DNA of 64,000 bases from Desulfamplus sp. GTDB lineage: Bacteria > Desulfobacterota > Desulfobacteria > Desulfobacterales > Desulfobacteraceae. The DNA is taken from NCBI GenBank assembly GCA_015232455.1, contig JADFZQ010000006.1:62001-126000 (forward strand), written 5' to 3'. The notes beneath the pieces were generated by a model. That model did not search any database. It was not told the DNA's origin and was given only the letters and a program-made list of their open reading frames with translations. Numbering within the stretch: the first letter of the stretch is position 1; every line of letters starts with the position of its first letter. Shown here piece by piece: positions 1 through 64,000 of the stretch. The position numbers and the translations under genes were made by a program.

Positions 1-104
1 CTCTAAGCGTGCATAAATTGAGCTTTTTTATATTTAAGTGGAGACGCACAGCCGTGTGTCTCTATAGTTTAGGTAAAACTCAATTTATGACCTTAAACAG
101 TATA
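1..104. repeat. MITE-like palindromic element with GTAGAGACGCAC core, copy 1
   Basis: The left arm carries CATAAATTGAGCTTTTTTAT and the right arm ACTCAATTTATGACC followed by CAGTATA, so the ends are inverted repeats. The outermost left bases lie beyond the window edge. At 38-65 sits a 28-base near-palindrome of the GTAGAGACGCAC family. The same arm and core combination recurs at 59923-60038 with the same left junction (TATATTTA next to the core). It lies just upstream of the Nudix gene. Confidence 0.75.
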
Positions 105-141
105 AAATATTTATTATTAAGAATTATGGAGAGATAACAAG

Positions 142-813
142 GTGTTATTAGATACTACTTTATCAAACAAAGTGTTATTAGAAAATAATTTATCAACAAA
201 TAGCGGCTGCTATGAGTCTCTTATAAAAGCAGTAAAAGAGGCTCATCACCCAGAAGCTCCAGATAGTAATTTGTTTAAACCAACAAGCGTTATGGCTCTT
301 TTTACTCCTGAAGAGGAGACAGGTCTCATTTTAATTCAAAAGGCTGATATAGAAGGCTATCCGTGGAGAAATCAGATGGCATTTCCGGGTGGTAACTGCG
401 ACCCTGAAGACTTAAACCGTGAGACGACAGCATTAAGAGAGCTTAGAGAGGAGATGGGGATTCCACCAGAAGAGGTTGATCTTATTGGTTCAATTGGACA
501 CTTTCAGACCATTAACAGTAAAGATATCGAAGCATTTTTGGGAATTTGGAAGAAAACGGGAGACATTGATTTTAATTTATCAAATATTGAATTTGATAAG
601 TCTGAAATCGCAAGAGTTTTTAAAATACCTATAAAGCATTTAATTGGGGTTCATAAATCTAAGAATTTTCTTGGCAGATTACCAAATATTTATGAGCTTA
701 CCTATCCATACCAAGATGTTGTTATATGGGGAGTAACAGCTAAAATTATTCACCATCTCATGGAAATTATTATGCCTAATATTACTTTAGATTGCCATTT
801 GATTAACTCTTGA
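142..813 (+). CDS. Nudix hydrolase, CoA-pyrophosphatase-like (NudL group)
   Basis: The 223-residue protein has a Nudix signature of the NudL type around residues 74-102: FPGG, an acidic DPED, then TALREL and REEMG. This subgroup hydrolyses CoA and related nucleoside diphosphate derivatives; the substrate here is inferred from that pattern only. The start is GTG with GGAG at 128-131. The first 60 bases are an imperfect 30-bp in-frame duplication (GTGTTATTAGA recurs at 172), giving a second possible GTG start at 172 and a doubled VLL-x-x-x-LS motif. The 3' end overlaps the converging small membrane gene by 11 bases. Confidence 0.8.
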   Translation: MLLDTTLSNKVLLENNLSTNSGCYESLIKAVKEAHHPEAPDSNLFKPTSVMALFTPEEETGLILIQKADIEGYPWRNQMAFPGGNCDPEDLNRETTALRELREEMGIPPEEVDLIGSIGHFQTINSKDIEAFLGIWKKTGDIDFNLSNIEFDKSEIARVFKIPIKHLIGVHKSKNFLGRLPNIYELTYPYQDVVIWGVTAKIIHHLMEIIMPNITLDCHLINS

Positions 814-1078
814 TATGACGCCAGACTATCCGAAATAGAACGCTAATCATAATAGCACAAGATAAGCCAGCAAGCACTAATGGAAACCATAAATATTTAT
901 GAAAACCTTCTGTTGCAATAGCAATTTTTAAACCTATAAGTGCAAAAATAAATATAGTTGTAGAACATAAAATGAGTATGAAAGATACAAGATACGATTC
1001 ATACCAAGGTGTAAGGATTCGTCTGCAAAAATTAGTATTGTCAAGTTCCATATTCTCTATGATTTCCTCTGTTTTCAC
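803..1078 (-). CDS. Small two-helix membrane protein, unknown function
   Basis: A 91-residue protein with two hydrophobic stretches, about residues 29-52 and 62-82, a polar acidic N-terminus and a basic C-terminus (RIVWRHIKS). I do not recognise the family. The first start is GTG with no clear ribosome binding site. An internal ATG at 1051 (MELDNTNF) follows AGAGAAT and is a reasonable alternative. It converges on and slightly overlaps the Nudix gene and diverges from nrdD. The hydrophobic pattern supports a real gene, but it is short and unconfirmed. Confidence 0.5.
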   Translation of the reverse strand: MKTEEIIENMELDNTNFCRRILTPWYESYLVSFILILCSTTIFIFALIGLKIAIATEGFHKYLWFPLVLAGLSCAIMISVLFRIVWRHIKS

Positions 1079-1119
1079 GTTTTTTATTGACTCTGTTTCA
1101 CATCAACTTATCTATTTTA

Positions 1120-1167
1120 ACACAATATATCGAATTTTAGCTTGACATTAAACTACATATTGATTAT
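1120..1167. promoter_or_regulatory. Candidate tandem NrdR boxes upstream of nrdDG
   Basis: ACACAATATATCGAAT at 1120-1135 closely resembles the NrdR box consensus. A weaker match, ACTACATATTGATTA, begins at 1152. The start-to-start distance of 32 bases is about three helical turns, which is the known arrangement for NrdR boxes. The second box overlaps the spacer and -10 region of the predicted promoter, as expected for repression by the ATP/dATP-sensing regulator NrdR. The second box is degenerate, so this is tentative. Confidence 0.4.
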
Positions 1168-1170
1168 TCT
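1142..1170 (+). promoter_or_regulatory. Sigma-70-type promoter for nrdDG
   Basis: A perfect -35 TTGACA at 1142-1147 is followed by a 17-base spacer and TATTCT (four of six consensus bases) at 1165-1170. It would leave a leader of about 190 bases before nrdD. The position between the two candidate NrdR boxes adds some support. Confidence 0.45.
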
Positions 1171-1367
1171 CATTATTACTCGCCATTATTGAGCTAACCG
1201 GTTGCTTCATAAAAAATGGCTAATATATTTATATGATAGCCAGAAATTCAAATTAAAAAATAATAACAATTAGCACTACAAAAAAGTTCTTGAAATATTT
1301 TCTAAGCATTAAATAATCTAATAGTGCGTCTATTTCAAGTGTAGCTTCTATTTAAAGAGGTGTATCA

Positions 1368-3461
1368 ATGTTTGAAAAGATAAAAAAAAGAGATGGAAGG
1401 GTTAGTGATTTTGACTCCTCTAAAATTAGTGATGCCATAGCAAAAGCTGGTGAAGCGACAGGAGAATTTGACGAGCGCGAGGCAAAGAAACTTACACTTA
1501 AAGTTATAACTCTTGCAAGAGAACTCCGTCTTGGAAATTGCCCAGATGTTGAAGAGATACAAGATATTGTAGAGCGTGTTCTCCTTGATTCTCCTTTTTA
1601 TAAAACTGCTAAAGCATATATTATTTACCGTGAGCAACACAACCAAATAAGAAAGATTACCATACGTGAACATGTTGAGTTGATGGATAGCTATATCCGT
1701 AAGATGGACTGGAAAGTGAAGGAAAACAGCAATATGAGTTACTCACTTCAAGGGCTTAATAATTACATCTCATCGGATATAACCGCCGAATACTGGCTAA
1801 ACTGCATCTACCCTCCTGAGGTGAGAGACTCTCATAATAGAGGTGATATACATATACACGATTTAAGTCTTCTTTCTGTTTATTGTGTTGGATGGGATTT
1901 GCAAGACCTTTTAATGGAAGGCTTTAAAGGCGTTGCTGGTAAGGTTGAAAGCTCTCCTCCCCGCCACTTTAGAACTGCATTGGGGCAGATGGTAAATTTC
2001 TTCTACACCTTACAGGGAGAAGCTGCTGGTGCACAGGCAATGTCAAACTTTGATACCCTTCTTGCTCCATTTGTAAGGGAAGATAAACTTGGGTACAAAG
2101 AGGTAAAGCAGGCTCTTCAAGAGTTTGTATTTAATATCAATATTCCTACAAGGGTTGGATTCCAGACACCTTTTACCAACATCACAATGGATCTCAATGT
2201 CCCCTCTATTTTGAAGGATTCACCAGTAATTATAGGTGGGCAATATCGAGAAGAGACATACTCTCAGTTCCAAAAAGAGATGGACATAATCAACAAGGCG
2301 TTTGCTGAAGTTATGATGGAAGGAGATGCCAAAGGCAGAGTCTTTACATTTCCGATCCCTACATACAACATAACAGAAGATTTTGATTGGGATAATCCAA
2401 ACCTTGAAAGCGTCTGGAAAATGACTGGCAAATATGGAATTCCCTATTTTTCTAATTTTGTAAATTCAGATATGTCACCTGATGATGCCCGTTCCATGTG
2501 CTGTCGTCTTAGGTTGGATAATCGCCAACTTCAAAAACGTGGTGGCGGACTATTTGGTGCAAATCCTCTTACTGGCTCTATTGGTGTTGTAACAATAAAT
2601 ATGCCCCGTGTCGGATATCTTGCTAAAAATGAACAAGATTTTATTAAGCAGCTTGATGATCTTATAAAAATCGCTGCTGATTCACTTATAATTAAAAGAA
2701 AAGTATTAGAAAAGTTTACAAACGGAAATCTTTACCCATACTCAAAATTTTATTTAAGAAAAATTAAAGAACACTCTGACTGTTACTGGAAAAATCACTT
2801 TTCAACTATTGGTGTTCTTGGTATGCACGAGGCATGTATTAATTTTATGGGAGAAGGGATTGCATCAGAAAAAGGTAGGGCATTTGCTCTTAAAATGATG
2901 GATCATATTCGCAGAAAAATGGAGATAATTCAGGAAGAGACAGGAGAGATGTTCAACCTTGAGGCAACACCAGGAGAGGGAACAACATACCGTTTTGCCA
3001 TGATGGATAAACAGCGTTATCCTGAGATTATATGTGCTAATGAATCAGAGTATAAGAACGGCAAAGCACCATTTTACACAAACTCAACGCATCTACCAGT
3101 CAACTATACTGACGATATTTTTGAGGCATTAGAACTTCAAGACCAATTGCAGACAAAATATACTGGAGGAACAGTTCTTCACCTTTTCCTTGGAGAGCAG
3201 GTTTCTGATTCTAAAATTGTGAAAAATGTTGTCAAAAAAGTGGCTACAAACTACAAATTGCCATACTTTACAATTACCCCAACATTTAGTGTATGCCCTT
3301 CGCACGGCTATATTTCAGGCGAGGCAGAAGTATGCCCTAACTGCGGTGAAGAGACAGAAGTATATTCAAGAGTTGTAGGCTATCTAAGACCCGTTAAACA
3401 GTGGAATAACGGCAAACAGACAGAGTTTTGTATGCGTAAAACATTTAAAGTTGCATCTTAA
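1368..3461 (+). CDS. nrdD: Anaerobic ribonucleoside-triphosphate reductase (class III)
   Basis: Reduces ribonucleoside triphosphates to deoxyribonucleotides without oxygen, using a glycyl radical. The 697-residue protein begins with an ATP-cone allosteric domain (about residues 1-90: KKRDGRVSDFDSSKI), followed by the ten-stranded barrel. At the C-terminus Cys643, Cys656 and Cys659 belong to the zinc site (CPSHGY then CPNCG), and RVVGYLRP places the radical glycine at about Gly671. The start is ATG with AAAGAGG seven bases upstream. nrdG follows after five bases, so the enzyme and its activase are co-expressed. Length and motifs are intact. Confidence 0.97.
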   Translation: MFEKIKKRDGRVSDFDSSKISDAIAKAGEATGEFDEREAKKLTLKVITLARELRLGNCPDVEEIQDIVERVLLDSPFYKTAKAYIIYREQHNQIRKITIREHVELMDSYIRKMDWKVKENSNMSYSLQGLNNYISSDITAEYWLNCIYPPEVRDSHNRGDIHIHDLSLLSVYCVGWDLQDLLMEGFKGVAGKVESSPPRHFRTALGQMVNFFYTLQGEAAGAQAMSNFDTLLAPFVREDKLGYKEVKQALQEFVFNINIPTRVGFQTPFTNITMDLNVPSILKDSPVIIGGQYREETYSQFQKEMDIINKAFAEVMMEGDAKGRVFTFPIPTYNITEDFDWDNPNLESVWKMTGKYGIPYFSNFVNSDMSPDDARSMCCRLRLDNRQLQKRGGGLFGANPLTGSIGVVTINMPRVGYLAKNEQDFIKQLDDLIKIAADSLIIKRKVLEKFTNGNLYPYSKFYLRKIKEHSDCYWKNHFSTIGVLGMHEACINFMGEGIASEKGRAFALKMMDHIRRKMEIIQEETGEMFNLEATPGEGTTYRFAMMDKQRYPEIICANESEYKNGKAPFYTNSTHLPVNYTDDIFEALELQDQLQTKYTGGTVLHLFLGEQVSDSKIVKNVVKKVATNYKLPYFTITPTFSVCPSHGYISGEAEVCPNCGEETEVYSRVVGYLRPVKQWNNGKQTEFCMRKTFKVAS

Positions 3462-3466
3462 AAGTA

Positions 3467-4318
3467 ATGAGTCTTAAAATCGGAGGATTTCAAAGAAACA
3501 CATTAATTGATTTTCCGGGGGTTGTGGCTTCACTTGTTTTTACACAAGGTTGTAACTTCAGGTGTCCTTACTGCCATAACCCAAGCCTTATATCCTTACC
3601 AATATTTGAATCTCCCACAACATATAATAGCTCTACCTTACCTAATAATAACAATTTTAAACTTACTAATAATACCCTTAATTTAATTGATGAGTCTGAA
3701 ATATTAGCGTTTCTTAAAAAGAGAAAAGGGTTGATAGATGGTGTTGCGATCACAGGAGGAGAGCCTACTTTGCAGCCAACTCTTGAGTCATTTTGCTTTA
3801 AACTAAAAAATATGGGGTTTAAGGTTAAAGTAGATACTAATGGAAGCAGACCCGATGTAATTGAAAACCTTATTAAACGAGAGCTTGTTGATTTTATTGC
3901 GATGGACATAAAGAGCAATAAGGAAGGTTATAGATATTTAATAGGAGCATCTGAGCAGATAGGTGTTGAAGAGAAAATAGATATTAAAAATTCAAATAAA
4001 CACGCTTTAAATAAAACTTTAAATTTTTCTTTAATAATTAAAAGTATCAAGTTAATAATTAAACAATCCCCAGCATACGAGTTTAGAACAACCTGTGTAA
4101 AACCTTTTATCACATCCGAAATCATGCCTGAAATCGGAGAGATGATAAAAGGGGCATCAAAATATGTGCTTCAGCACTGTTCAAGAAATGTCAGAATGTT
4201 TAACCCTCTATTTTTCCAAAAAAACAATCCCTATCCCGACCCTTTTTTAAGCGATGATGAGCTTGCTCATATTAGACTAATAGTAAAACCTTACGTTCAA
4301 GAATGTTTGATTAGATAA
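3467..4318 (+). CDS. nrdG: Anaerobic ribonucleotide reductase activating protein (radical SAM)
   Basis: Generates the glycyl radical on NrdD by cleaving S-adenosylmethionine at a [4Fe-4S] cluster. The cluster motif CNFRCPYC spans residues 29-36, followed by ITGGEPTLQ, the usual SAM-binding segment. The 283-residue protein is longer than typical family members. Residues 42-74 are an Asn/Ser/Thr-rich stretch inserted right after the cluster loop, and a second Lys/Asn-rich stretch lies around 163-190. Conserved sequence resumes on both sides, so the inserts are probably surface loops. It starts five bases after nrdD and has no strong binding site of its own, suggesting translational coupling. 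Confidence 0.95.
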   Translation: MSLKIGGFQRNTLIDFPGVVASLVFTQGCNFRCPYCHNPSLISLPIFESPTTYNSSTLPNNNNFKLTNNTLNLIDESEILAFLKKRKGLIDGVAITGGEPTLQPTLESFCFKLKNMGFKVKVDTNGSRPDVIENLIKRELVDFIAMDIKSNKEGYRYLIGASEQIGVEEKIDIKNSNKHALNKTLNFSLIIKSIKLIIKQSPAYEFRTTCVKPFITSEIMPEIGEMIKGASKYVLQHCSRNVRMFNPLFFQKNNPYPDPFLSDDELAHIRLIVKPYVQECLIR

Positions 4319-4483
4319 TATACTCTAAAGGTCATAAATTTAGTTTTTATTCAGTTCTTAGCCGAGGGTTAAAACCCTCGGCTAAGTTATAATAAAGAAG
4401 TCCTCTTAAGAGGACTTAAATAAAGTTAGCCCAGAGCTTTAGCTCTGGGCGATGAAAATAAAAGCTCAAATTAAGACCGTATA
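4319..4483. repeat. MITE-like element with three-hairpin cassette, copy 1
   Basis: Begins immediately after the nrdG stop. Terminal arms are TATACTCTAAAGGTCATAAA on the left and AAGCTCAAATTAAGACCGTATA on the right, inverted relative to each other. Inside are three hairpins in series: 4357-4386 (arm CTTAGCCGAGGGTT), 4398-4417 (a perfect 20-bp palindrome, half AAGTCCTCTT) and 4429-4450 (arm GCCCAGAGC). It lies between converging nrdG and uraA, where the hairpins could act as a bidirectional terminator. A second copy lies inverted at 27594-27744. Confidence 0.85.
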
Positions 4484-4503
4484 AAACTTTGCCAAATTCC
4501 AAG

Positions 4504-5778
4504 CTACGCTTTCTCTTTTGGCAAAATAAGATTCATAGTAACACCCAGAATACCAGCAAGCCCAATACCTTGAAGCGTAAACTCACCAGCAGACAAGCTC
4601 ATACCGCCTATACCAAAAACTAAAATTAAAGCAACAATGGTAAGATTTCTTGGCTCTGTGAGATTTTCTCCAGATTGAACAAGAGTATTGAGACCAATAA
4701 CCATAATTGCACCAAAAAGTAGCAACATTATACCGCCCATAACAGGAGCTGGTATTGTTTGGAGAAATGCTCCAAGTTTTCCAACAAACGCAAGAAGTAT
4801 AGCTGTAATTGCAGCCCATGTCATAATTGCTGGATTAAAAACTCGTGTTAATGCAACTGCCCCTGTAACTTCTGAATAGGTTGTATTTGGTGGTCCACCT
4901 AAAAAAGATGCAAAAGAGGTTGCAATGCCATCTCCTAAAATTGTGTTTTCAAGTCCTGGGTCCTTTACATAATCTTTTCCAGTAACTCCGCCAATTGCAA
5001 GGACATCGCCAACATGCTCAATAGCTGGGGCGATTGCAATCGGAAGAATATAAAAAACAGCTTGTGCGTTCCATTCTGGAAGCACAAAATTTGGCATATC
5101 AAACCATGAAGCCTTTGCAACAGTTGAAAAATCTACAATTCCAAATATTAAAGATAATATATAGCCAGTTACAATTCCGCATAAAATAGGAATCAGCCTT
5201 ATAATCCCTTTACCAAAAATAGAGGCAAGCACAGTTGCACAAAGTGCTGCTAAAGAGATAATCAAGGCTGTATTTTCTGGAAAAAGAACTGCCGAACCAT
5301 CACCTGTTTTTCCCATAGCCATGTGAACAGCAACTGGCGATAATATAAGCCCAATAACCATAATAACAGGACCAGTAACAATAGGAGGCAGCACCTTTTT
5401 TATAATTCCGCTTCCTTGCCATCTAATTAAAAGACTCAATATTACATAAACAATACCAGAAGCACAAAGACCGCACATAGTAGCTGGAATACCCCAAGTT
5501 TTAACGCCATACATAATTGGCGGAAGAAATGCAAATGACGAAGCAAGAAATACAGGCACTTTTCCTTTTGTGATTGCTTGAAAAATGAGAGTTCCAGCCC
5601 CTGCTGTAAAAAGAGCAACATTTGGATCAAGTCCAGTTAGAAGCGGTACAAGAACCAACGCCCCAAATGCTACAAAGAGCATCTGGGCACCAAGAAGTGA
5701 ATCTTTAACTTTAAAACTATAATCTGTTGATGAATATTGTGATACAAGGTTATTCTTTTTAATTTGCGTTTCTGACAT
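4504..5778 (-). CDS. uraA: Uracil permease (NCS2 / UraA family)
   Basis: Proton-coupled nucleobase importer of the inner membrane. The 424-residue sequence is hydrophobic throughout, with about 14 membrane segments and the family landmarks AIEHVGDVLAIGG and the GDGIATSFASFLGGPPNTTYSE loop region that lines the substrate site. The start ATG follows AAGGAAATAGG. It lies 110 bases downstream of upp on the same strand. This is the classical upp-uraA arrangement in which uracil is imported and then captured as UMP, and it supports uracil over xanthine as substrate. Confidence 0.93.
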   Translation of the reverse strand: MSETQIKKNNLVSQYSSTDYSFKVKDSLLGAQMLFVAFGALVLVPLLTGLDPNVALFTAGAGTLIFQAITKGKVPVFLASSFAFLPPIMYGVKTWGIPATMCGLCASGIVYVILSLLIRWQGSGIIKKVLPPIVTGPVIMVIGLILSPVAVHMAMGKTGDGSAVLFPENTALIISLAALCATVLASIFGKGIIRLIPILCGIVTGYILSLIFGIVDFSTVAKASWFDMPNFVLPEWNAQAVFYILPIAIAPAIEHVGDVLAIGGVTGKDYVKDPGLENTILGDGIATSFASFLGGPPNTTYSEVTGAVALTRVFNPAIMTWAAITAILLAFVGKLGAFLQTIPAPVMGGIMLLLFGAIMVIGLNTLVQSGENLTEPRNLTIVALILVFGIGGMSLSAGEFTLQGIGLAGILGVTMNLILPKEKA

Positions 5779-5888
5779 TTACCTATTTCCTTGTTTATTA
5801 TTAATTCTACTTTCTGTTTATCTTTTAAACTTAAATCATACTTGTTTTTATATTTTAAAACCTAAATAATTATTTTGAACTTTATAAA

Positions 5889-6515
5889 CTATTTTGTTCC
5901 AAAAATTTTATCTCCAGCATCACCAAGACCCGGAAGAATATATCCAACATCATTTAGGCGTTCGTCAATAGCAGCAACATAAATATCAACATCAGGATGC
6001 TTTTGAGTAACTTTAGCAATACCCTCTGGAGCTGCAACCAAAAATAGCCCTTTAATATCTTTACAACCCGCCTCTTTAAGCAGATCAATAGTTGCAATCA
6101 AAGTTCCGCCAGTTGCAAGCATTGGATCTAAAATAAGTGCTGTCCTTTCATCAATTGAGCTTGTTACTTTAACGTAATATTTTACAGGCTCAAGGGTCTC
6201 TTCATTTCTATAAAAACCCACAACGCTTACCTTTGCAGATGGAATAAGATCAATAACGCCGTCCATCATGCCAAGACCTGCTCTAAGAATTGGGACAATA
6301 GTAATCTTCTTGCCCTTTATCCTTTCAACCTCAACACTGCCCGCCCACCCCTCAATTGTCTGCTTTTCGGTCTCAATATTTTTTGTTGCCTCATAAGTTA
6401 AAAGTCGAGCAACTTCAGATGCCAAATTTCTAAAATCTTTTGTAGATATATCTTTTTCTCTCATCAAACCAAGTTTGTGCTTTATAAGCGGGTGATTCTG
6501 AACATAGACCGTCAC
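5889..6515 (-). CDS. upp: Uracil phosphoribosyltransferase
   Basis: Converts uracil plus PRPP to UMP in pyrimidine salvage; cytoplasmic. The 208-residue length is standard. The PRPP-binding loop [10 protein letters not shown] is intact, as are the N-terminal [12 protein letters not shown] and the C-terminal uracil-binding segment ending [13 protein letters not shown]. The start is GTG, preceded by AAAGGAG at good spacing. It is the first gene of the upp-uraA pair. Confidence 0.97.
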
Positions 6516-6551
6516 GATTTTCTCCTTTTTTAAGTTGTTAATACTATATTT

Positions 6552-7496
6552 CTACATATTGAAAAATGATGAAGCTATTTTACGGAAATCTTCTGCTTCA
6601 GGCATCATCTTGCGGAACTCGTCTGCCATGCCTTTTCTTGCATTTGCAAGCTGATCAAGTAATCCACCGTCCTTTTCACTATTTTCGCTGCTCTCTCCAC
6701 TTTTTTTAAGTTCTTCTATATGGTGGGAAAGTAGTTGATCTACAGGCTCTGCTGCTTTTCTTGTAAGTGCTTTATTCTCCTCTCTCAACTTTTCAAGCTC
6801 TTCTAACATCATATCCATAAGTCTGCTTGAAGAGTCTTTTAGAACATCAAGTTCAGCACCATCTTCTTGATTTAGACCACTTATAGTATCTTCTGAACTA
6901 TTTTCATTGTCATTTAATAAACCACCAAGTAAATTATCTATATCTTCTCTTCCTTCAACATTGGAATCTGAATAATACTCCTGTTTAGCTATGGCTTGCT
7001 CAAAACTATATGAACTTGAAGTGCTAAGATTTGCCTCAAAGCCAGATATATTCTCATACCCATCTTGCATCTCAAGAGCTTTTGCAACAGCATCGTCCAT
7101 ATCTCCAGTTGCCATCTTATTTATAACTTCATCAAGTGTCTTGACTATGTTTTCAATATCGTCCATCTCCTCTTCACTTAAACTGCCTTTAACAGAAAAT
7201 GTAAATTGAGAACCAGAAGCAAGAGTCATCTCTCTTGAACTTAAATGACCTGATGCACTTTGCGAACCATTGGATATTCTGCCGCTTTTATCGTAGGCAA
7301 GTGCTGAAAATTCCATAAAAGAGCCTGCACTTAAAGTAACTGTATCACCATCTTTTGTGGTCAAAGATAGTTCAAGATTCTTGTTTTGAGAAGCCTGTAA
7401 AGCCTCTTTTCTTTCTGAAAGAGCTGCATAGTCTCCAAGATTGCCTCTGTTTTGTAAATTTCCAATTGATGAACCTAACTGTGATATACTACTCAT
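6552..7496 (-). CDS. Acidic Ser-rich protein with C-terminal coiled coil, unknown function
   Basis: A 314-residue protein I cannot assign to a named family. Residues 1-110 are polar and Ser/Gly-rich with alternating beta-like segments (LELSLTTKDGDTVTLSAG). Residues 115-150 form an acidic helix (SLSEEEMDDIENIVKTLDEVI). Residues 220-250 look like a coiled coil (LMEMMLEELEKLREE-like), and the tail is amphipathic. There is no signal peptide or membrane segment. Translation should be strong: GGGGAGGTG sits five bases before the ATG. The flagellin gene at 60067-60828 has almost the same leader (GGAGGTGCATTATG), so co-regulation or an axial or secreted role is conceivable but unproven. Confidence 0.75.
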   Translation of the reverse strand: MSSISQLGSSIGNLQNRGNLGDYAALSERKEALQASQNKNLELSLTTKDGDTVTLSAGSFMEFSALAYDKSGRISNGSQSASGHLSSREMTLASGSQFTFSVKGSLSEEEMDDIENIVKTLDEVINKMATGDMDDAVAKALEMQDGYENISGFEANLSTSSSYSFEQAIAKQEYYSDSNVEGREDIDNLLGGLLNDNENSSEDTISGLNQEDGAELDVLKDSSSRLMDMMLEELEKLREENKALTRKAAEPVDQLLSHHIEELKKSGESSENSEKDGGLLDQLANARKGMADEFRKMMPEAEDFRKIASSFFNM

Positions 7497-7691
7497 AATA
7501 CACCTCCCCGATTTTTATTCTCTCTATTTTAGTTTAAGAGCCAGTTTAAATATTCAGGCTTTAATCTTTAAAACTCAATTTATAAAAAACACCTAATATT
7601 TTCTATTAAATCGACAGGAGATACCAAAAACATAAGATAGAGCAGTTAAAGTTTTCTCAATTTTTATATCTGTTTTTTCATTCTATATCCG

Positions 7692-8402
7692 TCATTTTTT
7701 ACGCAAACGTAAGTTTAACATCTCAACTGATACTGAAAATGCCATTGAAAAGTAGATGTACCCTTTTGGAATGTGAACATCAAACCCTTCAAGCACAAGC
7801 GTAAAACCAACCATAATCAGAAATGAGAGTGCTAAAATCTTGATTGTTGGATGATTTTCAACAAATTCTCCAATTGCTTTTGCTGCAAACATCATAACGC
7901 CAACAGAAATAACTACGGCAATCGCCATTATTGATATGTGCTTTGCAAGTCCGACAGCAGTAATAACTGAATCAAGAGAAAATACAATATCTAAAATTGC
8001 GATTTGAAAAAGTATAGAGCCAAGAGTTATAGAAGATGACGCTGATTTATCTTCATGTTCAGCTTTTCCTTCAAGGCTGTTATGTATCTCATGGGTGGCT
8101 TTAGCAAGAAGAAATAGACCTCCACCAATAAGTATAATGTCTCTGCCTGAAATCTCTTGAGCAAAAAGAGAAAACCAAGGCTTGGTTAATCCAACAACCC
8201 AAACAATTGAAAAAAGAAGGATAAGACGAGTTCCCATTGCAAGAGAAAGTCCAACAGTTCTACCCAAATTACGCTCTTTTTCAGGCAGACGACCAACAAG
8301 AATTGAGATAAAGATAATGTTATCAATGCCCAAAACAATCTCAAGGGCGGTTAGAGTTGCCAATGCAATCCATGCTTCCACACTAAAAATCCATTCAAAC
8401 AC
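7692..8402 (-). CDS. TerC family integral membrane protein
   Basis: A 236-residue inner membrane protein with about seven hydrophobic segments and the TerC family hallmarks: LEIVLGIDNIIFISIL near residue 20 and the internally related LDIVFSLDSVITAVGLA near residue 135. The conserved acidic residues in these two repeats are thought to bind metal ions. Members are linked to tellurite resistance or manganese export at the membrane; the ion here cannot be told. The start is GTG, preceded by AAGGAGAAAACA. It stands alone on the strand with no ter operon nearby. Confidence 0.9.
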   Translation of the reverse strand: MFEWIFSVEAWIALATLTALEIVLGIDNIIFISILVGRLPEKERNLGRTVGLSLAMGTRLILLFSIVWVVGLTKPWFSLFAQEISGRDIILIGGGLFLLAKATHEIHNSLEGKAEHEDKSASSSITLGSILFQIAILDIVFSLDSVITAVGLAKHISIMAIAVVISVGVMMFAAKAIGEFVENHPTIKILALSFLIMVGFTLVLEGFDVHIPKGYIYFSMAFSVSVEMLNLRLRKK

Positions 8403-8509
8403 TGTTTTCTCCTTATTATTTTATTTTTCTTTTCTCTTTTTATTAGCCATTTTATTTAACGAGTAACTTTAGTAGGCTTACCTTCTTTATGGTTTCCCAT
8501 ATTTTTACC

Positions 8510-10225
8510 TTAAACTGCACTATCAGATGTTTTTGGAGCAGACTGACTCTTTATCAATGCTAAAAAATCGGTAAATGTTCTTGTTTTAAGAATGTTTTGA
8601 AGTATGGTCTGGTTACGAAAAAGCCTTGCAATTTCAGAGACGATTGTAAGTTGTGATTCAGGAGCATCATCAGGGGTTAGCACAAGAAAAATAACATTAG
8701 CTGGCTTTCCGTCAGGTGCATCAAAGTCAATTCCAGTATCAGAAATTCCCACACAGACAAGTGGGTAAGCAAGACCTTCAATCCTTGCATGAGGAAGAGC
8801 TACGCCTTTACCAATTCCAGTGCTTAATGCCTTTTCCCTTTTCCATACAACATACTCTACTTTATCTTGCTCTAAACTAAACTCTCTACATACAGTCTCA
8901 ACCATCTCATTAATAGCTTCACGCCGTGATAAAGCCTTTAACTCTCTTATAAAGAGTTTTGAGAAAAGAGCATCTTGGAGTTTCCATGATTTTACAGGAT
9001 TAAGAATAAGCCTCATGGCGGGACCGCTCATCATAGATGTAACAATAGCCATTATAACTAAGGCAACAAACAACCTATTGTTTATAATTCCAGCTTCTAA
9101 GGCAAGAATACCTAAAATGATCTCCATTGCACCTCTTGAATTCATAGCAAATCCAACTGCCCATGAGTCTCTTAAAGCCATTCCTCCCCATCTTGCCCCA
9201 ACTATTCCTCCTACTAATTTACATAAAGATGCAACCATAAAAACTAACAATGTTAAAACAAGATCAAAATTTTCAAAAAAATTCACCTTTAGCCCAATGC
9301 TTGCAAAAAAGACCGGAGCAAAAATAAATGAGATAAAATTTGCAATCGTTACTCTGGTTCGCTCTCTAAGATGCGATGAATCGCCAATTGCAGCTCCAAC
9401 TAAGAATGCCCCAAAAATAGCATGAATCCCTATACATTCTGTAAATGCAGAGCCAAGAAGAGCTAAAATTAGTGCAAAACTAAGCTCACCTCCGGGCCAC
9501 TTTGTGTATGCCTGAACAAATGGCAATGATTTATCAATGAGCCATCGCCCCATCGTTAGCATAGAACCCGCAAATGTAAGAGTTAGAAAAATCGTTAATA
9601 ATATGTGGTTATTCCCATTGCCCCCACCCATAAGACCTAACACAACAGCGAAAACTATCCAGCCAACAATATCATTAAAAATTGCTGCACTTACAACGAC
9701 CATTCCAAGATCGCTTCGATATAGGTCCATATCCATAAGAGTTTTAGCAATTACAGGTAGTGCTGAAATAGACATGGCAGTTGCTAAGAAAAGGGCAAAG
9801 GTGAACTTATTAACATTAAGCTCTCTTCCAACTTGATCCGAGAGAAACCATGCAGTTATAAAGCCAAAAACAAAAGGAATTACAATGGTTGTAATTCCAA
9901 CTTTTAAACCAACTTTACCCTGTTTCCAGATAGTTGAGAGATCAACCTCTATACCAGCAACCATCAAAAAGAGCACAATAGAAAGGTTTGATATGGCATC
10001 AAGTGCAATTGCATTTGCACCATTTATTGGAAAGAGAAACAGGTTTAACTCTGGAGAGATAGTTCCTAAAACAGTTGGACCAAGTAGCACTCCAGCAAGC
10101 AACTCTCCTGCCACAGCAGGTTGATGAAACCTTTGGGCAAGCTCTCCAAGAGTTCTTGCCACACCAAGCAAAATTCCAAGAGAGAGCAGCATTACCGTAA
10201 TGTTGTGAGGCGTCAATTTTTCCAT
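8510..10225 (-). CDS. Monovalent cation:proton antiporter (CPA2) fused to PTS EIIA-type domain
   Basis: Residues 1-395 form a Kef/NapA-like antiporter with about 12 membrane segments, including FHQPAVAGELLAGVLLGP near the N-terminus and NSRGAMEIILG before the last helices. Residues 425-560 are a type-2 PTS EIIA (PtsN-like) domain with the phosphorylatable histidine in VALPHARIEG. EIIA domains of this sort couple transport to the nitrogen-PTS phosphorylation state or act as regulatory modules; the link here is inferred. The start ATG has no clear Shine-Dalgarno sequence. No other PTS gene is in the window. Confidence 0.9.
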   Translation of the reverse strand: MEKLTPHNITVMLLSLGILLGVARTLGELAQRFHQPAVAGELLAGVLLGPTVLGTISPELNLFLFPINGANAIALDAISNLSIVLFLMVAGIEVDLSTIWKQGKVGLKVGITTIVIPFVFGFITAWFLSDQVGRELNVNKFTFALFLATAMSISALPVIAKTLMDMDLYRSDLGMVVVSAAIFNDIVGWIVFAVVLGLMGGGNGNNHILLTIFLTLTFAGSMLTMGRWLIDKSLPFVQAYTKWPGGELSFALILALLGSAFTECIGIHAIFGAFLVGAAIGDSSHLRERTRVTIANFISFIFAPVFFASIGLKVNFFENFDLVLTLLVFMVASLCKLVGGIVGARWGGMALRDSWAVGFAMNSRGAMEIILGILALEAGIINNRLFVALVIMAIVTSMMSGPAMRLILNPVKSWKLQDALFSKLFIRELKALSRREAINEMVETVCREFSLEQDKVEYVVWKREKALSTGIGKGVALPHARIEGLAYPLVCVGISDTGIDFDAPDGKPANVIFLVLTPDDAPESQLTIVSEIARLFRNQTILQNILKTRTFTDFLALIKSQSAPKTSDSAV

Positions 10226-10261
10226 TTAAAACTTTTAATTTTATTAAAATTCAGCCTTAGA

Positions 10262-10286
10262 TTTATCCATCGCCATAAGCTAAAGC
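10262..10286. repeat. Short dispersed repeat TAAGCTAAAGCCAT, copy 1
   Basis: The segment reads CGCCATAAGCTAAAGCCATC followed by GGCTGA. A close match occurs at 38979-39003 (CGTCCTAAGCTAAAGCCATG followed by GGCTGA). Both copies are in spacers. The short inverted AGCC/GGCT arms suggest a weak hairpin. Confidence 0.4.
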
Positions 10287-10339
10287 CATCGGCTGAAGAT
10301 CTTAATATAATGTAATTTACGACAGTTTAAATTATAAAA

Positions 10340-12313
10340 CTACTTTGCTTCAATAAAACGACAACTTAAAAGCATATCTTCATCAATCTCTGATTGGACT
10401 TTATATGGCAGACTTTTGAAAAGCTTTATCATATTTTTATTACCAGTTGAAGTTACCGCAAAAAGCCCAGCAATTCCTCTGTTTCTTGCTGATTCTGAAA
10501 GTTTTCGTATCAACGCTCTTCCAATGCCCTGATTTTGATACTCTTTACTTACAGAGAATGCAACTTCAGCCATATTGGTCGCTGGCTCAAGATAGTAACT
10601 TCCAACACCTACAACTCTGTCAAATCCCATCTCACCAACAAGTGCTATTATTGTTAGATTTCTCTTGTAATCAATTTGACTCATAACCTCAACATCATCA
10701 CGCAAAAATCTTGTCTTTTCATGGAAAAATCTTGAAATAACATCAGCTTTATCAAGCTGGTAAAAATGTTCCTGAATTCTTCTGTCATCTACAGGTTTTG
10801 CTGGTCTTAAAGTTATCTTCTCGCCATTTATTGTTATGTTCTCCTCAAGTTTAACAGGATAGATACCATAAACTGATTCTCCAAGAGTGCGATCCTGACC
10901 TATCATACCGATTTTTTTAGCTTCATTTAAAAGCTCATCACGAAATTCAGGGTGTGCAATACTGATAAGGGCAAAAGCTCGTTCCTGAGTGCTTTTGCCA
11001 AAGAGGTTCACAGCCCCAAACTCTGTAGCCACATAGCGTATATCTTCACGAGGAATAGTTACAATGGTGTTATTCAACTGAGGCACAATAGAACTTACCC
11101 TTTTTTCTTTTACACCTTCGTTGACAGTAGTAGTTGAAAGTATATTTTGCAAGGCATCTTTCTTGTACAAAGTATTTATATCTCTATTTTCATCACCATT
11201 AACCTTAACAGTAGTAGTTGAGTTGAGCATAATAATTGATTTGCCGCCTTTAGAACGGTTTGCCCCTCTCGTAAAGTCTGAAATTCCTGATACTCCAGCA
11301 TATAAAGTGTAAGATTGTGCATCGCACGACACCTGCCCAAATAGATCAATTGTTTGAGCAACATTCATAGAGACCATTTTGTTATGTTTTGATATTATTT
11401 CCAGATCATTAACGTAATCAAAAGGCTGAAATTCAACTGCTGGATTTATATGTAGAAAATCATAGAGAGCCTTAGTTCCGACAGAACAGCCAGCCACCAT
11501 CTTTCCATTATTAAAACCCTTTTTCTTATTGGTTATCACGCCCATTGAATAGAGATGCATCATATCATCAGTTAGAAATTGGGAGTGGATACCAAGATCA
11601 TTTTTATTTGAAAGAGCCTGAATTGTTGCCTGAGATGCTGCATCAAGCCCTATTTGCAGTGTTGAGCCATCTTCGATTAACCTGACAATATGTTGACCGA
11701 TTTTTGCAGCCTTTTGAGGAGGAGGATTTGATGTTATTGTCATTAAATCTTCATCTAACTCAACTATGAAATCAACATCATTTACATGAATAAAGCTCTG
11801 CCCAAGAACAATTGGCATCTTTGAGTTGACCTGAGCTATTACTAAGTCAGCAGAGAAAGCAGCAGATAGGGTAACATCAACTGAAACCCCAAGGCTCATC
11901 CAGCCAAAATCATCAGGAGGTGTAACTTGAATCATTGCAACATCAATTGGGATTCTACGACTGCTAAAAAGGCGTGGCACTTCAGCCATATTAACTGGAG
12001 TATAGAATCGTTTGTTCTTTGCAAGTTCTTCAGATTTAGCAGAACCAAGATAAATTGAGCGGATATTCATAACTTGATCATTTGTTTTATCTGCTATCTT
12101 TGTAAGGGGTGTGGTCTCTCGTGACATTAAGCGTATTATCTCAACATCGCTTAACCTATCGGACATACCAGCCAAACCACCTACAAGAGCTTGAGGTTCT
12201 CCACAGTATGAGCCGATAAAAACTCTTTGACCCGACTGTATATGGCTTACAGCATCTTTAACAGTCCGTTTTTTATGAACATAATCATCTGCCCAATAAT
12301 TGGCAGCTCCCAT
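10340..12313 (-). CDS. Acetyl-CoA hydrolase/CoA-transferase family protein fused to GNAT domain
   Basis: Residues 1-430 match the acetyl-CoA hydrolase / 4-hydroxybutyrate CoA-transferase fold, including PPDDFGWMSLGVSVD and the C-terminal YVATEFGAVNLFGKSTQERA. Such enzymes move CoA between acyl groups such as acetate or butyrate in anaerobic carbon metabolism. Residues 490-657 are a GNAT acetyltransferase domain with the acetyl-CoA loop QNQGIGRALI. The fusion suggests CoA-ester use and protein acylation in one polypeptide. I place the start at 12313 (MGAANYW) because ATGGAGGTCTCT supplies a Shine-Dalgarno sequence ahead of it. An ATG at 12325 overlaps that site and is less likely. Confidence 0.88.
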   Translation of the reverse strand: MGAANYWADDYVHKKRTVKDAVSHIQSGQRVFIGSYCGEPQALVGGLAGMSDRLSDVEIIRLMSRETTPLTKIADKTNDQVMNIRSIYLGSAKSEELAKNKRFYTPVNMAEVPRLFSSRRIPIDVAMIQVTPPDDFGWMSLGVSVDVTLSAAFSADLVIAQVNSKMPIVLGQSFIHVNDVDFIVELDEDLMTITSNPPPQKAAKIGQHIVRLIEDGSTLQIGLDAASQATIQALSNKNDLGIHSQFLTDDMMHLYSMGVITNKKKGFNNGKMVAGCSVGTKALYDFLHINPAVEFQPFDYVNDLEIISKHNKMVSMNVAQTIDLFGQVSCDAQSYTLYAGVSGISDFTRGANRSKGGKSIIMLNSTTTVKVNGDENRDINTLYKKDALQNILSTTTVNEGVKEKRVSSIVPQLNNTIVTIPREDIRYVATEFGAVNLFGKSTQERAFALISIAHPEFRDELLNEAKKIGMIGQDRTLGESVYGIYPVKLEENITINGEKITLRPAKPVDDRRIQEHFYQLDKADVISRFFHEKTRFLRDDVEVMSQIDYKRNLTIIALVGEMGFDRVVGVGSYYLEPATNMAEVAFSVSKEYQNQGIGRALIRKLSESARNRGIAGLFAVTSTGNKNMIKLFKSLPYKVQSEIDEDMLLSCRFIEAK

Positions 12314-12410
12314 AGAGACCTCCATATTTTATATAACTTGATTGTTTATCAAATTCAGCTATTTTAATTTTAACATTATTTATCATAATATTTCCATTTT
12401 TTTTGAAGCC

Positions 12411-12443
12411 CTAAAATAAAATTCCCCGCCGCAAGGCAGGGAA
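12411..12443 (-). terminator. Rho-independent terminator of the GGDEF gene
   Basis: On the minus strand, TTCCCTGCC pairs with GGCGGGGAA around a four-base TTGC loop, then TTTTATTTTAGG follows. It lies 36 bases past the stop of the diguanylate cyclase gene. The CCCCGCC-GCAA-GGC hairpin is also the sort of short palindrome found dispersed in many genomes. Confidence 0.75.
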
Positions 12444-12479
12444 TGATGAACACGAGCTTCAAAAATCAGCAGATTAGCT

Positions 12480-13577
12480 TTAGATATTAGATACCTTTAT
12501 TGGTTTTTCTCTTGTTTGACAAAGATGTATTATACCCGGCATAACTGTGTTTCTACCATTTAGTTTTGCCTTATACATCATAGAATCAGCATCTTCAACG
12601 AGCTTAATTATGTCGGCAGAATCTGGTCTTTCATAAGATGGATTAAGTGATGATACACCAAAACTTGCCGTAACTCTTATAGTCCCACTATCTGTAATAA
12701 TAGTTTGCTCTTGAATTGCTTGGCGTAACCTATCAGCAAGCTCCATAGCCTCTAACTTAGAAGTTGTTGGAAGAATTACTATAAACTCCTCACCACCATA
12801 TCTTGCAAGAATATCACCTGAACGTATATTGCTTTTAACTATAGCAGAGACTTTTTGAAGAACTGCATCTCCAGCTTGATGTCCATAGGTATCGTTAACT
12901 TTTTTGAAATGGTCAATATCAAACATGAAAACAGAGAGAGGAGTCTGTAGCCTCTTGGCGGTAGCAATGCTCTTTTTGATCTGCACCTCAAACTCTCGCC
13001 TATTATAACAGCCTGTAAGAGGATCAACTGTTGCTGCATTTGTTAATTTTTCAATATTTATAAGTTTTGATAAAGCTAACCCACTACTTTTTAAGATCAT
13101 GGATACTATATTATCGTGATATTTAGATATATCTCGACTTGTAAGCATATAGATTTTTCCCTGACAATTCTCTTCATTAAGCGTATATGATACAAGATTC
13201 TCAAGGCTAAATTTCTGCTCTTTCTCATCATGCTCAAAAGTGTGGTTAAGATAGTTGATTTGAGATTCACCTGATAAATGGAAATCTTTAATAAAAACAG
13301 ATTCTAATGATTTTCTATACATTCTTGGATCAAGCCAAACATCAATATTAACTCGGTTCTGTGTGGTGTTAATCTCACTTTGTAAAACAAATGCAAATAG
13401 ACGGTAATTTAGAATCTCTTTGAGGCATATAGCCATCTCATTGATAATTCCTTGAACAGAGTTTTGTTGATTCAAGTTGATTATGTGCTGAGTCAACTTT
13501 TCATGGTCTGCATTTCTGACAGCAGCATTAAAAACAAGCGGCAATATTTTAAATAATCTTTTGAATTCAACTTTCAT
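12480..13577 (-). CDS. Diguanylate cyclase (GGDEF domain)
   Basis: Makes cyclic di-GMP from two GTP. The C-terminal domain (about residues 190-355) has the start motif DPLTGCYNRREFE, the active-site GGEEF within RYGGEEFIVIL, and the metal-binding FDIDHFKKVND. The N-terminal 180 residues have no membrane helix and resemble a soluble GAF-like sensor, but I cannot name it with confidence. I place the start at 13577 (MKVEFKR), since AAAGGAGAGAGG lies just upstream. Upstream in-frame ATGs at 13598 and 13601 would put this site inside the gene. It is monocistronic with a good terminator. Confidence 0.92.
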   Translation of the reverse strand: MKVEFKRLFKILPLVFNAAVRNADHEKLTQHIINLNQQNSVQGIINEMAICLKEILNYRLFAFVLQSEINTTQNRVNIDVWLDPRMYRKSLESVFIKDFHLSGESQINYLNHTFEHDEKEQKFSLENLVSYTLNEENCQGKIYMLTSRDISKYHDNIVSMILKSSGLALSKLINIEKLTNAATVDPLTGCYNRREFEVQIKKSIATAKRLQTPLSVFMFDIDHFKKVNDTYGHQAGDAVLQKVSAIVKSNIRSGDILARYGGEEFIVILPTTSKLEAMELADRLRQAIQEQTIITDSGTIRVTASFGVSSLNPSYERPDSADIIKLVEDADSMMYKAKLNGRNTVMPGIIHLCQTREKPIKVSNI

Positions 13578-13872
13578 AGCCTCTCTCCTTTCAATCATCA
13601 TTTAACAATTATCACTCAAAATTAGCTTATTAATTAAAGAGTTATATATTTTTAATTTTGAAATGATGAAGTGCAAACAATATGCCACAATAAAATTAAA
13701 AGAAGTATAGCTTTAAATTACAATATGTTATAAGAAATATAAACTGGTATAGGAGATAAAATACTATAAAATGATTCGCGGTAATTAATATGCAGAGGTA
13801 AAATCTGCCGATTGGTGTTGGTATTTTGGCGTCAAAAATCAGTCAAAAGTTTTGCAGAAAGCCAATTGAACC
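13578..13872. other. Spacer between the GGDEF and hybrid kinase genes, no gene seen
   Basis: AT-rich except for a slightly more GC-rich patch at about 13790-13865 that contains GCAGAGGTAAAATCTGC, a short imperfect hairpin. No open frame with a ribosome binding site, tRNA fold or strong terminator is visible. It should hold the promoter of the GGDEF gene. Confidence 0.5.
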
Positions 13873-15369
13873 CTATCCAAGGCACTTTCTTATCATGCGA
13901 CATAGCTCATAAGGGCTAAATGGTTTATACAAAAGGTAGTTATATCTATTCTTACTTAGCTCATTTTGGTTCTGAATAAGATAGCCCGGACAAAAAATAA
14001 TAGGAATTGATGGGTTGATCTTGCGAATCCCTGCCTCTAAATCAAGACCACTTAATTCGCCCGGCATCTCAACATCCATAACAACAATATCAACCTTATT
14101 GTTGCTAAATACCTTTATAACTTCGTCACTCTTTGTTACGCCTATAGTGTTGTATCCAGCTTCACTTAAAACAACAGAGATAGATTCAACAATATCTTTT
14201 TCATTATCAACAATCATAACAGACTCTGTTCCATGCTCTATTTTACTTTGTGGATATTTTGGCTGTTCAGAGAGTTGTTCAATTGACGGAAAGAAAAGAT
14301 GAAAAGCACTACCTTTTCCCTTCTCACTCTCTACAACTATCTTTCCTTGATGCTCTTCAACAATAGATTTAACAGTTGCAAGACCAAGCCCTGTTCCTTC
14401 TCCATTTTTTTTGGTAGTATAAAAAGGCTCAAAAATCCTTGCAATAGTCTCTTTGTCCATTCCACACCCTTCATCTTGAACAGTAAGTTTTACATAAAGA
14501 TTACTGCTTAGAGGAAGAGCAACCTCATCAAGAGATATCTTTATTAAGCCTTTGCCATTCATAGCATGAACAGCATTAACGCACAGATTTATTACAACTT
14601 GATGGATAGCGGTTAAATCAGCCTTTATTTTAAGAGGTTTATCTGACATCGTAAGTGAAAACTCTACAGTTTTTGGAAAACCTATTTTTAAGAGCTTTAC
14701 TATCTCTTTAATCTGAATTTTTAACCTAAGAGTCTCTTTTTTATTGTCGCTTTTTCTTGAGAAATTGAGAATCTGTCTTGAGAGATCAGCAAGCCTTTGT
14801 GTTGCAAAAAAGATTTTACTTAGCATCTCACTCTCTTTGCCAGTAATACGGCTCATAAGAATTTGAAGATAGCCAAATATAGGGGTAAGAATGTTGTTTA
14901 TATCATGCAAAATTCCACCAGCTAAAGTTCCAATTGCCTCCATTTTTCTTGTATGTTCAAGCTGCTGTTTTAAAAAATCCTCTTCCTGCTTTCTTGCAAG
15001 AAATCCCTTAACTCTTGCCTCAACCTCAAGAGCAAGAAGCGGTTTTGTGAGATAATCTTGTGCCCCAACTTGAAAGCTCTTAACTCTATCTGATGGTTCT
15101 ATTTTTGCTGTAACGAAAAAGACGCCAATTTGAGCTGTGCTTGGATTAGATTTTAAATGACGACAAAGTTCCCATCCGTCCATATTTGGCATCATAATAT
15201 CAAGAAGAATAAGGTCTGGCTTAAATTTTTCAGCAAGCTCAATAGCCTTTATAGGATTTTTTGTTGCAATAACTTCAGAATATTTTTCAACTATTTCTCG
15301 AAGTATCTCAATATTGAAAATTTCATCATCAACAATCAGAATTAGAGGTTTTTTTTGATTAAAAATCAT
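13873..15369 (-). CDS. Hybrid regulator: receiver - histidine kinase - receiver
   Basis: A soluble 498-residue signalling protein. Residues 10-120 are a receiver (ILIVDDE, phospho-Asp in LILLDIMMP, Lys in YLTKPL). The kinase has its phospho-His in GGILHDINN near residue 155, N box [11 protein letters not shown], and G boxes DEGCGMD and GTGLGL. Residues 380-495 are a second receiver with VVMDVEMP, in which IIFCPGY replaces the usual Thr-Ala segment. There is no DNA-binding output. The start ATG at 15369 overlaps the end of the upstream hybrid kinase by 11 bases, so the two are co-translated and likely share a phosphorelay. GGAG lies 13 bases ahead of it, a long spacing. Confidence 0.9.
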
Positions 15370-18300
15370 TACTGAAATCCAGCTCCTTTTCAATAGAGTT
15401 AAGCAGCTCTTGTGCCTCTTCAAAATCGTAATTTTTAACCATTTTTTTTAGCTTAGATATAGTTGGGTTAAATTTATCAATGTGCCAACTTAAAAGAGTT
15501 TCTGACAAATTATCTATAATCTCCTCTGATTTCAAAGGACTATAGGAGTTTAACTCTTTTGCTAAATTTTCCATAATTGTATTTAATAGTTTTTTATTAA
15601 AATCATTATTGGTTGTTATATAGCTTTCCTGATAAGTGTTTTGCCCCTCCCCGTCCCTCCCCAAGGGGATGGAGTAATTCTTTCCCCCCTCCATTGTTGG
15701 GGAGGGGGTCGGGGGTGGGGCAACAGGAATTGCCAATTTATTTATCTGGGATACTATATTTAGCTCTTCTGATTCTATAGACGTTGGATTTACTTGATCC
15801 GAATCTATATCTAAATTTTTAACCGCATTAATTAAATCTTTTATTTTGCTATCAACATCAATTAATAGTGGCTCAATAGATGATAGATTACTTTCAACGT
15901 CAGAGCTATTTTCATTAGAATCAATAAATTTACGGCAAGCAAAATCAAGGATTTCAGATGCTTTGTAAAGTTCATCAGCACAAATACTTCCACTACCGCC
16001 TTTTATCGAATGAGCAAGCCTTTGGAGTAAAATTATATCTTTGCTATGAAAAGCCTGCCAAAAATGCTCTATCTTTTCGTGAACCTCTTCTCCAAATCCT
16101 TTAAGAATTTTAATATAAGTTGGTTGTGAAATTCCCAATCTCTCAATAGCACCATTCATATCAAAAAAAAGTTCCTTGTTTTTGTTTTTTTGAGGCTCAT
16201 CTGCTTGTTTAGTTGAATAGAGAGTGTCGGTTGGATTAATAGTTGAGGAGTGAGATATTGAATGGACAGAGTCAGTTGGATCAATTGGATTAATAACTTT
16301 GCTTGGATCAGTAATAAGTTCCGTTGGCTCAATAATTGAGGGGTGAGATTTTGAATTTATAGATGTTTTAGCTATCTGTTTAGTCAGATACTTTGACATT
16401 GTTCTAAATAGGTCTGTGGGTCTAATAGGCTTTGCAACATAATCATTCATTCCAGCAGCAAGACATCTTTCCATATCACCTTTCATAGCATGGGCAGTCA
16501 TGGCTATAATAGGTATTTCAGGTGTTATAGAACCTTGTCTTATTTGGCGTGTTGCCTCAAATCCGTCCATTACGGGCATTTGAATATCCATTAAGACAAG
16601 GTTGTATGGAATTTTGTTAGAGTCAAACTGCTGACAAATCATCTGAACAGCCTTCTCTCCATTATCTGCAATATCAACTGTAGAGCCTGTTCCTTGAAGA
16701 ACTGCTATGGCAATCTCTTGATTTGTTGCGTTATCTTCAGCAAGAAGAATATGAACCCCTTTAAATTTATCGTGATACATAGATGATTCAGTTACAAGCT
16801 CTTGCTCTTGCTTCATATCACCGCAAAATATCTGAACAATGGCATCAAGAAGTGTTGATGGATTGACAGGTTTTGTCAAAAAAGCATTAATACCAGCTTT
16901 TCTCGCAGCACTTTGTTCAGCACTCTTACTAAATCCTGTCATCATAATAATTGGAATATTGGATTTTTTTTCATTACGTATCTTCTCGGCAAGCTCAATT
17001 CCATTAATATTCTCCATTTTCCAATCTGTTATAATAAGCCCAAAGGGTTTATCATCAGAAGAGCCGCTGCTTCTATAAATATCAAAAAGCTCTAATGCCT
17101 CCTCTCCTGACGATGCAACAGAGACATCTTTAACATAACCTATAAGTATCTTTTTAACAATTTCACAGCTAATGGCATTATCATCAACTACAAGAACGTT
17201 CATATCAGCAAGCATATCAGGAAAAACCATGTCATTCAGTTCTCCGTTTTTGCCTACAGTAAACTTCAATTCCACAAAAAATGTACTTCCTTCACTAAGT
17301 TTACTTATTGCAGAAATACGCCCACCCATAAGTTCAACAAGACGCTTAGTTATAGTCAACCCAAGACCTGTTCCTCCATACTTTCTTGTTGTAGATGCAT
17401 CTTCTTGAGAAAAAGGCTCAAACAGCTTATCAAGATGGCTTTCAGATATGCCGATTCCATTGTCTTTAACAAAAAAATTTAAAACTATCTCTGACTCTGA
17501 AATTTGACTATGCTCTACCCCAAGAACAACTACCCCATCTTTTTTAGAAAATTTGATAGCATTACCAATAAGGTTTGTAAGTATCTGTTGTATTCTTAAT
17601 GAGTCCCCAATAAGAAGATATGGAATGTCAGAGTTTATATCCATTAAGAATTCAATATTTTTTTCAGATACTTGATAGGCAAAAGTATCCCTTATTCTCT
17701 CAAGAATACGGAAAAAATTAAATTGAGAATACTCAATATCAATTTTACCAGCCTCAATTTTTGAGAAATCAAGAATATCGTTAATAATACCAAGTAAGGA
17801 ATAGGCAGAATTGTTTATCATCTCAAGATACCGCTTAATTCTTGATGGAACTGCTGTCTCAGCAAGAGCAAGGTCAGAAGCAGCAATTACTCCATTCATA
17901 GGAGTTCTTATTTCGTGGCTCATATTGGCTAAAAAAAAGCTCTTTGCTTTTGCAGCAGATTCTGCCTGATCTTTTGCAAATAAAAGTTCTTGATTTAAGT
18001 TTTCTAATTGAAAAGTCCTCTCTTTTACCCGATGATCCAGCAACTGATTTGCCTCAATCAACTTTTTTTCAGATAACTTCAAAGCCTCTGTTCTGGTACG
18101 GATTTCAGAGGTCATGTAGTTGACAGCAGATATAATTTCATTAAAATCTCTTTGAGGAACAGAACCAATCCAGAGATTATAATTTCCTTCAGCGATATTC
18201 CGAATAATAGGCAAAAATTCATTAAGTCTTTTAGTTAAAAGCGTATTCAAAACCACTCTTGTTCCAAAAAAGACTCCTATAACAACAATAAAAACAACTA

Positions 18301-18814
18301 CAAATCCAAGCGAGAGCATAGTTTCAATTAATTTTTTTATATGCTCTCCTGAATAATATACTTCAATAAAACCAATTTGCTGCTCTTTTTTACCACTCTT
18401 AAAAGGAATCTCTTTTACTATCGCTTTTTTAACTACTTTTATTTTAGTCTTTTTAGGAGACTCTTTATGAAATAAAATTTTACCTTTATCTTCTACTTTG
18501 ATACCTGATATTAATTCAGTCTGTAAATAAACAGTTAATATCTGCATCATCTGCTCTTCGTTAAGACTCCAGACAGATTCGGCAAGCATAGTGGCAATCT
18601 CACTTGCAGTTTGTTCTGTCTCTATCTGCCAATCTCTTTTGGCATCTTCAATTGTAATAAGAAAAAAAATTCCACCTATAACTGCAACAATAATGCTGAT
18701 AATAATGCTTAGACTTATTACTAAGTCATTTGCGATGGTGCGATTTTTACGATAATTCCACATTAAAGCTATATGTTTCGGAGCTTTAGTTATGAATTTT
18801 GGAAAGAGTTTCAT
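15359..18814 (-). CDS. Membrane-bound hybrid sensor histidine kinase with two receivers and HPt (BarA-like)
   Basis: The 1151-residue protein has two membrane helices (about 33-55 and 168-190) around a small periplasmic sensor, then a HAMP-like linker. The HisKA domain has [11 protein letters not shown] (His near 300), followed by the ATPase with DNGIGI and GTGLGL. Receivers start near 538 and 685, with Asp in LIITDWKM and LVLMDIQMP, and an HPt domain has its His in [11 protein letters not shown] near 931. A C-terminal helical module (1070-1150) follows. A linker at 830-880 is a run of Pro/Thr/Ser/Ile repeats. Residues 1031-1058 are encoded by a GC-rich palindrome unlike the rest of the gene. 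All phosphorelay residues are present. The ligand is unknown. Confidence 0.93.
15641..15723. repeat. GC-rich palindromic repeat inserted in frame in a coding region
   Basis: The segment TTGCCCCTCCCCGTCCCTCC near the left edge is nearly complementary to GGAGGGGGTCGGGGGTGGGG near the right edge. A smaller inner hairpin is formed by CCCCAAGGGGATGGAG and CCCTCC. GC content is far above the surrounding AT-rich gene. On the coding strand it reads [13 protein letters not shown] through PLGRDGEG. Palindromes of this CCCCTCCC type are known as dispersed repeats in other bacteria. Confidence 0.8.
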
Positions 18815-19119
18815 AATATAACTTGTCCAATTTTTCTTAGGTAAATCTAAAAAAATGAATATGATTTTTAAACTGTTAATGGATTATGCCTTATTTTGAG
18901 TGGTTAAGCCAGAATTTTTCTAATTCATAGCCTGTTTAGGTTCTACTCAATTTCGAAAAATTTATGGTGTTATTTTATTCCCACTCATTAACTATTCAAA
19001 TCCTTAAGACGAATCTACCGCAAACAGTGCTAATTCAAATTGAAGTGATAGGAAAGGTATGTTAAAAAAATCGTAGATAATGCTTTACAATTTAAGTTAT
19101 ATCAAGGAGACTATAATTT
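18815..19119. other. Divergent spacer between the hybrid kinase and MotA-like genes
   Basis: No gene is seen in this spacer, which must carry both divergent promoters. It contains a 45-base segment at 18942-18986 that recurs at 53043-53087. Confidence 0.6.
18942..18986 (+). repeat. 45-bp dispersed repeat, copy 1
   Basis: TCTACTCAATTT followed by AATTTATGGTGTTATTTTAT and TCCCACTC. It matches 53043-53087 at 41 of 45 positions. The TCAATTTAT and ATTCCCACT pieces also appear in the right arm of the element at 45738-45888, so it may be a remnant of the same element family. Confidence 0.65.
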
Positions 19120-20007
19120 ATGAATGCTACACGAAATCAGAATCTTATAAAAATTCTTCAATGGGAAAAGATGGATATTGAAGAAAAAATGGGCGTAAGT
19201 GGTGGTAAATATACTGATGTCAACCTAACATTAACATTCTGCTTTGCCACGCTCCTGTTTTTTGGCTTTTACACTCCTCAATTTTATTATAGTGATATTT
19301 CTCCTTATATTTCAAATGTTGTTACAGTGCCTATCCATAATATAACAGCTCTATTTCTTGAAAGAGGCATTACCCCATTTTTTATTGTTTTTTTTTCATG
19401 CTGGTCAATTGCAATTCTTTTTATAAAGTGGAGAAAGGTAATCTTTCAACAAAAGGCTCTCTCGTTAATGGTTGTGCCTCAAACCGCTGATTTTGAATTA
19501 ACAAAGGATACCGCCAAGACAATTCTCTCACGAATGTATGGTCTTGTAGATGATCCAAAACATTTTGTTCTTTTAAATAGAATAGAGCGATCACTTGCAA
19601 ATCTAAAGAACATAGGTTTAATTGCTGAAGTTTCAGAGGTGCTTCGTGCACAAGCTCAAAACGATGAAGATCAGATGGAATCAAGTTATGCTTTGGTTAA
19701 AGGATTTGTCTGGGCAATCCCAGTTCTTGGGTTTATAGGGACTGTTCTTGGTCTTTCTCAGGCAATTGGCAGCTTTGGGACAGTTCTTATAAAGAACCAA
19801 GGGCTTGAATATCTAAAAACATCTTTGCAAGAGATTACTTCAGGGCTTTCAGTTGCTTTTGACACAACTTTAATAGCATTAGTTGCAGCACTTTGCATTC
19901 AGTTGATTATGATTGGTCTTAAGAAAAAAGAGGAGAGCTTTCTTGATGACTGCAACGATTATTGTCATGCCAATATTATCAGCAAGCTGAGATTGTCAGC
20001 AAGTTGA
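19120..20007 (+). CDS. MotA/TolQ/ExbB proton channel family protein
   Basis: A 295-residue inner membrane protein with four predicted helices (about 34-51, 85-105, 193-213 and 243-267). The last two carry the family core: WAIPVLGFIGTVLGLSQAIGSF and GLSVAFDTTLIALVAALCIQ. Such proteins form the pentameric ring of ion-driven motors that surrounds a dimeric TolR/MotB-type partner. The adjacent downstream gene encodes a plausible partner. No tonB, tolB, pal or flagellar motor genes are near, so the machine it powers is unknown. ATG with AAGGAGA nine bases upstream. Confidence 0.88.
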   Translation: MNATRNQNLIKILQWEKMDIEEKMGVSGGKYTDVNLTLTFCFATLLFFGFYTPQFYYSDISPYISNVVTVPIHNITALFLERGITPFFIVFFSCWSIAILFIKWRKVIFQQKALSLMVVPQTADFELTKDTAKTILSRMYGLVDDPKHFVLLNRIERSLANLKNIGLIAEVSEVLRAQAQNDEDQMESSYALVKGFVWAIPVLGFIGTVLGLSQAIGSFGTVLIKNQGLEYLKTSLQEITSGLSVAFDTTLIALVAALCIQLIMIGLKKKEESFLDDCNDYCHANIISKLRLSAS

Positions 20008-20058
20008 GATTATAAGTAAGTTAAGCGTTATAAATAAAATGTAAATATTGAGAGTGCT

Positions 20059-20763
20059 ATGGGCGGTAAACGTAGAAGAATTAACAGCGAAATAACTATA
20101 TCTCTCTTTTCATTTCAAGATATTATAACTTGCCTGTCTGGAATTATGATCCTACTTGTTTTATTAATAACAGTAGATATAGTTACTGGGCAAGTTATAA
20201 AATCGCCTCATGCCTTGACGCAAACAAGCAATAGCTACGAGTTATTAAAAAAAGAGATTGAAGAACTGAAAAATAATCTGTTGCAATCTGAGATTAGGCT
20301 GTCAAATTATAATAAAAAAGAGAATATCTTGAAAAAAAAGTTAATTGAGCTTGAAAAGAGAGAAAGATTGGTTGCTAATAGAGGCAAAAGCATCTCTTTT
20401 ATTCCAGCAAAAGATGCAAACCCTAATCAGCGGGCAATATTGATAGAGTGTTCAGAAGATTATATCAGATTTGGAAAATTAGATAAAAGCTCATTAACAA
20501 CAAATAGTTCTGAATCAAATATTGATGTTACACCATTTTCTAATGTAACTCAATTGCCAGCAAATCCAAATGGAATCAGACAATTTATTCAATATCTTGA
20601 AAATTTTGATAAATTAAGAGACTATCCAGTTTTTATAATCAAACCATCTGCTTCTGATTATGCTATGGAGCTTATCAATCAGGTTCAAAGCATCGGATTT
20701 GACGTTGGATATGATGCGATGGCAGAAAATGAAAGTGTAGAAAATATAAATAATTATCAATAG
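20059..20763 (+). CDS. TolR/ExbD/MotB-like partner protein of the adjacent proton channel
   Basis: The 234-residue protein starts with a basic cytoplasmic tail (GGKRRR), then one membrane helix (about 17-39) carrying an acidic residue at its cytoplasmic end (Asp21 in FQDIITCLSG). That is the position of the proton-carrying Asp in MotB and ExbD. Residues 55-105 form a coiled coil. Residues 115-225 form a small alpha/beta periplasmic domain (ILIECSEDYIRFGKL, YPVFIIKPSASDYA). It does not carry a recognisable OmpA peptidoglycan-binding motif. The gene lies 51 bases after the channel gene. Function beyond motor partner is not known. Confidence 0.72.
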   Translation: MGGKRRRINSEITISLFSFQDIITCLSGIMILLVLLITVDIVTGQVIKSPHALTQTSNSYELLKKEIEELKNNLLQSEIRLSNYNKKENILKKKLIELEKRERLVANRGKSISFIPAKDANPNQRAILIECSEDYIRFGKLDKSSLTTNSSESNIDVTPFSNVTQLPANPNGIRQFIQYLENFDKLRDYPVFIIKPSASDYAMELINQVQSIGFDVGYDAMAENESVENINNYQ

Positions 20764-20773
20764 TGAGTGGGTT

Positions 20774-21937
20774 ATGAATAAAATATCACCAGCAGAGAGA
20801 ACAAAAGAGATTACACCTTTTATAGTTATGGAGATAATGGAGAAGATCCATGAAATGGAGGCAAGAGGTATTCATGTAGTGCATCTGGAAGTGGGAGAGC
20901 CTGATTTTAATGCTCCTGAGTGTGTTAAAACTGCGGTATCTCAAGCGTTTGAATGCAGCGAGACTAAATATACACATAGCCTTGGAGATATAAGGTTAAG
21001 AGTAGCAATTTGTGAATATTATAAAGAGGTTTACGGAGTTAAGATTACTCCAAACAGGATTATCATTACATCAGGAACTTCTCCTGCGATGTTGCTAATT
21101 TTCTGTGCATTGATAAATCCAGGTGATGAAATAATTATCTCTGATCCACATTATGCCTGTTACCCTAACTTCATCAAATTTGCACAAGGAGTTCCAGTAA
21201 GAGTTCAAGTGCAAGAATCTGAGGGTTTTTTATACACACCAGCGGCTATTTCTAAGCAAATTACCCCAAAAACAAAGGCTATTTTAATAAACTCTCCATC
21301 TAACCCAACAGGAAATGTGATGTCAAAAGAGAGAATGGAGGCAATAACAGAACTTGCAAACTCTCACAACATTGCCATAATCTCAGATGAGATTTATCAT
21401 GGGTTGGTATATAGCGGCAAAGAGCATTCAATCCTTGAAATTACAGATAATGCGTTTGTGATAAATGGATTTTCAAAACTATTTGCAATGACAGGTTTGC
21501 GTCTTGGATATCTTATTGCACCTGAATATTTTATTCGTCCTATTCAGATTCTTGAGCAAAATTTCTTTATATCTGCAAACTCTGTCATGCAGGCTGCTGG
21601 AGTATCAGTTCTTAAAAATGCTAAAAAAGAGACTGACGAGATGAGAAAAGTATATAATCAACGGCGTCAATACATGATTAAGAGACTCAAAGAGATGGGG
21701 CTTGGAATAACTGTGGAGCCAACTGGTGCTTTTTACGTGTTTGCCAATGCAAAACATATCTCAATGGATTCATACTCATTAGCTGTTGATATTTTAGAAA
21801 AAGCTCATGTTGGAGTAACTCCAGGAGTTGATTTTGGACCAAGTGGCGAAGGATATTTGCGATTTTCCTATGCAAATTCAATGGAAAATATTGCAGAGGC
21901 TATGGATAGGCTTGAACGCTATTTAGCCTCAATATAA
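20774..21937 (+). CDS. PLP-dependent aminotransferase, class I/II
   Basis: A 387-residue fold-type I aminotransferase of the aspartate/alanine transaminase group. Landmarks are EVGEPDFNAPECV near the N-terminus, SPSNPTGNVMS, the cofactor Asp/Tyr segment ISDEIYHGLVY, the Schiff-base lysine in NGFSKLFAMTGLRLGY, and the C-terminal arginine in YLRFSYA for the substrate carboxylate. The amino acid substrate cannot be fixed from sequence alone. It sits 10 bases after the TolR-like gene and leads into engB, forming part of a six-gene plus-strand run. Confidence 0.92.
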   Translation: MNKISPAERTKEITPFIVMEIMEKIHEMEARGIHVVHLEVGEPDFNAPECVKTAVSQAFECSETKYTHSLGDIRLRVAICEYYKEVYGVKITPNRIIITSGTSPAMLLIFCALINPGDEIIISDPHYACYPNFIKFAQGVPVRVQVQESEGFLYTPAAISKQITPKTKAILINSPSNPTGNVMSKERMEAITELANSHNIAIISDEIYHGLVYSGKEHSILEITDNAFVINGFSKLFAMTGLRLGYLIAPEYFIRPIQILEQNFFISANSVMQAAGVSVLKNAKKETDEMRKVYNQRRQYMIKRLKEMGLGITVEPTGAFYVFANAKHISMDSYSLAVDILEKAHVGVTPGVDFGPSGEGYLRFSYANSMENIAEAMDRLERYLASI

Positions 21938-21970
21938 CGATATGATTTAACTTTGAAAGATTTAATAATA

Positions 21971-22576
21971 ATGATTATAAAACACTCGGAATTTGTTAAA
22001 AGTGCTGTTAATCCGTCTCATTTTCCTGAACCTGAGTTTCCAGAGGTTGCTTTTGCTGGCAGATCAAATGTTGGAAAATCTTCACTCATAAATACTATAG
22101 TGAATAGAAAGAATCTTGTAAAAACAAGTTCTAAGCCGGGATGTACCCAATTGGTTAATTTTTTTAAGATTAACAATAATACGTTTTTTGTTGACTTACC
22201 CGGTTATGGATATGCCAAAGTTTCAAAAACAGTTCGTTATCAGTGGGGTTCTATGGTTGAGCAATACCTCTCTCAAAGAACTAACTTAATGGGGGTAGTT
22301 ATTCTTATTGATATAAGAAGAGAACCGCAAAAAGAGGAATTTCAACTTATGGAGTGGCTTACTAATAGAGGAATTCCATGTCTTAGAGTGCTTACTAAAG
22401 CGGATAAATTATCGCGACAGAGACAGATTAACCGTCTCTCTGTTATGGCAAAGCTACTAATGTGCAAAAAGGAGGAGATTATCCTCTTTTCCGCCACATC
22501 AAAACAGGGAAAAGATGATATACTTCAAGAGCTTAATGTGCTTTTTAATGGGGTATCTTCAGAATCCCACATTTAA
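21971..22576 (+). CDS. engB: Ribosome biogenesis GTP-binding protein EngB (YsxC/YihA)
   Basis: A 201-residue GTPase needed for assembly of the large ribosomal subunit. Motifs: G1 GRSNVGKSS, G3 DLPGYGYAK, G4 TKADK, G5 FSATSKQG. The start is placed at 21971 (MIIKHSEFVKSAV), which matches the usual EngB N-terminus; a TTG at 21953 would add six residues. The ribosome binding site is weak for either. It stands 33 bases after the aminotransferase gene and two genes before era, another ribosome-assembly GTPase. Confidence 0.95.
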   Translation: MIIKHSEFVKSAVNPSHFPEPEFPEVAFAGRSNVGKSSLINTIVNRKNLVKTSSKPGCTQLVNFFKINNNTFFVDLPGYGYAKVSKTVRYQWGSMVEQYLSQRTNLMGVVILIDIRREPQKEEFQLMEWLTNRGIPCLRVLTKADKLSRQRQINRLSVMAKLLMCKKEEIILFSATSKQGKDDILQELNVLFNGVSSESHI

Positions 22577-22605
22577 TTAAAATTCAATATTATTAGGAGA
22601 TTAAC

Positions 22606-23001
22606 ATGATTGAAGAATCAGTTGTCAAAGCAGCAACAACGACCACAGCAGCTCCAGCAGCAAAAGTTGCAACTGCAATTCCAGCAGCAGTAAGTGCAGC
22701 AGCTCCAGCAGCAAAGGTTGCAACTGCAATTCCAGCGTCAGTAAGTGCAGCAGCTCCAGCAGCAAAGGTTGCAACTGCAATTCCAGCAGCAGTAAGTGCA
22801 GCAGCTCCGGCAGCAAAAGCTGCAACTGTAGTTCCAGCAGTTAAAGTAGCAACAGCAGCAGTTCCAACAGCAAAAGCGGCTGGAGTAGCAAAAACAGCTA
22901 TGATTTTTCCAATGTTCGGCTTATTAGCTTTAGGAGGAGTAGTAGCATTCGAGCTTTGGAAAGGCAGTAAAGATGCTCGTGAAATTAAAGAAAAGAAATA
23001 A
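22606..23001 (+). CDS. Small Ala/Pro/Lys/Val-rich repeat protein with C-terminal membrane helix
   Basis: A 131-residue protein of very biased composition. After a 13-residue head it has four tandem 17-residue repeats of the type APAAKVATAIPAAVS (51-bp units starting near 22651, 22702, 22753 and 22804, the last diverged). A Val/Ala stretch follows, then one hydrophobic helix (MIFPMFGLLALGGVVAFELW, about residues 100-119) and a charged tail KDAREIKEKK. AGGAGATTAAC gives a strong ribosome binding site. The arrangement suggests an extended Ala/Pro arm anchored by the C-terminal helix. No known family is recognised. The opposite strand is also open because of codon periodicity, but it has no credible start signal. 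Confidence 0.78.
   Translation: MIEESVVKAATTTTAAPAAKVATAIPAAVSAAAPAAKVATAIPASVSAAAPAAKVATAIPAAVSAAAPAAKAATVVPAVKVATAAVPTAKAAGVAKTAMIFPMFGLLALGGVVAFELWKGSKDAREIKEKK
22651..22854 (+). repeat. 51-bp tandem repeat, four units, inside a coding region
   Basis: Units begin with GCTCCAGCAGCAAA at 22651, 22702 and 22753, and with GCTCCGGCAGCAAA at 22804. The first three are almost identical and the fourth has drifted. Each encodes 17 residues, so copy-number change keeps the frame. Confidence 0.9.
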
Positions 23002-23018
23002 AACACATACTATTTAAA

Positions 23019-23050
23019 AGATTTGGCAACTTTTTAGAGCTGTCAAATCT
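23019..23050. repeat. AGATTTGACAACTTTT hairpin family, degenerate copy
   Basis: AGATTTGGCAACTTTTTAGA followed by GCTGTCAAATCT forms an imperfect hairpin just after the Ala-rich repeat gene and before era. It could attenuate transcription, but no T-run follows it. Confidence 0.6.
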
Positions 23051-23103
23051 AATCCCCCCAATATTCACATCTTAAAATAACTACTTAAGAATATAATAAT
23101 TTT

Positions 23104-24000
23104 ATGGAAAATATAGAAAACCAAATATTTAGATCTGGATTTATCGCTATTGTAGGTGCTCCTAATGCTGGAAAATCTACCTTACTCAACAGAGTAACTG
23201 GTGAGAAAATATCCATTACATCCAATAAACCCCAAACTACAAGAGATAGAATTCTTGGCGTAGTTGAGCGTGAGACATCTCAAATTGTCTTTGTTGACAC
23301 ACCAGGAATCCACAATGCAAAATCAATTCTAAACCGTAAGATAGTTGATCAAGCTCTATCTGCTGTTCAAGATGTTGATGCTATTTTGCTTATGGTTGAT
23401 GTCTCTTCAAAAGATATAGAATCAGAACAACTCATCATTCAACAGCTTAAAAACAGCCAAAAAAGTGTAGTCCTTGCGATTAACAAAATTGATCTTGTTG
23501 CACCTGAAATAGTTTTACCCCGTATTAAAGAGTCTGCTGCTTTACATGATTTTAAGTCAATAGTACCAATTTCAGCAAAGAATGGGATACAGATAGAAGA
23601 GCTTATCAAAGAGATAGAAGCTCTTTTGCCAGAAGGACAAAGACTTTTTCCGAAAGATACCCTCACAGATATGTCAGAAAAATTTATTGCTGGAGAGATG
23701 ATCCGTGAAAAAATATTCCGTCTTACTGGTATGGAGATACCATACTCAAGTGCGGTAACAGTAGATTCATTCAAAGTTGAAAAAAAATTGATAGTTATTC
23801 ACGCAAGTATCCATCTTGACAAAGATTCTCAGAAAGGGATTGTAATTGGTAAAGGTGGGCAGATGTTAAAAAAGATTGGGGAAAATGCAAGAAAAGATAT
23901 TGAGAGAATGACAGGCTCTAAAGTACTTTTAAAACTTCTTGTGAAAGTTACAAAAAATTGGAGTCATAACCAAAATATGTTAAAGGAATTTGGTTATTAA
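23104..24000 (+). CDS. era: GTPase Era
   Basis: Essential GTPase that binds 16S rRNA during small-subunit maturation. The 298-residue length is typical. The GTPase domain has G1 GAPNAGKST, switch region KPQTTRDRILG, G3 DTPGIH, G4 NKIDL and G5 ISAKNG. The KH RNA-binding domain near residue 245 contains IVIGKGGQMLKKIG. No strong Shine-Dalgarno sequence precedes the ATG. It is followed by a small HNH gene after 45 bases. Confidence 0.97.
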   Translation: MENIENQIFRSGFIAIVGAPNAGKSTLLNRVTGEKISITSNKPQTTRDRILGVVERETSQIVFVDTPGIHNAKSILNRKIVDQALSAVQDVDAILLMVDVSSKDIESEQLIIQQLKNSQKSVVLAINKIDLVAPEIVLPRIKESAALHDFKSIVPISAKNGIQIEELIKEIEALLPEGQRLFPKDTLTDMSEKFIAGEMIREKIFRLTGMEIPYSSAVTVDSFKVEKKLIVIHASIHLDKDSQKGIVIGKGGQMLKKIGENARKDIERMTGSKVLLKLLVKVTKNWSHNQNMLKEFGY

Positions 24001-24045
24001 ATTTTAATAATTATCTAATAAGCATAAGCACTTTGGGTTTATTTC

Positions 24046-24336
24046 ATGGAATTTTATTTTTCAGATGATGAAGATATACAAAAACACGAGAAGCATAAGG
24101 CAAGAGAACTAAGAAATAGCCAATGGTGGAAACGTAAGAGATCTCAAGGAATATGCCATTATTGTGGCAAAAACTTTCCACCTAAAGAGTTGACAATGGA
24201 TCACGTTGTTCCTATTTCAAGAGGTGGTCAATCTGTGAAAAATAATGTAGTGCCTTGCTGCAAAACATGCAATACAAAAAAACGCATGATGCTCCCTTTA
24301 GAGTGGGATGAATACATGCGTTCACTTTCAACTTAA
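24046..24336 (+). CDS. Small HNH nuclease
   Basis: A 96-residue stand-alone HNH domain. It has a zinc knuckle (CHYCGKNFPP and CCKTCNTKK), the catalytic DH pair in TMDHVVPISRGG, and the downstream Asn of the fold in KNNVVPCC. Stand-alone HNH proteins of this type are widespread next to housekeeping genes; their targets are mostly unknown and may be DNA repair or mobile-DNA related. Its end overlaps the end of the converging gene by four bases. Confidence 0.88.
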   Translation: MEFYFSDDEDIQKHEKHKARELRNSQWWKRKRSQGICHYCGKNFPPKELTMDHVVPISRGGQSVKNNVVPCCKTCNTKKRMMLPLEWDEYMRSLST

Positions 24337-25478
24337 CGGTTCTTTTGGCTCTTTTTCTCGTCTCTTGTGCATATTCTGTGTATTGTCTGAGCGTGCCAGA
24401 CACCTCTTCCTGAAAATGTTGGCTGACCAAGATCGATAAGGTGTTGTGCCACTTCGTCAAATGTTTTGCCTTTGGCACGCATGGAATTAATAATCTCAAT
24501 TATCTCTTCCCTTGATAGCAGCTTTTTTTCGTCGTTTTCTTGATCAACTAATGCAGATTCTCTATTTGGTGCTTCTCTATTTGTTAAATTATCTTTGTCT
24601 GTTGCAGTTGGTCTGTTTTGAAGTATATCTATCTTAGCTGAAGATAGCTCTTCTTCTTTAACAAATTTCTCTGAATCCTCCTCTATTGAGACTAAAAACT
24701 CTTCTCTATTTTCTGCCTTTTTTCGTCTTATCACTTTTATCGGTTGTTGCTCTATATTAGTCTCATCTTCTAAATCTTTATTGGCAACTCCTTTTATTGA
24801 ATATTCGACATCCTCAGAGTAACTATTTTCTATATTAATATTTTGTTCATCATCAATATCATCAACAATTTCTCCTTCAATAGGCTCTTGAACATCTTTT
24901 GAGCTTAGAGATTCAAGAGTGTTATCTATGTTGCTAAACTTATCTTGTTTAAGTTCTATATTTACTTTGGAAGTTTTTTGCAAATTTTCACCATCAAAAT
25001 CAGATTCATCTATATCTGATAATATTGGCTCTTCTGATCTCATATCACCAACATTAGTCCTAAATTTTTCTTGAAACGATGGCATAGTCATAACTCTTAA
25101 ATACTCTGCTATCTCTTCAAGAGCTATTGCTTTACGCTCCTCTGCAATTATTCTTTTTTCTTGAACACTAATCATCATCTCCTGATTCTTAGTAAAAGAA
25201 TCAAGCAGGTCAAGCATTACATCAAAAGGGTTAAGCTGAGGTGAATAAGGTGGTTGTGGTTGAGTATCGTCTCCATGAAAATGAGCATGAGGCGAAACTC
25301 TTGTATTCGGTCTTTTTGTATTGCCTGATCGTGTTGATTGGTAGTTACCCTGATTTTGAAAATTTTGCGTAGTAAAGTTAGGTGTTGTGTTAAAATTACT
25401 ATTATCAAAACTTCGTCTTGTTTTTGGGGGACGTTTATCTTTTTGATTACCTCTGATACTTTGAAGAAAATCGTTCAT
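24333..25478 (-). CDS. Disordered acidic protein with recombinase-like C-terminal helix motif
   Basis: A 381-residue protein of unknown function. Residues 1-80 are Asn/Gln/Thr-rich and probably disordered. Residues 85-130 form a helical, coiled-coil-like segment (MMISVQEKRIIAEERKAIALEEI). Residues 140-310 are strongly acidic. The C-terminal 55 residues (REEIIEIINSMRAKGKTFDE, then LGQPTFSGRGVWHAQTIHRI) resemble the helix-turn-helix tail of large serine recombinases, where G-x-x-x-x-x-IA, LN-x-x-G-x-PT and W-x-x-x-x-I repeat. There is no catalytic recombinase domain. A good binding site, AAGGAG, precedes the ATG. It could be a DNA-binding regulator or structural protein. Confidence 0.72.
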   Translation of the reverse strand: MNDFLQSIRGNQKDKRPPKTRRSFDNSNFNTTPNFTTQNFQNQGNYQSTRSGNTKRPNTRVSPHAHFHGDDTQPQPPYSPQLNPFDVMLDLLDSFTKNQEMMISVQEKRIIAEERKAIALEEIAEYLRVMTMPSFQEKFRTNVGDMRSEEPILSDIDESDFDGENLQKTSKVNIELKQDKFSNIDNTLESLSSKDVQEPIEGEIVDDIDDEQNINIENSYSEDVEYSIKGVANKDLEDETNIEQQPIKVIRRKKAENREEFLVSIEEDSEKFVKEEELSSAKIDILQNRPTATDKDNLTNREAPNRESALVDQENDEKKLLSREEIIEIINSMRAKGKTFDEVAQHLIDLGQPTFSGRGVWHAQTIHRICTRDEKKSQKNR

Positions 25479-25897
25479 TGATTCTTCTCCTTAAATTTTT
25501 TATTAACTTGTTCATTTTTTTAGGACTTTTAACTATTTAAAATAAATTCAGATAGTTCAAATAACATACAATCCTAAGAATCCCTAAATTTGAACGTTAG
25601 TCTAATTTTTTAATATTAATTTGATTGTTATAATTTTTTTTATGATAAAGGTAGCTTAATAATAATTAATTTCGTATTAATCTTTGTGATGTTCACTATT
25701 TATGGTGAATTAGGCGATGATATATGTAAACTCAAGAATTTACTTTATCTGTAATTTATCGTATTATGTCAAGGATTTTTGCAAACAAGATATATCAGTT
25801 TATTTTTATAAATATTTTTATAAACACCTCTTTTAATGCTATTTTTAAACATTTTATAAAAGATTATGATTAAAATTTTATCTTTTAAGGAAAAAAA
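25479..25897. other. Divergent AT-rich spacer upstream of queF, no gene seen
   Basis: Very AT-rich, with no credible open frame, no tRNA and no hairpin of note. I looked for a preQ1 riboswitch in front of queF and did not see its stem and A-rich tail. It should hold promoters for both flanking genes. Confidence 0.5.
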
Positions 25898-26308
25898 ATG
25901 AAACCCTCTTACGAATACAAAATAAATTATCCTATTGAAAAACCTGACACTATTAAAAAAGAGATGATTGACCCTATTGATTATGGTTATAAATCAAAAC
26001 GCACTATTGATATAACCATAAAACAGCCTGAATTTACATCTGTATGTCCAATGACAGGGCTTCCTGATGTTGGATGTATCATAATTAAATATAGGCCAGA
26101 TCAAAAAATAGTTGAGCTTAAATCATTAAAATTTTACCTACTCCAGTATCGTAATGTAGGTATGTTTTATGAGCATGTAGTTAATAGGATTTTAGATGAT
26201 CTTGTTGATATGCTTGACCCACTTTATATGGAAATTATTGGTGAATTTACGCCAAGAGGCGGTGTTAGTTCTACGGCATCAGCAGTTTACGAAAAAAATA
26301 AATCTTAA
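25898..26308 (+). CDS. queF: NADPH-dependent 7-cyano-7-deazaguanine reductase
   Basis: Reduces preQ0 to preQ1 in queuosine biosynthesis for tRNA. The 136-residue length is that of the short (type I, unimodular) form. The nucleophile is Cys50 in TSVCPMTG, with Asp57 seven residues later as in the family. The QueF signature ELKSLKFYLLQYRN, which binds NADPH and substrate, is intact. ATG with AAGGA upstream. It is a single gene; no queCDE genes are in the window. The converging dusB also acts on tRNA. Confidence 0.96.
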   Translation: MKPSYEYKINYPIEKPDTIKKEMIDPIDYGYKSKRTIDITIKQPEFTSVCPMTGLPDVGCIIIKYRPDQKIVELKSLKFYLLQYRNVGMFYEHVVNRILDDLVDMLDPLYMEIIGEFTPRGGVSSTASAVYEKNKS

Positions 26309-26344
26309 ATTTATTGCTCAGGAATTTTAATACAATCTTAAATT

Positions 26345-26372
26345 GTAGAGACACACGGCTGTGCGTCTCTAC
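26345..26372. repeat. GTAGAGACGCAC-family palindrome, copy 2
   Basis: A 28-base palindrome with two mismatched pairs (GTAGAGACACACGG at left, CTGTGCGTCTCTAC at right). It lies between the converging genes queF and dusB. The flanks hold only decayed parts of the TIR element (CTTAACGGTCAAAA at right). Confidence 0.8.
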
Positions 26373-26422
26373 TTATATTCTTAACGGTCAAAACTACCCC
26401 CTCTGGCTGTAGATAATCGAAA

Positions 26423-27541
26423 TCAAACATTTTTTATCTTTTTGTTTGTCAGGAAATGTTGGTATTTCTCTATAATTTCAAGAGCTTGAGCCATTGACTC
26501 AATATTTGTTAAATCTCGTCTAAAATTGCTGCATTCAGGGTAACCTTTGACAAACCACACAAGCCGACTTCTCATCATTTTGCACGCTTGCAACTCTCCA
26601 AAATAATCTACACAGGATTTTAGCAGCTCTATCATAAGAGCAAAAATTTCGTCTATGGAGCGATTTTTGTAACTTGATTCTGACGATCTAAAAGATGATT
26701 CTGACGATTCACAAGATGAATGATCGTCATTTAAATTAGTCTGTTCAGATACAAAGTGATGTCCAAAATCAGATTGATATTCATATTTATAATTCGGCTT
26801 CTCTTTATTTTCAGAGAGTAGAAGCTCAATATCTGAGAGAATAAATGGGTTTGACATAGCAGCCCTGCCAACCATAACAGCATCGCACTTTGTCTCTTCA
26901 ATCATACGAACTCCATCTTCAGCACAAGCAATATCTCCATTTCCAATGAGCGGGATTGACATATTGGCTTTAAGCTGTTTTATCAAAGACCAATCTGCTT
27001 TTCCCTTAAAACCTTGAGATGCTGTTCGAGGGTGAAATGCGATAGCATCAACACCAATTTTTTGAGCTAACTCTGCAAGTTTAAATGCCTGCGTTCCAGA
27101 GCTATCCCAACCAGATCGTATTTTAATTGTTAAGGGAATAGAAATAGAATCACGAACTGCCTTGATAACATTTTCAGCATTGGAGAGATTCTGCATCAAG
27201 GCAACTCCCGCACCAGTTTTAACAACTTTTTTTACGCTACAACCAAAGTTAATATCAATGATGTCAACAGCACCATTTTTCTCAATTGTTGATGCTGCAA
27301 TTGCCATCTCTTTTGGTTCTGAACCAAAAATCTGAACTGAAAGCGGCTTTTCTTCAGGGGTCGTTTGAAGAAGAGAGAAGGTTTTTTGAGAATTATAAAG
27401 AAGCCCTTTTGCACTTACCATCTCTGAACAGACAAGTGAACATCCGCATCTCTTAACAATATACCTAAAAGGCAGATTAGTTACACCCGCAAGTGGAGCA
27501 AGAACGGTATGACCTTCAAGTTTGCAATTTCCTATTTGCAT
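26423..27541 (-). CDS. dusB: tRNA-dihydrouridine synthase B
   Basis: FMN enzyme that reduces uridines in tRNA. It opens with LAPLAGVTNLPFR and has the catalytic Cys in INFGCSVKKVVKTGAG, the FMN-binding GNGDI, and VMVGRAAMSNPF. At 372 residues it is longer than usual. A segment of about 45 residues near 240-285 is rich in Ser, Asn and Glu (SSCESSESSFRSSESS) and interrupts the helical tRNA-binding region. Conserved sequence resumes after it (ELQACKMMRSRLVWFVKGYP). The start ATG has no strong binding site. Confidence 0.92.
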   Translation of the reverse strand: MQIGNCKLEGHTVLAPLAGVTNLPFRYIVKRCGCSLVCSEMVSAKGLLYNSQKTFSLLQTTPEEKPLSVQIFGSEPKEMAIAASTIEKNGAVDIIDINFGCSVKKVVKTGAGVALMQNLSNAENVIKAVRDSISIPLTIKIRSGWDSSGTQAFKLAELAQKIGVDAIAFHPRTASQGFKGKADWSLIKQLKANMSIPLIGNGDIACAEDGVRMIEETKCDAVMVGRAAMSNPFILSDIELLLSENKEKPNYKYEYQSDFGHHFVSEQTNLNDDHSSCESSESSFRSSESSYKNRSIDEIFALMIELLKSCVDYFGELQACKMMRSRLVWFVKGYPECSNFRRDLTNIESMAQALEIIEKYQHFLTNKKIKNV

Positions 27542-27593
27542 TGTAATTGATTTTTTTTAGGGGTTAGCAAAATATCTCTAATGAAGTTGTAGA

Positions 27594-27744
27594 TAATGGG
27601 TTTAAAGATTTGAGTTTTTAATTTTTATCGCCCCGAGCTAAAGCTCTGGGTTAACTTTATTTAAGTCCTCTTAAGAGGACTTCTTTTTATAACTTAGCCG
27701 AGGGTTTTAACCCCACGGCTAAGAACTTGAGCTTTTAGAGTATA
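27594..27744. repeat. MITE-like element with three-hairpin cassette, inverted copy 2
   Basis: Reverse complement of the element at 4319-4483. It contains the GAGCTAAAGCTCTGGG hairpin, the AAGTCCTCTTAAGAGGACTT palindrome and the CTTAGCCGAGGGTTTT hairpin in matching order and spacing. The outer arm at right is shortened: TATGACC is missing and only GAGCTTTTAGAGTATA remains. It sits in the spacer upstream of dusB. Confidence 0.82.
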
Positions 27745-27754
27745 AATAAAAAGG

Positions 27755-28162
27755 TTAATCTGGTTGATTATCTTTTTTTTTCTTCTGAAAATCGGCAATG
27801 GAAATGACTCTACCACTCTCTTTCTCTTCTTCTGGTTCGGGTTTTATTTTTTTTACACTTTTAAGATGGGTTACAGGCTCTTGTAGTGCAGCCTCTTCAT
27901 CGTCATCGTTGTCTGTAATAAAATTTTGATGAGGGGCATTTACGACCTCGATTCTCATTCTCTTGCCACCCATGAAAAACTCAGTGCCATTAATGTAAAT
28001 ATCTTTCAGAGTCCAGACAACAACTTTTACAGGTACCTGCAAAACCAAAAGCTCTACATTAAACCAATCTCTTTTCACATCTGCCCATATTGCTTCGATT
28101 CTTGCAAAAAACACAGGAGAACCTTCCATGTATACAAGAACGATATCATTTTCAGTTGCCAT
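27755..28162 (-). CDS. Conserved small protein of unknown function
   Basis: A 135-residue soluble protein. Residues 1-90 look like a compact beta-rich domain (DIVLVYMEGSPVFFARIEAI, VPVKVVVWTLKDIYINGTEF). The C-terminal 45 residues are charged and likely disordered (DDDEEAALQEP, EPEEEKES). I do not recognise a named function. The start is placed at 28162 (MATENDI) because GGAGAAGG lies eight bases upstream; an earlier ATG would add 12 residues ahead of that site. It is 49 bases downstream of the flavoprotein gene on the same strand, so they may be co-transcribed. Confidence 0.7.
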   Translation of the reverse strand: MATENDIVLVYMEGSPVFFARIEAIWADVKRDWFNVELLVLQVPVKVVVWTLKDIYINGTEFFMGGKRMRIEVVNAPHQNFITDNDDDEEAALQEPVTHLKSVKKIKPEPEEEKESGRVISIADFQKKKKDNQPD

Positions 28163-28211
28163 ACAACCTTCTCCGCTTTTGCGTCTTATGCTGTTCAAAT
28201 ATTTAGTTAAA

Positions 28212-30287
28212 TTAAATATTTAGAGCCGCTACAACACCTTGATGAACCGCATCAAATGCCATACCAATATTTTTTGCATCTCCAATTACATTAAATGGGA
28301 TATTTAGGTTTTCAATTTCAGCAGCTAACTTATTATCAGAAACAGAGCCTGTAGCAATTACAATTGAATCAGCTTCAATTTCCTCTTCAACACCGTCTGC
28401 TGTTTCAATAACAATGCTGTCCCGCTTAATTTCCAATGCCCGGCTTTTTAGCTTAACCTCAATGCCGACTCGTTCCAAATCTTGAAGCATTCCCCATCTT
28501 GTGCTTTTGCCAAACTCTTTTCCTACCTTATCAAGCATCTCAATAATGGTAATATGTTTTGTCCCTTTTATAGCCATTTGACGAAGTACCTCTGGAGATT
28601 CTGCATTGTTCACAAGTAGGAACTTAATAGCCTCTCCTGATAAAGTCCCTTTTTCTGCAAGAAAAAGAGCTGTCTCAACGCCTACAGCACCACCGCCTAC
28701 GATTACAACATTTTCACCCGTATAGACTTTATTTTGCAGAACGTCCCACGCTTGCACAACATTTGAGGTCTCAACCAATGTTAAATAGCACAATCCATCA
28801 CTGCCCGGTAGATATGCCTGTTCGGTGTAAGTTTTATCTACTCCTTTAATAGGTGGGGTTACAGGGGTTGCACCTGTAGAGACAATTATGTGATCTGGCT
28901 TCTCACGTTTAATAAGATCAATATCAACAGATCTGTTCATGTAAATATCAATATTCTCTTTTCTAAGTTTTACTTGAGTTACAAGATTTTGTGCAAACTC
29001 AGCAAACTCTTCTCTTCCGGGCGGGGCTGCGGCTAAATAGAGCTGTCCGCCAAGTTTATCAGATTTTTCATAAAGTTGAACTTTATGACCTCTATCAGCA
29101 AGAGTGATAGCAGCATTCATACCAGCAGCACCACCGCCGATTACCATAACTTTCTTAGGATTATCGCTCTTAACTATTGCCCTTGCCTTTTCATGTCCTG
29201 CCATTGGATTACATAAACACTCAACATGTTTAAGTTTAAAAAGGTTGTCAAAACACCCTTGGGCACAGGCGATGCAGTGGATAATCTCCTCCTCTTTTCC
29301 AGCTCTTGTCTTTTCAGGAAGATATGGATCCGCAATAAGGCTACGCCCCATTGCCACCATGTCACAAATACCATCTAAAACCATCTGCCTTGCAACCTTA
29401 GGATCATTGATTCTATGACTTGCAATTACTGGAATGTTTACAATCTCTTTAATGCCCCGTGCAAGATAGCCAAATGCCCCACGCGGAACTGACGCTGTAA
29501 TCTGAGGCACACGAGCTTCATGCCAACCAACATTTATGCACAAAGCATCTACACCAGCCTCCTCTTCAAGTGCAGCAGCATACTTTAAAAGCTCTTCTCT
29601 ACCTTGACCTTTTTTCATAAAATCGTTGCCATTCATACGAACAATTATAGGATACTCTTCCCCTACAGCTTCTCTAATAGCATTCATAATCTCAATGCCA
29701 AAACGAATACGGTTCTCAAAAGAGCCGCCATACTCATCTGTTCTGTGGTTAGTTAAAGGAGATAAAAATTCGCTAATAAGATAACCTGTTCCGCTTAACA
29801 CCTCAACAGCATCAAACCCAGCTTTTTTAACTCTAAGTGCTGCATCAGCAAAATTTTTGACAATCTTTTTAATACCATCTTGACTAAGTTCTCGCGGCAC
29901 CTCTCTTGTTAAATTAGATGGAATTGGAGATGGGGCAACTGGCTTTTCACCGTTAAGGAAAAAGGACATATTATAGCGTCCCGCATGGTTTAACTGAACG
30001 CATGCTCTTGCTCCATTCTCTTTTATTACATTTGCAAGACGGCTTAATCCATCAATAAATTCATCTTTATGGGCACCAATATTTAAGCTGTTGCCAGAGA
30101 GTTCATCAACTGTTGCATATCCAACAGAGATCATACCAGCACCACCTTTTGCCCTCTCTGCATAGAAATCCACAATTTGATCGGTAACTTGAAAATTATC
30201 TGCCATACCAAGGTGCATTGCAGGCATAAAAATTCTGTTTTTAACGGCAAGAAAATTGATGTTAATTGGTTGAAAAAGTGGATCCAT
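28212..30287 (-). CDS. NADH:flavin oxidoreductase / 2,4-dienoyl-CoA reductase family protein
   Basis: A 691-residue multidomain flavoprotein. Residues 1-340 are an FMN TIM barrel of the Old Yellow Enzyme family. A [4Fe-4S] motif follows with spacing C-x2-C-x3-C-x11-C (HCIACAQGC then ECLCNPMAG). Residues 385-691 are an FAD/NAD(P)H-binding half, with VMVIGGGAAGMNAA and VVIVGGGAVGVETALFL. Members reduce unsaturated acyl-CoAs, trimethylamine or other enones; the substrate here is not determined. AAAGGAGATAAACGAA gives a strong binding site. The enzyme fits an anaerobic fatty or aromatic acid metabolism. Confidence 0.92.
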   Translation of the reverse strand: MDPLFQPININFLAVKNRIFMPAMHLGMADNFQVTDQIVDFYAERAKGGAGMISVGYATVDELSGNSLNIGAHKDEFIDGLSRLANVIKENGARACVQLNHAGRYNMSFFLNGEKPVAPSPIPSNLTREVPRELSQDGIKKIVKNFADAALRVKKAGFDAVEVLSGTGYLISEFLSPLTNHRTDEYGGSFENRIRFGIEIMNAIREAVGEEYPIIVRMNGNDFMKKGQGREELLKYAAALEEEAGVDALCINVGWHEARVPQITASVPRGAFGYLARGIKEIVNIPVIASHRINDPKVARQMVLDGICDMVAMGRSLIADPYLPEKTRAGKEEEIIHCIACAQGCFDNLFKLKHVECLCNPMAGHEKARAIVKSDNPKKVMVIGGGAAGMNAAITLADRGHKVQLYEKSDKLGGQLYLAAAPPGREEFAEFAQNLVTQVKLRKENIDIYMNRSVDIDLIKREKPDHIIVSTGATPVTPPIKGVDKTYTEQAYLPGSDGLCYLTLVETSNVVQAWDVLQNKVYTGENVVIVGGGAVGVETALFLAEKGTLSGEAIKFLLVNNAESPEVLRQMAIKGTKHITIIEMLDKVGKEFGKSTRWGMLQDLERVGIEVKLKSRALEIKRDSIVIETADGVEEEIEADSIVIATGSVSDNKLAAEIENLNIPFNVIGDAKNIGMAFDAVHQGVVAALNI

Positions 30288-30393
30288 TTCGTTTATCTCC
30301 TTTTATGTTATCTTAAATCACATATACTCTATATCTATATTTATCTTTATAAAAGTTAGACAATAATTATAGACGTTAGACAATAAATTTTGA

Positions 30394-30426
30394 AGATTTG
30401 ATAACTTTTAAAAAGTTGTCAAATCT
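30394..30426. repeat. AGATTTGACAACTTTT hairpin family, copy after the second dus gene
   Basis: AGATTTGATAACTTTTAAAA followed by AGTTGTCAAATCT, a 33-base near-perfect hairpin located 34 bases past the stop of the minus-strand dus gene. It may serve as its terminator. Confidence 0.7.
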
Positions 30427-30459
30427 CAAATTAAAATTTAAAATCCTATCCAAATTATT

Positions 30460-31539
30460 TTAATCATAAGGATTAAAAATTGGTTTTTGAGCAAAAAAAA
30501 TATCTGCTACTGCCTTATAATGCTCTCTATTTTTTGATTTTAAAATCTTTTTTATCTCTTTTCTATTGTCTTTAAAAGAGTCTCCAATATATGTCCAAAA
30601 GCCTTTCATTCTTCCTGTAACATGAAGTGGTCCATAAAATTTACGTGAATATGTGTCAAAAAGCTCATCGTGAAAAAGTTTGATTCTCTCCAAAAGCTCT
30701 GATTGGCTTTTGCTACTCTTAAAGTTGTCAATATCAATATTGAAACTACCACCACAATGCCCTAATCTTTTTTTTATTTCAGAAGGTAAAAATGGGTTAG
30801 AGAGAATACCTCTGCCAATCATAAACCTATTTATAGGTTTATAAGAGTGCGATGGTTGACCATATCTTTTTACCTTTTCAAGTTGTCTTACAATATTATC
30901 AAAAACTCTCACACTTGTAATATCTCCATTATAAACCAATCTATGAGAGGTTTTATCAGCAACTTTGATAAAAGAGTCAATGTCAGCATCTCCCTCATAC
31001 ATCTGCACTCCAGTTCTTGGGTGAAGAATAATCTCATCTAAAGGATATTTTTCAAAAATTGGCAAGAGTTCAAATATCTCATCTTTATTATATCTTCCAA
31101 GTCTAATTTTTATTGAAATTTTGCAATCTATGGAATCTGACGATAAACCTTTAAACACATTATCAAGTAGTTGGTCAACCATTTCAGGATATGGAAGCAT
31201 ACCAGAGCCACGTTTTTTCTTTGCAACCTTAGAGTGTGGACAACCCATATTCAAGTTTATAGTGTAATAGCCAAGCTCTATAAGTTGATTTGCAAGAGAT
31301 ATAAAATCTTCTGCAATATTACCAAGTATTTGGGGAATTAGGTTTGGGCAGTTAATGTTATTTTCTGGAATCACATCTTTAAGAGTTGAAAGGTTTATCT
31401 TTTTTTGGCTCAGTGTTGATATAAATGGTGCCATTGCCTGATCTACACCTGTAAAGTGGCGAAAATAGACATCTCTGAACACAGCGTCAGTATAGCCTTG
31501 TAATGGTGCAAGTATTATTTGGTTGGTAGGAAGAGTCAA
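30460..31539 (-). CDS. tRNA-dihydrouridine synthase family protein, second paralogue
   Basis: A 359-residue Dus protein distinct from the dusB gene 3 kb away. It opens with ILAPLQGYTDAVFR and has the catalytic Cys in NLNMGCPHSKVAKKKRGSGM, the barrel segment EIILHPRTGVQMYEG, YNGDI, and FMIGRGILSNPF. The tail (FYGPLHVTGRMKGFWTYIGD) resembles the DusC-like tRNA-binding region more than that of DusB. The predicted start is TTG with only a distant AGGA, so the true start is uncertain, although the conserved domain begins within ten residues. Confidence 0.88.
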   Translation of the reverse strand: MTLPTNQIILAPLQGYTDAVFRDVYFRHFTGVDQAMAPFISTLSQKKINLSTLKDVIPENNINCPNLIPQILGNIAEDFISLANQLIELGYYTINLNMGCPHSKVAKKKRGSGMLPYPEMVDQLLDNVFKGLSSDSIDCKISIKIRLGRYNKDEIFELLPIFEKYPLDEIILHPRTGVQMYEGDADIDSFIKVADKTSHRLVYNGDITSVRVFDNIVRQLEKVKRYGQPSHSYKPINRFMIGRGILSNPFLPSEIKKRLGHCGGSFNIDIDNFKSSKSQSELLERIKLFHDELFDTYSRKFYGPLHVTGRMKGFWTYIGDSFKDNRKEIKKILKSKNREHYKAVADIFFAQKPIFNPYD

Positions 31540-31733
31540 GAATGAGTGTATCCTAATCTAAAGATTTGATTTTAAAAAATAAACCGTATAATTCTGACAA
31601 ATGGAACGCACTATAGCTTATAAGAATACAATGTCAAATGGTTTTTAAAAGCTGGACAGAAAGTAAAGTTATAAAGTATAGAGTCCAAAAATAAGCCAAC
31701 CAAATATAATTTGCGAGGGGTTAATAACAAAAA

Positions 31734-33581
31734 GTGCTAAGTAAATTCTTAGAAAAATTATCAGACAAAACAAACCTTTCTGACGAGAACATTGAAAAGA
31801 TAAAGAAAATATACAATAACGATAGTATAAACTTTACCGAAGGAGTTATTGTTGCTGGTATTATAGAAGAAGAGATTATCCTTAAAGTTCTTGGTGATAT
31901 TTATTCAATCCCTTATGTTTATAAGCTAAATGTTGATGCCATGTTTAACGATAATCTCTTAGAAGAGCCAAAAGAGAAAGAGATAAACAAATCTTATAAC
32001 ATACCTTTTATCCAATATTTGATTGATAATAAATTTACAGAAAATATCTCTATCCACTTTCTTAAAAAATATTGCATTGTGCCAGCGGTGGTGGAGAAAA
32101 ACAACTCAGTTGTGATTGCTATCAACAACCCGTGTGATCTATCCCCAGCAGATGATATTGCAAATTTTCTCAATTTTTCTAAATACGAGATTGTTCTTGC
32201 CAATCGAAATGAGATTTTATCAGCAATTAACCACATATATAATCAGACAAAAGAGAGTGCTAAACAGATTGTGGAGAATATGGAGGAGAATGGCACTACT
32301 ATTATAAGAGAAATTGAAGAGACATCAGACCTTCTTGATGACACAAGTGATGCACCAGTAATTAGATTAGTAAACCATATAATCTCCCAATCAGTTAAAG
32401 CAAATGCAAGTGATATTCATATTGAACCTTTTCAAGATACGATAAAGATACGCTATAGAATTGACGGTATTTTATACGATCTTCTTGAACCACCTAAGTG
32501 GATACAGCCAGCTTTAGTTTCAAGAATAAAGGTTATGGCAGATATGAACATTGCAGAGAGACGAATGCCACAAGATGGAAGGCTTGAGGTGAGAATGGGA
32601 CAACAAAAGATTGATATTCGTATATCAACTGTTCCTACCTCTTTTGGTGAACGCCTTGTAATGCGTCTTCTAAATAAATCAGGCACACTTCTTGAGTTAT
32701 CCCAATCTGGCATATCTGCAAACCATTTGGAAATCTTCAATCGACTCATTACTCTTAATAATGGCATTGTTCTTGTAACAGGTCCAACAGGAAGTGGAAA
32801 AACCACGACACTTTATGCAGCATTATCAATAATAAATTCACCAGATAAGAACATAATTACAATTGAAGACCCAGTAGAGTATAATCTAAAGGGAATCGGA
32901 CAGATTCAGGTAAATCGTAAAATAGGAATGACCTTTGCAAGTGGTCTGCGTTCAATTGTGCGTCAAGACCCTGATGTTATTCTTGTAGGAGAGATAAGAG
33001 ATTTAGAAACCGCTGAAATTGCCATACAATCTGCCCTTACAGGTCATCTTGTCTTTTCAACACTTCATACAAACGACTCTCCAGGGGCTGTTACAAGACT
33101 TGTTGATCTTGGGGTTGAACCATATCTTATTACATCATCTGTCAAGGCAATTGCTGCCCAAAGGTTGGTGAGAGTATTGTGCCCTTATTGCAAATCAAAA
33201 TATTTACCAGATGCTGGAGAAGCTGCTCTTTTGAGTATTGTTGAGAATAGTGTAAGCAGCTCTAACCTAAACGTGAAACCTAACATAAATGGGAAATCTA
33301 AAACAAATGGACACTCTACCCTTTTAAATGGGAAGGAGATATTTAGACCCAAAGGATGTTCAAAATGCTTTGGAACAGGATACACAGGACGTCAAGCAAT
33401 ATTTGAGATAATGGAGATTGATGATATTATTAAGAATATTATATTAACAACCTCAGATGCAAACCAAATTAAAAAAGCAGCTATGCAACAAGGTATGACT
33501 ACTTTAAGGCAAGATGGAATTTCAAAGGTTTTACAAGGCATTACAAGTATGGAAGAGGTGGTGCGTGTTACTCAAGAGTAA
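31734..33581 (+). CDS. gspE: Type II secretion ATPase GspE (possibly PilB-like)
   Basis: Cytoplasmic hexameric ATPase that drives pseudopilus assembly for protein secretion. The 615-residue protein has an N-terminal GspE/PilB domain and Walker A GPTGSGKTT at 350-358. The Asp box, Walker B LVGEIRD and His box GHLVFSTLHTND follow. A four-Cys zinc element is present (Cys483, Cys486, Cys542, Cys545). The two Cys pairs are separated by an Asn/Ser/Lys-rich insert (about 500-530), wider than usual. VDLGVEPYLITSS favours GspE over PilB. The start is GTG with a rather distant GAGG. No other gsp genes are near. Confidence 0.88.
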   Translation: MLSKFLEKLSDKTNLSDENIEKIKKIYNNDSINFTEGVIVAGIIEEEIILKVLGDIYSIPYVYKLNVDAMFNDNLLEEPKEKEINKSYNIPFIQYLIDNKFTENISIHFLKKYCIVPAVVEKNNSVVIAINNPCDLSPADDIANFLNFSKYEIVLANRNEILSAINHIYNQTKESAKQIVENMEENGTTIIREIEETSDLLDDTSDAPVIRLVNHIISQSVKANASDIHIEPFQDTIKIRYRIDGILYDLLEPPKWIQPALVSRIKVMADMNIAERRMPQDGRLEVRMGQQKIDIRISTVPTSFGERLVMRLLNKSGTLLELSQSGISANHLEIFNRLITLNNGIVLVTGPTGSGKTTTLYAALSIINSPDKNIITIEDPVEYNLKGIGQIQVNRKIGMTFASGLRSIVRQDPDVILVGEIRDLETAEIAIQSALTGHLVFSTLHTNDSPGAVTRLVDLGVEPYLITSSVKAIAAQRLVRVLCPYCKSKYLPDAGEAALLSIVENSVSSSNLNVKPNINGKSKTNGHSTLLNGKEIFRPKGCSKCFGTGYTGRQAIFEIMEIDDIIKNIILTTSDANQIKKAAMQQGMTTLRQDGISKVLQGITSMEEVVRVTQE

Positions 33582-33627
33582 TAGCAGATTTTTTAATAGA
33601 CTTTCCGCAGACCTTAATTTTTATCCA

Positions 33628-34053
33628 ATGAAATCAAGTCTCAAATTCCAGTTTTCCAATAAGTTAAATATTTTTATCTATATATTTACCGTTGTTCACA
33701 TTCTATTTTGTTTAGATATTGCTTTAGATATTTCTCCTCTCTTTGCTCAATCAAATACAACTAATCAAAAGTCTAAAAATCTGTTATTCAAATTCTATAG
33801 TGATTATATATCACCTGCTGACGGAGAACGTTGCGGTATGTATCCTTCATGTTCAGGCTATGCAGAAGAGGCAGTTAAAAAACATGGGCTTTTTATGGGG
33901 TGGATAATGAGTTGCGATCGTCTGATAAGGTGTGGAAGAGATGAAGTTAATATCTCTAAACGTGTTAAGCAGCCTGATGGGAAACTACTAACTCTTGACC
34001 CTTTAGAATCCAATGATTTCTGGTGGTATCCCTATGCTCCTTCTAATGAGTAA
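33628..34053 (+). CDS. Secreted YidD-like (membrane protein insertion efficiency factor) domain protein
   Basis: A 141-residue protein. Residues 1-41 look like a signal peptide (MKSSLKFQFSNKLN, a hydrophobic core, then SPLFAQ). The mature part has the YidD Cys pattern (CGMYPSCSGYAEEAVKKHG, then SCDRLIRCG). Ordinary YidD is short and cytoplasmic; export here would be unusual. The start is placed at 33628, since earlier in-frame starts (33514) would lie inside gspE and bury the signal peptide. No clear binding site is visible. It overlaps the next gene by eight bases (ATGAGTAA). Confidence 0.72.
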   Translation: MKSSLKFQFSNKLNIFIYIFTVVHILFCLDIALDISPLFAQSNTTNQKSKNLLFKFYSDYISPADGERCGMYPSCSGYAEEAVKKHGLFMGWIMSCDRLIRCGRDEVNISKRVKQPDGKLLTLDPLESNDFWWYPYAPSNE

Positions 34054-35260
34054 AATTAAAGTCAGATTTATCTATATCTTTGCTCTTTTTTTCTATGCAG
34101 CCTTATCATCCCTGTTTTATCCCTTTATGGGAAGATGTTCATCTGATACATTGACCACATTGGTAATAAATTCAGATATGCAGTATCGCTATGCTTTAGA
34201 ACTGTTTGAAAAACAAGATTTTCAAAGTGCAATTGTTGAGTTCAATCGTTTTATCTATTTTTTCCCAAATGATAATAGGATAAAAGATGCAACCTTTAAA
34301 AAAGGGGTCTCTCTTTTTCATGCAAAGCGATATGGAGATGCTATCAATCTTTTTAGAGAGTTATCATTGCCGTTGTTTGATACTTCTACAAATACCAACG
34401 CCACAAAACATGATTCTGAGCATCACAATTTTGCAGTAGGCAATGCTAAAAATGATGATGCTGCAAAAGATAATTTTATAGATACCAATTTCTCAAAAAA
34501 TGATTCAGATAATTCAGTAAATATTGAGGCTCTTTTTATGTTAAGCACAACTTTTCTTGCTATAAAAAGAGATGCTTCAGCAGAGATGGTTCTTCAAGAT
34601 TTTCTTTTATTAAACAATGAGATTGATGAACCAGAAATTGAGGACAAAGCACTTTATGCCCTTGCTTGGATATATATTGGAAAAGTTGAAAAGGTGCAAA
34701 GCTCATATAAAGAGGCTTTAGATGCACTCTTAAAGGCTGTTAGATATATAGATAGAATGACACCTAATGGAAAAGAAAAATATAAAGCAGATAATCTTAA
34801 AGTAAACCTATTAAAGACGGTCGAAATAACGGAAACAGAGAAAAAAAATCCTCTTATTGCTGGTATCGCTTCAATTATTCCGGGTGGTGGATTTGCCTAC
34901 GCTAACCGCTATCATGATGCTATTGTAGCTTTTTTGCTTAACAGTGCTTTTATTTTAGCAGCAATTGAATCTTTTGAAGATGGCAATAGTGCTTTAGGTG
35001 GGCTGATTGGATTTGTTGGGTTTGGATTTTACGGTGGGAGTATTTATGGCGGAATTTCAAGTGTTCACAAAAATAATAAAGAAATTATTAAAACTCGTGT
35101 TGATAGGATTCGACAAAATATAGAAGCTAAACAAAGCCAAAGCCAATATAGCATATATCCAAACCCGTTAGATAGCGAATCTGACTCCTATTTTTACGAT
35201 AAGAAAAACAAAAGCAGCGGACATAAGATACCGTTGCTCTCTATAAAAATTCCATTCTAA
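34046..35260 (+). CDS. TPR-type exported/membrane protein with C-terminal hydrophobic segments
   Basis: A 404-residue protein beginning with a signal sequence (MSKIKVRFIYIFALFFYAAL). TPR-like helices follow (ALELFEKQDFQSAIVEFNRF, DATFKKGVSLFHAKRYGDAI, KALYALAWIYIGK). Residues 113-155 are an Asn/Asp/Lys-rich insertion between TPR units. Residues 270-340 contain two Gly-rich hydrophobic segments (LIAGIASIIPGGGFAYANRY, GGLIGFVGFGFYGGSIYGG), probably membrane-inserted. The overlap with the YidD-like gene indicates translational coupling and a shared role, perhaps at the envelope. The start at 34046 is chosen because it gives the signal peptide; 34013 would add 11 residues. Confidence 0.72.
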   Translation: MSKIKVRFIYIFALFFYAALSSLFYPFMGRCSSDTLTTLVINSDMQYRYALELFEKQDFQSAIVEFNRFIYFFPNDNRIKDATFKKGVSLFHAKRYGDAINLFRELSLPLFDTSTNTNATKHDSEHHNFAVGNAKNDDAAKDNFIDTNFSKNDSDNSVNIEALFMLSTTFLAIKRDASAEMVLQDFLLLNNEIDEPEIEDKALYALAWIYIGKVEKVQSSYKEALDALLKAVRYIDRMTPNGKEKYKADNLKVNLLKTVEITETEKKNPLIAGIASIIPGGGFAYANRYHDAIVAFLLNSAFILAAIESFEDGNSALGGLIGFVGFGFYGGSIYGGISSVHKNNKEIIKTRVDRIRQNIEAKQSQSQYSIYPNPLDSESDSYFYDKKNKSSGHKIPLLSIKIPF

Positions 35261-35300
35261 ATTTTAATAAGACTTAATCTAATTCAATCTTTCAGCCGAT

Positions 35301-37739
35301 TTATAACCCCTTACTTTTAAAAAATGGTGCATATTTCATGTCGCATTTCATTATGTGATCTTTAAGCCATTGAGTGAGAAAATTCATAAGATCAACAGAT
35401 AAAGAGGCTTTGCCAACCTTAAAATCGTTTTGAAATGCCACAACTGTCTTAACAAGTTCTTCATGTAGTTTCTTATGATCATTATATTCAGGATAGTTAT
35501 ACTCTTTAAAGAGCTTCTCTTCATGCCCAAAGTGATATACCGTATATTCTGCAAGGCTATCCAAAATTGCCCCTGATTGCTGTATTCCAACTTTTTGTTT
35601 CATAGCTTTATGCAACGCATTAACCATTCTGATAAGCTCTTTATGCTGAACGTCAATCTGCTCAATACCAGTGGCAAATTTTGGTCCCCATGTAATAAGA
35701 TCAAATACCTTCTCTTCAATTTTGTTAGTATTATCAAGATGATCTGTAGATACTCTAAAGACACTTATCATATCCCTAAGTTTATAGGAGAGATCAGATA
35801 AATCTTTTGCACTTAGATTCATCTGGCTACTCTTCTGAGACATAGTTTCAGCTACGTTATTAACAACATGAACATCTTTTGCAATCTGCACTGAAACTTC
35901 TGATGTTTGTGCAACATTTTCATTAACTTCACCAATTCCTTGAGATGCTTGTTGAATATTGTCAGAAACTTCAGTTGCTGCTGCTGATTGCTCCTCTATA
36001 GCCGCCGCAATAGTAGCAACGATATCGTTCACCTCCACAATAACTTCAGAGATATTGCCAACCTCTGACACTGTCTCTTCAGTTGAATGTTGGATACCAG
36101 TTACCTTATTTCTTATGTCATGGGTTGCATTTGAGGTCTGAGTTGCAAGATGTTTAATCTCACTTGCTACAACAGCAAAACCTTTACCAGCCTCCCCTGC
36201 TCTTGCAGCTTCAATAGTAGCATTTAAAGCAAGAAGATTAGTTTGAGCTGCTATTTCTGTAATAACCTCAGTAATTTTTGAGATTTCTCTTGCAGCCTCT
36301 CCAAGCAGCTTTACCTTTTCTGACGCAGTTTCAACGCTTGAAGTTGCTTTTTCAGATATAAATCTTGCTCTTGAACAGCTTTGGGCAACTTCGTTTAGGG
36401 TTGATTTCATCTGACTTGCTGAATCTGCAACAATACTTAAGTTAGTTGATGATTGCTCACTTGCAGCGGCTACAGACCCCATGTTTGCACTCATCTGTTC
36501 AGATGCGGCGGCAACTGTATTTGCCCTCATTGATAGGTCTTCAGAATCTTCTAAAAGCTGCTCTGCAACTGATAAAACTTCAGCAGATGCCGCAGTAACA
36601 GTTTGAGCATTCTGGCTTATGTCAACTATTATGTTGTTCATTCTTGAAACAAAAGCATTGAACCAACCCGCAAGCACTCCTATCTCATCAGTTCTCTTAA
36701 CTTGAAGTCTTTTGGTAAGGTCTCCTTCACCTTCGGCTGTATCTTTAAGTCCTAACGATATCTCGTTTATTGGATTTAATATCACAAATTTGAATAAAAT
36801 AGCCGTAGAGAGAAGTATCATAACACAGCAAACCAAACCAATAATTATAATTATCTTTGTAATATCAGAGTTGACAGTTTTAATAGAGTTAGTAAGCAGA
36901 TTAGAGGTCTCTTTTATAGAGCTGGTGTTATTTTTATGCACGGCTTTAAGTTCAGTCTGGAGATTACTTACAACTTCACCAGATTGGTTATTGATTATAG
37001 TTTCAATGCTTTTTGAATTACTCTTTTTATATAAATCAAACCTTGACTCAAGAGCTTTTATTTCCTTATCAACGGCATCTCTTGAAACACAAACCACGAT
37101 TTTCCCTTTAGGAATACCAAAAAATTTAAGCTCTTTTTCATGAATAATAACTGTTGAATCCTTTTTAGATTCGGAAAGGACGATCTCAACATCGCTTGTC
37201 CCTTTACCTTGCTGAAGATACTTGTCAATTCTATCATCTACATAGTCAACATCTTCTATCATTGGCTTTCCATCAGCATCAATAAAAATAGCGTAAATTA
37301 CCTCGTCAGATTTTGTTACAACAGAAGCAAATTTTTTAACTTCCGTGTAATTTTCCTCCATAAGCATAGGTTGTGTAATCGTATAGAGAAGCTCAGCAAT
37401 TATTTTTGCGTTAGTGTTCAGAAGCCCATCCATACCCTTTTTTAATAACTCTTCCTCTTTTGTAATGGCTTTCTCAGTTGATTCTGAAATATTGGATACA
37501 GCCTGCTGTTTCATGTTATCAAGTGATGTTGTCAGATCAGACTCAAGTGTGGCAAACTGCTTTTCTGTTTTTGCACCTGTTTTTTTAAGCATTGAATCAA
37601 CTGTGGCAATAACATCTCCAAGAAGAGAAGTTTGAGCTTTTACAGTAAAAAAAGAGAGACCTGCAAAAGAGAGAATCAGTATAGAAACAAGTATAACAAG
37701 TATTTTAATTGTAAGGCTTTTGTTGATAAAAGAAATCAT
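35301..37739 (-). CDS. Methyl-accepting chemotaxis protein with C-terminal hemerythrin
   Basis: An 812-residue transmembrane receptor. It has a membrane helix at about 9-32, a periplasmic sensor, a second helix near 290-315, then HAMP ([20 protein letters not shown]). The signalling hairpin tip is near 505-540 ([20 protein letters not shown]). Residues 675-812 are a bacteriohemerythrin whose iron ligands can all be placed: His699, His736, Glu740, His755, His759, His795 and Asp800. The di-iron site would bind O2, suggesting aerotaxis away from oxygen. AGGAGATAATAAATT precedes the ATG. A sensor-only copy lies immediately upstream. Confidence 0.95.
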
Positions 37740-37764
37740 AATTTATTATCTCCTAAAAATTTTT

Positions 37765-38892
37765 TTAAACATCTTTATTATCTAAAACACCCATGCTTTT
37801 CTTTGTCAATATAAATTCAAGGCTATTATCCAATGAGCTTGTAGCTTGAATATTTAGAGGAATATGAATCTCCTTACCATATTCATTAGAGTAGCTTGAC
37901 ATCATACTTAGAAGCTCTTTTATAGGGTTTAATATCATAAATCTAAAGATGAGAACCGTGGTTATAAGTATTACTACACAACAAAAACCACCCACCACAA
38001 CAATCAATCTTGTTATATTTTCATTTACTGTTCTAACAGAATTTTTGAGAAGATCGGCTGTATCTTTTATGGCAAGTGCATTGTTTTGATTTACACTTTT
38101 TAGTTCTGCTTTTATACTGCTTACAACTTTACCTGATAAGCTGTTGATAACAGTTTGAATAATATTGGTATTACTCTTTTTATATAATTCAAACCTTGAT
38201 TCAAGCAATCTTATCTCTTTATCAATTGCATCTCTTGAAACACATAAAATTATTGACCCTTTAGGAATACCAAAATATTGTAATTGCTTTTCGTAAACAA
38301 GAACAGTAGGGTCTTTCTTAGACTCAGCAAGGACAATATCAACATCATTTTGCCCATTGCCTTGTTGAAGGTATCTATCAATTCTATCATCAACATAATC
38401 TACATAATTAACAAGAGATGTTCCGTTAACATCAAAGAAAAGGGCATAAATGACCTCATTTGATTCAGTTACAGTAGCTGCAAACTTTTTTACTTCATCG
38501 TATTTCTCTTCCATAAGTATTGGTTGTGCAATCGTGTGTAGAAGATCAGCAAGAATCTTTGCATTGCTGTTTAGAATCTCATCCATACCTTTTTTTAAAA
38601 GCTCTTCTTCCTTTGAGATGGCTTTCTGAGTTGATTCTGATATATTTGCAATAACCTGTTGTTTCATACTTTCAAGCGAATCTGTAAGATCAGACTCAAG
38701 AGTTATAAACTGTTTTTGGGTCTCACTTCCCGTGTTGGTTAATCTAAGGTCAACTGTTTGAATCATATCTTCAAGTAGTGATGTTTGAACTTTTACGGTA
38801 AAGATTGATAAACCAGCAAATGAGAGAATAAGGATTGAGATCAACATGATTAATATTTTTAGCGTAAGACTTTTTTGTATAAAAGAGATCAT
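37765..38892 (-). CDS. Sensor-only paralogue of the adjacent chemotaxis receptor
   Basis: A 375-residue protein nearly colinear with residues 1-330 of the downstream MCP: MISFI-KSLT-KIL start, the same VDYVDDRID and FGIPKG segments, and the same second helix. It then diverges right after LNPI at the HAMP start and ends about 45 residues later with an unrelated tail (MMSSYSNEYGKEIHIPLN). It has no HAMP, signalling or hemerythrin domain. It ends 25 bases before the full-length gene. It could be a tandem-duplication remnant or a decoy or co-receptor; the intact frame argues that it is still expressed. Its binding site (GGAAAAGAG) is weak. Confidence 0.75.
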   Translation of the reverse strand: MISFIQKSLTLKILIMLISILILSFAGLSIFTVKVQTSLLEDMIQTVDLRLTNTGSETQKQFITLESDLTDSLESMKQQVIANISESTQKAISKEEELLKKGMDEILNSNAKILADLLHTIAQPILMEEKYDEVKKFAATVTESNEVIYALFFDVNGTSLVNYVDYVDDRIDRYLQQGNGQNDVDIVLAESKKDPTVLVYEKQLQYFGIPKGSIILCVSRDAIDKEIRLLESRFELYKKSNTNIIQTVINSLSGKVVSSIKAELKSVNQNNALAIKDTADLLKNSVRTVNENITRLIVVVGGFCCVVILITTVLIFRFMILNPIKELLSMMSSYSNEYGKEIHIPLNIQATSSLDNSLEFILTKKSMGVLDNKDV

Positions 38893-38978
38893 GAAGCTCT
38901 TTTCCAGAAAAATGGATAGTTGTAATAAGAGAGACTGCTATTAAAAATACAGGGATTTTATTTGATGATAAATTTTTC

Positions 38979-39003
38979 GTCCTAAGCTAAAGCCATGGGC
39001 TGA
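38979..39003. repeat. Short dispersed repeat TAAGCTAAAGCCAT, copy 2
   Basis: Second copy of the segment at 10262-10286, directly abutting the arm of the TIR element that starts at 39004. Confidence 0.4.
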
Positions 39004-39042
39004 TATACTGTAAGCGGTTATAAATTTAAGTTTTATGCTATT

Positions 39043-39111
39043 TATACTTTAAACGGTCATAAACTTAGCTTTTATATATACAAGACTCAATTTATGACCG
39101 AGAGCAGTATA
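39043..39111. repeat. Empty MITE-like TIR element
   Basis: The 69-base unit consists of little more than its terminal repeats: TATACTTTAAACGGTCATAA at left and ACTCAATTTATGACCG with GCAGTATA at right. This appears to be the form without an internal palindrome. A solo left arm (TATACTGTAAGCGGTTATAA) precedes it at 39004-39030. Confidence 0.8.
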
Positions 39112-39112
39112 A

Positions 39113-39145
39113 AGATTTGACAACTTTTAAAAAGTTGTCAAATCT
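39113..39145. repeat. AGATTTGACAACTTTT hairpin family, perfect copy
   Basis: AGATTTGACAACTTTTAAAA followed by AGTTGTCAAATCT. It is identical over 33 bases to 47173-47205 and abuts the right end of the empty TIR element. Confidence 0.85.
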
Positions 39146-39346
39146 ATGGCTTAAAAGTGTTCAAAGGCAAAATTACTGTTCAAAATATAACTATTGAGAT
39201 AACTATTGAGACAACTGTTTAGTAGAATAGTTAATTGTATTCTTTAATGTAAAGCATTCACGTTTTTTTTTGTCAATAAAAAATTAATGGAGAATTTTTA
39301 GCTATAGTATTATAAAAATAAACCTTAAAAAGGAGAAAAATAATAG

Positions 39347-39721
39347 ATGAACTTCTGGCAAGACCATTCATTGGAATACCTTGAAATGGCATTTAGTTAT
39401 GATCGTATGGAGAGAGTTGAAAATCCTGATGGATATGGCATAAGAACGGGAGATTGTGGAGATACTGTTGAATTTTTTATAATGGAAAAAGATGGTGTTA
39501 TTGATTCAATATCGTATTACATCAATGGATGTAAAAACACCAATGCCTGTGCAAACACTGTTATAAAAATGGCTGAAAAGAAGAAGATAGAAGATGCTTG
39601 GGAGATTACTCCAGAATCAGTTGCAGAGTACCTAAAAACATTACCAAAAGATGAAATCCACTGTTCAGAACTTGCGGTAGGTGCTTTTTATTTAGCTCTA
39701 CAAAACATCAAAAAAGAGTAA
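39347..39721 (+). CDS. IscU/NifU-type iron-sulfur scaffold protein
   Basis: A 124-residue stand-alone scaffold domain for assembly of Fe-S clusters. The three canonical cysteines are present at Cys37 (GDCGDTV), Cys62 (NGCKNTNAC) and Cys106 (IHCSELAVGAF). Their spacing matches the well-studied IscU proteins. Asp39 next to the first Cys is also conserved. No cysteine desulfurase gene is adjacent, so sulfur donation must come from elsewhere. AGGAG lies 11 bases upstream. It begins a plus-strand group with cobU, ubiX and cca. Confidence 0.88.
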   Translation: MNFWQDHSLEYLEMAFSYDRMERVENPDGYGIRTGDCGDTVEFFIMEKDGVIDSISYYINGCKNTNACANTVIKMAEKKKIEDAWEITPESVAEYLKTLPKDEIHCSELAVGAFYLALQNIKKE

Positions 39722-39805
39722 AAAGTAAGTAGATAAGTGCTATTTGGGGATGATAAATAATTTTGATAATCTTGATAAAATGAATATACGGAACTTTTCA
39801 GGTTT

Positions 39806-40369
39806 ATGAGAAATAAAATTACATTAGTAATTGGCGGATGTAGAAGTGGAAAAAGTAATTATGCTCTTAATTTAGCGAATCAAATTTCAGGGAACTCAAA
39901 AGTTTTTATGGCAACATCAGTGCCGACTGATAGAGAGATGGAAGAGCGTGTTACAAAACACCAAATTGAGAGGGGAAAAGATTGGATTACAGTTGAAGAG
40001 CCGATTGAGATTTCTGAAGCAATTAAGAACTTTGATATAAATAACAGCTCAAATGATAAGAACTTCATACCAGCAGATGTTATTTTGATTGATTGCCTTA
40101 CCTTGTGGGTTTCAAATCTTATGTTTAATAATTTTGATGATAGAAAAATAGCAACTGTTATACAAGAGCTTCAATATACACTTACATCATCTTCACTGCC
40201 TATATTCTTGGTTTCAAATGAAGTTGGAATGGGTATTGTTCCTGAAAATGGATTAGCACGCCGTTTTAGAGATATTGCTGGTATGGTAAATCAAAAGATT
40301 GCACAGACAGCGAATCAAGTTATTTATATGGTTGCAGGAATTCCAATGACAATAAAATCTGTAGATTGA
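39806..40369 (+). CDS. cobU: Adenosylcobinamide kinase / adenosylcobinamide-phosphate guanylyltransferase
   Basis: Bifunctional enzyme of the nucleotide-loop stage of cobalamin biosynthesis. The P-loop VIGGCRSGKSNYAL is at the N-terminus, the guanylylated histidine lies in HQIERGKDW, and the second Walker-type segment VILIDCLTLWVSNLM is intact. Residues 74-88 are a short Asn/Asp/Ser-rich insert (NFDINNSSNDKNF) ahead of that segment. The 187-residue length is normal. No other cob genes lie in the window, so the pathway must be completed elsewhere or by salvage. Confidence 0.94.
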   Translation: MRNKITLVIGGCRSGKSNYALNLANQISGNSKVFMATSVPTDREMEERVTKHQIERGKDWITVEEPIEISEAIKNFDINNSSNDKNFIPADVILIDCLTLWVSNLMFNNFDDRKIATVIQELQYTLTSSSLPIFLVSNEVGMGIVPENGLARRFRDIAGMVNQKIAQTANQVIYMVAGIPMTIKSVD

Positions 40370-40415
40370 TTAGAGCCTTTTTTTCAATAACATATTCGGA
40401 GGATAAAATCTTAAA

Positions 40416-41024
40416 TTGAAAAATATGAAAAAATATATCGTTGCTATCTGTGGAGCATCTGGAGCAATTTATGGTATCAGGCTTATAAAAGCATTGATGG
40501 AGAGACCATACCATGTAATTGTTATGATTTCAGATGGTGGTTTAAGAGTGTTTGAGCATGAGACGATATTCAATGGGCAAAGCCCGTTAAAAGATTTTCT
40601 TGCACTTGAAGAGACTAAATTCCATGATGATGCAACTCTTGAGGTCTTTAGCCAGCATGATATGTTTGCCGAACCTGCCAGCGGTTCGTTTATACATAGT
40701 GGTATGGCGATTGTTCCATGTTCTATGAAAACACTTGGCTCTATTTCATCTGGACTTGCAGATAATCTAATAACTCGTTCTGCTGACGTATGTTTAAAAG
40801 AGAGACGACCTTTAATACTTGCCCCTCGCGAAACCCCTTTAAGTCTTATTCATCTTGAAAATATGACAAGAGCTTGTAGAGCTGGGGCTACAATTCTACC
40901 TCCTTGTCCATCATTTTACACATTTCCATTAACAATTGAACAGCTATGCGACACAGTTGTGGCAAGGATTTTAGATCACCTTGGTGTTGAACATGATCTT
41001 GTTCAAAGATGGAGTAACCGATAG
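40416..41024 (+). CDS. ubiX: Flavin prenyltransferase UbiX
   Basis: Makes prenylated FMN, the cofactor of UbiD-type decarboxylases. The 202-residue protein begins AICGASGAIYGIRL, contains PCSMKTLGSISSGLADNLI, and ends with the RPLILAPRETPLS and ENMTRACRAGATILPP segments that build the active site. The start is TTG at 40416, 13 bases after GGAGG; ATG at 40425 (MKKYIVA) is the alternative with a longer gap. No ubiD homologue lies in the window. Confidence 0.95.
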   Translation: MKNMKKYIVAICGASGAIYGIRLIKALMERPYHVIVMISDGGLRVFEHETIFNGQSPLKDFLALEETKFHDDATLEVFSQHDMFAEPASGSFIHSGMAIVPCSMKTLGSISSGLADNLITRSADVCLKERRPLILAPRETPLSLIHLENMTRACRAGATILPPCPSFYTFPLTIEQLCDTVVARILDHLGVEHDLVQRWSNR

Positions 41025-41039
41025 GTCTTAAGCCATAAA

Positions 41040-42431
41040 ATGAAAACAATTGAAGATACAACAACGAGTCTTGATATTGTCAAAAATATAAAATCAGCAG
41101 GATTTAAAGCGTTTTTTGTCGGTGGTTTTGTACGTGATTTATTAATAGGTATAAATAAAGAAAAAATGTCAGATTTAGACATTCTTACCAACGCATCTGT
41201 TGAAGATATTATAAAGATATTCGGCTCCCAAAATGTAAAACAAGTTGGAAAGTCCTTTTCAATCTGCTTAGTTAATGGGATTGAAATAGCCTCATGTAGA
41301 GCAGATTCTTACAGATCGTCAGAGTTATCGAAAATTTCTCAATCATCAAAGTCAAAGCTATATGATTCTTTCCCAGAATGCGATCTTGCTCATAGAGACA
41401 TTACAATCAACAGTATGGCTTTGGACCCTTTGACCAATACAATTATTGATCCATTTAATGGCAGAAAAGACCTTGAAGATAAGATTATCCGTTTTACAGG
41501 CTCGCCAGAAGAGAGAATCTTTGAAGACCCGCTTAGAATGGTTAGAGTATGCAGATTTGCCTCAATGATTCAAGGAACAATTGACTCTTCAACTCTTTCA
41601 AGTATTGTTAAACATCGTCATCTTGTTACTAAAAGTGTTGCACCAGAAAGATTACGCAATGAGATTATAAAGGCAATGGCTTATAAAAAGCCTTCTCTAT
41701 TTTTCAAAGCATTGAATAGTGCTAAACTTCTTGAATTTATATTTCCTTCTCTTAGCAGATGTTGCGAGCTTGATGGAGGTCCCCATCATGGAGAGACAGT
41801 GTTTGAACATTGCTTAATGTCTGGTGATGCACTATCTCCTCGTAACCCAATTCTTCGTTTGGCAGGATTTCTTCATGATGCTGGTAAATATGATGCAGCC
41901 CAAATAAAAGATGGACAGCTTACATTTATTGACCATGAAAAGATGGGACAATCTATAATTTATGATCTTGAGAAACTAAGATTTAGCTGTGAAGAGATAA
42001 ATTTTATAGATTCTGTAATTAAAACCCACATGCGTCCTCTAAAAGCTGATTCAACCCCTAAAGCTGTCAGAAGACTTTTAGCTTTTCTAAAAGAGCATGG
42101 TGTTGAATGGCAGACATTTATGCAGATGAGAATTGCTGATAAATCTGCCAATTTAGCTAAAAAACCATACACTCAAGAAGATATTAAGCTCAGGGTAGGT
42201 AAAATTTGGAATGAGCTTAAGAATGCGAACCTTAAAGGTGCCTCTCTTCCTCTATCTGTTAAAGAGCTTGCCATTTCAGGAGATGATGTGATGGAGATTC
42301 TTAACATCTCTCCAAGCCCTGAAGTTGGCAAGGTTATGAATTATCTTTTTGAGTCTGTTCTTGATGAGCCATGTTTAAATAAGTTTGAGATATTGAAAGA
42401 GTTGGTTATTACGTATAATTCCAAAAATTAA
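41040..42431 (+). CDS. cca: CCA tRNA nucleotidyltransferase (class II, HD domain)
   Basis: Adds or repairs the 3' CCA end of tRNA. The 463-residue protein has the nucleotidyltransferase head GGFVRDLLIG and DLDILTN (metal aspartates), RRDITINSMALDP-type motif B, and the RMVRVCRFAS neck helix. An HD phosphohydrolase domain follows with HGETVFEHC and FLHDAGKY. The HD domain may remove 2',3'-cyclic phosphates. A related poly(A) polymerase role cannot be excluded. It starts 15 bases after ubiX. Confidence 0.92.
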   Translation: MKTIEDTTTSLDIVKNIKSAGFKAFFVGGFVRDLLIGINKEKMSDLDILTNASVEDIIKIFGSQNVKQVGKSFSICLVNGIEIASCRADSYRSSELSKISQSSKSKLYDSFPECDLAHRDITINSMALDPLTNTIIDPFNGRKDLEDKIIRFTGSPEERIFEDPLRMVRVCRFASMIQGTIDSSTLSSIVKHRHLVTKSVAPERLRNEIIKAMAYKKPSLFFKALNSAKLLEFIFPSLSRCCELDGGPHHGETVFEHCLMSGDALSPRNPILRLAGFLHDAGKYDAAQIKDGQLTFIDHEKMGQSIIYDLEKLRFSCEEINFIDSVIKTHMRPLKADSTPKAVRRLLAFLKEHGVEWQTFMQMRIADKSANLAKKPYTQEDIKLRVGKIWNELKNANLKGASLPLSVKELAISGDDVMEILNISPSPEVGKVMNYLFESVLDEPCLNKFEILKELVITYNSKN

Positions 42432-42457
42432 CGGTTCTAAACTTTTTAAATAGCATC

Positions 42458-43282
42458 TTACACTAACCCCATAGCAAATTTTTGAATACACTCAGGATAC
42501 AACTCCCACTCCAACGCAAGACCTTTTTGTTTTACAATCTCTAAAGTATCTCCATCTTCAATTTGAAATGCACGCTGTCCAATAATTGGACCTGTATCTT
42601 CACCATAATCTATATAGTGAACTGTGCAACCTCCAACCTTACAACCATATCTGAATGTATCTCCATAACCATCGGTTCCGGGAAATGCTGGTAAAAGTGC
42701 TGGGTGGATATTCATTATTTTATGTTTTTGCGAAATAGAATTAGATTTATTTAATATGTTTTCATCTAAAATGTTGTTGTTGCTGCATAAAACATTGTTC
42801 TCTTGACCTGAAATGGTGTTGATGGCGTTGGTAATACGATCAATAAAATATGGTGTAAATGTTCGCATAAAACCCGCAAGAACAAGAAGATCAATTTTGT
42901 ATGGAATAATTATATTAAGAAGCTCTTTTTCTGCTACAGCCCGTGTTTTTAAGAAAAACTCAATTTTTTGCATTTGCTCTTTATTTAGGTCTCTATTACT
43001 TATAAGTTGCTGCTTTGCTTTTATCTCTTCAATATTGAAGTCGTTAGGTAAAACTAAAGATGATAGATTTTCTTTTGCACCTTTTATAATCTTCTTGTAA
43101 TCAACAACAAAGGTGTCAATTCCTGCTTTTTTTGCACGTTCAAGCCCTTTGACGCCTGCTACATCAGAGCCTGTAAACACAATTTCACCATAAATTTTTC
43201 CATTAGCACAACTATCAATTATAGCTTGTAGATTTGTGCCGCCACCTGATATTAATGTTCCTATTTTTATTTTTTTTTTCAC
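42458..43282 (-). CDS. purN: Phosphoribosylglycinamide formyltransferase with large insertions
   Basis: Transfers a formyl group from 10-formyl-THF to GAR in purine synthesis. The N-terminal phosphate loop GTLISGGGTNLQAI, the catalytic NIHPALLPAFPG and the CTVHYID..DTGPII segment carry the required Asn, His and Asp. At 274 residues it is about 70 longer than typical. Two polar inserts explain this: one near residues 62-100 (KGAKENLSSLVLPNDFNIEE onward) and an Asn/Ser-rich one near 150-180 just before the catalytic Asn. I place the start at GTG 43282 because TGAGGTTTATC precedes it; an ATG at 43294 would overlap that site. Confidence 0.9.
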   Translation of the reverse strand: MKKKIKIGTLISGGGTNLQAIIDSCANGKIYGEIVFTGSDVAGVKGLERAKKAGIDTFVVDYKKIIKGAKENLSSLVLPNDFNIEEIKAKQQLISNRDLNKEQMQKIEFFLKTRAVAEKELLNIIIPYKIDLLVLAGFMRTFTPYFIDRITNAINTISGQENNVLCSNNNILDENILNKSNSISQKHKIMNIHPALLPAFPGTDGYGDTFRYGCKVGGCTVHYIDYGEDTGPIIGQRAFQIEDGDTLEIVKQKGLALEWELYPECIQKFAMGLV

Positions 43283-43469
43283 GATAAACCTCATTTAAAA
43301 GGAATTTTTCATTATGTTGACAAAGGATAGTTAAAACAATATATAGATAAAATAGTATTTGTATTATTCCTAAGCATAATATTTAAAAAATAGACATCAA
43401 AAAGTATTTTAAACAACAGCTCTTTTAGAAGGTGTTTTATAAAACCAACATAACATAAGGAGAGGATAA

Positions 43470-43796
43470 ATGTCAGGAAATATTATAGAAATAGATGATG
43501 ATGCTTTTGATAGTGAAGTTATTAAATCAAATATACCAGTAATGGTTGATTTTTGGGCTCCTTGGTGCGGACCTTGTAGAGCAATTGCACCTACGATTGA
43601 GGCTTTAGAGAAAAGTTATGCTGGCAAGGTTAAGTTTGTAAAGGTCAATGTTGATGAAAATCCCCAGTCTCCTTCAAAATACGCTATACAGGCAATACCA
43701 ACGCTTATTTTCTTCAAAAATGGTCAAGTTGTTGAGCAGATAACTGGAATGGTTGCAAAGTCAAAATTAGAAGAGGCAATTGATGCTCTCCTATAA
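43470..43796 (+). CDS. trxA: Thioredoxin
   Basis: A 108-residue thiol-disulfide reductant. The active site Trp32-Cys33-Gly34-Pro35-Cys36 is canonical. The buried Asp sits in MVDFWAPWC, and the cis-proline lies in AIPTLIFF. AGGAGAGG precedes the ATG. trxB follows after 40 bases, so the thioredoxin and its reductase form an operon. Confidence 0.97.
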   Translation: MSGNIIEIDDDAFDSEVIKSNIPVMVDFWAPWCGPCRAIAPTIEALEKSYAGKVKFVKVNVDENPQSPSKYAIQAIPTLIFFKNGQVVEQITGMVAKSKLEEAIDALL

Positions 43797-43836
43797 GTTA
43801 CGTGAAGGAGTTGATTGCAGGAGGATTTTGAAATAG

Positions 43837-44865
43837 ATGGCACAGGCAGATTACGAACTTGTGATAATTGGCGGAGGACCTGCTGGACTTACCGCTGGAA
43901 TATACTCCGCCAGAGCAAGAATGAATGTTGTGCTTTACGAAAAGGCAGCTTTGGGAGGACAAGTAATTGTCTCTGATTGGATTGAAAATTACCCCGGCTT
44001 TCCTGATGGTATCAGCGGCTATGATTTAAGCGAAAAGATGCTTAATCAGGCCAAGAATTTGGGGCTTAACATTGAGTCTGAAGATGTTACAGCAATTGAA
44101 GTTGATGGCGATAAAAGAATAGTTCATCTTGGTAAAAATAGAAAAGTAACCACAAAAGCTGTGATTATTGCAACTGGTGCATCTCCAAGAAAGTTAAATG
44201 TTGGAGAGTCAAAGTTTATGGGTAAAGGGGTATCGTTTTGTGCTACTTGCGATGGACCTTTTTTCAGAGATAAAACTGTTGTTGCTGTAGGTGGTGGTGA
44301 TACTGCTGTTCAAGAATCTATATTTCTTACACGATTTGTAAAAAAACTCTATTTAGTTCACAGGCGTGATCAACTTAGAGCCACTAAAATACTTCAAGAG
44401 CGGGCATTTAAGAATGAGAAAATCGAATTTGTCTGGGACTCTGTAGTCTCTGGTATGGATGGTTTCTTTTCTGTAGAAAATGTTAAGATTAAGAGTGTTA
44501 AAACAGGTGAAGAGAGAAATATCAAAGCAGATGGATGTTTTATCTGGGTTGGTATTACACCTAACACCGATTTCTTACAAGCCAATATTGTTCCTAAAAA
44601 ATCCAATAATATAAACAATATAGACGCTCACATTGCTACAGAGCAAGAAACAGATAATAGCGGAATAGTTAATGTGGCTAATCTACTAAAGATAGATGAT
44701 AGCGGCTTTATACACACAAACGAATATATGGAGACATCTGTTCCGGGTATTTTTGCTGCTGGTGATGTTAGAACTACGCCACTCAAACAAATTGCAACTG
44801 CTGTTGGTGATGCTGCAATTGCCGTAATGTCTGCTGAACATTACATTGAAAAGTTGCAAGATTAA
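43837..44865 (+). CDS. trxB: Thioredoxin reductase
   Basis: FAD/NADPH enzyme that re-reduces thioredoxin. FAD binding is shown by IIGGGPAGLTAGIYSARA; the redox site is Cys135-Ala-Thr-Cys138; NADPH binding uses VVAVGGGDTAVQES; and the closing motif is GIFAAGDVRTTPLKQIATAVGDA. At 342 residues it is longer than the usual 310-320. Residues 251-285 form an Asn/Ile/Asp-rich insert (KKSNNINNIDAHIATEQETD) in the second FAD half. AGGAGGATTTTGAAATAG lies ahead of the ATG. The operon ends in a clear terminator. Confidence 0.96.
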   Translation: MAQADYELVIIGGGPAGLTAGIYSARARMNVVLYEKAALGGQVIVSDWIENYPGFPDGISGYDLSEKMLNQAKNLGLNIESEDVTAIEVDGDKRIVHLGKNRKVTTKAVIIATGASPRKLNVGESKFMGKGVSFCATCDGPFFRDKTVVAVGGGDTAVQESIFLTRFVKKLYLVHRRDQLRATKILQERAFKNEKIEFVWDSVVSGMDGFFSVENVKIKSVKTGEERNIKADGCFIWVGITPNTDFLQANIVPKKSNNINNIDAHIATEQETDNSGIVNVANLLKIDDSGFIHTNEYMETSVPGIFAAGDVRTTPLKQIATAVGDAAIAVMSAEHYIEKLQD

Positions 44866-44944
44866 AAAGCACCTATTTGAAAAATGGAAAGCATTCATTA
44901 TTAAAACCATACCAAACGATAAAAATAAACAAATAATTTACAAC

Positions 44945-44980
44945 AAAATAAGCTGGAGTAATACCAGCTTATTTTGTTTG
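44945..44980 (+). terminator. Rho-independent terminator of trxAB
   Basis: AAAATAAGCTGG pairs perfectly with CCAGCTTATTTT (12 bp) around a seven-base loop, followed by GTTTG. The A-tract on the other side would allow it to work in both directions. Confidence 0.85.
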
Positions 44981-45046
44981 TATGTTGCCTTGTTATAATA
45001 AAAGATTCATTTCTGCATATTTCAACTTTAATTAATGGTGTCATAA

Positions 45047-45709
45047 ATGAAAACCAATATTCTAATTTTAATTTCAACAGCTTTTTTGATTCTAATTTCA
45101 GGTTGTTCATGGTTTACTTCAGAAGATCATGAAATGGAAAAGAGTGCAAAAGAGCTTGCAACTCAAGGAAGTCTTGAATTTAGAGAAGAGAACTACAAAG
45201 AAGCGATTAAATCTTTTACAACTTTGAGAGATTGGTATCCATTTAGCCAATATGCGATCTTAGCAGAACTTAAGATTGCAGATGCTCATTACAAACTTGA
45301 AGATTATGAAGATGCAAGAGCAAGCTATGAAGAGTTTGAAAGTCTCCATCCAGAAAATGAGGCAATTCCCTATGTAATCTACAGAATAGCTATGTGTTGG
45401 TATAACCGTATCGAAACAGTTGACAAAGATCAAACACCTGCAAAAAAGGCTATGGATGAGTTTCAACGTCTTGTTAGCCGTTTTCCTAACGATTCACATA
45501 CTCCAAAAGCTACTAAAAAGATTAAAAAATGTATGGAGAGTCTTGCAAACCATGAAGAGTATATTGCCATTTTTTATTTAAAAAATGAAAAATATAAAGC
45601 TGCTATCAAACGATTTGAAGAGATATTTGCTCTATATCCTGATACTGAGGCTGGGAAGCGTGCCATGCAAAACATTGATAACATTGTAAAAATTCAAAAG
45701 AAAGAATAG
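45047..45709 (+). CDS. bamD: Outer membrane assembly lipoprotein BamD
   Basis: TPR lipoprotein of the BAM complex that inserts beta-barrel proteins into the outer membrane. A lipoprotein signal ends LISGC with Cys20 as the lipidated residue. Five TPR-like helix pairs follow (LATQGSLEFREENYKEAIKS, AILAELKIADAHYKLEDY, and so on). The 220-residue length is typical. It is direct evidence that the cell has an outer membrane. A YbgF/CpoB-like role is possible but less likely given the pattern. Confidence 0.88.
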   Translation: MKTNILILISTAFLILISGCSWFTSEDHEMEKSAKELATQGSLEFREENYKEAIKSFTTLRDWYPFSQYAILAELKIADAHYKLEDYEDARASYEEFESLHPENEAIPYVIYRIAMCWYNRIETVDKDQTPAKKAMDEFQRLVSRFPNDSHTPKATKKIKKCMESLANHEEYIAIFYLKNEKYKAAIKRFEEIFALYPDTEAGKRAMQNIDNIVKIQKKE

Positions 45710-45737
45710 CTATTACCCAACTTTTATTTAGCAAATT

Positions 45738-45888
45738 TACACTCTGAAAGGTCATAAATTGAGGTTTTAATCTTTTTGTTCTATTACCAAATACCATAAA
45801 CGATCGGTTGTAATTGTAGTAGTAAGGTTTAACCATGGTTAAACCCTACTACAATAAAACAGCTCAATTTATTCCCACTTTGAGTATA
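45738..45888. repeat. MITE-like TIR element with GGTTTAACC palindrome
   Basis: Left arm TACACTCTGAAAGGTCATAA, right arm CAGCTCAATTTATTCCCACT then GAGTATA. The interior hairpin at 45814-45853 has arms TTGTAGTAGTAAGGTTTAAC and GTTAAACCCTACTACAA around the CCATGG centre. It lies in the bamD-kbl spacer and supplies a spurious upstream ATG to the kbl frame. Confidence 0.78.
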
Positions 45889-45933
45889 TATTTATCAGCG
45901 ACCAAACTCAAACTACAAAGGAGATTAATATTA

Positions 45934-47154
45934 ATGAACCACGATTTTCTTTTGAACATTGGAGATCAGCTCTCTTACCTTCACAAAGATGGACTTTATA
46001 AAAATGAGAGAGTTATAACTTCGCAGCAACAGGCTGATATTAGAGTAAGATCATCATCAATAATGCCAAATAAGCAAAAAATAGAAGAATTAAATGTTAT
46101 AAATTTTTGTGCAAATAACTATCTTGGGCTTGCCAATAATAAAGAGATTATACAAGCAGCAAAAGAAGGGCTTGATAAATATGGTTTTGGTATGGCTTCT
46201 GTGAGATTTATTTGCGGCACACAAGATATTCATAAAGAGCTTGAAAAGAGTTTAAGTGATTTTCTTAAAACTGATGACACGATTCTCTATTCATCATGTT
46301 TTGATGCAAATGGCGGGCTTTTTGAAACGCTCTTCCAAGAAGATGATGCAATTATTAGCGATGCCCTTAATCATGCAAGTATAATTGATGGAGTAAGGCT
46401 TTCAAAAGCAAAACGTTTTCGTTATCGCAATAATGATATGAGCGATCTTGAGACACAATTGAAGGCATCACAAGATTGTAGATTTAAGGTTATTGCTACA
46501 GATGGTGTATTTTCAATGGACGGTATTATTGCTAACCTTAAAGGTATTTGCGATCTTGCAGATAAATATAATGCCCTTGTAATGGTTGATGATTCACATG
46601 CAGTTGGTTTTATTGGAGAAAATGGAGGAGGAACTCCTGAATATTGTGGTGTTCAAGGCAGAGTCGATATAATAACAGGAACACTTGGAAAAGCTCTTGG
46701 AGGTGCTTCTGGAGGATATACCAGCGGAAGAAAAGAGATTATTGAGTGGCTACGTCAGCGATCACGCCCATATCTATTTTCCAATACACTTGCACCATCA
46801 ATTGCTGCTGCTTCTATTAAAGTCCTTGAAATATTACAAAAAAGCGACAATCTAAGGATAAAACTTAAAGAGAACAGTCGATATTTTAGAGATGAGATGA
46901 AAAAACTTGGATTTACCTTAGTGCAAGGAGATCACCCAATTATTCCAGTCATGCTTGGTGACGCTATTCTTGCAGGTAAGATGGCAAATCTTATGCTTGA
47001 TGAAGGAATCTATGTTGTGGGCTTCTCTTTTCCAGTAGTTCCTAAAGGTGCGGCACGTATCCGCACTCAAATGTCTGCTGCCCATGAAAAGGAGCATCTT
47101 GATAAGGCAATCTCTGCATTTGCAAAGGTGGGAAGAGAGTTAGGAGTGATATAG
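45934..47154 (+). CDS. kbl: Glycine C-acetyltransferase (2-amino-3-ketobutyrate CoA ligase)
   Basis: PLP enzyme that joins glycine and acetyl-CoA, or cleaves 2-amino-3-ketobutyrate, in threonine breakdown. Landmarks are [24 protein letters not shown], the cofactor [15 protein letters not shown], and Lys253 in [15 protein letters not shown]. The 406-residue length is standard. The start is at 45934 (MNHDFLLN), preceded by AAAGGAG. The frame is open further upstream to 45835, but that extension lies inside a palindromic repeat. Threonine dehydrogenase (tdh), the usual partner, is not adjacent. A related alpha-oxoamine synthase such as BioF is less likely. Confidence 0.92.
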
Positions 47155-47172
47155 AACACATTTTAAACATAA

Positions 47173-47205
47173 AGATTTGACAACTTTTAAAAAGTTGTCA
47201 AATCT
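47173..47205. repeat. AGATTTGACAACTTTT hairpin family, perfect copy between converging genes
   Basis: Identical over 33 bases to 39113-39145. It sits 19 bases past kbl and 60 bases past the end of the opposing FMN dehydrogenase gene, where it could end transcription from both sides. Confidence 0.85.
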
Positions 47206-47264
47206 TATGAAAACAGTCTTGTAAAGACAATCTTATAAAAAAGTTTAACCGATTTAAAAAAAAA

Positions 47265-48419
47265 TTAGCAGAGAATATCTCTATTAATCTCCTTAACCGT
47301 TGTCTGACCCGTCATAAACATCGCTTTTCTAAAGACCTTTTTAATATGGTCAAGGTGAATCTTAACCCCAAGTGTTCCAGCCCCAACTGATGCCCTAATA
47401 ATATCTCTGCCAAGCAACACTGCATCAGCCCCAAGTGCTATCATCTTAAGAACATCATAACCAGTTCTAATTCCGCCATCAGCAGTTATAAGCACCTTTC
47501 CTTTAAGAGCGTCTGCAATTTTAGGTACAACTTCGGCAACACCTGGTGTTGAGTCAAGAACTCTGCCACCATGATTTGATATAGATATAACTTTTACTCC
47601 CACATCTGCACATAATTTTGCATCTTCAAGAGCCATGATTCCCTTTGCTATAAATGGAAGTTTAGTAAACCCAACAAGCTCTTTAATATCTTTTTCACTC
47701 TTACGGAATACTGGTTGACCGTGACGTGCCATAATTGTGGAACCACATCCATCAAGATCAACTCCTACAGCAGGGCAGCCTGACTCTTCAGCCATTGATA
47801 TAAGCCGTTTAAGAACATCTTGCGATCTTGGTTTAAAAATAGGTATGCCAGCACCTTTTTCCTCTTTTAACACATCAAGAGCTGGATTATTTTCAGGTGT
47901 ATAAAACCAAGTATCACCTCTCCAGCCAATTGTCCCAGCTTCTTTGCACCCTCTTACAACTGCACGGCAAAAATCTTTTTCAGCCATTGCATCGTTATAT
48001 TTTTCAATTCCAGCAGTTGATGAACCCATAACAGGAAAATCAAGTTTTATTCCAAGAAAATCAATTGATGTATCAGGCTCTGTATGCTCTCCTACCACTC
48101 TCATCTTAAGTTTTATATTCATTAGAGATTGGACATTATTTTTAAATGAGACGCCTTGACCAGCTCCACCAAATCCAATTGGTTTTCCATAAGCCTCTTT
48201 TTGGCAAATTTTATCAAAATTACCATCACAAAGTGGATATGCAGCACACAATCCTTTGAGTCTTTTTCTGGCACTGTCTCTTACATCTTCTGGAGTTGCT
48301 GGCATTCCCTCTTCAATATTTAAAAAAACTCTTCTGTCTGCAAGACAGTCAGGACAATTTTGTGGAGTTTCACCCTGCTCCATTTTTAAATGACAGTTTG
48401 TGCAATACCATGTAGTCAT
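47265..48419 (-). CDS. FMN-dependent alpha-hydroxy-acid dehydrogenase with rubredoxin-like N-terminus
   Basis: A 384-residue enzyme. Residues 4-26 are a small metal-binding knuckle (Cys6, Cys9, Cys22 and Cys25 in YCTNCHL and NCPDC), resembling rubredoxin. The rest is an FMN TIM barrel of the lactate/glycolate oxidase family. The active-site ISNHGGRVLDSTPG carries the catalytic His and Arg, followed by ADGGIRTGYDVLKMIALGAD and LLGRDIIR. It likely oxidises a 2-hydroxy acid and passes electrons on through the metal centre instead of to oxygen; the acceptor is inferred. AAAAAAGGAATTTGATATT precedes the ATG. Confidence 0.88.
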   Translation of the reverse strand: MTTWYCTNCHLKMEQGETPQNCPDCLADRRVFLNIEEGMPATPEDVRDSARKRLKGLCAAYPLCDGNFDKICQKEAYGKPIGFGGAGQGVSFKNNVQSLMNIKLKMRVVGEHTEPDTSIDFLGIKLDFPVMGSSTAGIEKYNDAMAEKDFCRAVVRGCKEAGTIGWRGDTWFYTPENNPALDVLKEEKGAGIPIFKPRSQDVLKRLISMAEESGCPAVGVDLDGCGSTIMARHGQPVFRKSEKDIKELVGFTKLPFIAKGIMALEDAKLCADVGVKVISISNHGGRVLDSTPGVAEVVPKIADALKGKVLITADGGIRTGYDVLKMIALGADAVLLGRDIIRASVGAGTLGVKIHLDHIKKVFRKAMFMTGQTTVKEINRDILC

Positions 48420-48463
48420 AATATCAAATTCCTTTTTTAAATATTTTTATCTGTACGTTTAAA

Positions 48464-51400
48464 TCAAAACTCTTTGTATTTACTATCAAAAATAGCCTTA
48501 ATATCCTCAATAACCATATAAAGAGCTGGAACAAGTGCAAGAGTAATCACAGTTGCAAAAAGAATTCCACAACCAAGTGAGATTGCCATTGGAATCATAA
48601 ATCTTGCCTGTCTTGAAGTCTCAAAGATCATTGGGGCAAGACCTCCAAATGTAGTCAGGGTGGTCAACATAATTGGTCTAAAACGCTGCACACCAGATTG
48701 CGTAATAGCTTCAAAAGCAGATATTTTTTCTTCTGGCAAATTTATTGCATTTTCCCTTCTCTTGCGATTTGCAAAATCAACCATAACAAGAGAGTCATTT
48801 ACAACTACCCCTGAAAGTGCAACCAAACCAAACAGACTCATAAGTGATAATGGGTAACCAAGCATAATGTGTCCAAGAATCGCACCAACAATACCAAATG
48901 GAATAGCACTCATTATAATCATTGGCTGGATATAGCTTTTAAATGGTATTGCTAAAAGTGCATAAATGCCTAAGAGAGCCATCATAAGCCCTTTTATTAA
49001 ACTTTGTGTGCTTTCTCTTAAATCTGCATGACGCCCTTGAAGCTGATTTTCAAGACCCGGAAACTCTTCTTTTAATCGCGGCATTATCTCATCGTTTACC
49101 ACAGCAACTATTCTATCAGTCTCATCTCTTGGAACAACATTTGCCGATACTGTGCCTATCCTTCTTCCTTCTCTTCGCTCAATTGTTGTATATGCCCTAC
49201 CCCGCTCCATTGTAACTACATCTTTAAGCAGAGCCTCTGTTCCGTCAGGGGCATGAATAATCAAAGTTTCAAGGCTGTTTTCATAGATTCTCTCATTTTC
49301 AGGAAGGCGGACTCTGATAGTAACTTCATTTCTGCCTCGCTGGACATTTAGAGCTTCAGCACCATAAAAGGCGTGTCTTACCTGAAGTGCTACATCTTGA
49401 GACCTAAGCCCCATTGCAAGCCCTTGAGGCAGCATTTTAAAGTCAAACTGCTCCTTTCCACGAGCAGAGCCGTCATCAATATCTTTTGTTGCTGGAAATG
49501 AGCCAAGTGCTTGAGCCAATTTTTCGCTTGCAGCTTTAAGTAAATTAATATCGCGGTGTGTAAGTTCAATTGTAAGACCAGCACCAGCACCAGGTCCACC
49601 TCTATCTGCTTCAAAAATTATAGATTCTAGCCCAGCTATCTCTCCTACAGCATCTCTCCATGCCTCAACAACCTCTGTAGTTGATATTGGACGAACATCA
49701 GGAGATGTAAGGATAATACCAGATTCAATAACATTTTCCTCAACAGTTCCATAAAATCCACGTGATAATTTATCTCCGCCATTTTGAGCAATTACCTTTT
49801 TTGCTGCATCAGAGATAGTGTCTAAGACTTGAGCTATCTCTTCGTCTGAAGAGCCATAGGTAAGAGTCGCGGTTACATAAGCATAATCAGACTCTACGCG
49901 AGGCATCAATGTAGTTGTGATCCTTCCGCTCTTTACATATCCAACCACTGAGATTAATAACGCTATGGCAACGGCAACAGTAATATATCTGTTTCTAACT
50001 ACAAATATCACAAAAGGTTGATATATCTTTGAGACAAATTTAAGTAAGCCATTGCTGATATATTGCTGTTTTGAATTTATCCAACTCATTAGCCTGCTGG
50101 GTTTACCTATATGACTTAAATGGGCTGGCAATATAAATAGACTCTCCACAAGAGAGACCGAAAATACGGCAATTACAACAACAGGAATAATCCAGTAAAA
50201 TTTACCCATAATACCAGGAACAAACATTATAGGGATAAATGAGACAACATTTGTAAGAATACTAAACACAACAGGCACACCAACCTCAAGAGTTCCAGCA
50301 ATTGCAGAATCAATACCGCTTTTGTTTTGCATATTGGAATAGACACTCTCTCCAACAACGATAGCATCATCAACAACAATTCCAAGAGTTACAATAAAAG
50401 CAAACATTGAGACCATATTGATTGAAAAATCAGTTGTTGATAAGAATATAAAAGAGCCAAGAACCGATACTGGAATGCCCATTGATATCCAAAATGCTAA
50501 ACGGATTTCTAAAAAAAGTGCAAGTGATACAAAAACCAATATAAGTCCAAATAGTCCATTATTTATAAGAAGTGTGGCTCTTTGCTCAAATACCTCTGAA
50601 GAGTCATTTACCAAACCAATAAAAACACCTTTAGGAAGTCCAGTTTTAAATATTTCAATTTTTTCTTTAACTGTATTTGCAAGTTGAATAGGTTTCTCTT
50701 TTCCAACTCTATAGACCTCTAACATAATGGCTGGTTTTCCATTAAATGTTCCATATTTGTTAGAGTCAGAAAAACCCTCTTTTATTGTGGCAATATCTTC
50801 AAGCAGAACTTTTGAGCCATCATTAGGTGTAATGAGCGGAATTATCGCATATTCTTTTGCCAAATCTTTTCGCTCTTTCATGCGAACCATGATCTCTCCG
50901 CCACGAGTTTTGATACTTCCGCCCGGCAGCTCAATCGCTGTTGTTCTTATCTTTGTGGCAACGTCATTTAAAGTTAATCCATAACGTCTTAAATTTTCCT
51001 GCGGCACTTCAACATGAATTTCATAATCTCGAATCCCTTTGAGTTCAACCTGTGTGATCCCGCCATCTTGAATTAATGTATCTCTTAAATCTTCAGCAAT
51101 CTGTCTTAAAACTGCTGGCTCAATATCGCCATATATAGCATGAGTTGTAACCTCTCGTCTTCTATTGACAACCGTAATTACTGGAGTTTTAGCCTCTTCT
51201 GGTAAAGATGTTATTGCTCTTACTTCGCTCTCAACATCTTGTGCAAATGTTTTGGTGTCAGTATCTTCTAAAACTTCAATATTTACCATTGCCATTCCTT
51301 CTGAAGCTGTGGAGTTTATCTCTTTAACTCCATCAACTCCTTGAACAGCCTCTTCAATGGCAAGAATAATTCCCCGTTCAACCTCTTCAGGGCTTGCTCC

Positions 51401-51586
51401 TGGATAGATAACAGATACATTGACCATACCCATCTCAAACTCAGGAAACACCTCTTGACGGATATTGGTCGCTAAAATAAGACCTCCTACAAGAAAAAAG
51501 AGCATAAGAAGATTTGCAGCTACAGAATTACCCGCCATCCAAGGTATTGCACCGTTATATTTTTGAATATAGTTCTCCATACCCAT
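48464..51586 (-). CDS. RND family efflux permease (HAE-1/AcrB-like)
   Basis: Proton-driven inner membrane pump that expels drugs or other compounds through a tripartite channel. The 1040-residue length and 12 helices with two large periplasmic loops are typical: N-terminal NSVAANLLMLFFLVGG; GIVVDDAIVVGE in TM4 with the proton-relay Asp pair; and the C-terminal SGVVVNDSLVMVDFAN. The membrane fusion protein gene ends 16 bases upstream, forming an operon. No TolC-type outer membrane gene is present, so the channel is shared or encoded elsewhere. The substrate is unknown. Confidence 0.93.
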   Translation of the reverse strand: MGMENYIQKYNGAIPWMAGNSVAANLLMLFFLVGGLILATNIRQEVFPEFEMGMVNVSVIYPGASPEEVERGIILAIEEAVQGVDGVKEINSTASEGMAMVNIEVLEDTDTKTFAQDVESEVRAITSLPEEAKTPVITVVNRRREVTTHAIYGDIEPAVLRQIAEDLRDTLIQDGGITQVELKGIRDYEIHVEVPQENLRRYGLTLNDVATKIRTTAIELPGGSIKTRGGEIMVRMKERKDLAKEYAIIPLITPNDGSKVLLEDIATIKEGFSDSNKYGTFNGKPAIMLEVYRVGKEKPIQLANTVKEKIEIFKTGLPKGVFIGLVNDSSEVFEQRATLLINNGLFGLILVFVSLALFLEIRLAFWISMGIPVSVLGSFIFLSTTDFSINMVSMFAFIVTLGIVVDDAIVVGESVYSNMQNKSGIDSAIAGTLEVGVPVVFSILTNVVSFIPIMFVPGIMGKFYWIIPVVVIAVFSVSLVESLFILPAHLSHIGKPSRLMSWINSKQQYISNGLLKFVSKIYQPFVIFVVRNRYITVAVAIALLISVVGYVKSGRITTTLMPRVESDYAYVTATLTYGSSDEEIAQVLDTISDAAKKVIAQNGGDKLSRGFYGTVEENVIESGIILTSPDVRPISTTEVVEAWRDAVGEIAGLESIIFEADRGGPGAGAGLTIELTHRDINLLKAASEKLAQALGSFPATKDIDDGSARGKEQFDFKMLPQGLAMGLRSQDVALQVRHAFYGAEALNVQRGRNEVTIRVRLPENERIYENSLETLIIHAPDGTEALLKDVVTMERGRAYTTIERREGRRIGTVSANVVPRDETDRIVAVVNDEIMPRLKEEFPGLENQLQGRHADLRESTQSLIKGLMMALLGIYALLAIPFKSYIQPMIIMSAIPFGIVGAILGHIMLGYPLSLMSLFGLVALSGVVVNDSLVMVDFANRKRRENAINLPEEKISAFEAITQSGVQRFRPIMLTTLTTFGGLAPMIFETSRQARFMIPMAISLGCGILFATVITLALVPALYMVIEDIKAIFDSKYKEF

Positions 51587-51602
51587 TTTTATTCACCGCT
51601 TT

Positions 51603-52958
51603 TTATTCAACACTGCCATTATTTTTTTTATTTTGCTTAAATTTGTTATCTTTTTTATCAATATTTTGTCCAACAGCAGGATCATATATCTTAACAATCA
51701 TACCATTAACTGGAGAAGATAATTCAGAAATGACAACTCTATCACCAGATTTCACGCTATCTTTAATATAAACCGCTTCTCTATCTTTCCACAAAACATC
51801 AATATTTTTTATAACAAGGATATCGTTTTTATTATCTACTCCGTTATCTGCAAGCCAAATTTTATCTCCGTCTCTGACAGCAGCTCTTGGAAGTTTAAAT
51901 ACATTCTCAATAGTTTTACCCTGAATATCAGCCTGAACATAACTATCTATAAGCAGAGGAATCTTTTTATTAGAAATGGTGTTGTTTTGATTTATCATTT
52001 TACTTTGATTGTTTTGGCTTATGGTTTTCTTTTCTTTTTGATTTAAAGATTCACTCTGCTTTAAATAAAGAGGGTCTTCAATAGTTATTAAGAGCTTTGC
52101 AAGCCTGCTTTTATCGCTTAGTTTTCCGATAAGCCTGATAACAAAGCCCTGATACTTTATTCCATCTGCTGTGGTTATTATAACATCGCTGCCTCTAAGG
52201 CTGTTGTCAGCAGAAAAATCAATCCATTTGAGTTGATCAACTGGAACGGCTGTCTCCACACGATATTCATCAATAGCCGCAATAGTTGCTAAAGGCTCTT
52301 GAGACGATATTTGGGATCCCTCTTGAATAAGAACATCAATAATAGTGCAGTTAAATGGCACTTTTACAGTTGTTCGTTCAAGGTTTAAACGTGCTTTTTC
52401 AATATCAACTTTGATTGAGGCAATATCTGCCTTGATCTGTTCAAGCTGTGGCACTCTTAATGCAAGGTCTGAATTTCCTATCATTTTTCCTGATGTATTT
52501 TGCATAAGCCTTAATTCTGCCCTTGCAACATCTTGTTTGCCCATCTCTAATTTTAAAGATGCCTCAGCCTTTGCAAGCATAGCTTCTTGCTGCTTTAAAA
52601 CAAGTTCAAAATCTTTAGGATCAAGTTTTACAATTACATCACCTTTTTTATAAATGCCACCCGGAATAAATTCAGGTGATGTTTCAATAACAAAACCACC
52701 TACCCTTGCTTTAAGAGATATGGTTTGAGAAGAGATAACTTTGCCCATTGAATTTATAATTACAGAATGGTCAATTGGTTGAAGAATGATTGTCTCAACA
52801 AGCGGCGGAGGAATAACTGGTTTAATACGTTTTGCAACTGGTTTTGTATCATAAAGATGCTTTGCAAAAGCAATACCTGCTCCAATAATTAATATGGGCA
52901 AAATTAATCTGATTGCTTTAATAAAAAAGTGTGTTTGTTTATGATCTTTATATTCCAT
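51603..52958 (-). CDS. RND efflux periplasmic adaptor (membrane fusion protein)
   Basis: A 451-residue partner of the RND pump. One N-terminal membrane helix (about 16-33) anchors it. The lipoyl and hairpin domains follow (SLKARVGGFVIETSPEFIPG, KKGDVIVKLDPKDFELVLKQ, and a long coiled coil to about 215), then the beta-barrel domain. Residues 300-335 are a Gln/Asn/Lys/Ser-rich insert (KKTISQNNQSKMINQNN) not expected in this family. The C-terminus is Asn/Lys-rich. No strong Shine-Dalgarno sequence is visible. It is the first gene of the operon. Confidence 0.9.
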   Translation of the reverse strand: MEYKDHKQTHFFIKAIRLILPILIIGAGIAFAKHLYDTKPVAKRIKPVIPPPLVETIILQPIDHSVIINSMGKVISSQTISLKARVGGFVIETSPEFIPGGIYKKGDVIVKLDPKDFELVLKQQEAMLAKAEASLKLEMGKQDVARAELRLMQNTSGKMIGNSDLALRVPQLEQIKADIASIKVDIEKARLNLERTTVKVPFNCTIIDVLIQEGSQISSQEPLATIAAIDEYRVETAVPVDQLKWIDFSADNSLRGSDVIITTADGIKYQGFVIRLIGKLSDKSRLAKLLITIEDPLYLKQSESLNQKEKKTISQNNQSKMINQNNTISNKKIPLLIDSYVQADIQGKTIENVFKLPRAAVRDGDKIWLADNGVDNKNDILVIKNIDVLWKDREAVYIKDSVKSGDRVVISELSSPVNGMIVKIYDPAVGQNIDKKDNKFKQNKKNNGSVE

Positions 52959-53019
52959 AGTTTTTCCATTTTTTAATGCGTTCTAATGAATGAGAATTTA
53001 ATTAATCTCTAAACTGATA

Positions 53020-53047
53020 GTAGAGACGCACGTCCGTGCGTCTCTAC
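53020..53047. repeat. GTAGAGACGCAC-family palindrome, copy 3
   Basis: A 28-base palindrome, mismatched only at the centre (GTAGAGACGCACGT at left, CCGTGCGTCTCTAC at right), next to ACTCAATTT. Confidence 0.85.
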
Positions 53048-53087
53048 TCAATTTGTAGAAATTTATGGTGTTATTTTATTCCCATTC
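53043..53087 (+). repeat. 45-bp dispersed repeat, copy 2
   Basis: Matches 18942-18986 at 41 of 45 positions and overlaps the right end of the palindrome at 53020-53047. Confidence 0.65.
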
Positions 53088-53359
53088 CTTAAGATAACTT
53101 AAATATTATCTATTTTTATCTATAAATATAACAACTATAACGAACTAACTTTAATTTAAGGTTATATCAAAGCAGACTATCTAATCAAGAGAAAAAGAAT
53201 TGTAACCAGCCGTTTTTAGGAAGGTTAAACGGAATAGGTCTGTTGATTGATTGCTTTTATTAGGTTGTTGAATTATATTAAAATAGAATGGAGTAAATAG
53301 TTACAGCTTAATTATCGTGTTTATAAATAACCTTTTTTAATAAATTATAGGAGTAAGTT

Positions 53360-54445
53360 ATGAAATATTTTCCTCTTAAAACTATTATTTTTTGCATTAT
53401 CTTTATTCCTTTGTTATCAACCATAACTGTAACAAGAGTTGAAAAGTATTTAAACATATTATATAAAAATAAAATTACTCAGCAAATTAAGGAGTCTAAA
53501 AAAAAATCGGTCTTACCTAATGAAAATATCGGAAATGCTGAGACCGTTATTATCCAAAATGCTATAGATACAACTCTTAAAAGTTTTTCACAAAGTGATA
53601 TTTTTTTTAAATATTTTAATCTTCTACCCAACACCTGTGTAAAAATTAAAGAATATGGAAAAGATGCTCAAGATATTGAGATAACAATAGCAATAAGACA
53701 CAATACTATTTTATCCAATCTTATATTGAGCATGTATATTGCCATATCTTTATATATTTGCTGTCTCTTTTATAAAAATGCGATTTCAAAACTCAACAAA
53801 GAGCATTTAAAGAAGAGAGAGGCTATCTCAAATTTAATGAAAGATGAACAAGAGTATCTTGAGAAACTTGAAGAGCTTAAAAAAGAGCGTGAGGTTCTTA
53901 CGGAAAAGTTGGCTCAGGCAAAATCAGATTATGAACAAGAGATAAAAATAGCCAAAAATGCTGAGGAAGAGCTATTTAATGAGATTGTTGAGCTTGAAAA
54001 AAAGGTTGAAGAAAATAGCGCACTTCAAAGAGAAAAAGAGATTGAGATTGAAGAGCTTAAAAGCCAATTGGAGAAAGTTGAAAAAAGAAAAAATGTAAGT
54101 AAAAAGAGGAAATCATCTGATGGAGTTGAGAAACGTTTTTTAAATCTTTATAAAAATGTAGATATGAACAAAAAAGCTATCGAAGGTTTACTTGACCTTG
54201 ATGATGAAGATATGCAGCTTAAAGCAGAAGAGGTAGTGCACCAGCTAAATGATGATCCATCAGAAGTCCTTGTTAAAAGAAAAGTCTTTACAGGCAAAAA
54301 AAATAAAACAGCCTCTTTTGAAGTTCTATTTGCATATAATGGAAGATTATATTTTAGAAACATCGAAGGAAACAGAATTGAGGTATTAGTTATAGGAACA
54401 AAAAATTCACAGGATAAAGATATGGAGTTTTTACATAGTATCTAA
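53360..54445 (+). CDS. Membrane-anchored coiled-coil protein with small C-terminal domain, unknown function
   Basis: A 361-residue protein with two membrane helices (about 6-24 and 116-138) bracketing a small extracytoplasmic region. A long charged coiled coil follows (140-245, EYLEKLEELKKEREVLTEKL and continuing). The C-terminal domain (255-361) includes VLVKRKVFTGKKNKTASFEV and RLYFRNIEGNRIEVLVIGTK. The last part faintly recalls the RelE/ParE fold, in which a strand with Tyr-Phe-Arg is followed by a VLVIG strand, but catalytic residues cannot be assigned. No antitoxin gene lies next to it. AGGAGTAAGTT precedes the ATG. It ends base-to-base against the opposing kinase gene. Confidence 0.72.
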   Translation: MKYFPLKTIIFCIIFIPLLSTITVTRVEKYLNILYKNKITQQIKESKKKSVLPNENIGNAETVIIQNAIDTTLKSFSQSDIFFKYFNLLPNTCVKIKEYGKDAQDIEITIAIRHNTILSNLILSMYIAISLYICCLFYKNAISKLNKEHLKKREAISNLMKDEQEYLEKLEELKKEREVLTEKLAQAKSDYEQEIKIAKNAEEELFNEIVELEKKVEENSALQREKEIEIEELKSQLEKVEKRKNVSKKRKSSDGVEKRFLNLYKNVDMNKKAIEGLLDLDDEDMQLKAEEVVHQLNDDPSEVLVKRKVFTGKKNKTASFEVLFAYNGRLYFRNIEGNRIEVLVIGTKNSQDKDMEFLHSI

Positions 54446-56224
54446 TTATGAGATAAGATTACAAACTATCTTAGTTCCTTTGTAAGGTGCTGAAAATATC
54501 TCAAGAGTTCCTCCAGCTAAAGTTGCACGCTCTTTCATGCCAGTCAGCCCTAAACCATGATACTCCTTATCCCCAACAGACGAAAATCCACAGCCATTAT
54601 CCTCAACAGTTAGAGTTAAATGGCACTTAGAGTCAGCTTTATAATTAAGTTCGTGTGCTGAAATAGTAACTGGGGTTGCTGAAAGATCAACAGAAATTTC
54701 TGTAGCTTTTGAGTGTTTAAGAGCATTTGTCAAAGCCTCTTGAGCAATCCTGTAAAGAGATGTTGAAACAGCATCATCAATTTCAGGAATTTCAGTGTGC
54801 CGAAATAGAAACCAAACATCTGATCTTTTCTCAAAATCCCGAACAAGAGACTCTAAAGCGTCAACAAGACCGAGATCATCAAGCAGACCCGGTCTTAATC
54901 TAAATGCCATAGCCCTAACATCAGCAATAGTATCATCAATCAAGGAGCATATTCTGTTTGCTCTTTGTGCTGCATTTGAGTCAATAGGCTCAAGATATTT
55001 TTCAAGCCACACCCCGTCCATTTTCAGAGCTGTCAATATCTGCCCAAGATGATCATGAAGTTCTCGTGCGACTGCACGCCGTTCATTTTCGTGTGTTGCC
55101 ATTATGTTCCCTGAAAGTTTACGTAACTGATCTTGCACCTGTTTAAGCTCTTGTGTTCGTTCTTCAACCTGTTTTCTTTTAAATATCTCCTGAAGAGCCT
55201 TTTTGTAGAGTATAAAAACAGAGATAGCTATAAATATGGATACTATAATAATAACCTGACCTATAATCTTAATAAACGGATCAGCTACCTCTTTTGAAAT
55301 CTCTTTAACATTTCTTAAATGTACTATTTTCCACCCTTTATAGCCATCAAGTGGCATCTGAGAGTAGAGATATTTTTCCATATTTTTGTCAAACATATAA
55401 CCTTCACTTAACGGCGTAAACCCTGTCCAGAGCAATTCAATATCACCAAATTGCCGTGTAAGTTTGATTTTTTCAATCTCATCTTGTCCAAGTTCCCACA
55501 TTAGCATAAGTTTAATCTCTTGCTTATTAGAGATAAATATTATTCCATTTGGATCAACAACTAATAAAATACCTTCTGAGCCAGCAAATAATTTTGATTC
55601 AATAAGCTCTACAGATGCCTTCATCACAGCAACTCCTATAATTTCATGGCTCTGAGAGTTATAAACAGGATGACTATAATAAACACCTCTTTTCATTGAA
55701 GTCGTTCCAAGAGCAAAATATGTTGAGGGTCTGTCTTCTAATGCCTCCAAAAAATATGGTCTAAATGCAAAATTTTTACCAACAAAACTGTCAGGTTCGC
55801 CTCTATTACTTGAAGCTATAGTTGTACCATTTTTGTCCATGAGATAACATACTTCAAGATTCAATGAATATGCAAAATTATCAAGAATGGCGTTAATTTT
55901 CTCATAAGAACTTATAAAAGCAGGATTATCTAATTTTATTCTATTATCTGTAGTTAAGGCATTAATACCATTTAGCTTTACTTTATCTATGTTAGATAAA
56001 AAATGTTCTAACTCTTCAAGACCAGAGAATGCCTTCACAGGTTTTACATGTTCTGAGAGTGAAGATACAAGCTGCTTATTAAATAGTTCAAGCCTCTTAT
56101 TGGCATGACTTTCTGCATGTTGAAAAGCAGTCTTTTTAAGAGAGTAATAATACAACCCTCCTCCAGCAGAAGCTGAAAGAACAGCAAGAATTGCAAGAAC
56201 TGATATAATGATTCTGAGTTTCAT
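54446..56224 (-). CDS. NarX/NarQ-type sensor histidine kinase (HisKA_3) with extracytoplasmic sensor
   Basis: A 592-residue membrane kinase. Helices at about 6-27 and 312-335 enclose a double-Cache-like periplasmic sensor, with segments such as CYLMDKNGTTIASSN and GVYYSHPVYN. The phosphoacceptor lies in VARELHDHLGQILTALKMD (His near 388), the HisKA_3 type. The ATPase has VEDNGCGF and HGLGLTGMKERA. Such kinases normally signal to a NarL/FixJ regulator, but none is adjacent, so this is an orphan kinase. The ligand is unknown; dCache domains usually bind small metabolites. Confidence 0.92.
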   Translation of the reverse strand: MKLRIIISVLAILAVLSASAGGGLYYYSLKKTAFQHAESHANKRLELFNKQLVSSLSEHVKPVKAFSGLEELEHFLSNIDKVKLNGINALTTDNRIKLDNPAFISSYEKINAILDNFAYSLNLEVCYLMDKNGTTIASSNRGEPDSFVGKNFAFRPYFLEALEDRPSTYFALGTTSMKRGVYYSHPVYNSQSHEIIGVAVMKASVELIESKLFAGSEGILLVVDPNGIIFISNKQEIKLMLMWELGQDEIEKIKLTRQFGDIELLWTGFTPLSEGYMFDKNMEKYLYSQMPLDGYKGWKIVHLRNVKEISKEVADPFIKIIGQVIIIVSIFIAISVFILYKKALQEIFKRKQVEERTQELKQVQDQLRKLSGNIMATHENERRAVARELHDHLGQILTALKMDGVWLEKYLEPIDSNAAQRANRICSLIDDTIADVRAMAFRLRPGLLDDLGLVDALESLVRDFEKRSDVWFLFRHTEIPEIDDAVSTSLYRIAQEALTNALKHSKATEISVDLSATPVTISAHELNYKADSKCHLTLTVEDNGCGFSSVGDKEYHGLGLTGMKERATLAGGTLEIFSAPYKGTKIVCNLIS

Positions 56225-56536
56225 GTTTTAGATAATTTTAAAATTGTTATTAGATTCAATATGAAGCCAATGCCATAGACTTAATTTTTTGTTTATTATA
56301 ACTGACTTTTGTTAAATGCACATTAAAAATTTATGCTATGTAAAACCTGACTAAACTCTTGATATGAAAAAAATAATATCAGCTTTTTAGGAGCTTTAAA
56401 ACTGACACTATATCTAATATTTCTTGACAATAAGAGATATTAAATATACGGAAAATCTTGGTCAAACGTAGTGTTTAGACCAAGACCAATCTGCTTAATA
56501 ACAATTCTTAAATTATCAAAAGGGAGGAACCAAGTA
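56225..56536. other. Divergent spacer upstream of the lipase gene
   Basis: No gene is seen. It is AT-rich with a candidate lipase promoter at 56424-56450. Confidence 0.5.
56424..56450 (+). promoter_or_regulatory. Possible promoter of the lipase gene
   Basis: TTGACA at 56424-56429, a 15-base spacer, then TATACG at 56445-56450, about 87 bases before the start codon. The -35 is perfect, but the spacer is short. Confidence 0.3.
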
Positions 56537-57559
56537 ATGAAGAAGACGGGCAATTATCTGGTAGTAATGAGTATTGTGGTATTAGCTATTCTTATCAATG
56601 TTAATCAGCTATTTGCAGCAGACACATCTTGTAAAACAAGATACCCTATTATTCTTGCACACGGTATAGCAATGAACGATATACCTAATGCTATAGAGTA
56701 TTTCAACGGCATAAAGACAAGACTTGAATCTAAAGGTGCAACAGTTTTTATCTCTCAAGTTGATAAGATCGCGGCTACTGGGACAAAGGCGTATCAATTT
56801 GCAAATTATTTGAATACACAGGTTTATCCAAGAGGTTATGCAAAGGTTAATATCATAGGTCATTCACATGGTGGTATTTATACTAAATACGCAATTAAGT
56901 TCTCTTCTTACACAAGCCCTAAATATGGCACAAAAACATGGAGTCTTCCAGCAAGTAAAGTTGCAAGTTTAACTCAGATTGACTCTCCAAATCAGGGTTC
57001 TCCTGTGGCAGATTTTGCATTAGGTGCTAATGGTATCACAAGCGGACTTGTAGGTATTGGTGTTGATACTCTATATACTACGGTATTTAAAACTCTTTTT
57101 GGTTCAAGTGAATCCGATGTTTATGTAGATGCTTTGGCAAATGCTTATGATCTTTCATTAGATGGTGCCGCTGCTCTTTATACTAAATTGGGTGGAAATA
57201 GTGGAATTTCAGGTGTTTATTGTCAGAGCTATATGCACAAAATGAAGTCATTTTTGTGTATGGGAGTTCCTCAGATTGGAGTTGTTCAACTTTTGGCTCT
57301 TACCATGCCGATTCAGTGCGGAGCTGACACAATAGGTTATAAGAGCAGTAAAGGTCCTCACATGCCAAGCGATGGTGTTGTAAGCGAAACAAGTGCGAAA
57401 TGGGCAAACTATCGTGGTATGGAAGATGGCGGACTTTTCCAGATAGCTGGAATTGATCACTGCAATGCAACTGGACTTCCCTATGGATTTACTGGTTTTT
57501 TCAGTGCACCAGATAAGTTTGAAGCTATTGTTAAAGATTTAAAGGCAAAGGGATATTAG
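56537..57559 (+). CDS. Secreted triacylglycerol lipase (family I, foldase-dependent type)
   Basis: A 340-residue alpha/beta hydrolase. Residues 1-28 are a Sec signal peptide ending LFA before ADTS. The oxyanion segment IILAHGIA follows, then the nucleophile Ser110 in NIIGHSHGG, with Asp279 (PSDGVVS) and His308 (IDHCNATG) completing the likely triad. SPNQGSPVADFALG is typical of Pseudomonas/Burkholderia-type lipases that fold with a dedicated chaperone and leave by type II secretion. The next gene looks like that chaperone. AGGGAGG lies nine bases before the ATG at 56537; the longer frame from 56471 lacks a signal peptide start. Confidence 0.9.
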   Translation: MKKTGNYLVVMSIVVLAILINVNQLFAADTSCKTRYPIILAHGIAMNDIPNAIEYFNGIKTRLESKGATVFISQVDKIAATGTKAYQFANYLNTQVYPRGYAKVNIIGHSHGGIYTKYAIKFSSYTSPKYGTKTWSLPASKVASLTQIDSPNQGSPVADFALGANGITSGLVGIGVDTLYTTVFKTLFGSSESDVYVDALANAYDLSLDGAAALYTKLGGNSGISGVYCQSYMHKMKSFLCMGVPQIGVVQLLALTMPIQCGADTIGYKSSKGPHMPSDGVVSETSAKWANYRGMEDGGLFQIAGIDHCNATGLPYGFTGFFSAPDKFEAIVKDLKAKGY

Positions 57560-57594
57560 TTTATATAAATTTACAATATAAAAGATTTACTAAG

Positions 57595-57642
57595 AAGCGA
57601 GATAAGGAGACGTAGAATTGTCAAACCTTTTCTCGCTTTTTT
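57595..57642 (+). terminator. Terminator or attenuator between lipase and foldase genes
   Basis: AAGCGAGA-T-AAGG pairs with CCTT-T-TCTCGCTT around an 18-base loop, with one mismatch, and is followed by TTTTTTA. It would end lipase transcripts while allowing some read-through to the chaperone gene 30 bases further on. Confidence 0.7.
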
Positions 57643-57674
57643 ATATATCAAAAGAGAGAAAAGAGGCAAAATAA

Positions 57675-58733
57675 ATGGATAACAATAAAAAGAGTAGGTT
57701 TTACTTAATAGGCATATCTATCACTATTTTTATTTTATTGATCGCTGCGATAATTTTTACCTTTATAGACAAAGACCAAAATCACCAATTAAACAACTCT
57801 ACTTCTGATAAAAAAACTACTCCTATTTTAAACCAGCCAACACCACCTGAAATAAAACCAGATAAAACAGAAAAATTAACAAAAAACAGTAAACAGATTG
57901 ATAAAGCAGAGTTGAGAAAATCCAAAATATATGCCCTACAACAATCTGAGGATTTTGACATCACTTTAGTAGATAGCTCTTTAAGAGAATATTTTCATTC
58001 ACTTTATTTCAAATACAGAGACGCAAAAGATAGAGATGATTTTATGGATAAAATAAGGGCGGATTTATTAAGTAAATTTCCAATTGAAACAGCAGAAAAG
58101 TTAATAAAAATCTATGAAACTTATATTGATTGCGAACTATCTATTCAAGAAAAAATGCTCCAGTTTGAAAAACCCGAAACTCCAGAAGATATGCTCAATA
58201 TGGAGAATGAGATATTTGCCTTTAGAAAACACACGTTAGGGGACGAACTTGCCCAAAGGCTATTTGGAGAAGAACACAATATGACATCATTTAAGATAAT
58301 GAGCAGCCAAATTTATAATGATGATTCTCTCTATGGTAGCGAAAAAGAGGCAAAACTGCGTCAATTGGCAACTGAAATATATGGCGATAAACCTGACGTC
58401 TCTATATCTGATAAAACAGGTGAAAGTTTATATCAAGAGAAGTTACTCCTTTATAAAAGAGATTTGGAAGAGATGGACGAAATTGAAAGAAAGAAAAAAA
58501 TAAGAGAGTTTAGAGAAGAATATATACCTATTGAAGATATTGAGAAGATAGAAGCAGCAGAATTAGAGATTGAAGCTAACGCTAAAAGAGATCAAAATTA
58601 CAACGAGTCTAAAAATGCTATATTAAATGATTCGTCTCTTAGCGATAGTGATAAAAAAGCAAAAATTTACGAAATTCAGAATCAAATTTACGGCTCTACG
58701 GCAGATGAGGTAAGGCGAGGTGAGGAGATGTAA
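57675..58733 (+). CDS. Lipase foldase (LifO)-like membrane-anchored chaperone
   Basis: A 352-residue protein with one N-terminal membrane helix (about 9-31), a Lys/Pro/Thr-rich linker, and an all-helical domain. Foldase-like features are SLREYFHSLYFKYRDAKDRD, which resembles the R-x-x-F-D-Y motif region, LGDELAQRLFGEE in the centre, and repeated short helices of the type DSLYGSEKEAKLRQLATEIY. Foldases stay in the inner membrane and fold the lipase in the periplasm. Its position right after a family I lipase strongly supports the call, although the key Asp of the FDY motif is not conserved exactly. Confidence 0.75.
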   Translation: MDNNKKSRFYLIGISITIFILLIAAIIFTFIDKDQNHQLNNSTSDKKTTPILNQPTPPEIKPDKTEKLTKNSKQIDKAELRKSKIYALQQSEDFDITLVDSSLREYFHSLYFKYRDAKDRDDFMDKIRADLLSKFPIETAEKLIKIYETYIDCELSIQEKMLQFEKPETPEDMLNMENEIFAFRKHTLGDELAQRLFGEEHNMTSFKIMSSQIYNDDSLYGSEKEAKLRQLATEIYGDKPDVSISDKTGESLYQEKLLLYKRDLEEMDEIERKKKIREFREEYIPIEDIEKIEAAELEIEANAKRDQNYNESKNAILNDSSLSDSDKKAKIYEIQNQIYGSTADEVRRGEEM

Positions 58734-58765
58734 ATTTATCCTGTTGTAGTTAGTAACAACAAAAA

Positions 58766-58805
58766 AAGGTTTGACAATTTTTATAAAATTGTCAAACCTT
58801 TTATC
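58766..58805. terminator. Bidirectional terminator hairpin between foldase and LysM genes
   Basis: AAGGTTTGACAATTTT pairs with AAAATTGTCAAACCTT across a short TA loop, with an A-run before it and TTTTATC after it. It resembles the AGATTTGACAAC hairpin family with compensating changes (GG/CC for GA/TC). It lies between converging genes. Confidence 0.78.
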
Positions 58806-58873
58806 AAATAAGAGAGTCAAATAACAAATATTTTTAGATTCAAAATCTTAATTGTCCTAAGAAAAACAGACAT

Positions 58874-59851
58874 CTATTTTTTCACTACAATCCTCTGACC
58901 AATAACAATAGAATCTTGAATACTCATTTTATTCATAGCCCTTAATTGCTCAACTGTAGTACTGTATCGTTTACTTATGTTGTACAAAGTATCGCCTTTA
59001 GCAACTGTATGATAGGTTGAGCCACCACTGTTTTCTGTTTTTTGCTGTTTCTGTTTATCTGGTGTTTCAGATTTATTATTAGACTTGGTGTTTGCCGCTG
59101 TTTTATTTGGAGTAGAGGTCGTTTTCTTTGACTCATCTTGTGCCTTACTACTAACTTTTGTAGATGATTTTGTCTCTACATCTTCTTTTTGTTTAACAAC
59201 CTCAGGCTTTTTGGTTTCAGATTGTTTAGCTTCAGATTTCGATTTACTGGTATTTTCTAAAGAAGGCGAATCTTCTCGGGCAACTTCTGCCTTTTTAGGG
59301 GGCAAAGATGCCACAGTTGTGTTTTTAATGTTATTCACAATTCTATTATTTTTTTCAACATCTCTAATAATATCAGATAACTTATCATCAATTTTATCAA
59401 CTCTTGCAGTTAAAACATCAAATTTAACAGATAGAGCTGTCTCAACTCTTTCAATTCTTGCAACATAAGGCTTAATGTCAGGCATATCACCTTTTGGCTG
59501 CCCCTCTGCATTAGCTTGATTTGCATTTATTGCCTGCAACATCTCCTCAAGTGTAGTAAGTTTCTGCTCAAGAACCTTTACAGTCTCTTCAATTGGAGGA
59601 TTTTCTTGATCATTTATACTCTTTTCTATATCTTTATCTGCCTCACTTGAAGGTCTAAGAAATACGAAGAATATAATTAATGTAATAATACCAGCACCAA
59701 TAAATACTAACGATAAATCACTTTTTTTAAGCATTGATTTACCAGTTAAATCTGCTCCAGATGCTATCTTTTTTTTATTTCTACGAATAATATTTTCTCT
59801 TAAGAGATCATCTGGTTCTTTCTCTTCTTGTAATGAGTTATAATTTTCCAT
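58874..59851 (-). CDS. LysM-domain membrane protein
   Basis: A 325-residue protein with a charged cytoplasmic N-terminus, one membrane helix (about 48-66), a coiled coil (80-170), and a Lys/Ser/Glu-rich low-complexity spacer (185-275). A single C-terminal LysM module follows (YHTVAKGDTLYNISKRYSTT, ending IGQRIVVKK) that should bind peptidoglycan glycan. It would reach from the inner membrane to the wall. It is downstream of the flagellin gene on the same strand but separated by a repeat, so co-transcription is uncertain. Confidence 0.85.
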   Translation of the reverse strand: MENYNSLQEEKEPDDLLRENIIRRNKKKIASGADLTGKSMLKKSDLSLVFIGAGIITLIIFFVFLRPSSEADKDIEKSINDQENPPIEETVKVLEQKLTTLEEMLQAINANQANAEGQPKGDMPDIKPYVARIERVETALSVKFDVLTARVDKIDDKLSDIIRDVEKNNRIVNNIKNTTVASLPPKKAEVAREDSPSLENTSKSKSEAKQSETKKPEVVKQKEDVETKSSTKVSSKAQDESKKTTSTPNKTAANTKSNNKSETPDKQKQQKTENSGGSTYHTVAKGDTLYNISKRYSTTVEQLRAMNKMSIQDSIVIGQRIVVKK

Positions 59852-59922
59852 TTTGTTCTATTATTATCCTTAAACTTAAATATTTTTTTAGATTGTGTAA
59901 CTAAATAGAAAAAATCTAAATA

Positions 59923-60038
59923 TATACTTCTCTCGGTCATAGGTTGAGCTTTTTATATTTAGTAGAGACGCACGGCCGTGCGTCTCTACAGTTGAACATT
60001 TTGTTGGCAAACCTCAATTTATGACCGTTTGCAGTATA
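59923..60038. repeat. MITE-like palindromic element with GTAGAGACGCAC core, complete copy
   Basis: The best complete copy. Left arm is TATACTTCTCTCGGTCATAG with GTTGAGC; right arm is CCTCAATTTATGACCG then TTTGCAGTATA. The core at 59962-59989 is a perfect 28-base palindrome (half GTAGAGACGCACGG). Both ends finish in TATA/TA, compatible with TA target-site insertion. It lies downstream of the flagellin gene. Confidence 0.85.
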
Positions 60039-60066
60039 TAAAACTATAAAAAGACACTAAGTGAAA

Positions 60067-60828
60067 TCATGCTGCCATCTGACCAAGCAAGGAGATCACG
60101 TTTTTGGGTTGTGAATTTGCTTGAGCTAATGCAAAAATTCCTGCTGTTCGTAGGTTCTCAATCTGTTTCATGTTCATAGATTCTTGAGCAAGATCAACAT
60201 CTTTTATTGTGGATTCAGATTGATATGAATTTATCATTCCACTACTTAAACTATTAATTGTAGATTCAAGCTGACTCTGATTTGCACCTACATCGGATCT
60301 CATTTTTGAGGTCTGCTCTATTGCATCATCTACCATCTCAATAGAAGATTGACTACTCTCAACGCTTGAAAGGTCAATCTTTGACAAGGAAGATAACCCA
60401 GGAGAAGAGTCAGAAAATAGCTTCTGACCATTGAATTGACTACCTTCATATATCTTTCCAAGAGATTCCATTGACTTGGCAATATCTTGTTGGATTACTC
60501 CTCTATCTGACGAACTTAAAGCTGACGATGATGCTTGAACAACCTTCTCCCTAATGCCTTGTATTATAGAGGTTGCCTCACCTAATGCACCATCTTTAAT
60601 CTGGGCAATACTTATGCTATCATTGGCATTGATAATCATTTGACCAGCACCCCTTGCCTGACTTCCAAGTGTATCAGCAATCATCATGCCTGAAGCATCA
60701 TCAGCAGCACTGTTTATCTTATTACCTGTTGAAAATTTCTCTATTGAACTGCTCATATCAGTTGTTGAGCGATTCAATGAGTTCAATGCTCTTGCCCCTA
60801 CTGTATTTGTATTGATTGAAAAAGACAT
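60067..60828 (-). CDS. fliC: Flagellin (short form)
   Basis: Subunit of the flagellar filament, exported by the flagellar type III apparatus. The 253-residue protein contains only the conserved ends. The N-terminal D0/D1 part is SINTNTVGARALNSLNRSTTD to KINSAADDASGMMIADTLGSQ. The C-terminal part is ESMNMKQIENLRTAGIFALAQANSQP. A short link joins them, and the variable D2/D3 region is absent. The ATG follows AAAGGAGGTGCATT, a very strong binding site. No flagellar export or motor genes are in the window. Confidence 0.94.
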   Translation of the reverse strand: MSFSINTNTVGARALNSLNRSTTDMSSSIEKFSTGNKINSAADDASGMMIADTLGSQARGAGQMIINANDSISIAQIKDGALGEATSIIQGIREKVVQASSSALSSSDRGVIQQDIAKSMESLGKIYEGSQFNGQKLFSDSSPGLSSLSKIDLSSVESSQSSIEMVDDAIEQTSKMRSDVGANQSQLESTINSLSSGMINSYQSESTIKDVDLAQESMNMKQIENLRTAGIFALAQANSQPKNVISLLGQMAA

Positions 60829-60940
60829 AATGCACCTCCTTTATAATAAAGGGTAAATTCTTTTCCTTAACATTATCAATCTTATTTATTTTAAACTCTA
60901 ATAGAATAAGTGAAACTATATTGACATAAACTATAACAAG

Positions 60941-60967
60941 TTTATATCTGAATTATTAAAATGTCAA
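60941..60967 (-). promoter_or_regulatory. Possible sigma-70-like promoter for flagellin
   Basis: On the minus strand, TTGACA (60962-60967) and TATAAA (60941-60946) are 15 bases apart, about 113 bases before the start. No convincing sigma-28 or sigma-54 motif was seen, though the region is AT-rich and chance matches are likely. Confidence 0.25.
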
Positions 60968-61054
60968 TCAAAGTGCCTGACAAAATATTGAAAAGATCGT
61001 TTATAAGCTGTCATAATCTTTTTAAAATTTGCATAATCTATTTTGATAAAATAT

Positions 61055-61999
61055 TTAAAGTTCTCTTACAATTCTAAAACCAAGACTATTACGTTTAGCT
61101 TTAGGTTTGTAAAAATTTCTTTTAGCACTTCTGCAATTTCTTGCTGATTGATGCCACCCACCTCCTCTCAATACCCTGTGATCACCATCTCTTGAGATAG
61201 GATCAATAATGTTGTCTCTATAAGTTGAGGTAATAACTCCTGTTCTGCCAAACCAACTGCTTTTCCACCCGCAAAAATCAATACACCACTCCTGAACATT
61301 ACCTTGCATATCATAAATTCCCCACGAATTTGGCTTTTTAGCTTTAACTGGATGTGGTCTCAAGACATCAGGTGGATCCTTGTAACCCGAGTTTCCACAA
61401 TACCATGCGATTTCATCAAGAAGAGGATCAACAGGAGTGCATAACTCTTCTGTAATATCACCATTGGCAAATGGTGTTGTAGTCCCAGCACGACACACAT
61501 ACTCCCACTCTGCTTCCGTTGGAAGTCGATATTTTGTTGTTCCTTCCCACTCATTAAGGACTTTTATGAACTCAACGCACTGCTCCCACGATACTGTATC
61601 AACAGGACAATTTTCTCCACATTCAGGAAAGGCAGACGGGTTAAACCCAACAAGTTTTTTCCACTCTCCTTGAGTTACCTCTGTCTCTTGAATATAAAAG
61701 CCTTTTGAAATAGTTACCAAGTGCAGCTTTTCATTCCAATCTCTGCCAATCTCGTTTTCTGGACTTCCCATTAAAAATTTGCCCGCTGGAATATAAATAA
61801 AAGTCATTCCCAACTTATTTGTTATAGTTCTTTCAGATGCAAATACAGTGTCAGCAAATATAAAACTAACATTAACACTATCGACATTTTTACTGTAAAA
61901 TCCATAAGCAATATAAAGAATAATTATTGTAAGTGATTTTCCAATTTTGGTAACCAAAGTAGAATTAAACTTTATAGATAGTTTTCTCTTGATTATCAC
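61055..61999 (-). CDS. SUMF1/formylglycine-generating-enzyme-like domain protein, exported or membrane-anchored
   Basis: A 314-residue protein with a basic N-terminus and a hydrophobic stretch (about 15-35), then a SUMF1 (FGE-sulfatase) fold. Its landmarks are GMTFIYIPAGKFLMGS, QETEVTQGEWKKLVG, YRLPTEAEWEYVCRAG, GNVQEWCIDFCGW and the closing SLGFRIVREL. Most bacterial members with this pattern lack the paired catalytic cysteines of true formylglycine enzymes and serve as binding or structural domains; that pair is not obvious here. The start is GTG, preceded by AGGAG. No sulfatase gene is near. Confidence 0.85.
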   Translation of the reverse strand: MIIKRKLSIKFNSTLVTKIGKSLTIIILYIAYGFYSKNVDSVNVSFIFADTVFASERTITNKLGMTFIYIPAGKFLMGSPENEIGRDWNEKLHLVTISKGFYIQETEVTQGEWKKLVGFNPSAFPECGENCPVDTVSWEQCVEFIKVLNEWEGTTKYRLPTEAEWEYVCRAGTTTPFANGDITEELCTPVDPLLDEIAWYCGNSGYKDPPDVLRPHPVKAKKPNSWGIYDMQGNVQEWCIDFCGWKSSWFGRTGVITSTYRDNIIDPISRDGDHRVLRGGGWHQSARNCRSAKRNFYKPKAKRNSLGFRIVREL

Positions 62000-62306
62000 T
62001 ATTTTTCTCCTGATATATAAGGATTTTAAGTTATCGCCATATACTTAAACGGGAATCAAATTACTCTGGTTTTTCAATAGTGTCTCAAAGTTCAATCAGC
62101 TTGTCAATGTCAGGGAACATACAGTGTTATTGGACAAATGTTTTTTTTATTTGTTTAATCTTGTAATCTGTGGCAAATCGTGATTCTACAATAGAATTAA
62201 AAAATTAGAATAAATAGATAATTTTTCGATATTTTTATAAATTTATAATAAATTAAAGATGATACGTTGATCTTACTTAGTTGACTTTACTTAATTGAGG
62301 AATATT
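62000..62306. other. Divergent spacer upstream of hslVU, no gene seen
   Basis: AT-rich. It must carry the hslVU promoter, but I saw neither a clear heat-shock sigma-32 motif nor a CIRCE hairpin. No repeats of the families described elsewhere were noticed. Confidence 0.5.
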
Positions 62307-62843
62307 ATGACAGAACAGTTTCATGGAACGACTATACTTGCTCTACGGCATAAAGGCAGAGTTGTTATAGCAGGAGATGGTCAGGTTACTCTTGGAAATA
62401 CTATTACAAAACATCATGCAAAAAAGGTGCGGCGTATATACAATAACAAGATTATTACAGGTTTTGCAGGAGCTACTGCCGATGCTCTCCACCTTGCTGA
62501 AAAGTTAGAGCAGAAACTTGAGCGTTTTAACGGCAACCTCACAAGAGGAGCGGTTGAGCTTGCAAGAGAGTGGCGAACTGATAAATATTTAAGAAAACTT
62601 GAAGCTATGATGATTGCAGCAGATGAGACAACGACATATCTGCTTTCAGGTAATGGCGATGTAATTGAACCTGACGAGGGCGTTATAAGCATTGGCTCTG
62701 GAAGTGTGGCAGCTCAGGCAGCAGCACAAGCCTTGATGCGACATACTGAACTTGATGCAAGAACAATAGTTGAGAATGCTATGGCAATTGCGGCATCAAT
62801 CTGTATTTATACCAATACTAATATAACTATTGAAGAGATATAA
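62307..62843 (+). CDS. hslV: ATP-dependent protease subunit HslV (ClpQ)
   Basis: Proteolytic dodecamer of the HslUV protease. The N-terminal HGTTILALR yields, after processing, the catalytic Thr. The remaining active-site features are present: [38 protein letters not shown] and [13 protein letters not shown]. The 178-residue length is standard. ATG at 62307 (MTEQFHG) is preceded by TTGAGG; a TTG at 62295 is only part of that site. hslU follows 69 bases later. Confidence 0.97.
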
Positions 62844-62912
62844 TTATCTTTAAGTAATTGTCATTATAAAATAAAAATCATTTAATTTAATATAAAAAGA
62901 GAAGATAGATAA

Positions 62913-64000
62913 ATGCTAAACGATTTAAAACCAAAAGAGATAGTAGAGAGACTTGATAGATACATAATTGGTCAGAATAATGCCAAAAAGTCAGTTGCAA
63001 TTGCCTTGAGAAACCGATGGAGAAGAAAGCAAGTACCTGAAGATTTGCGAGATGAAATAGCACCTAAAAACATAATACTGATTGGCTCAACAGGTGTGGG
63101 AAAAACTGAAATTGCAAGGAGGCTTGCAAATCTTACAAACTCTCCGTTTTACAAGGTAGAGGCTTCTAAATTTACAGAGGTTGGGTATGTTGGGCGTGAT
63201 GTTGAGTCAATGATCCGTGATCTTGTGGAGCTAACTGTTAATAACGTAAAGGCAAAGCAGCAAGAGGCTGTTCAGGAGAAGGCGGCAACGATTGCAGAGG
63301 AGCGGGTGCTTGATCTTTTGCTTCCGGGATCAGAGCCAAAATCAAATGGTTCTGGTTCAGATGGAAAAGATGAAAATAATGTTGATTCTAACTTTTCAGA
63401 TAGTTTTCCTTTAAAAATTGTTTCTGAAATGATGGGAGCTATCCAAGAAGGTGATAGCAATGTTAACGATAACCAAAACAAGATTGATATTGTTGCGTCA
63501 AAGTCAGACAAAAATATCTCTTCAACTCGTGAAAAATTGCGAAAGATGCTTAAAGCTGGAAAACTTGATAACCGTCTTGTTGATATGGACGTTCCATCAA
63601 GAGCTATGCCGATGATTGAGATTTTTACAAATGCTGGCATGGAAGAGATGGGTATTAATATGAAAGATATGCTTGGAAGCATAATGCCCAAAAATACCAA
63701 ACGCCGTAAGGTAAAGGTGTCAGAAGCAATGAAAATTCTCTCTCAAGAGGAGGCGGCACATCTTGTTGATATGGAGAAAGTAACCTCAGAGGCGGTTGAC
63801 CTCGTGGAGCAGTCTGGAATCATCTTTTTAGATGAGATTGATAAAATAGCAAGTAACGGTGGAGGACACGGTCCAGAGGTCTCAAGAGAGGGTGTTCAGC
63901 GAGATCTTCTTCCAATTGTCGAGGGAAGTTCAGTCCCAACTAAATATGGCATTGTTAAAACAGACCATATTTTATTTATCGCATCTGGTGCTTTTCATGT
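62913..64000 (+). CDS. hslU: ATP-dependent protease ATPase subunit HslU (ClpY), 3' part missing
   Basis: AAA+ unfoldase that feeds substrates to HslV; about 362 residues lie inside the window and the frame is open at the edge. It starts [20 protein letters not shown]. Walker A is GSTGVGKTE, with the pore loop [14 protein letters not shown], then the intermediate (I) domain and Walker [12 protein letters not shown]. The I domain contains a Ser/Asn/Asp/Lys-rich stretch (residues about 138-195), longer than usual for this already variable region. C-terminal sensor residues are beyond the window. Confidence 0.96.

Follow-up and report, generated by a model that had tools for sequence, protein, structure and literature searches.

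The origin and spread of short bacterial palindromic repeats are poorly understood. The RUP element of Streptococcus pneumoniae, 107 bp long, has been proposed to be moved by IS630-Spn1, and it resembles the MITE family called F1 here in its small size, in ends similar to those of an IS630 of the same genome and in a TA in the target; unlike in F1, neither a shared palindromic core nor core classes are described in the excerpted account of RUP (PMC2229807). The Correia (NEMIS) elements of Neisseria are, in the same excerpt, MITEs with terminal inverted repeats, a terminal TA and target-site duplication, as F1 is (PMC2229807). Their ends differ from those of F1. They are also not known to carry the 28-bp GTAG palindromes considered below. 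The small dispersed repeats (SDR) of cyanobacteria, described by Elhai in 2008, are reportedly very short and apparently mobile. There is some likeness to them in this analysis, in which the 28-mer GTAGAGACGTTCCATGGAACGTCTCTAC occurred at one cyanobacterial locus (L182).

A close precedent is Anabaena variabilis, in which GTAG-15 dimers lie inside long palindromes with TATAGGA ends, that is, GTAG palindromes are lodged in larger TATA-ended palindromes as they are here; unlike here, the GTAG of these GTAG-REPs is an unpaired tag and the REPs are dimeric, and in section 7 of the source there is no report of hybrids or of several arm families sharing a palindrome (PMC3733652). The palindromic elements of Rickettsia are, according to excerpts of three sources (PMC10969869, PMC2229807, PMC3733652), found in frame inside genes like the palindrome P1 of this study, but they measure about 105-150 bp as compared to the 28 bp of P1. 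Candidatus Thiomargarita nelsonii has TATA-ended MITEs thought to derive from IS630-like elements, similar to F1; unlike for F1, no parental IS was found and one of them lies in a group I intron, and palindrome exchange is not described in the excerpted text (PMC4853749). Among the literature matches listed, which consisted of titles and abstract openings and covered few subscription papers, there was no description of arm-swapped MITEs around a shared palindrome.

The window, i.e., the whole stretch of 64,000 nucleotides of a Desulfamplus sp. genome analysed here, carries several such repeats (Table 1). They are best explained, and in our judgement quite likely, as MITEs of an IS630 element and an independent superfamily of palindromes, whose new combinations would arise by nesting followed by palindrome-to-palindrome deletion.

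F1 elements and an IS630-type insertion sequence of the same genome

An earlier note on this window had described loci with common inverted ends of about 25 bp, and this observation is confirmed, while its interpretation holds in part. By direct reading, the ends TATACT-N6-GGTCATAAATTGAG are present in five F1 MITEs and, in eroded form, in one remnant (Table 1), and eleven arms (nine from the window and two from the autonomous element) were aligned to give the consensus TATACTnTAAACGGTCATAAATTGAG. The shortened copy that the note had listed is real and is an eroded F1 remnant with a three-hairpin core, and the core types it had named, P1, the three-hairpin cassette and the GGTTTAACC palindrome, were each located in the window.

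Table 1. Positions of MITEs, solitary arms and palindromes in the window
Feature	Position	Strand	Remarks
F1 MITE, P1 core	1..104	.	left end four bases upstream of window
P1 palindrome, 3 mismatches	38..65	.	core of F1 copy 1-104
F1 MITE, three-hairpin core	4319..4483	.	abuts stop codon of ORF 3467-4318; right end shortened (GACCGTATA)
Degenerate arm of MITE family F2	18942..18991	+	
F4-type tail adjoining P1	26314..26344	-	
P1 palindrome outside F1 arms	26345..26372	.	same intergenic space in G005 holds a complete F1-P1 MITE
F1 MITE remnant, three-hairpin core	27594..27744	.	common to G005; absent in G006
Solitary F1 half arm with TATACT	39004..39038	+	direct reading
69-bp F1 MITE, minimal core	39043..39111	.	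absent in G006, as are neighbouring repeats
F1 MITE, P4 core	45738..45888	.	G006 has the empty site with a single TA
P4 palindrome (GGTTTAACC type), one mismatch from GTAGGGTTTAACCATGGTTAAACCCTAC	45822..45849	.	GTAGGGTTTAACCATGGTTAAACCCTAC recurs in genome
MITE family F2, P1 core	52984..53091	.	paralogous empty counterpart of nested copy L010
P1 palindrome in F2 MITE	53020..53047	.	outside F1 arms
F1 MITE, P1 core	59923..60038	.	common to G005; missing in G004 and G009
P1 palindrome, perfect	59962..59989	.	core of F1 copy 59923-60038

The genome-wide search that the note had proposed found many copies rather than few, and their ends coincide with the arms. With at most three mismatches, the 14-base arm core has 19 matches in the window against 9.7 expected, a number reached in none of 100 shuffles; in the whole genome (4.35 Mb, 82 contigs) it has 128 matches (68+60) with at most one mismatch against 2+0 for the reversed control, and the longer arm TATACT-N6-GGTCATAAATTGAG has 189 (100+89) with at most two mismatches against none for the control. 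This longer arm is present in 12 of the 58 genomes scanned, the own genome counted, namely in seven of ten of the genus and in five others, one of which belongs to another family (G043, 11 matches) and four of which have one match each. Paired-arm elements in the fetched loci ranged from 69 to 392 bp in the first scan, and a wider scan gave 51 including the IS; the longest of the first scan, L024 (392 bp), reaches into an apparent gene and is probably a chance pairing. The F1 elements fall into size classes of 69 bp with the minimal core, 72 bp, 92-116 bp with P1 and 165-177 bp with three hairpins, besides the P4 class, and an internally deleted IS of 331 bp is an intermediate form. As RNA, 59923-60038 folds into a long hairpin that encloses P1 (z = -9). 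Within the window there was no Rfam match at gathering scores and no tRNA gene. At 22595-22889 there are also five tandem repeats with a period of 51 bp; in the frame chosen by eye, their translation would be rich in Ala.

Many of the arm matches are found some 100 bases away from the end of a contig, and the contig ends concerned are one repeated sequence that begins a transposase gene. A 126-base probe of this IS found 26 places at 99-100% identity over at least 123 bases, in addition to shorter or weaker places. An intact internal copy at G000:C40 measures 1,124 bp between TATACT ends, and the matching terminal repeats were fully read on this one copy; an IS630/Tc1-like transposase with matching ends, which the earlier note had proposed to look for, is thus present, and the MITE ends match an autonomous IS of the same genome. 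The IS contains ORF1 of 141 codons and, overlapping it in the -1 frame, ORF2 of 210 codons; a run of eight A begins 35 bases ahead of ORF2. ORF2 scored 84.3 bits against Pfam DDE_3 (cut-off 28.6) and 124.1 bits against the IS630 transposase model NF033545 of NCBIfam (cut-off 100), to which ORF1 alone gave 46.5 bits, below the cut-off; the spacing in ORF2 is DD34E, with 34 residues separating the second D from E. The transposase is probably made from two overlapping frames joined by programmed -1 frameshifting. The site itself, where the transposase is split into two overlapping frames at the A run, is at L066:1461-1503 (G000:C40). Among 20 further, related elements, an A7-A9 run at the fixed place together with a split frame was found in six (L167, L168, L170, L172, L173 and L179, in the last of which the frames are related in the other way). 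In nine others an open frame of 147 codons or more crosses the frameshift site, where they have no A run, and L185, L193, L195, L210 and L217 fit neither pattern cleanly.

TATACT stands at both ends of the best inverted pair in 12 of 25 related elements, shifted by three bases in one, and the remaining ones have TATACC, a different pair or no ends. The nearest transposase, 94% identical, is encoded in a Desulfamplus MAG, at a locus that has the same right end as the own IS and at which the TATACT left end was not found. An identical 60-bp IS end adjoins 24 distinct flanks, which suggests that the IS630 element has been active recently. Several of these IS copies seem by eye to lie in or beside other repeats, namely an F2 arm, a three-hairpin MITE, an F4 tail, an F1 MITE and the AAGATTTGACAAC palindrome. 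At the start of contig G000:C29 (L030, L132) an IS200 transposase gene is apparently interrupted by an IS630 copy, and the contig breaks there.

The comparison with relatives, also advised by the earlier note, gave empty sites. Precise insertion at TA with duplication was found for the MITEs in two cases. At 45738-45888, G006 reads TTTAGCGAATT-TA-TATTTATT with a single TA and the window reads TTTAGCAAATT-TA-element-TA-TATTTATC; the alignment program scattered the gap here, and the TA was read by eye from both sequences. The second duplication belongs to a 72-bp F1 copy (L010) that lies inside an F2-P1 MITE, inserted at the TA within CTCTAC, the empty paralogue of the host being the F2 element of the window. 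G006 lacks the cluster of repeats near 39043, and at 59923 the alignments with G004 and G009 were too divergent for an exact boundary. The intergenic space at 26300-26420 holds a different repeat in each of three genomes, the own one, G005 (L309) and G006 (L310), the last judged by eye. The empty sites, the TA duplications and the IS with matching ends bear out the non-autonomous, TA-targeting element proposed in the note. Judged by their sequences, the loci belong, as MITEs, to an insertion sequence of the IS630 family (Tc1/mariner-like), and the IS630-type element of the same genome very probably moves them. This pair of MITE and IS would correspond to RUP with IS630-Spn1 and to the Correia elements, as these are presented in the excerpt (PMC2229807).

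Palindromic cores and their arms

The palindrome P1, GTAGAGACGCAC-N4-GTGCGTCTCTAC, has at least 111 sites in the genome with at most three mismatches, and the control has none. The more general 28-mer GTAGRG-N16-CYCTAC has 125 sites against 3 for the control, and among the 50 of them listed were P1, P5 (GTAGGGAACAACGATCGTTGTTCCCTAC), P4 (GTAGGGTTTAACCATGGTTAAACCCTAC), variants and one non-palindromic chance match. By this pattern the cores GTAGAGACG and GGTTTAACC belong to one 28-bp palindrome superfamily, and the cores P1, P4 and P5 are to be read as a separate superfamily of palindromic repeats independent of the F1 arms. P1, again with at most three mismatches, was found in all ten genomes of the genus scanned, the own one counted, at 1 to 111 sites each. 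The palindromes occur in at least three unrelated MITE families, sometimes alone, and also in frame inside genes: two of the three reading frames of P1 are open, and P1 is read as SRDARPCVST in the long open frame of an NRPS-like protein, as CRDARPCVST in that of a PKS-like protein and as VETHSRASL in that of an unassigned protein. In alignments with PDB structures, the in-frame P1 of L136 and L137 falls in variable or linker regions. No empty site lacking only the palindrome was found for the P1-bearing gene L150, for which nine relatives have no good orthologue and G002 has a 65% match beside the palindrome. Another palindrome, AAGATTTGACAACTTTTAAAAAGTTGTCAAATCTT, is present in the window at 30393-30427, 39112-39146, 47172-47206 and 58766-58800; it is also abundant in the four relatives in which it was sought, and it lies directly beside a MITE of the window and beside the intact IS at C40.

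It is possible, though unlikely, that these are palindromes of the REP/RAYT type, put into MITEs and genes by a Y1 tyrosine transposase in the manner of SDR-like hitchhikers, and that the shuffling of arms is secondary. The GTAG termini, the isolated and in-frame copies and the six Y1_Tnp matches in the genome speak for such an origin. The one Y1 protein tested among these six speaks against it, because it scored 145 bits with the IS200 model NF033573 (cut-off 55) and 42.8 bits with the RAYT model, below the cut-off of 80, and a RAYT as the driver of the palindromes was set aside on this result; with one of the six matches tested against NCBIfam, no enzyme for the palindromes was found. Moreover, the GTAG of P1, P4 and P5 is complementary to the terminal CTAC and forms base pairs when the P1 and P4 elements are folded, and none of the three has an unpaired terminal GTAG beside a stem-loop, as GTAG-REPs have in the excerpted description (PMC3733652).

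The arms were classified by scoring both sides of 100 palindrome sites with consensus sequences for the arms of four families: F1, the IS630 MITE; F2, which has the ends GGAAT/ATTCC and, in L382 and L107, both nested copies, flanking TTA; F3, with ends TATAGC/GCTATA; and F4, a single tail. The consensus sequences were written after inspection of the same sites they scored, and the threshold of each family was set at 0.5% of shuffled flanks, so that some 4 of 200 flanks would be expected to carry a false label. A classification by gapless patterns was set aside since its F2 threshold had a null rate of 6.6%. The P1 sites, 78 with at most four mismatches, were drawn from loci around the listed palindromes and arms, out of a total of at least 111 with at most three mismatches. 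They comprised F1/F1 at 25 sites, F2/F2 at 3, F3/F3 at 6, F1/F2 at 5, F1/F3 at 3 and F1/F4 at 2, with one arm at 23 and none at 11. The six P4 sites had F1/F2 arms twice, one arm three times and none once, the P4 element of the window being scored as one-armed owing to its long left linker, and the 16 P5 sites had F2/F2 arms 13 times, one arm once and none twice. An F3 MITE family with TATAGC/GCTATA ends and a P1 core was seen at L125, L134, L369, L378, L393 and L394. The "half elements", which have one arm and, opposite it, unique sequence, were also considered as products of one-ended movement, an idea dropped because several of them (L111, L122 and L140) looked by eye like degraded two-arm copies.

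The earlier note had held that arm and core moved as a unit, pointing to the junction common to copies 1-104 and 59923-60038. This junction is there on one side, as TATTTA(A) followed by GTGG or GTAG, and the 25 F1-P1-F1 sites agree with movement as a unit. Its claim of interchangeable cores stands for the most part, the cores being members of a palindrome superfamily that also occurs in two other MITE families, alone and inside genes; docking of a palindrome into an empty platform found no support, and the picture of F1 as a platform for other palindromes is modified accordingly. The linkers between arm and core differ between classes, and the "core-less" 72-bp F1 copies retain a stub of AAGTAGA or GTAGA (by eye), which identifies them as deletions of the P1 class and not empty acceptors.

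Hybrids, nested copies and a proposed route to new combinations

Hybrids, in which two arm families surround one palindrome, were seen directly. In the own genome 12 of the 100 sites were flagged and 10 were kept; L062 was rejected because its F1 match belongs to an adjacent MITE at a distance of ten bases, and L382 because it is an intact nested pair. Both sides exceed the highest null score in all ten, and both margins over the 0.5% threshold are at least 9.5 in eight, L138 and L345 having one margin of 5.0 and 5.5, respectively. Hybrids were also found at 3 of 34 P1 sites examined in G005 (53 sites by genome scan), at none of 25 examined in G004 (79 by genome scan) and at none of 24 further sites in loci of relatives; the difference between the own genome with G005 (13/134) and G004 (0/25) is not significant (p = 0.22).

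Ordinary subfamilies of IS630 MITEs with differing interiors, in which the palindromes are ancestral and no exchange took place, would account for the commonest two-arm sites, which are of a single family (F1/F1 25, F2/F2 16 and F3/F3 6 of 100), and for an arm-core junction that is constant within subfamilies. We regard this as improbable, because the arms of the three MITE families in which the P1 28-mer sits are unrelated, one and the same F2 junction (AAATTGA, then GTAG) is, by eye, occupied by P1 and by P5, and hybrids exist in two genomes. It is very improbable that the hybrids were produced by misassembly between repeats in a draft genome made from short reads. The genome does consist of 82 contigs, many of which break off at the repeated IS, but the broken ends mostly stop 123-127 bases into the IS, which suggests an assembly word length near 127, exceeding most hybrids. 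The same kinds of hybrid are also found in G005, and three loci whose flanks differ have the F1-P1-F2 kind.

The preferred reading, nesting followed by deletion between palindromes, starts from nested copies that are themselves seen. Pieces of different families are in direct contact at 6 of the 100 sites (L006, L080, L107, L139, L346 and L382), and nesting is free of deletion in L382 (F1a-P1-[F2-P5-F2]-F1b), L107 and L006. Others carry remnants of an arm. In L080, F3r-P1-F1a is directly followed by the remaining 30 bases of the F3l arm; in L429 of G005, F1a-P1-F2c is directly followed by the remaining 34 positions of F3l; and in L139, P1-F2c is directly followed by most of an F1b arm, the other side having no recognised arm. 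These remnants are the leftovers expected when a guest inserts into the arm of a host and the stretch between the palindromes is lost, and together with the nested copies they suggest insertion of MITE into MITE and subsequent deletion between the palindromes. In L097, L145 and L413 the remnant is short, the F1 end AGTATA coming after an F2 arm. Of the F2 arms of the own genome whose end can be recognised, 2 of 6 in hybrids and 1 of 34 elsewhere are followed by AGTATA (p = 0.054), the single non-hybrid arm being that of L006, itself an undeleted nested copy; with two hybrids of G005 included, the figure becomes 3 of 8 (p = 0.018), a post hoc comparison from which the other F2 arms of G005 were left out.

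As a mechanism, the IS630 transposase would recognise the TATACT-N6-GGTCATAAATTGAG ends and insert copies at TA, duplicating the TA. One MITE could thereby insert at a TA within an arm of a second one, and loss of the stretch that separates their palindromic cores could then leave a new combination of arm and core. A palindrome reads the same on both strands, so any two copies form direct repeats, and by this reasoning the deletion would be possible in any orientation. The hybrid would keep usable outer ends and may move again. The transposition and deletion events are inferred from the sequences, and it is probably through nesting and palindrome-to-palindrome deletion that arms and cores recombine. 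Host arms that left a long remnant are few; L080 fits this course in full, and L429 needs two rounds, as its opposite arm is F1 and not F3. The other hybrids have two full arms and could have originated by recombination between neighbouring or distant copies.

The genus brings together a driver IS next to 24 different flanks, relatives with empty sites, nested intermediates and hybrids, and these together make the carriage and reshuffling of REP/SDR-like palindromes by MITEs directly testable. More tentatively, and with the balance somewhat against it, the 28-bp palindrome may act as a universal joint between unrelated MITE families, continually giving rise to new mobile combinations of arm and core. 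If this is true, short bacterial repeats would evolve by the exchange of modules.
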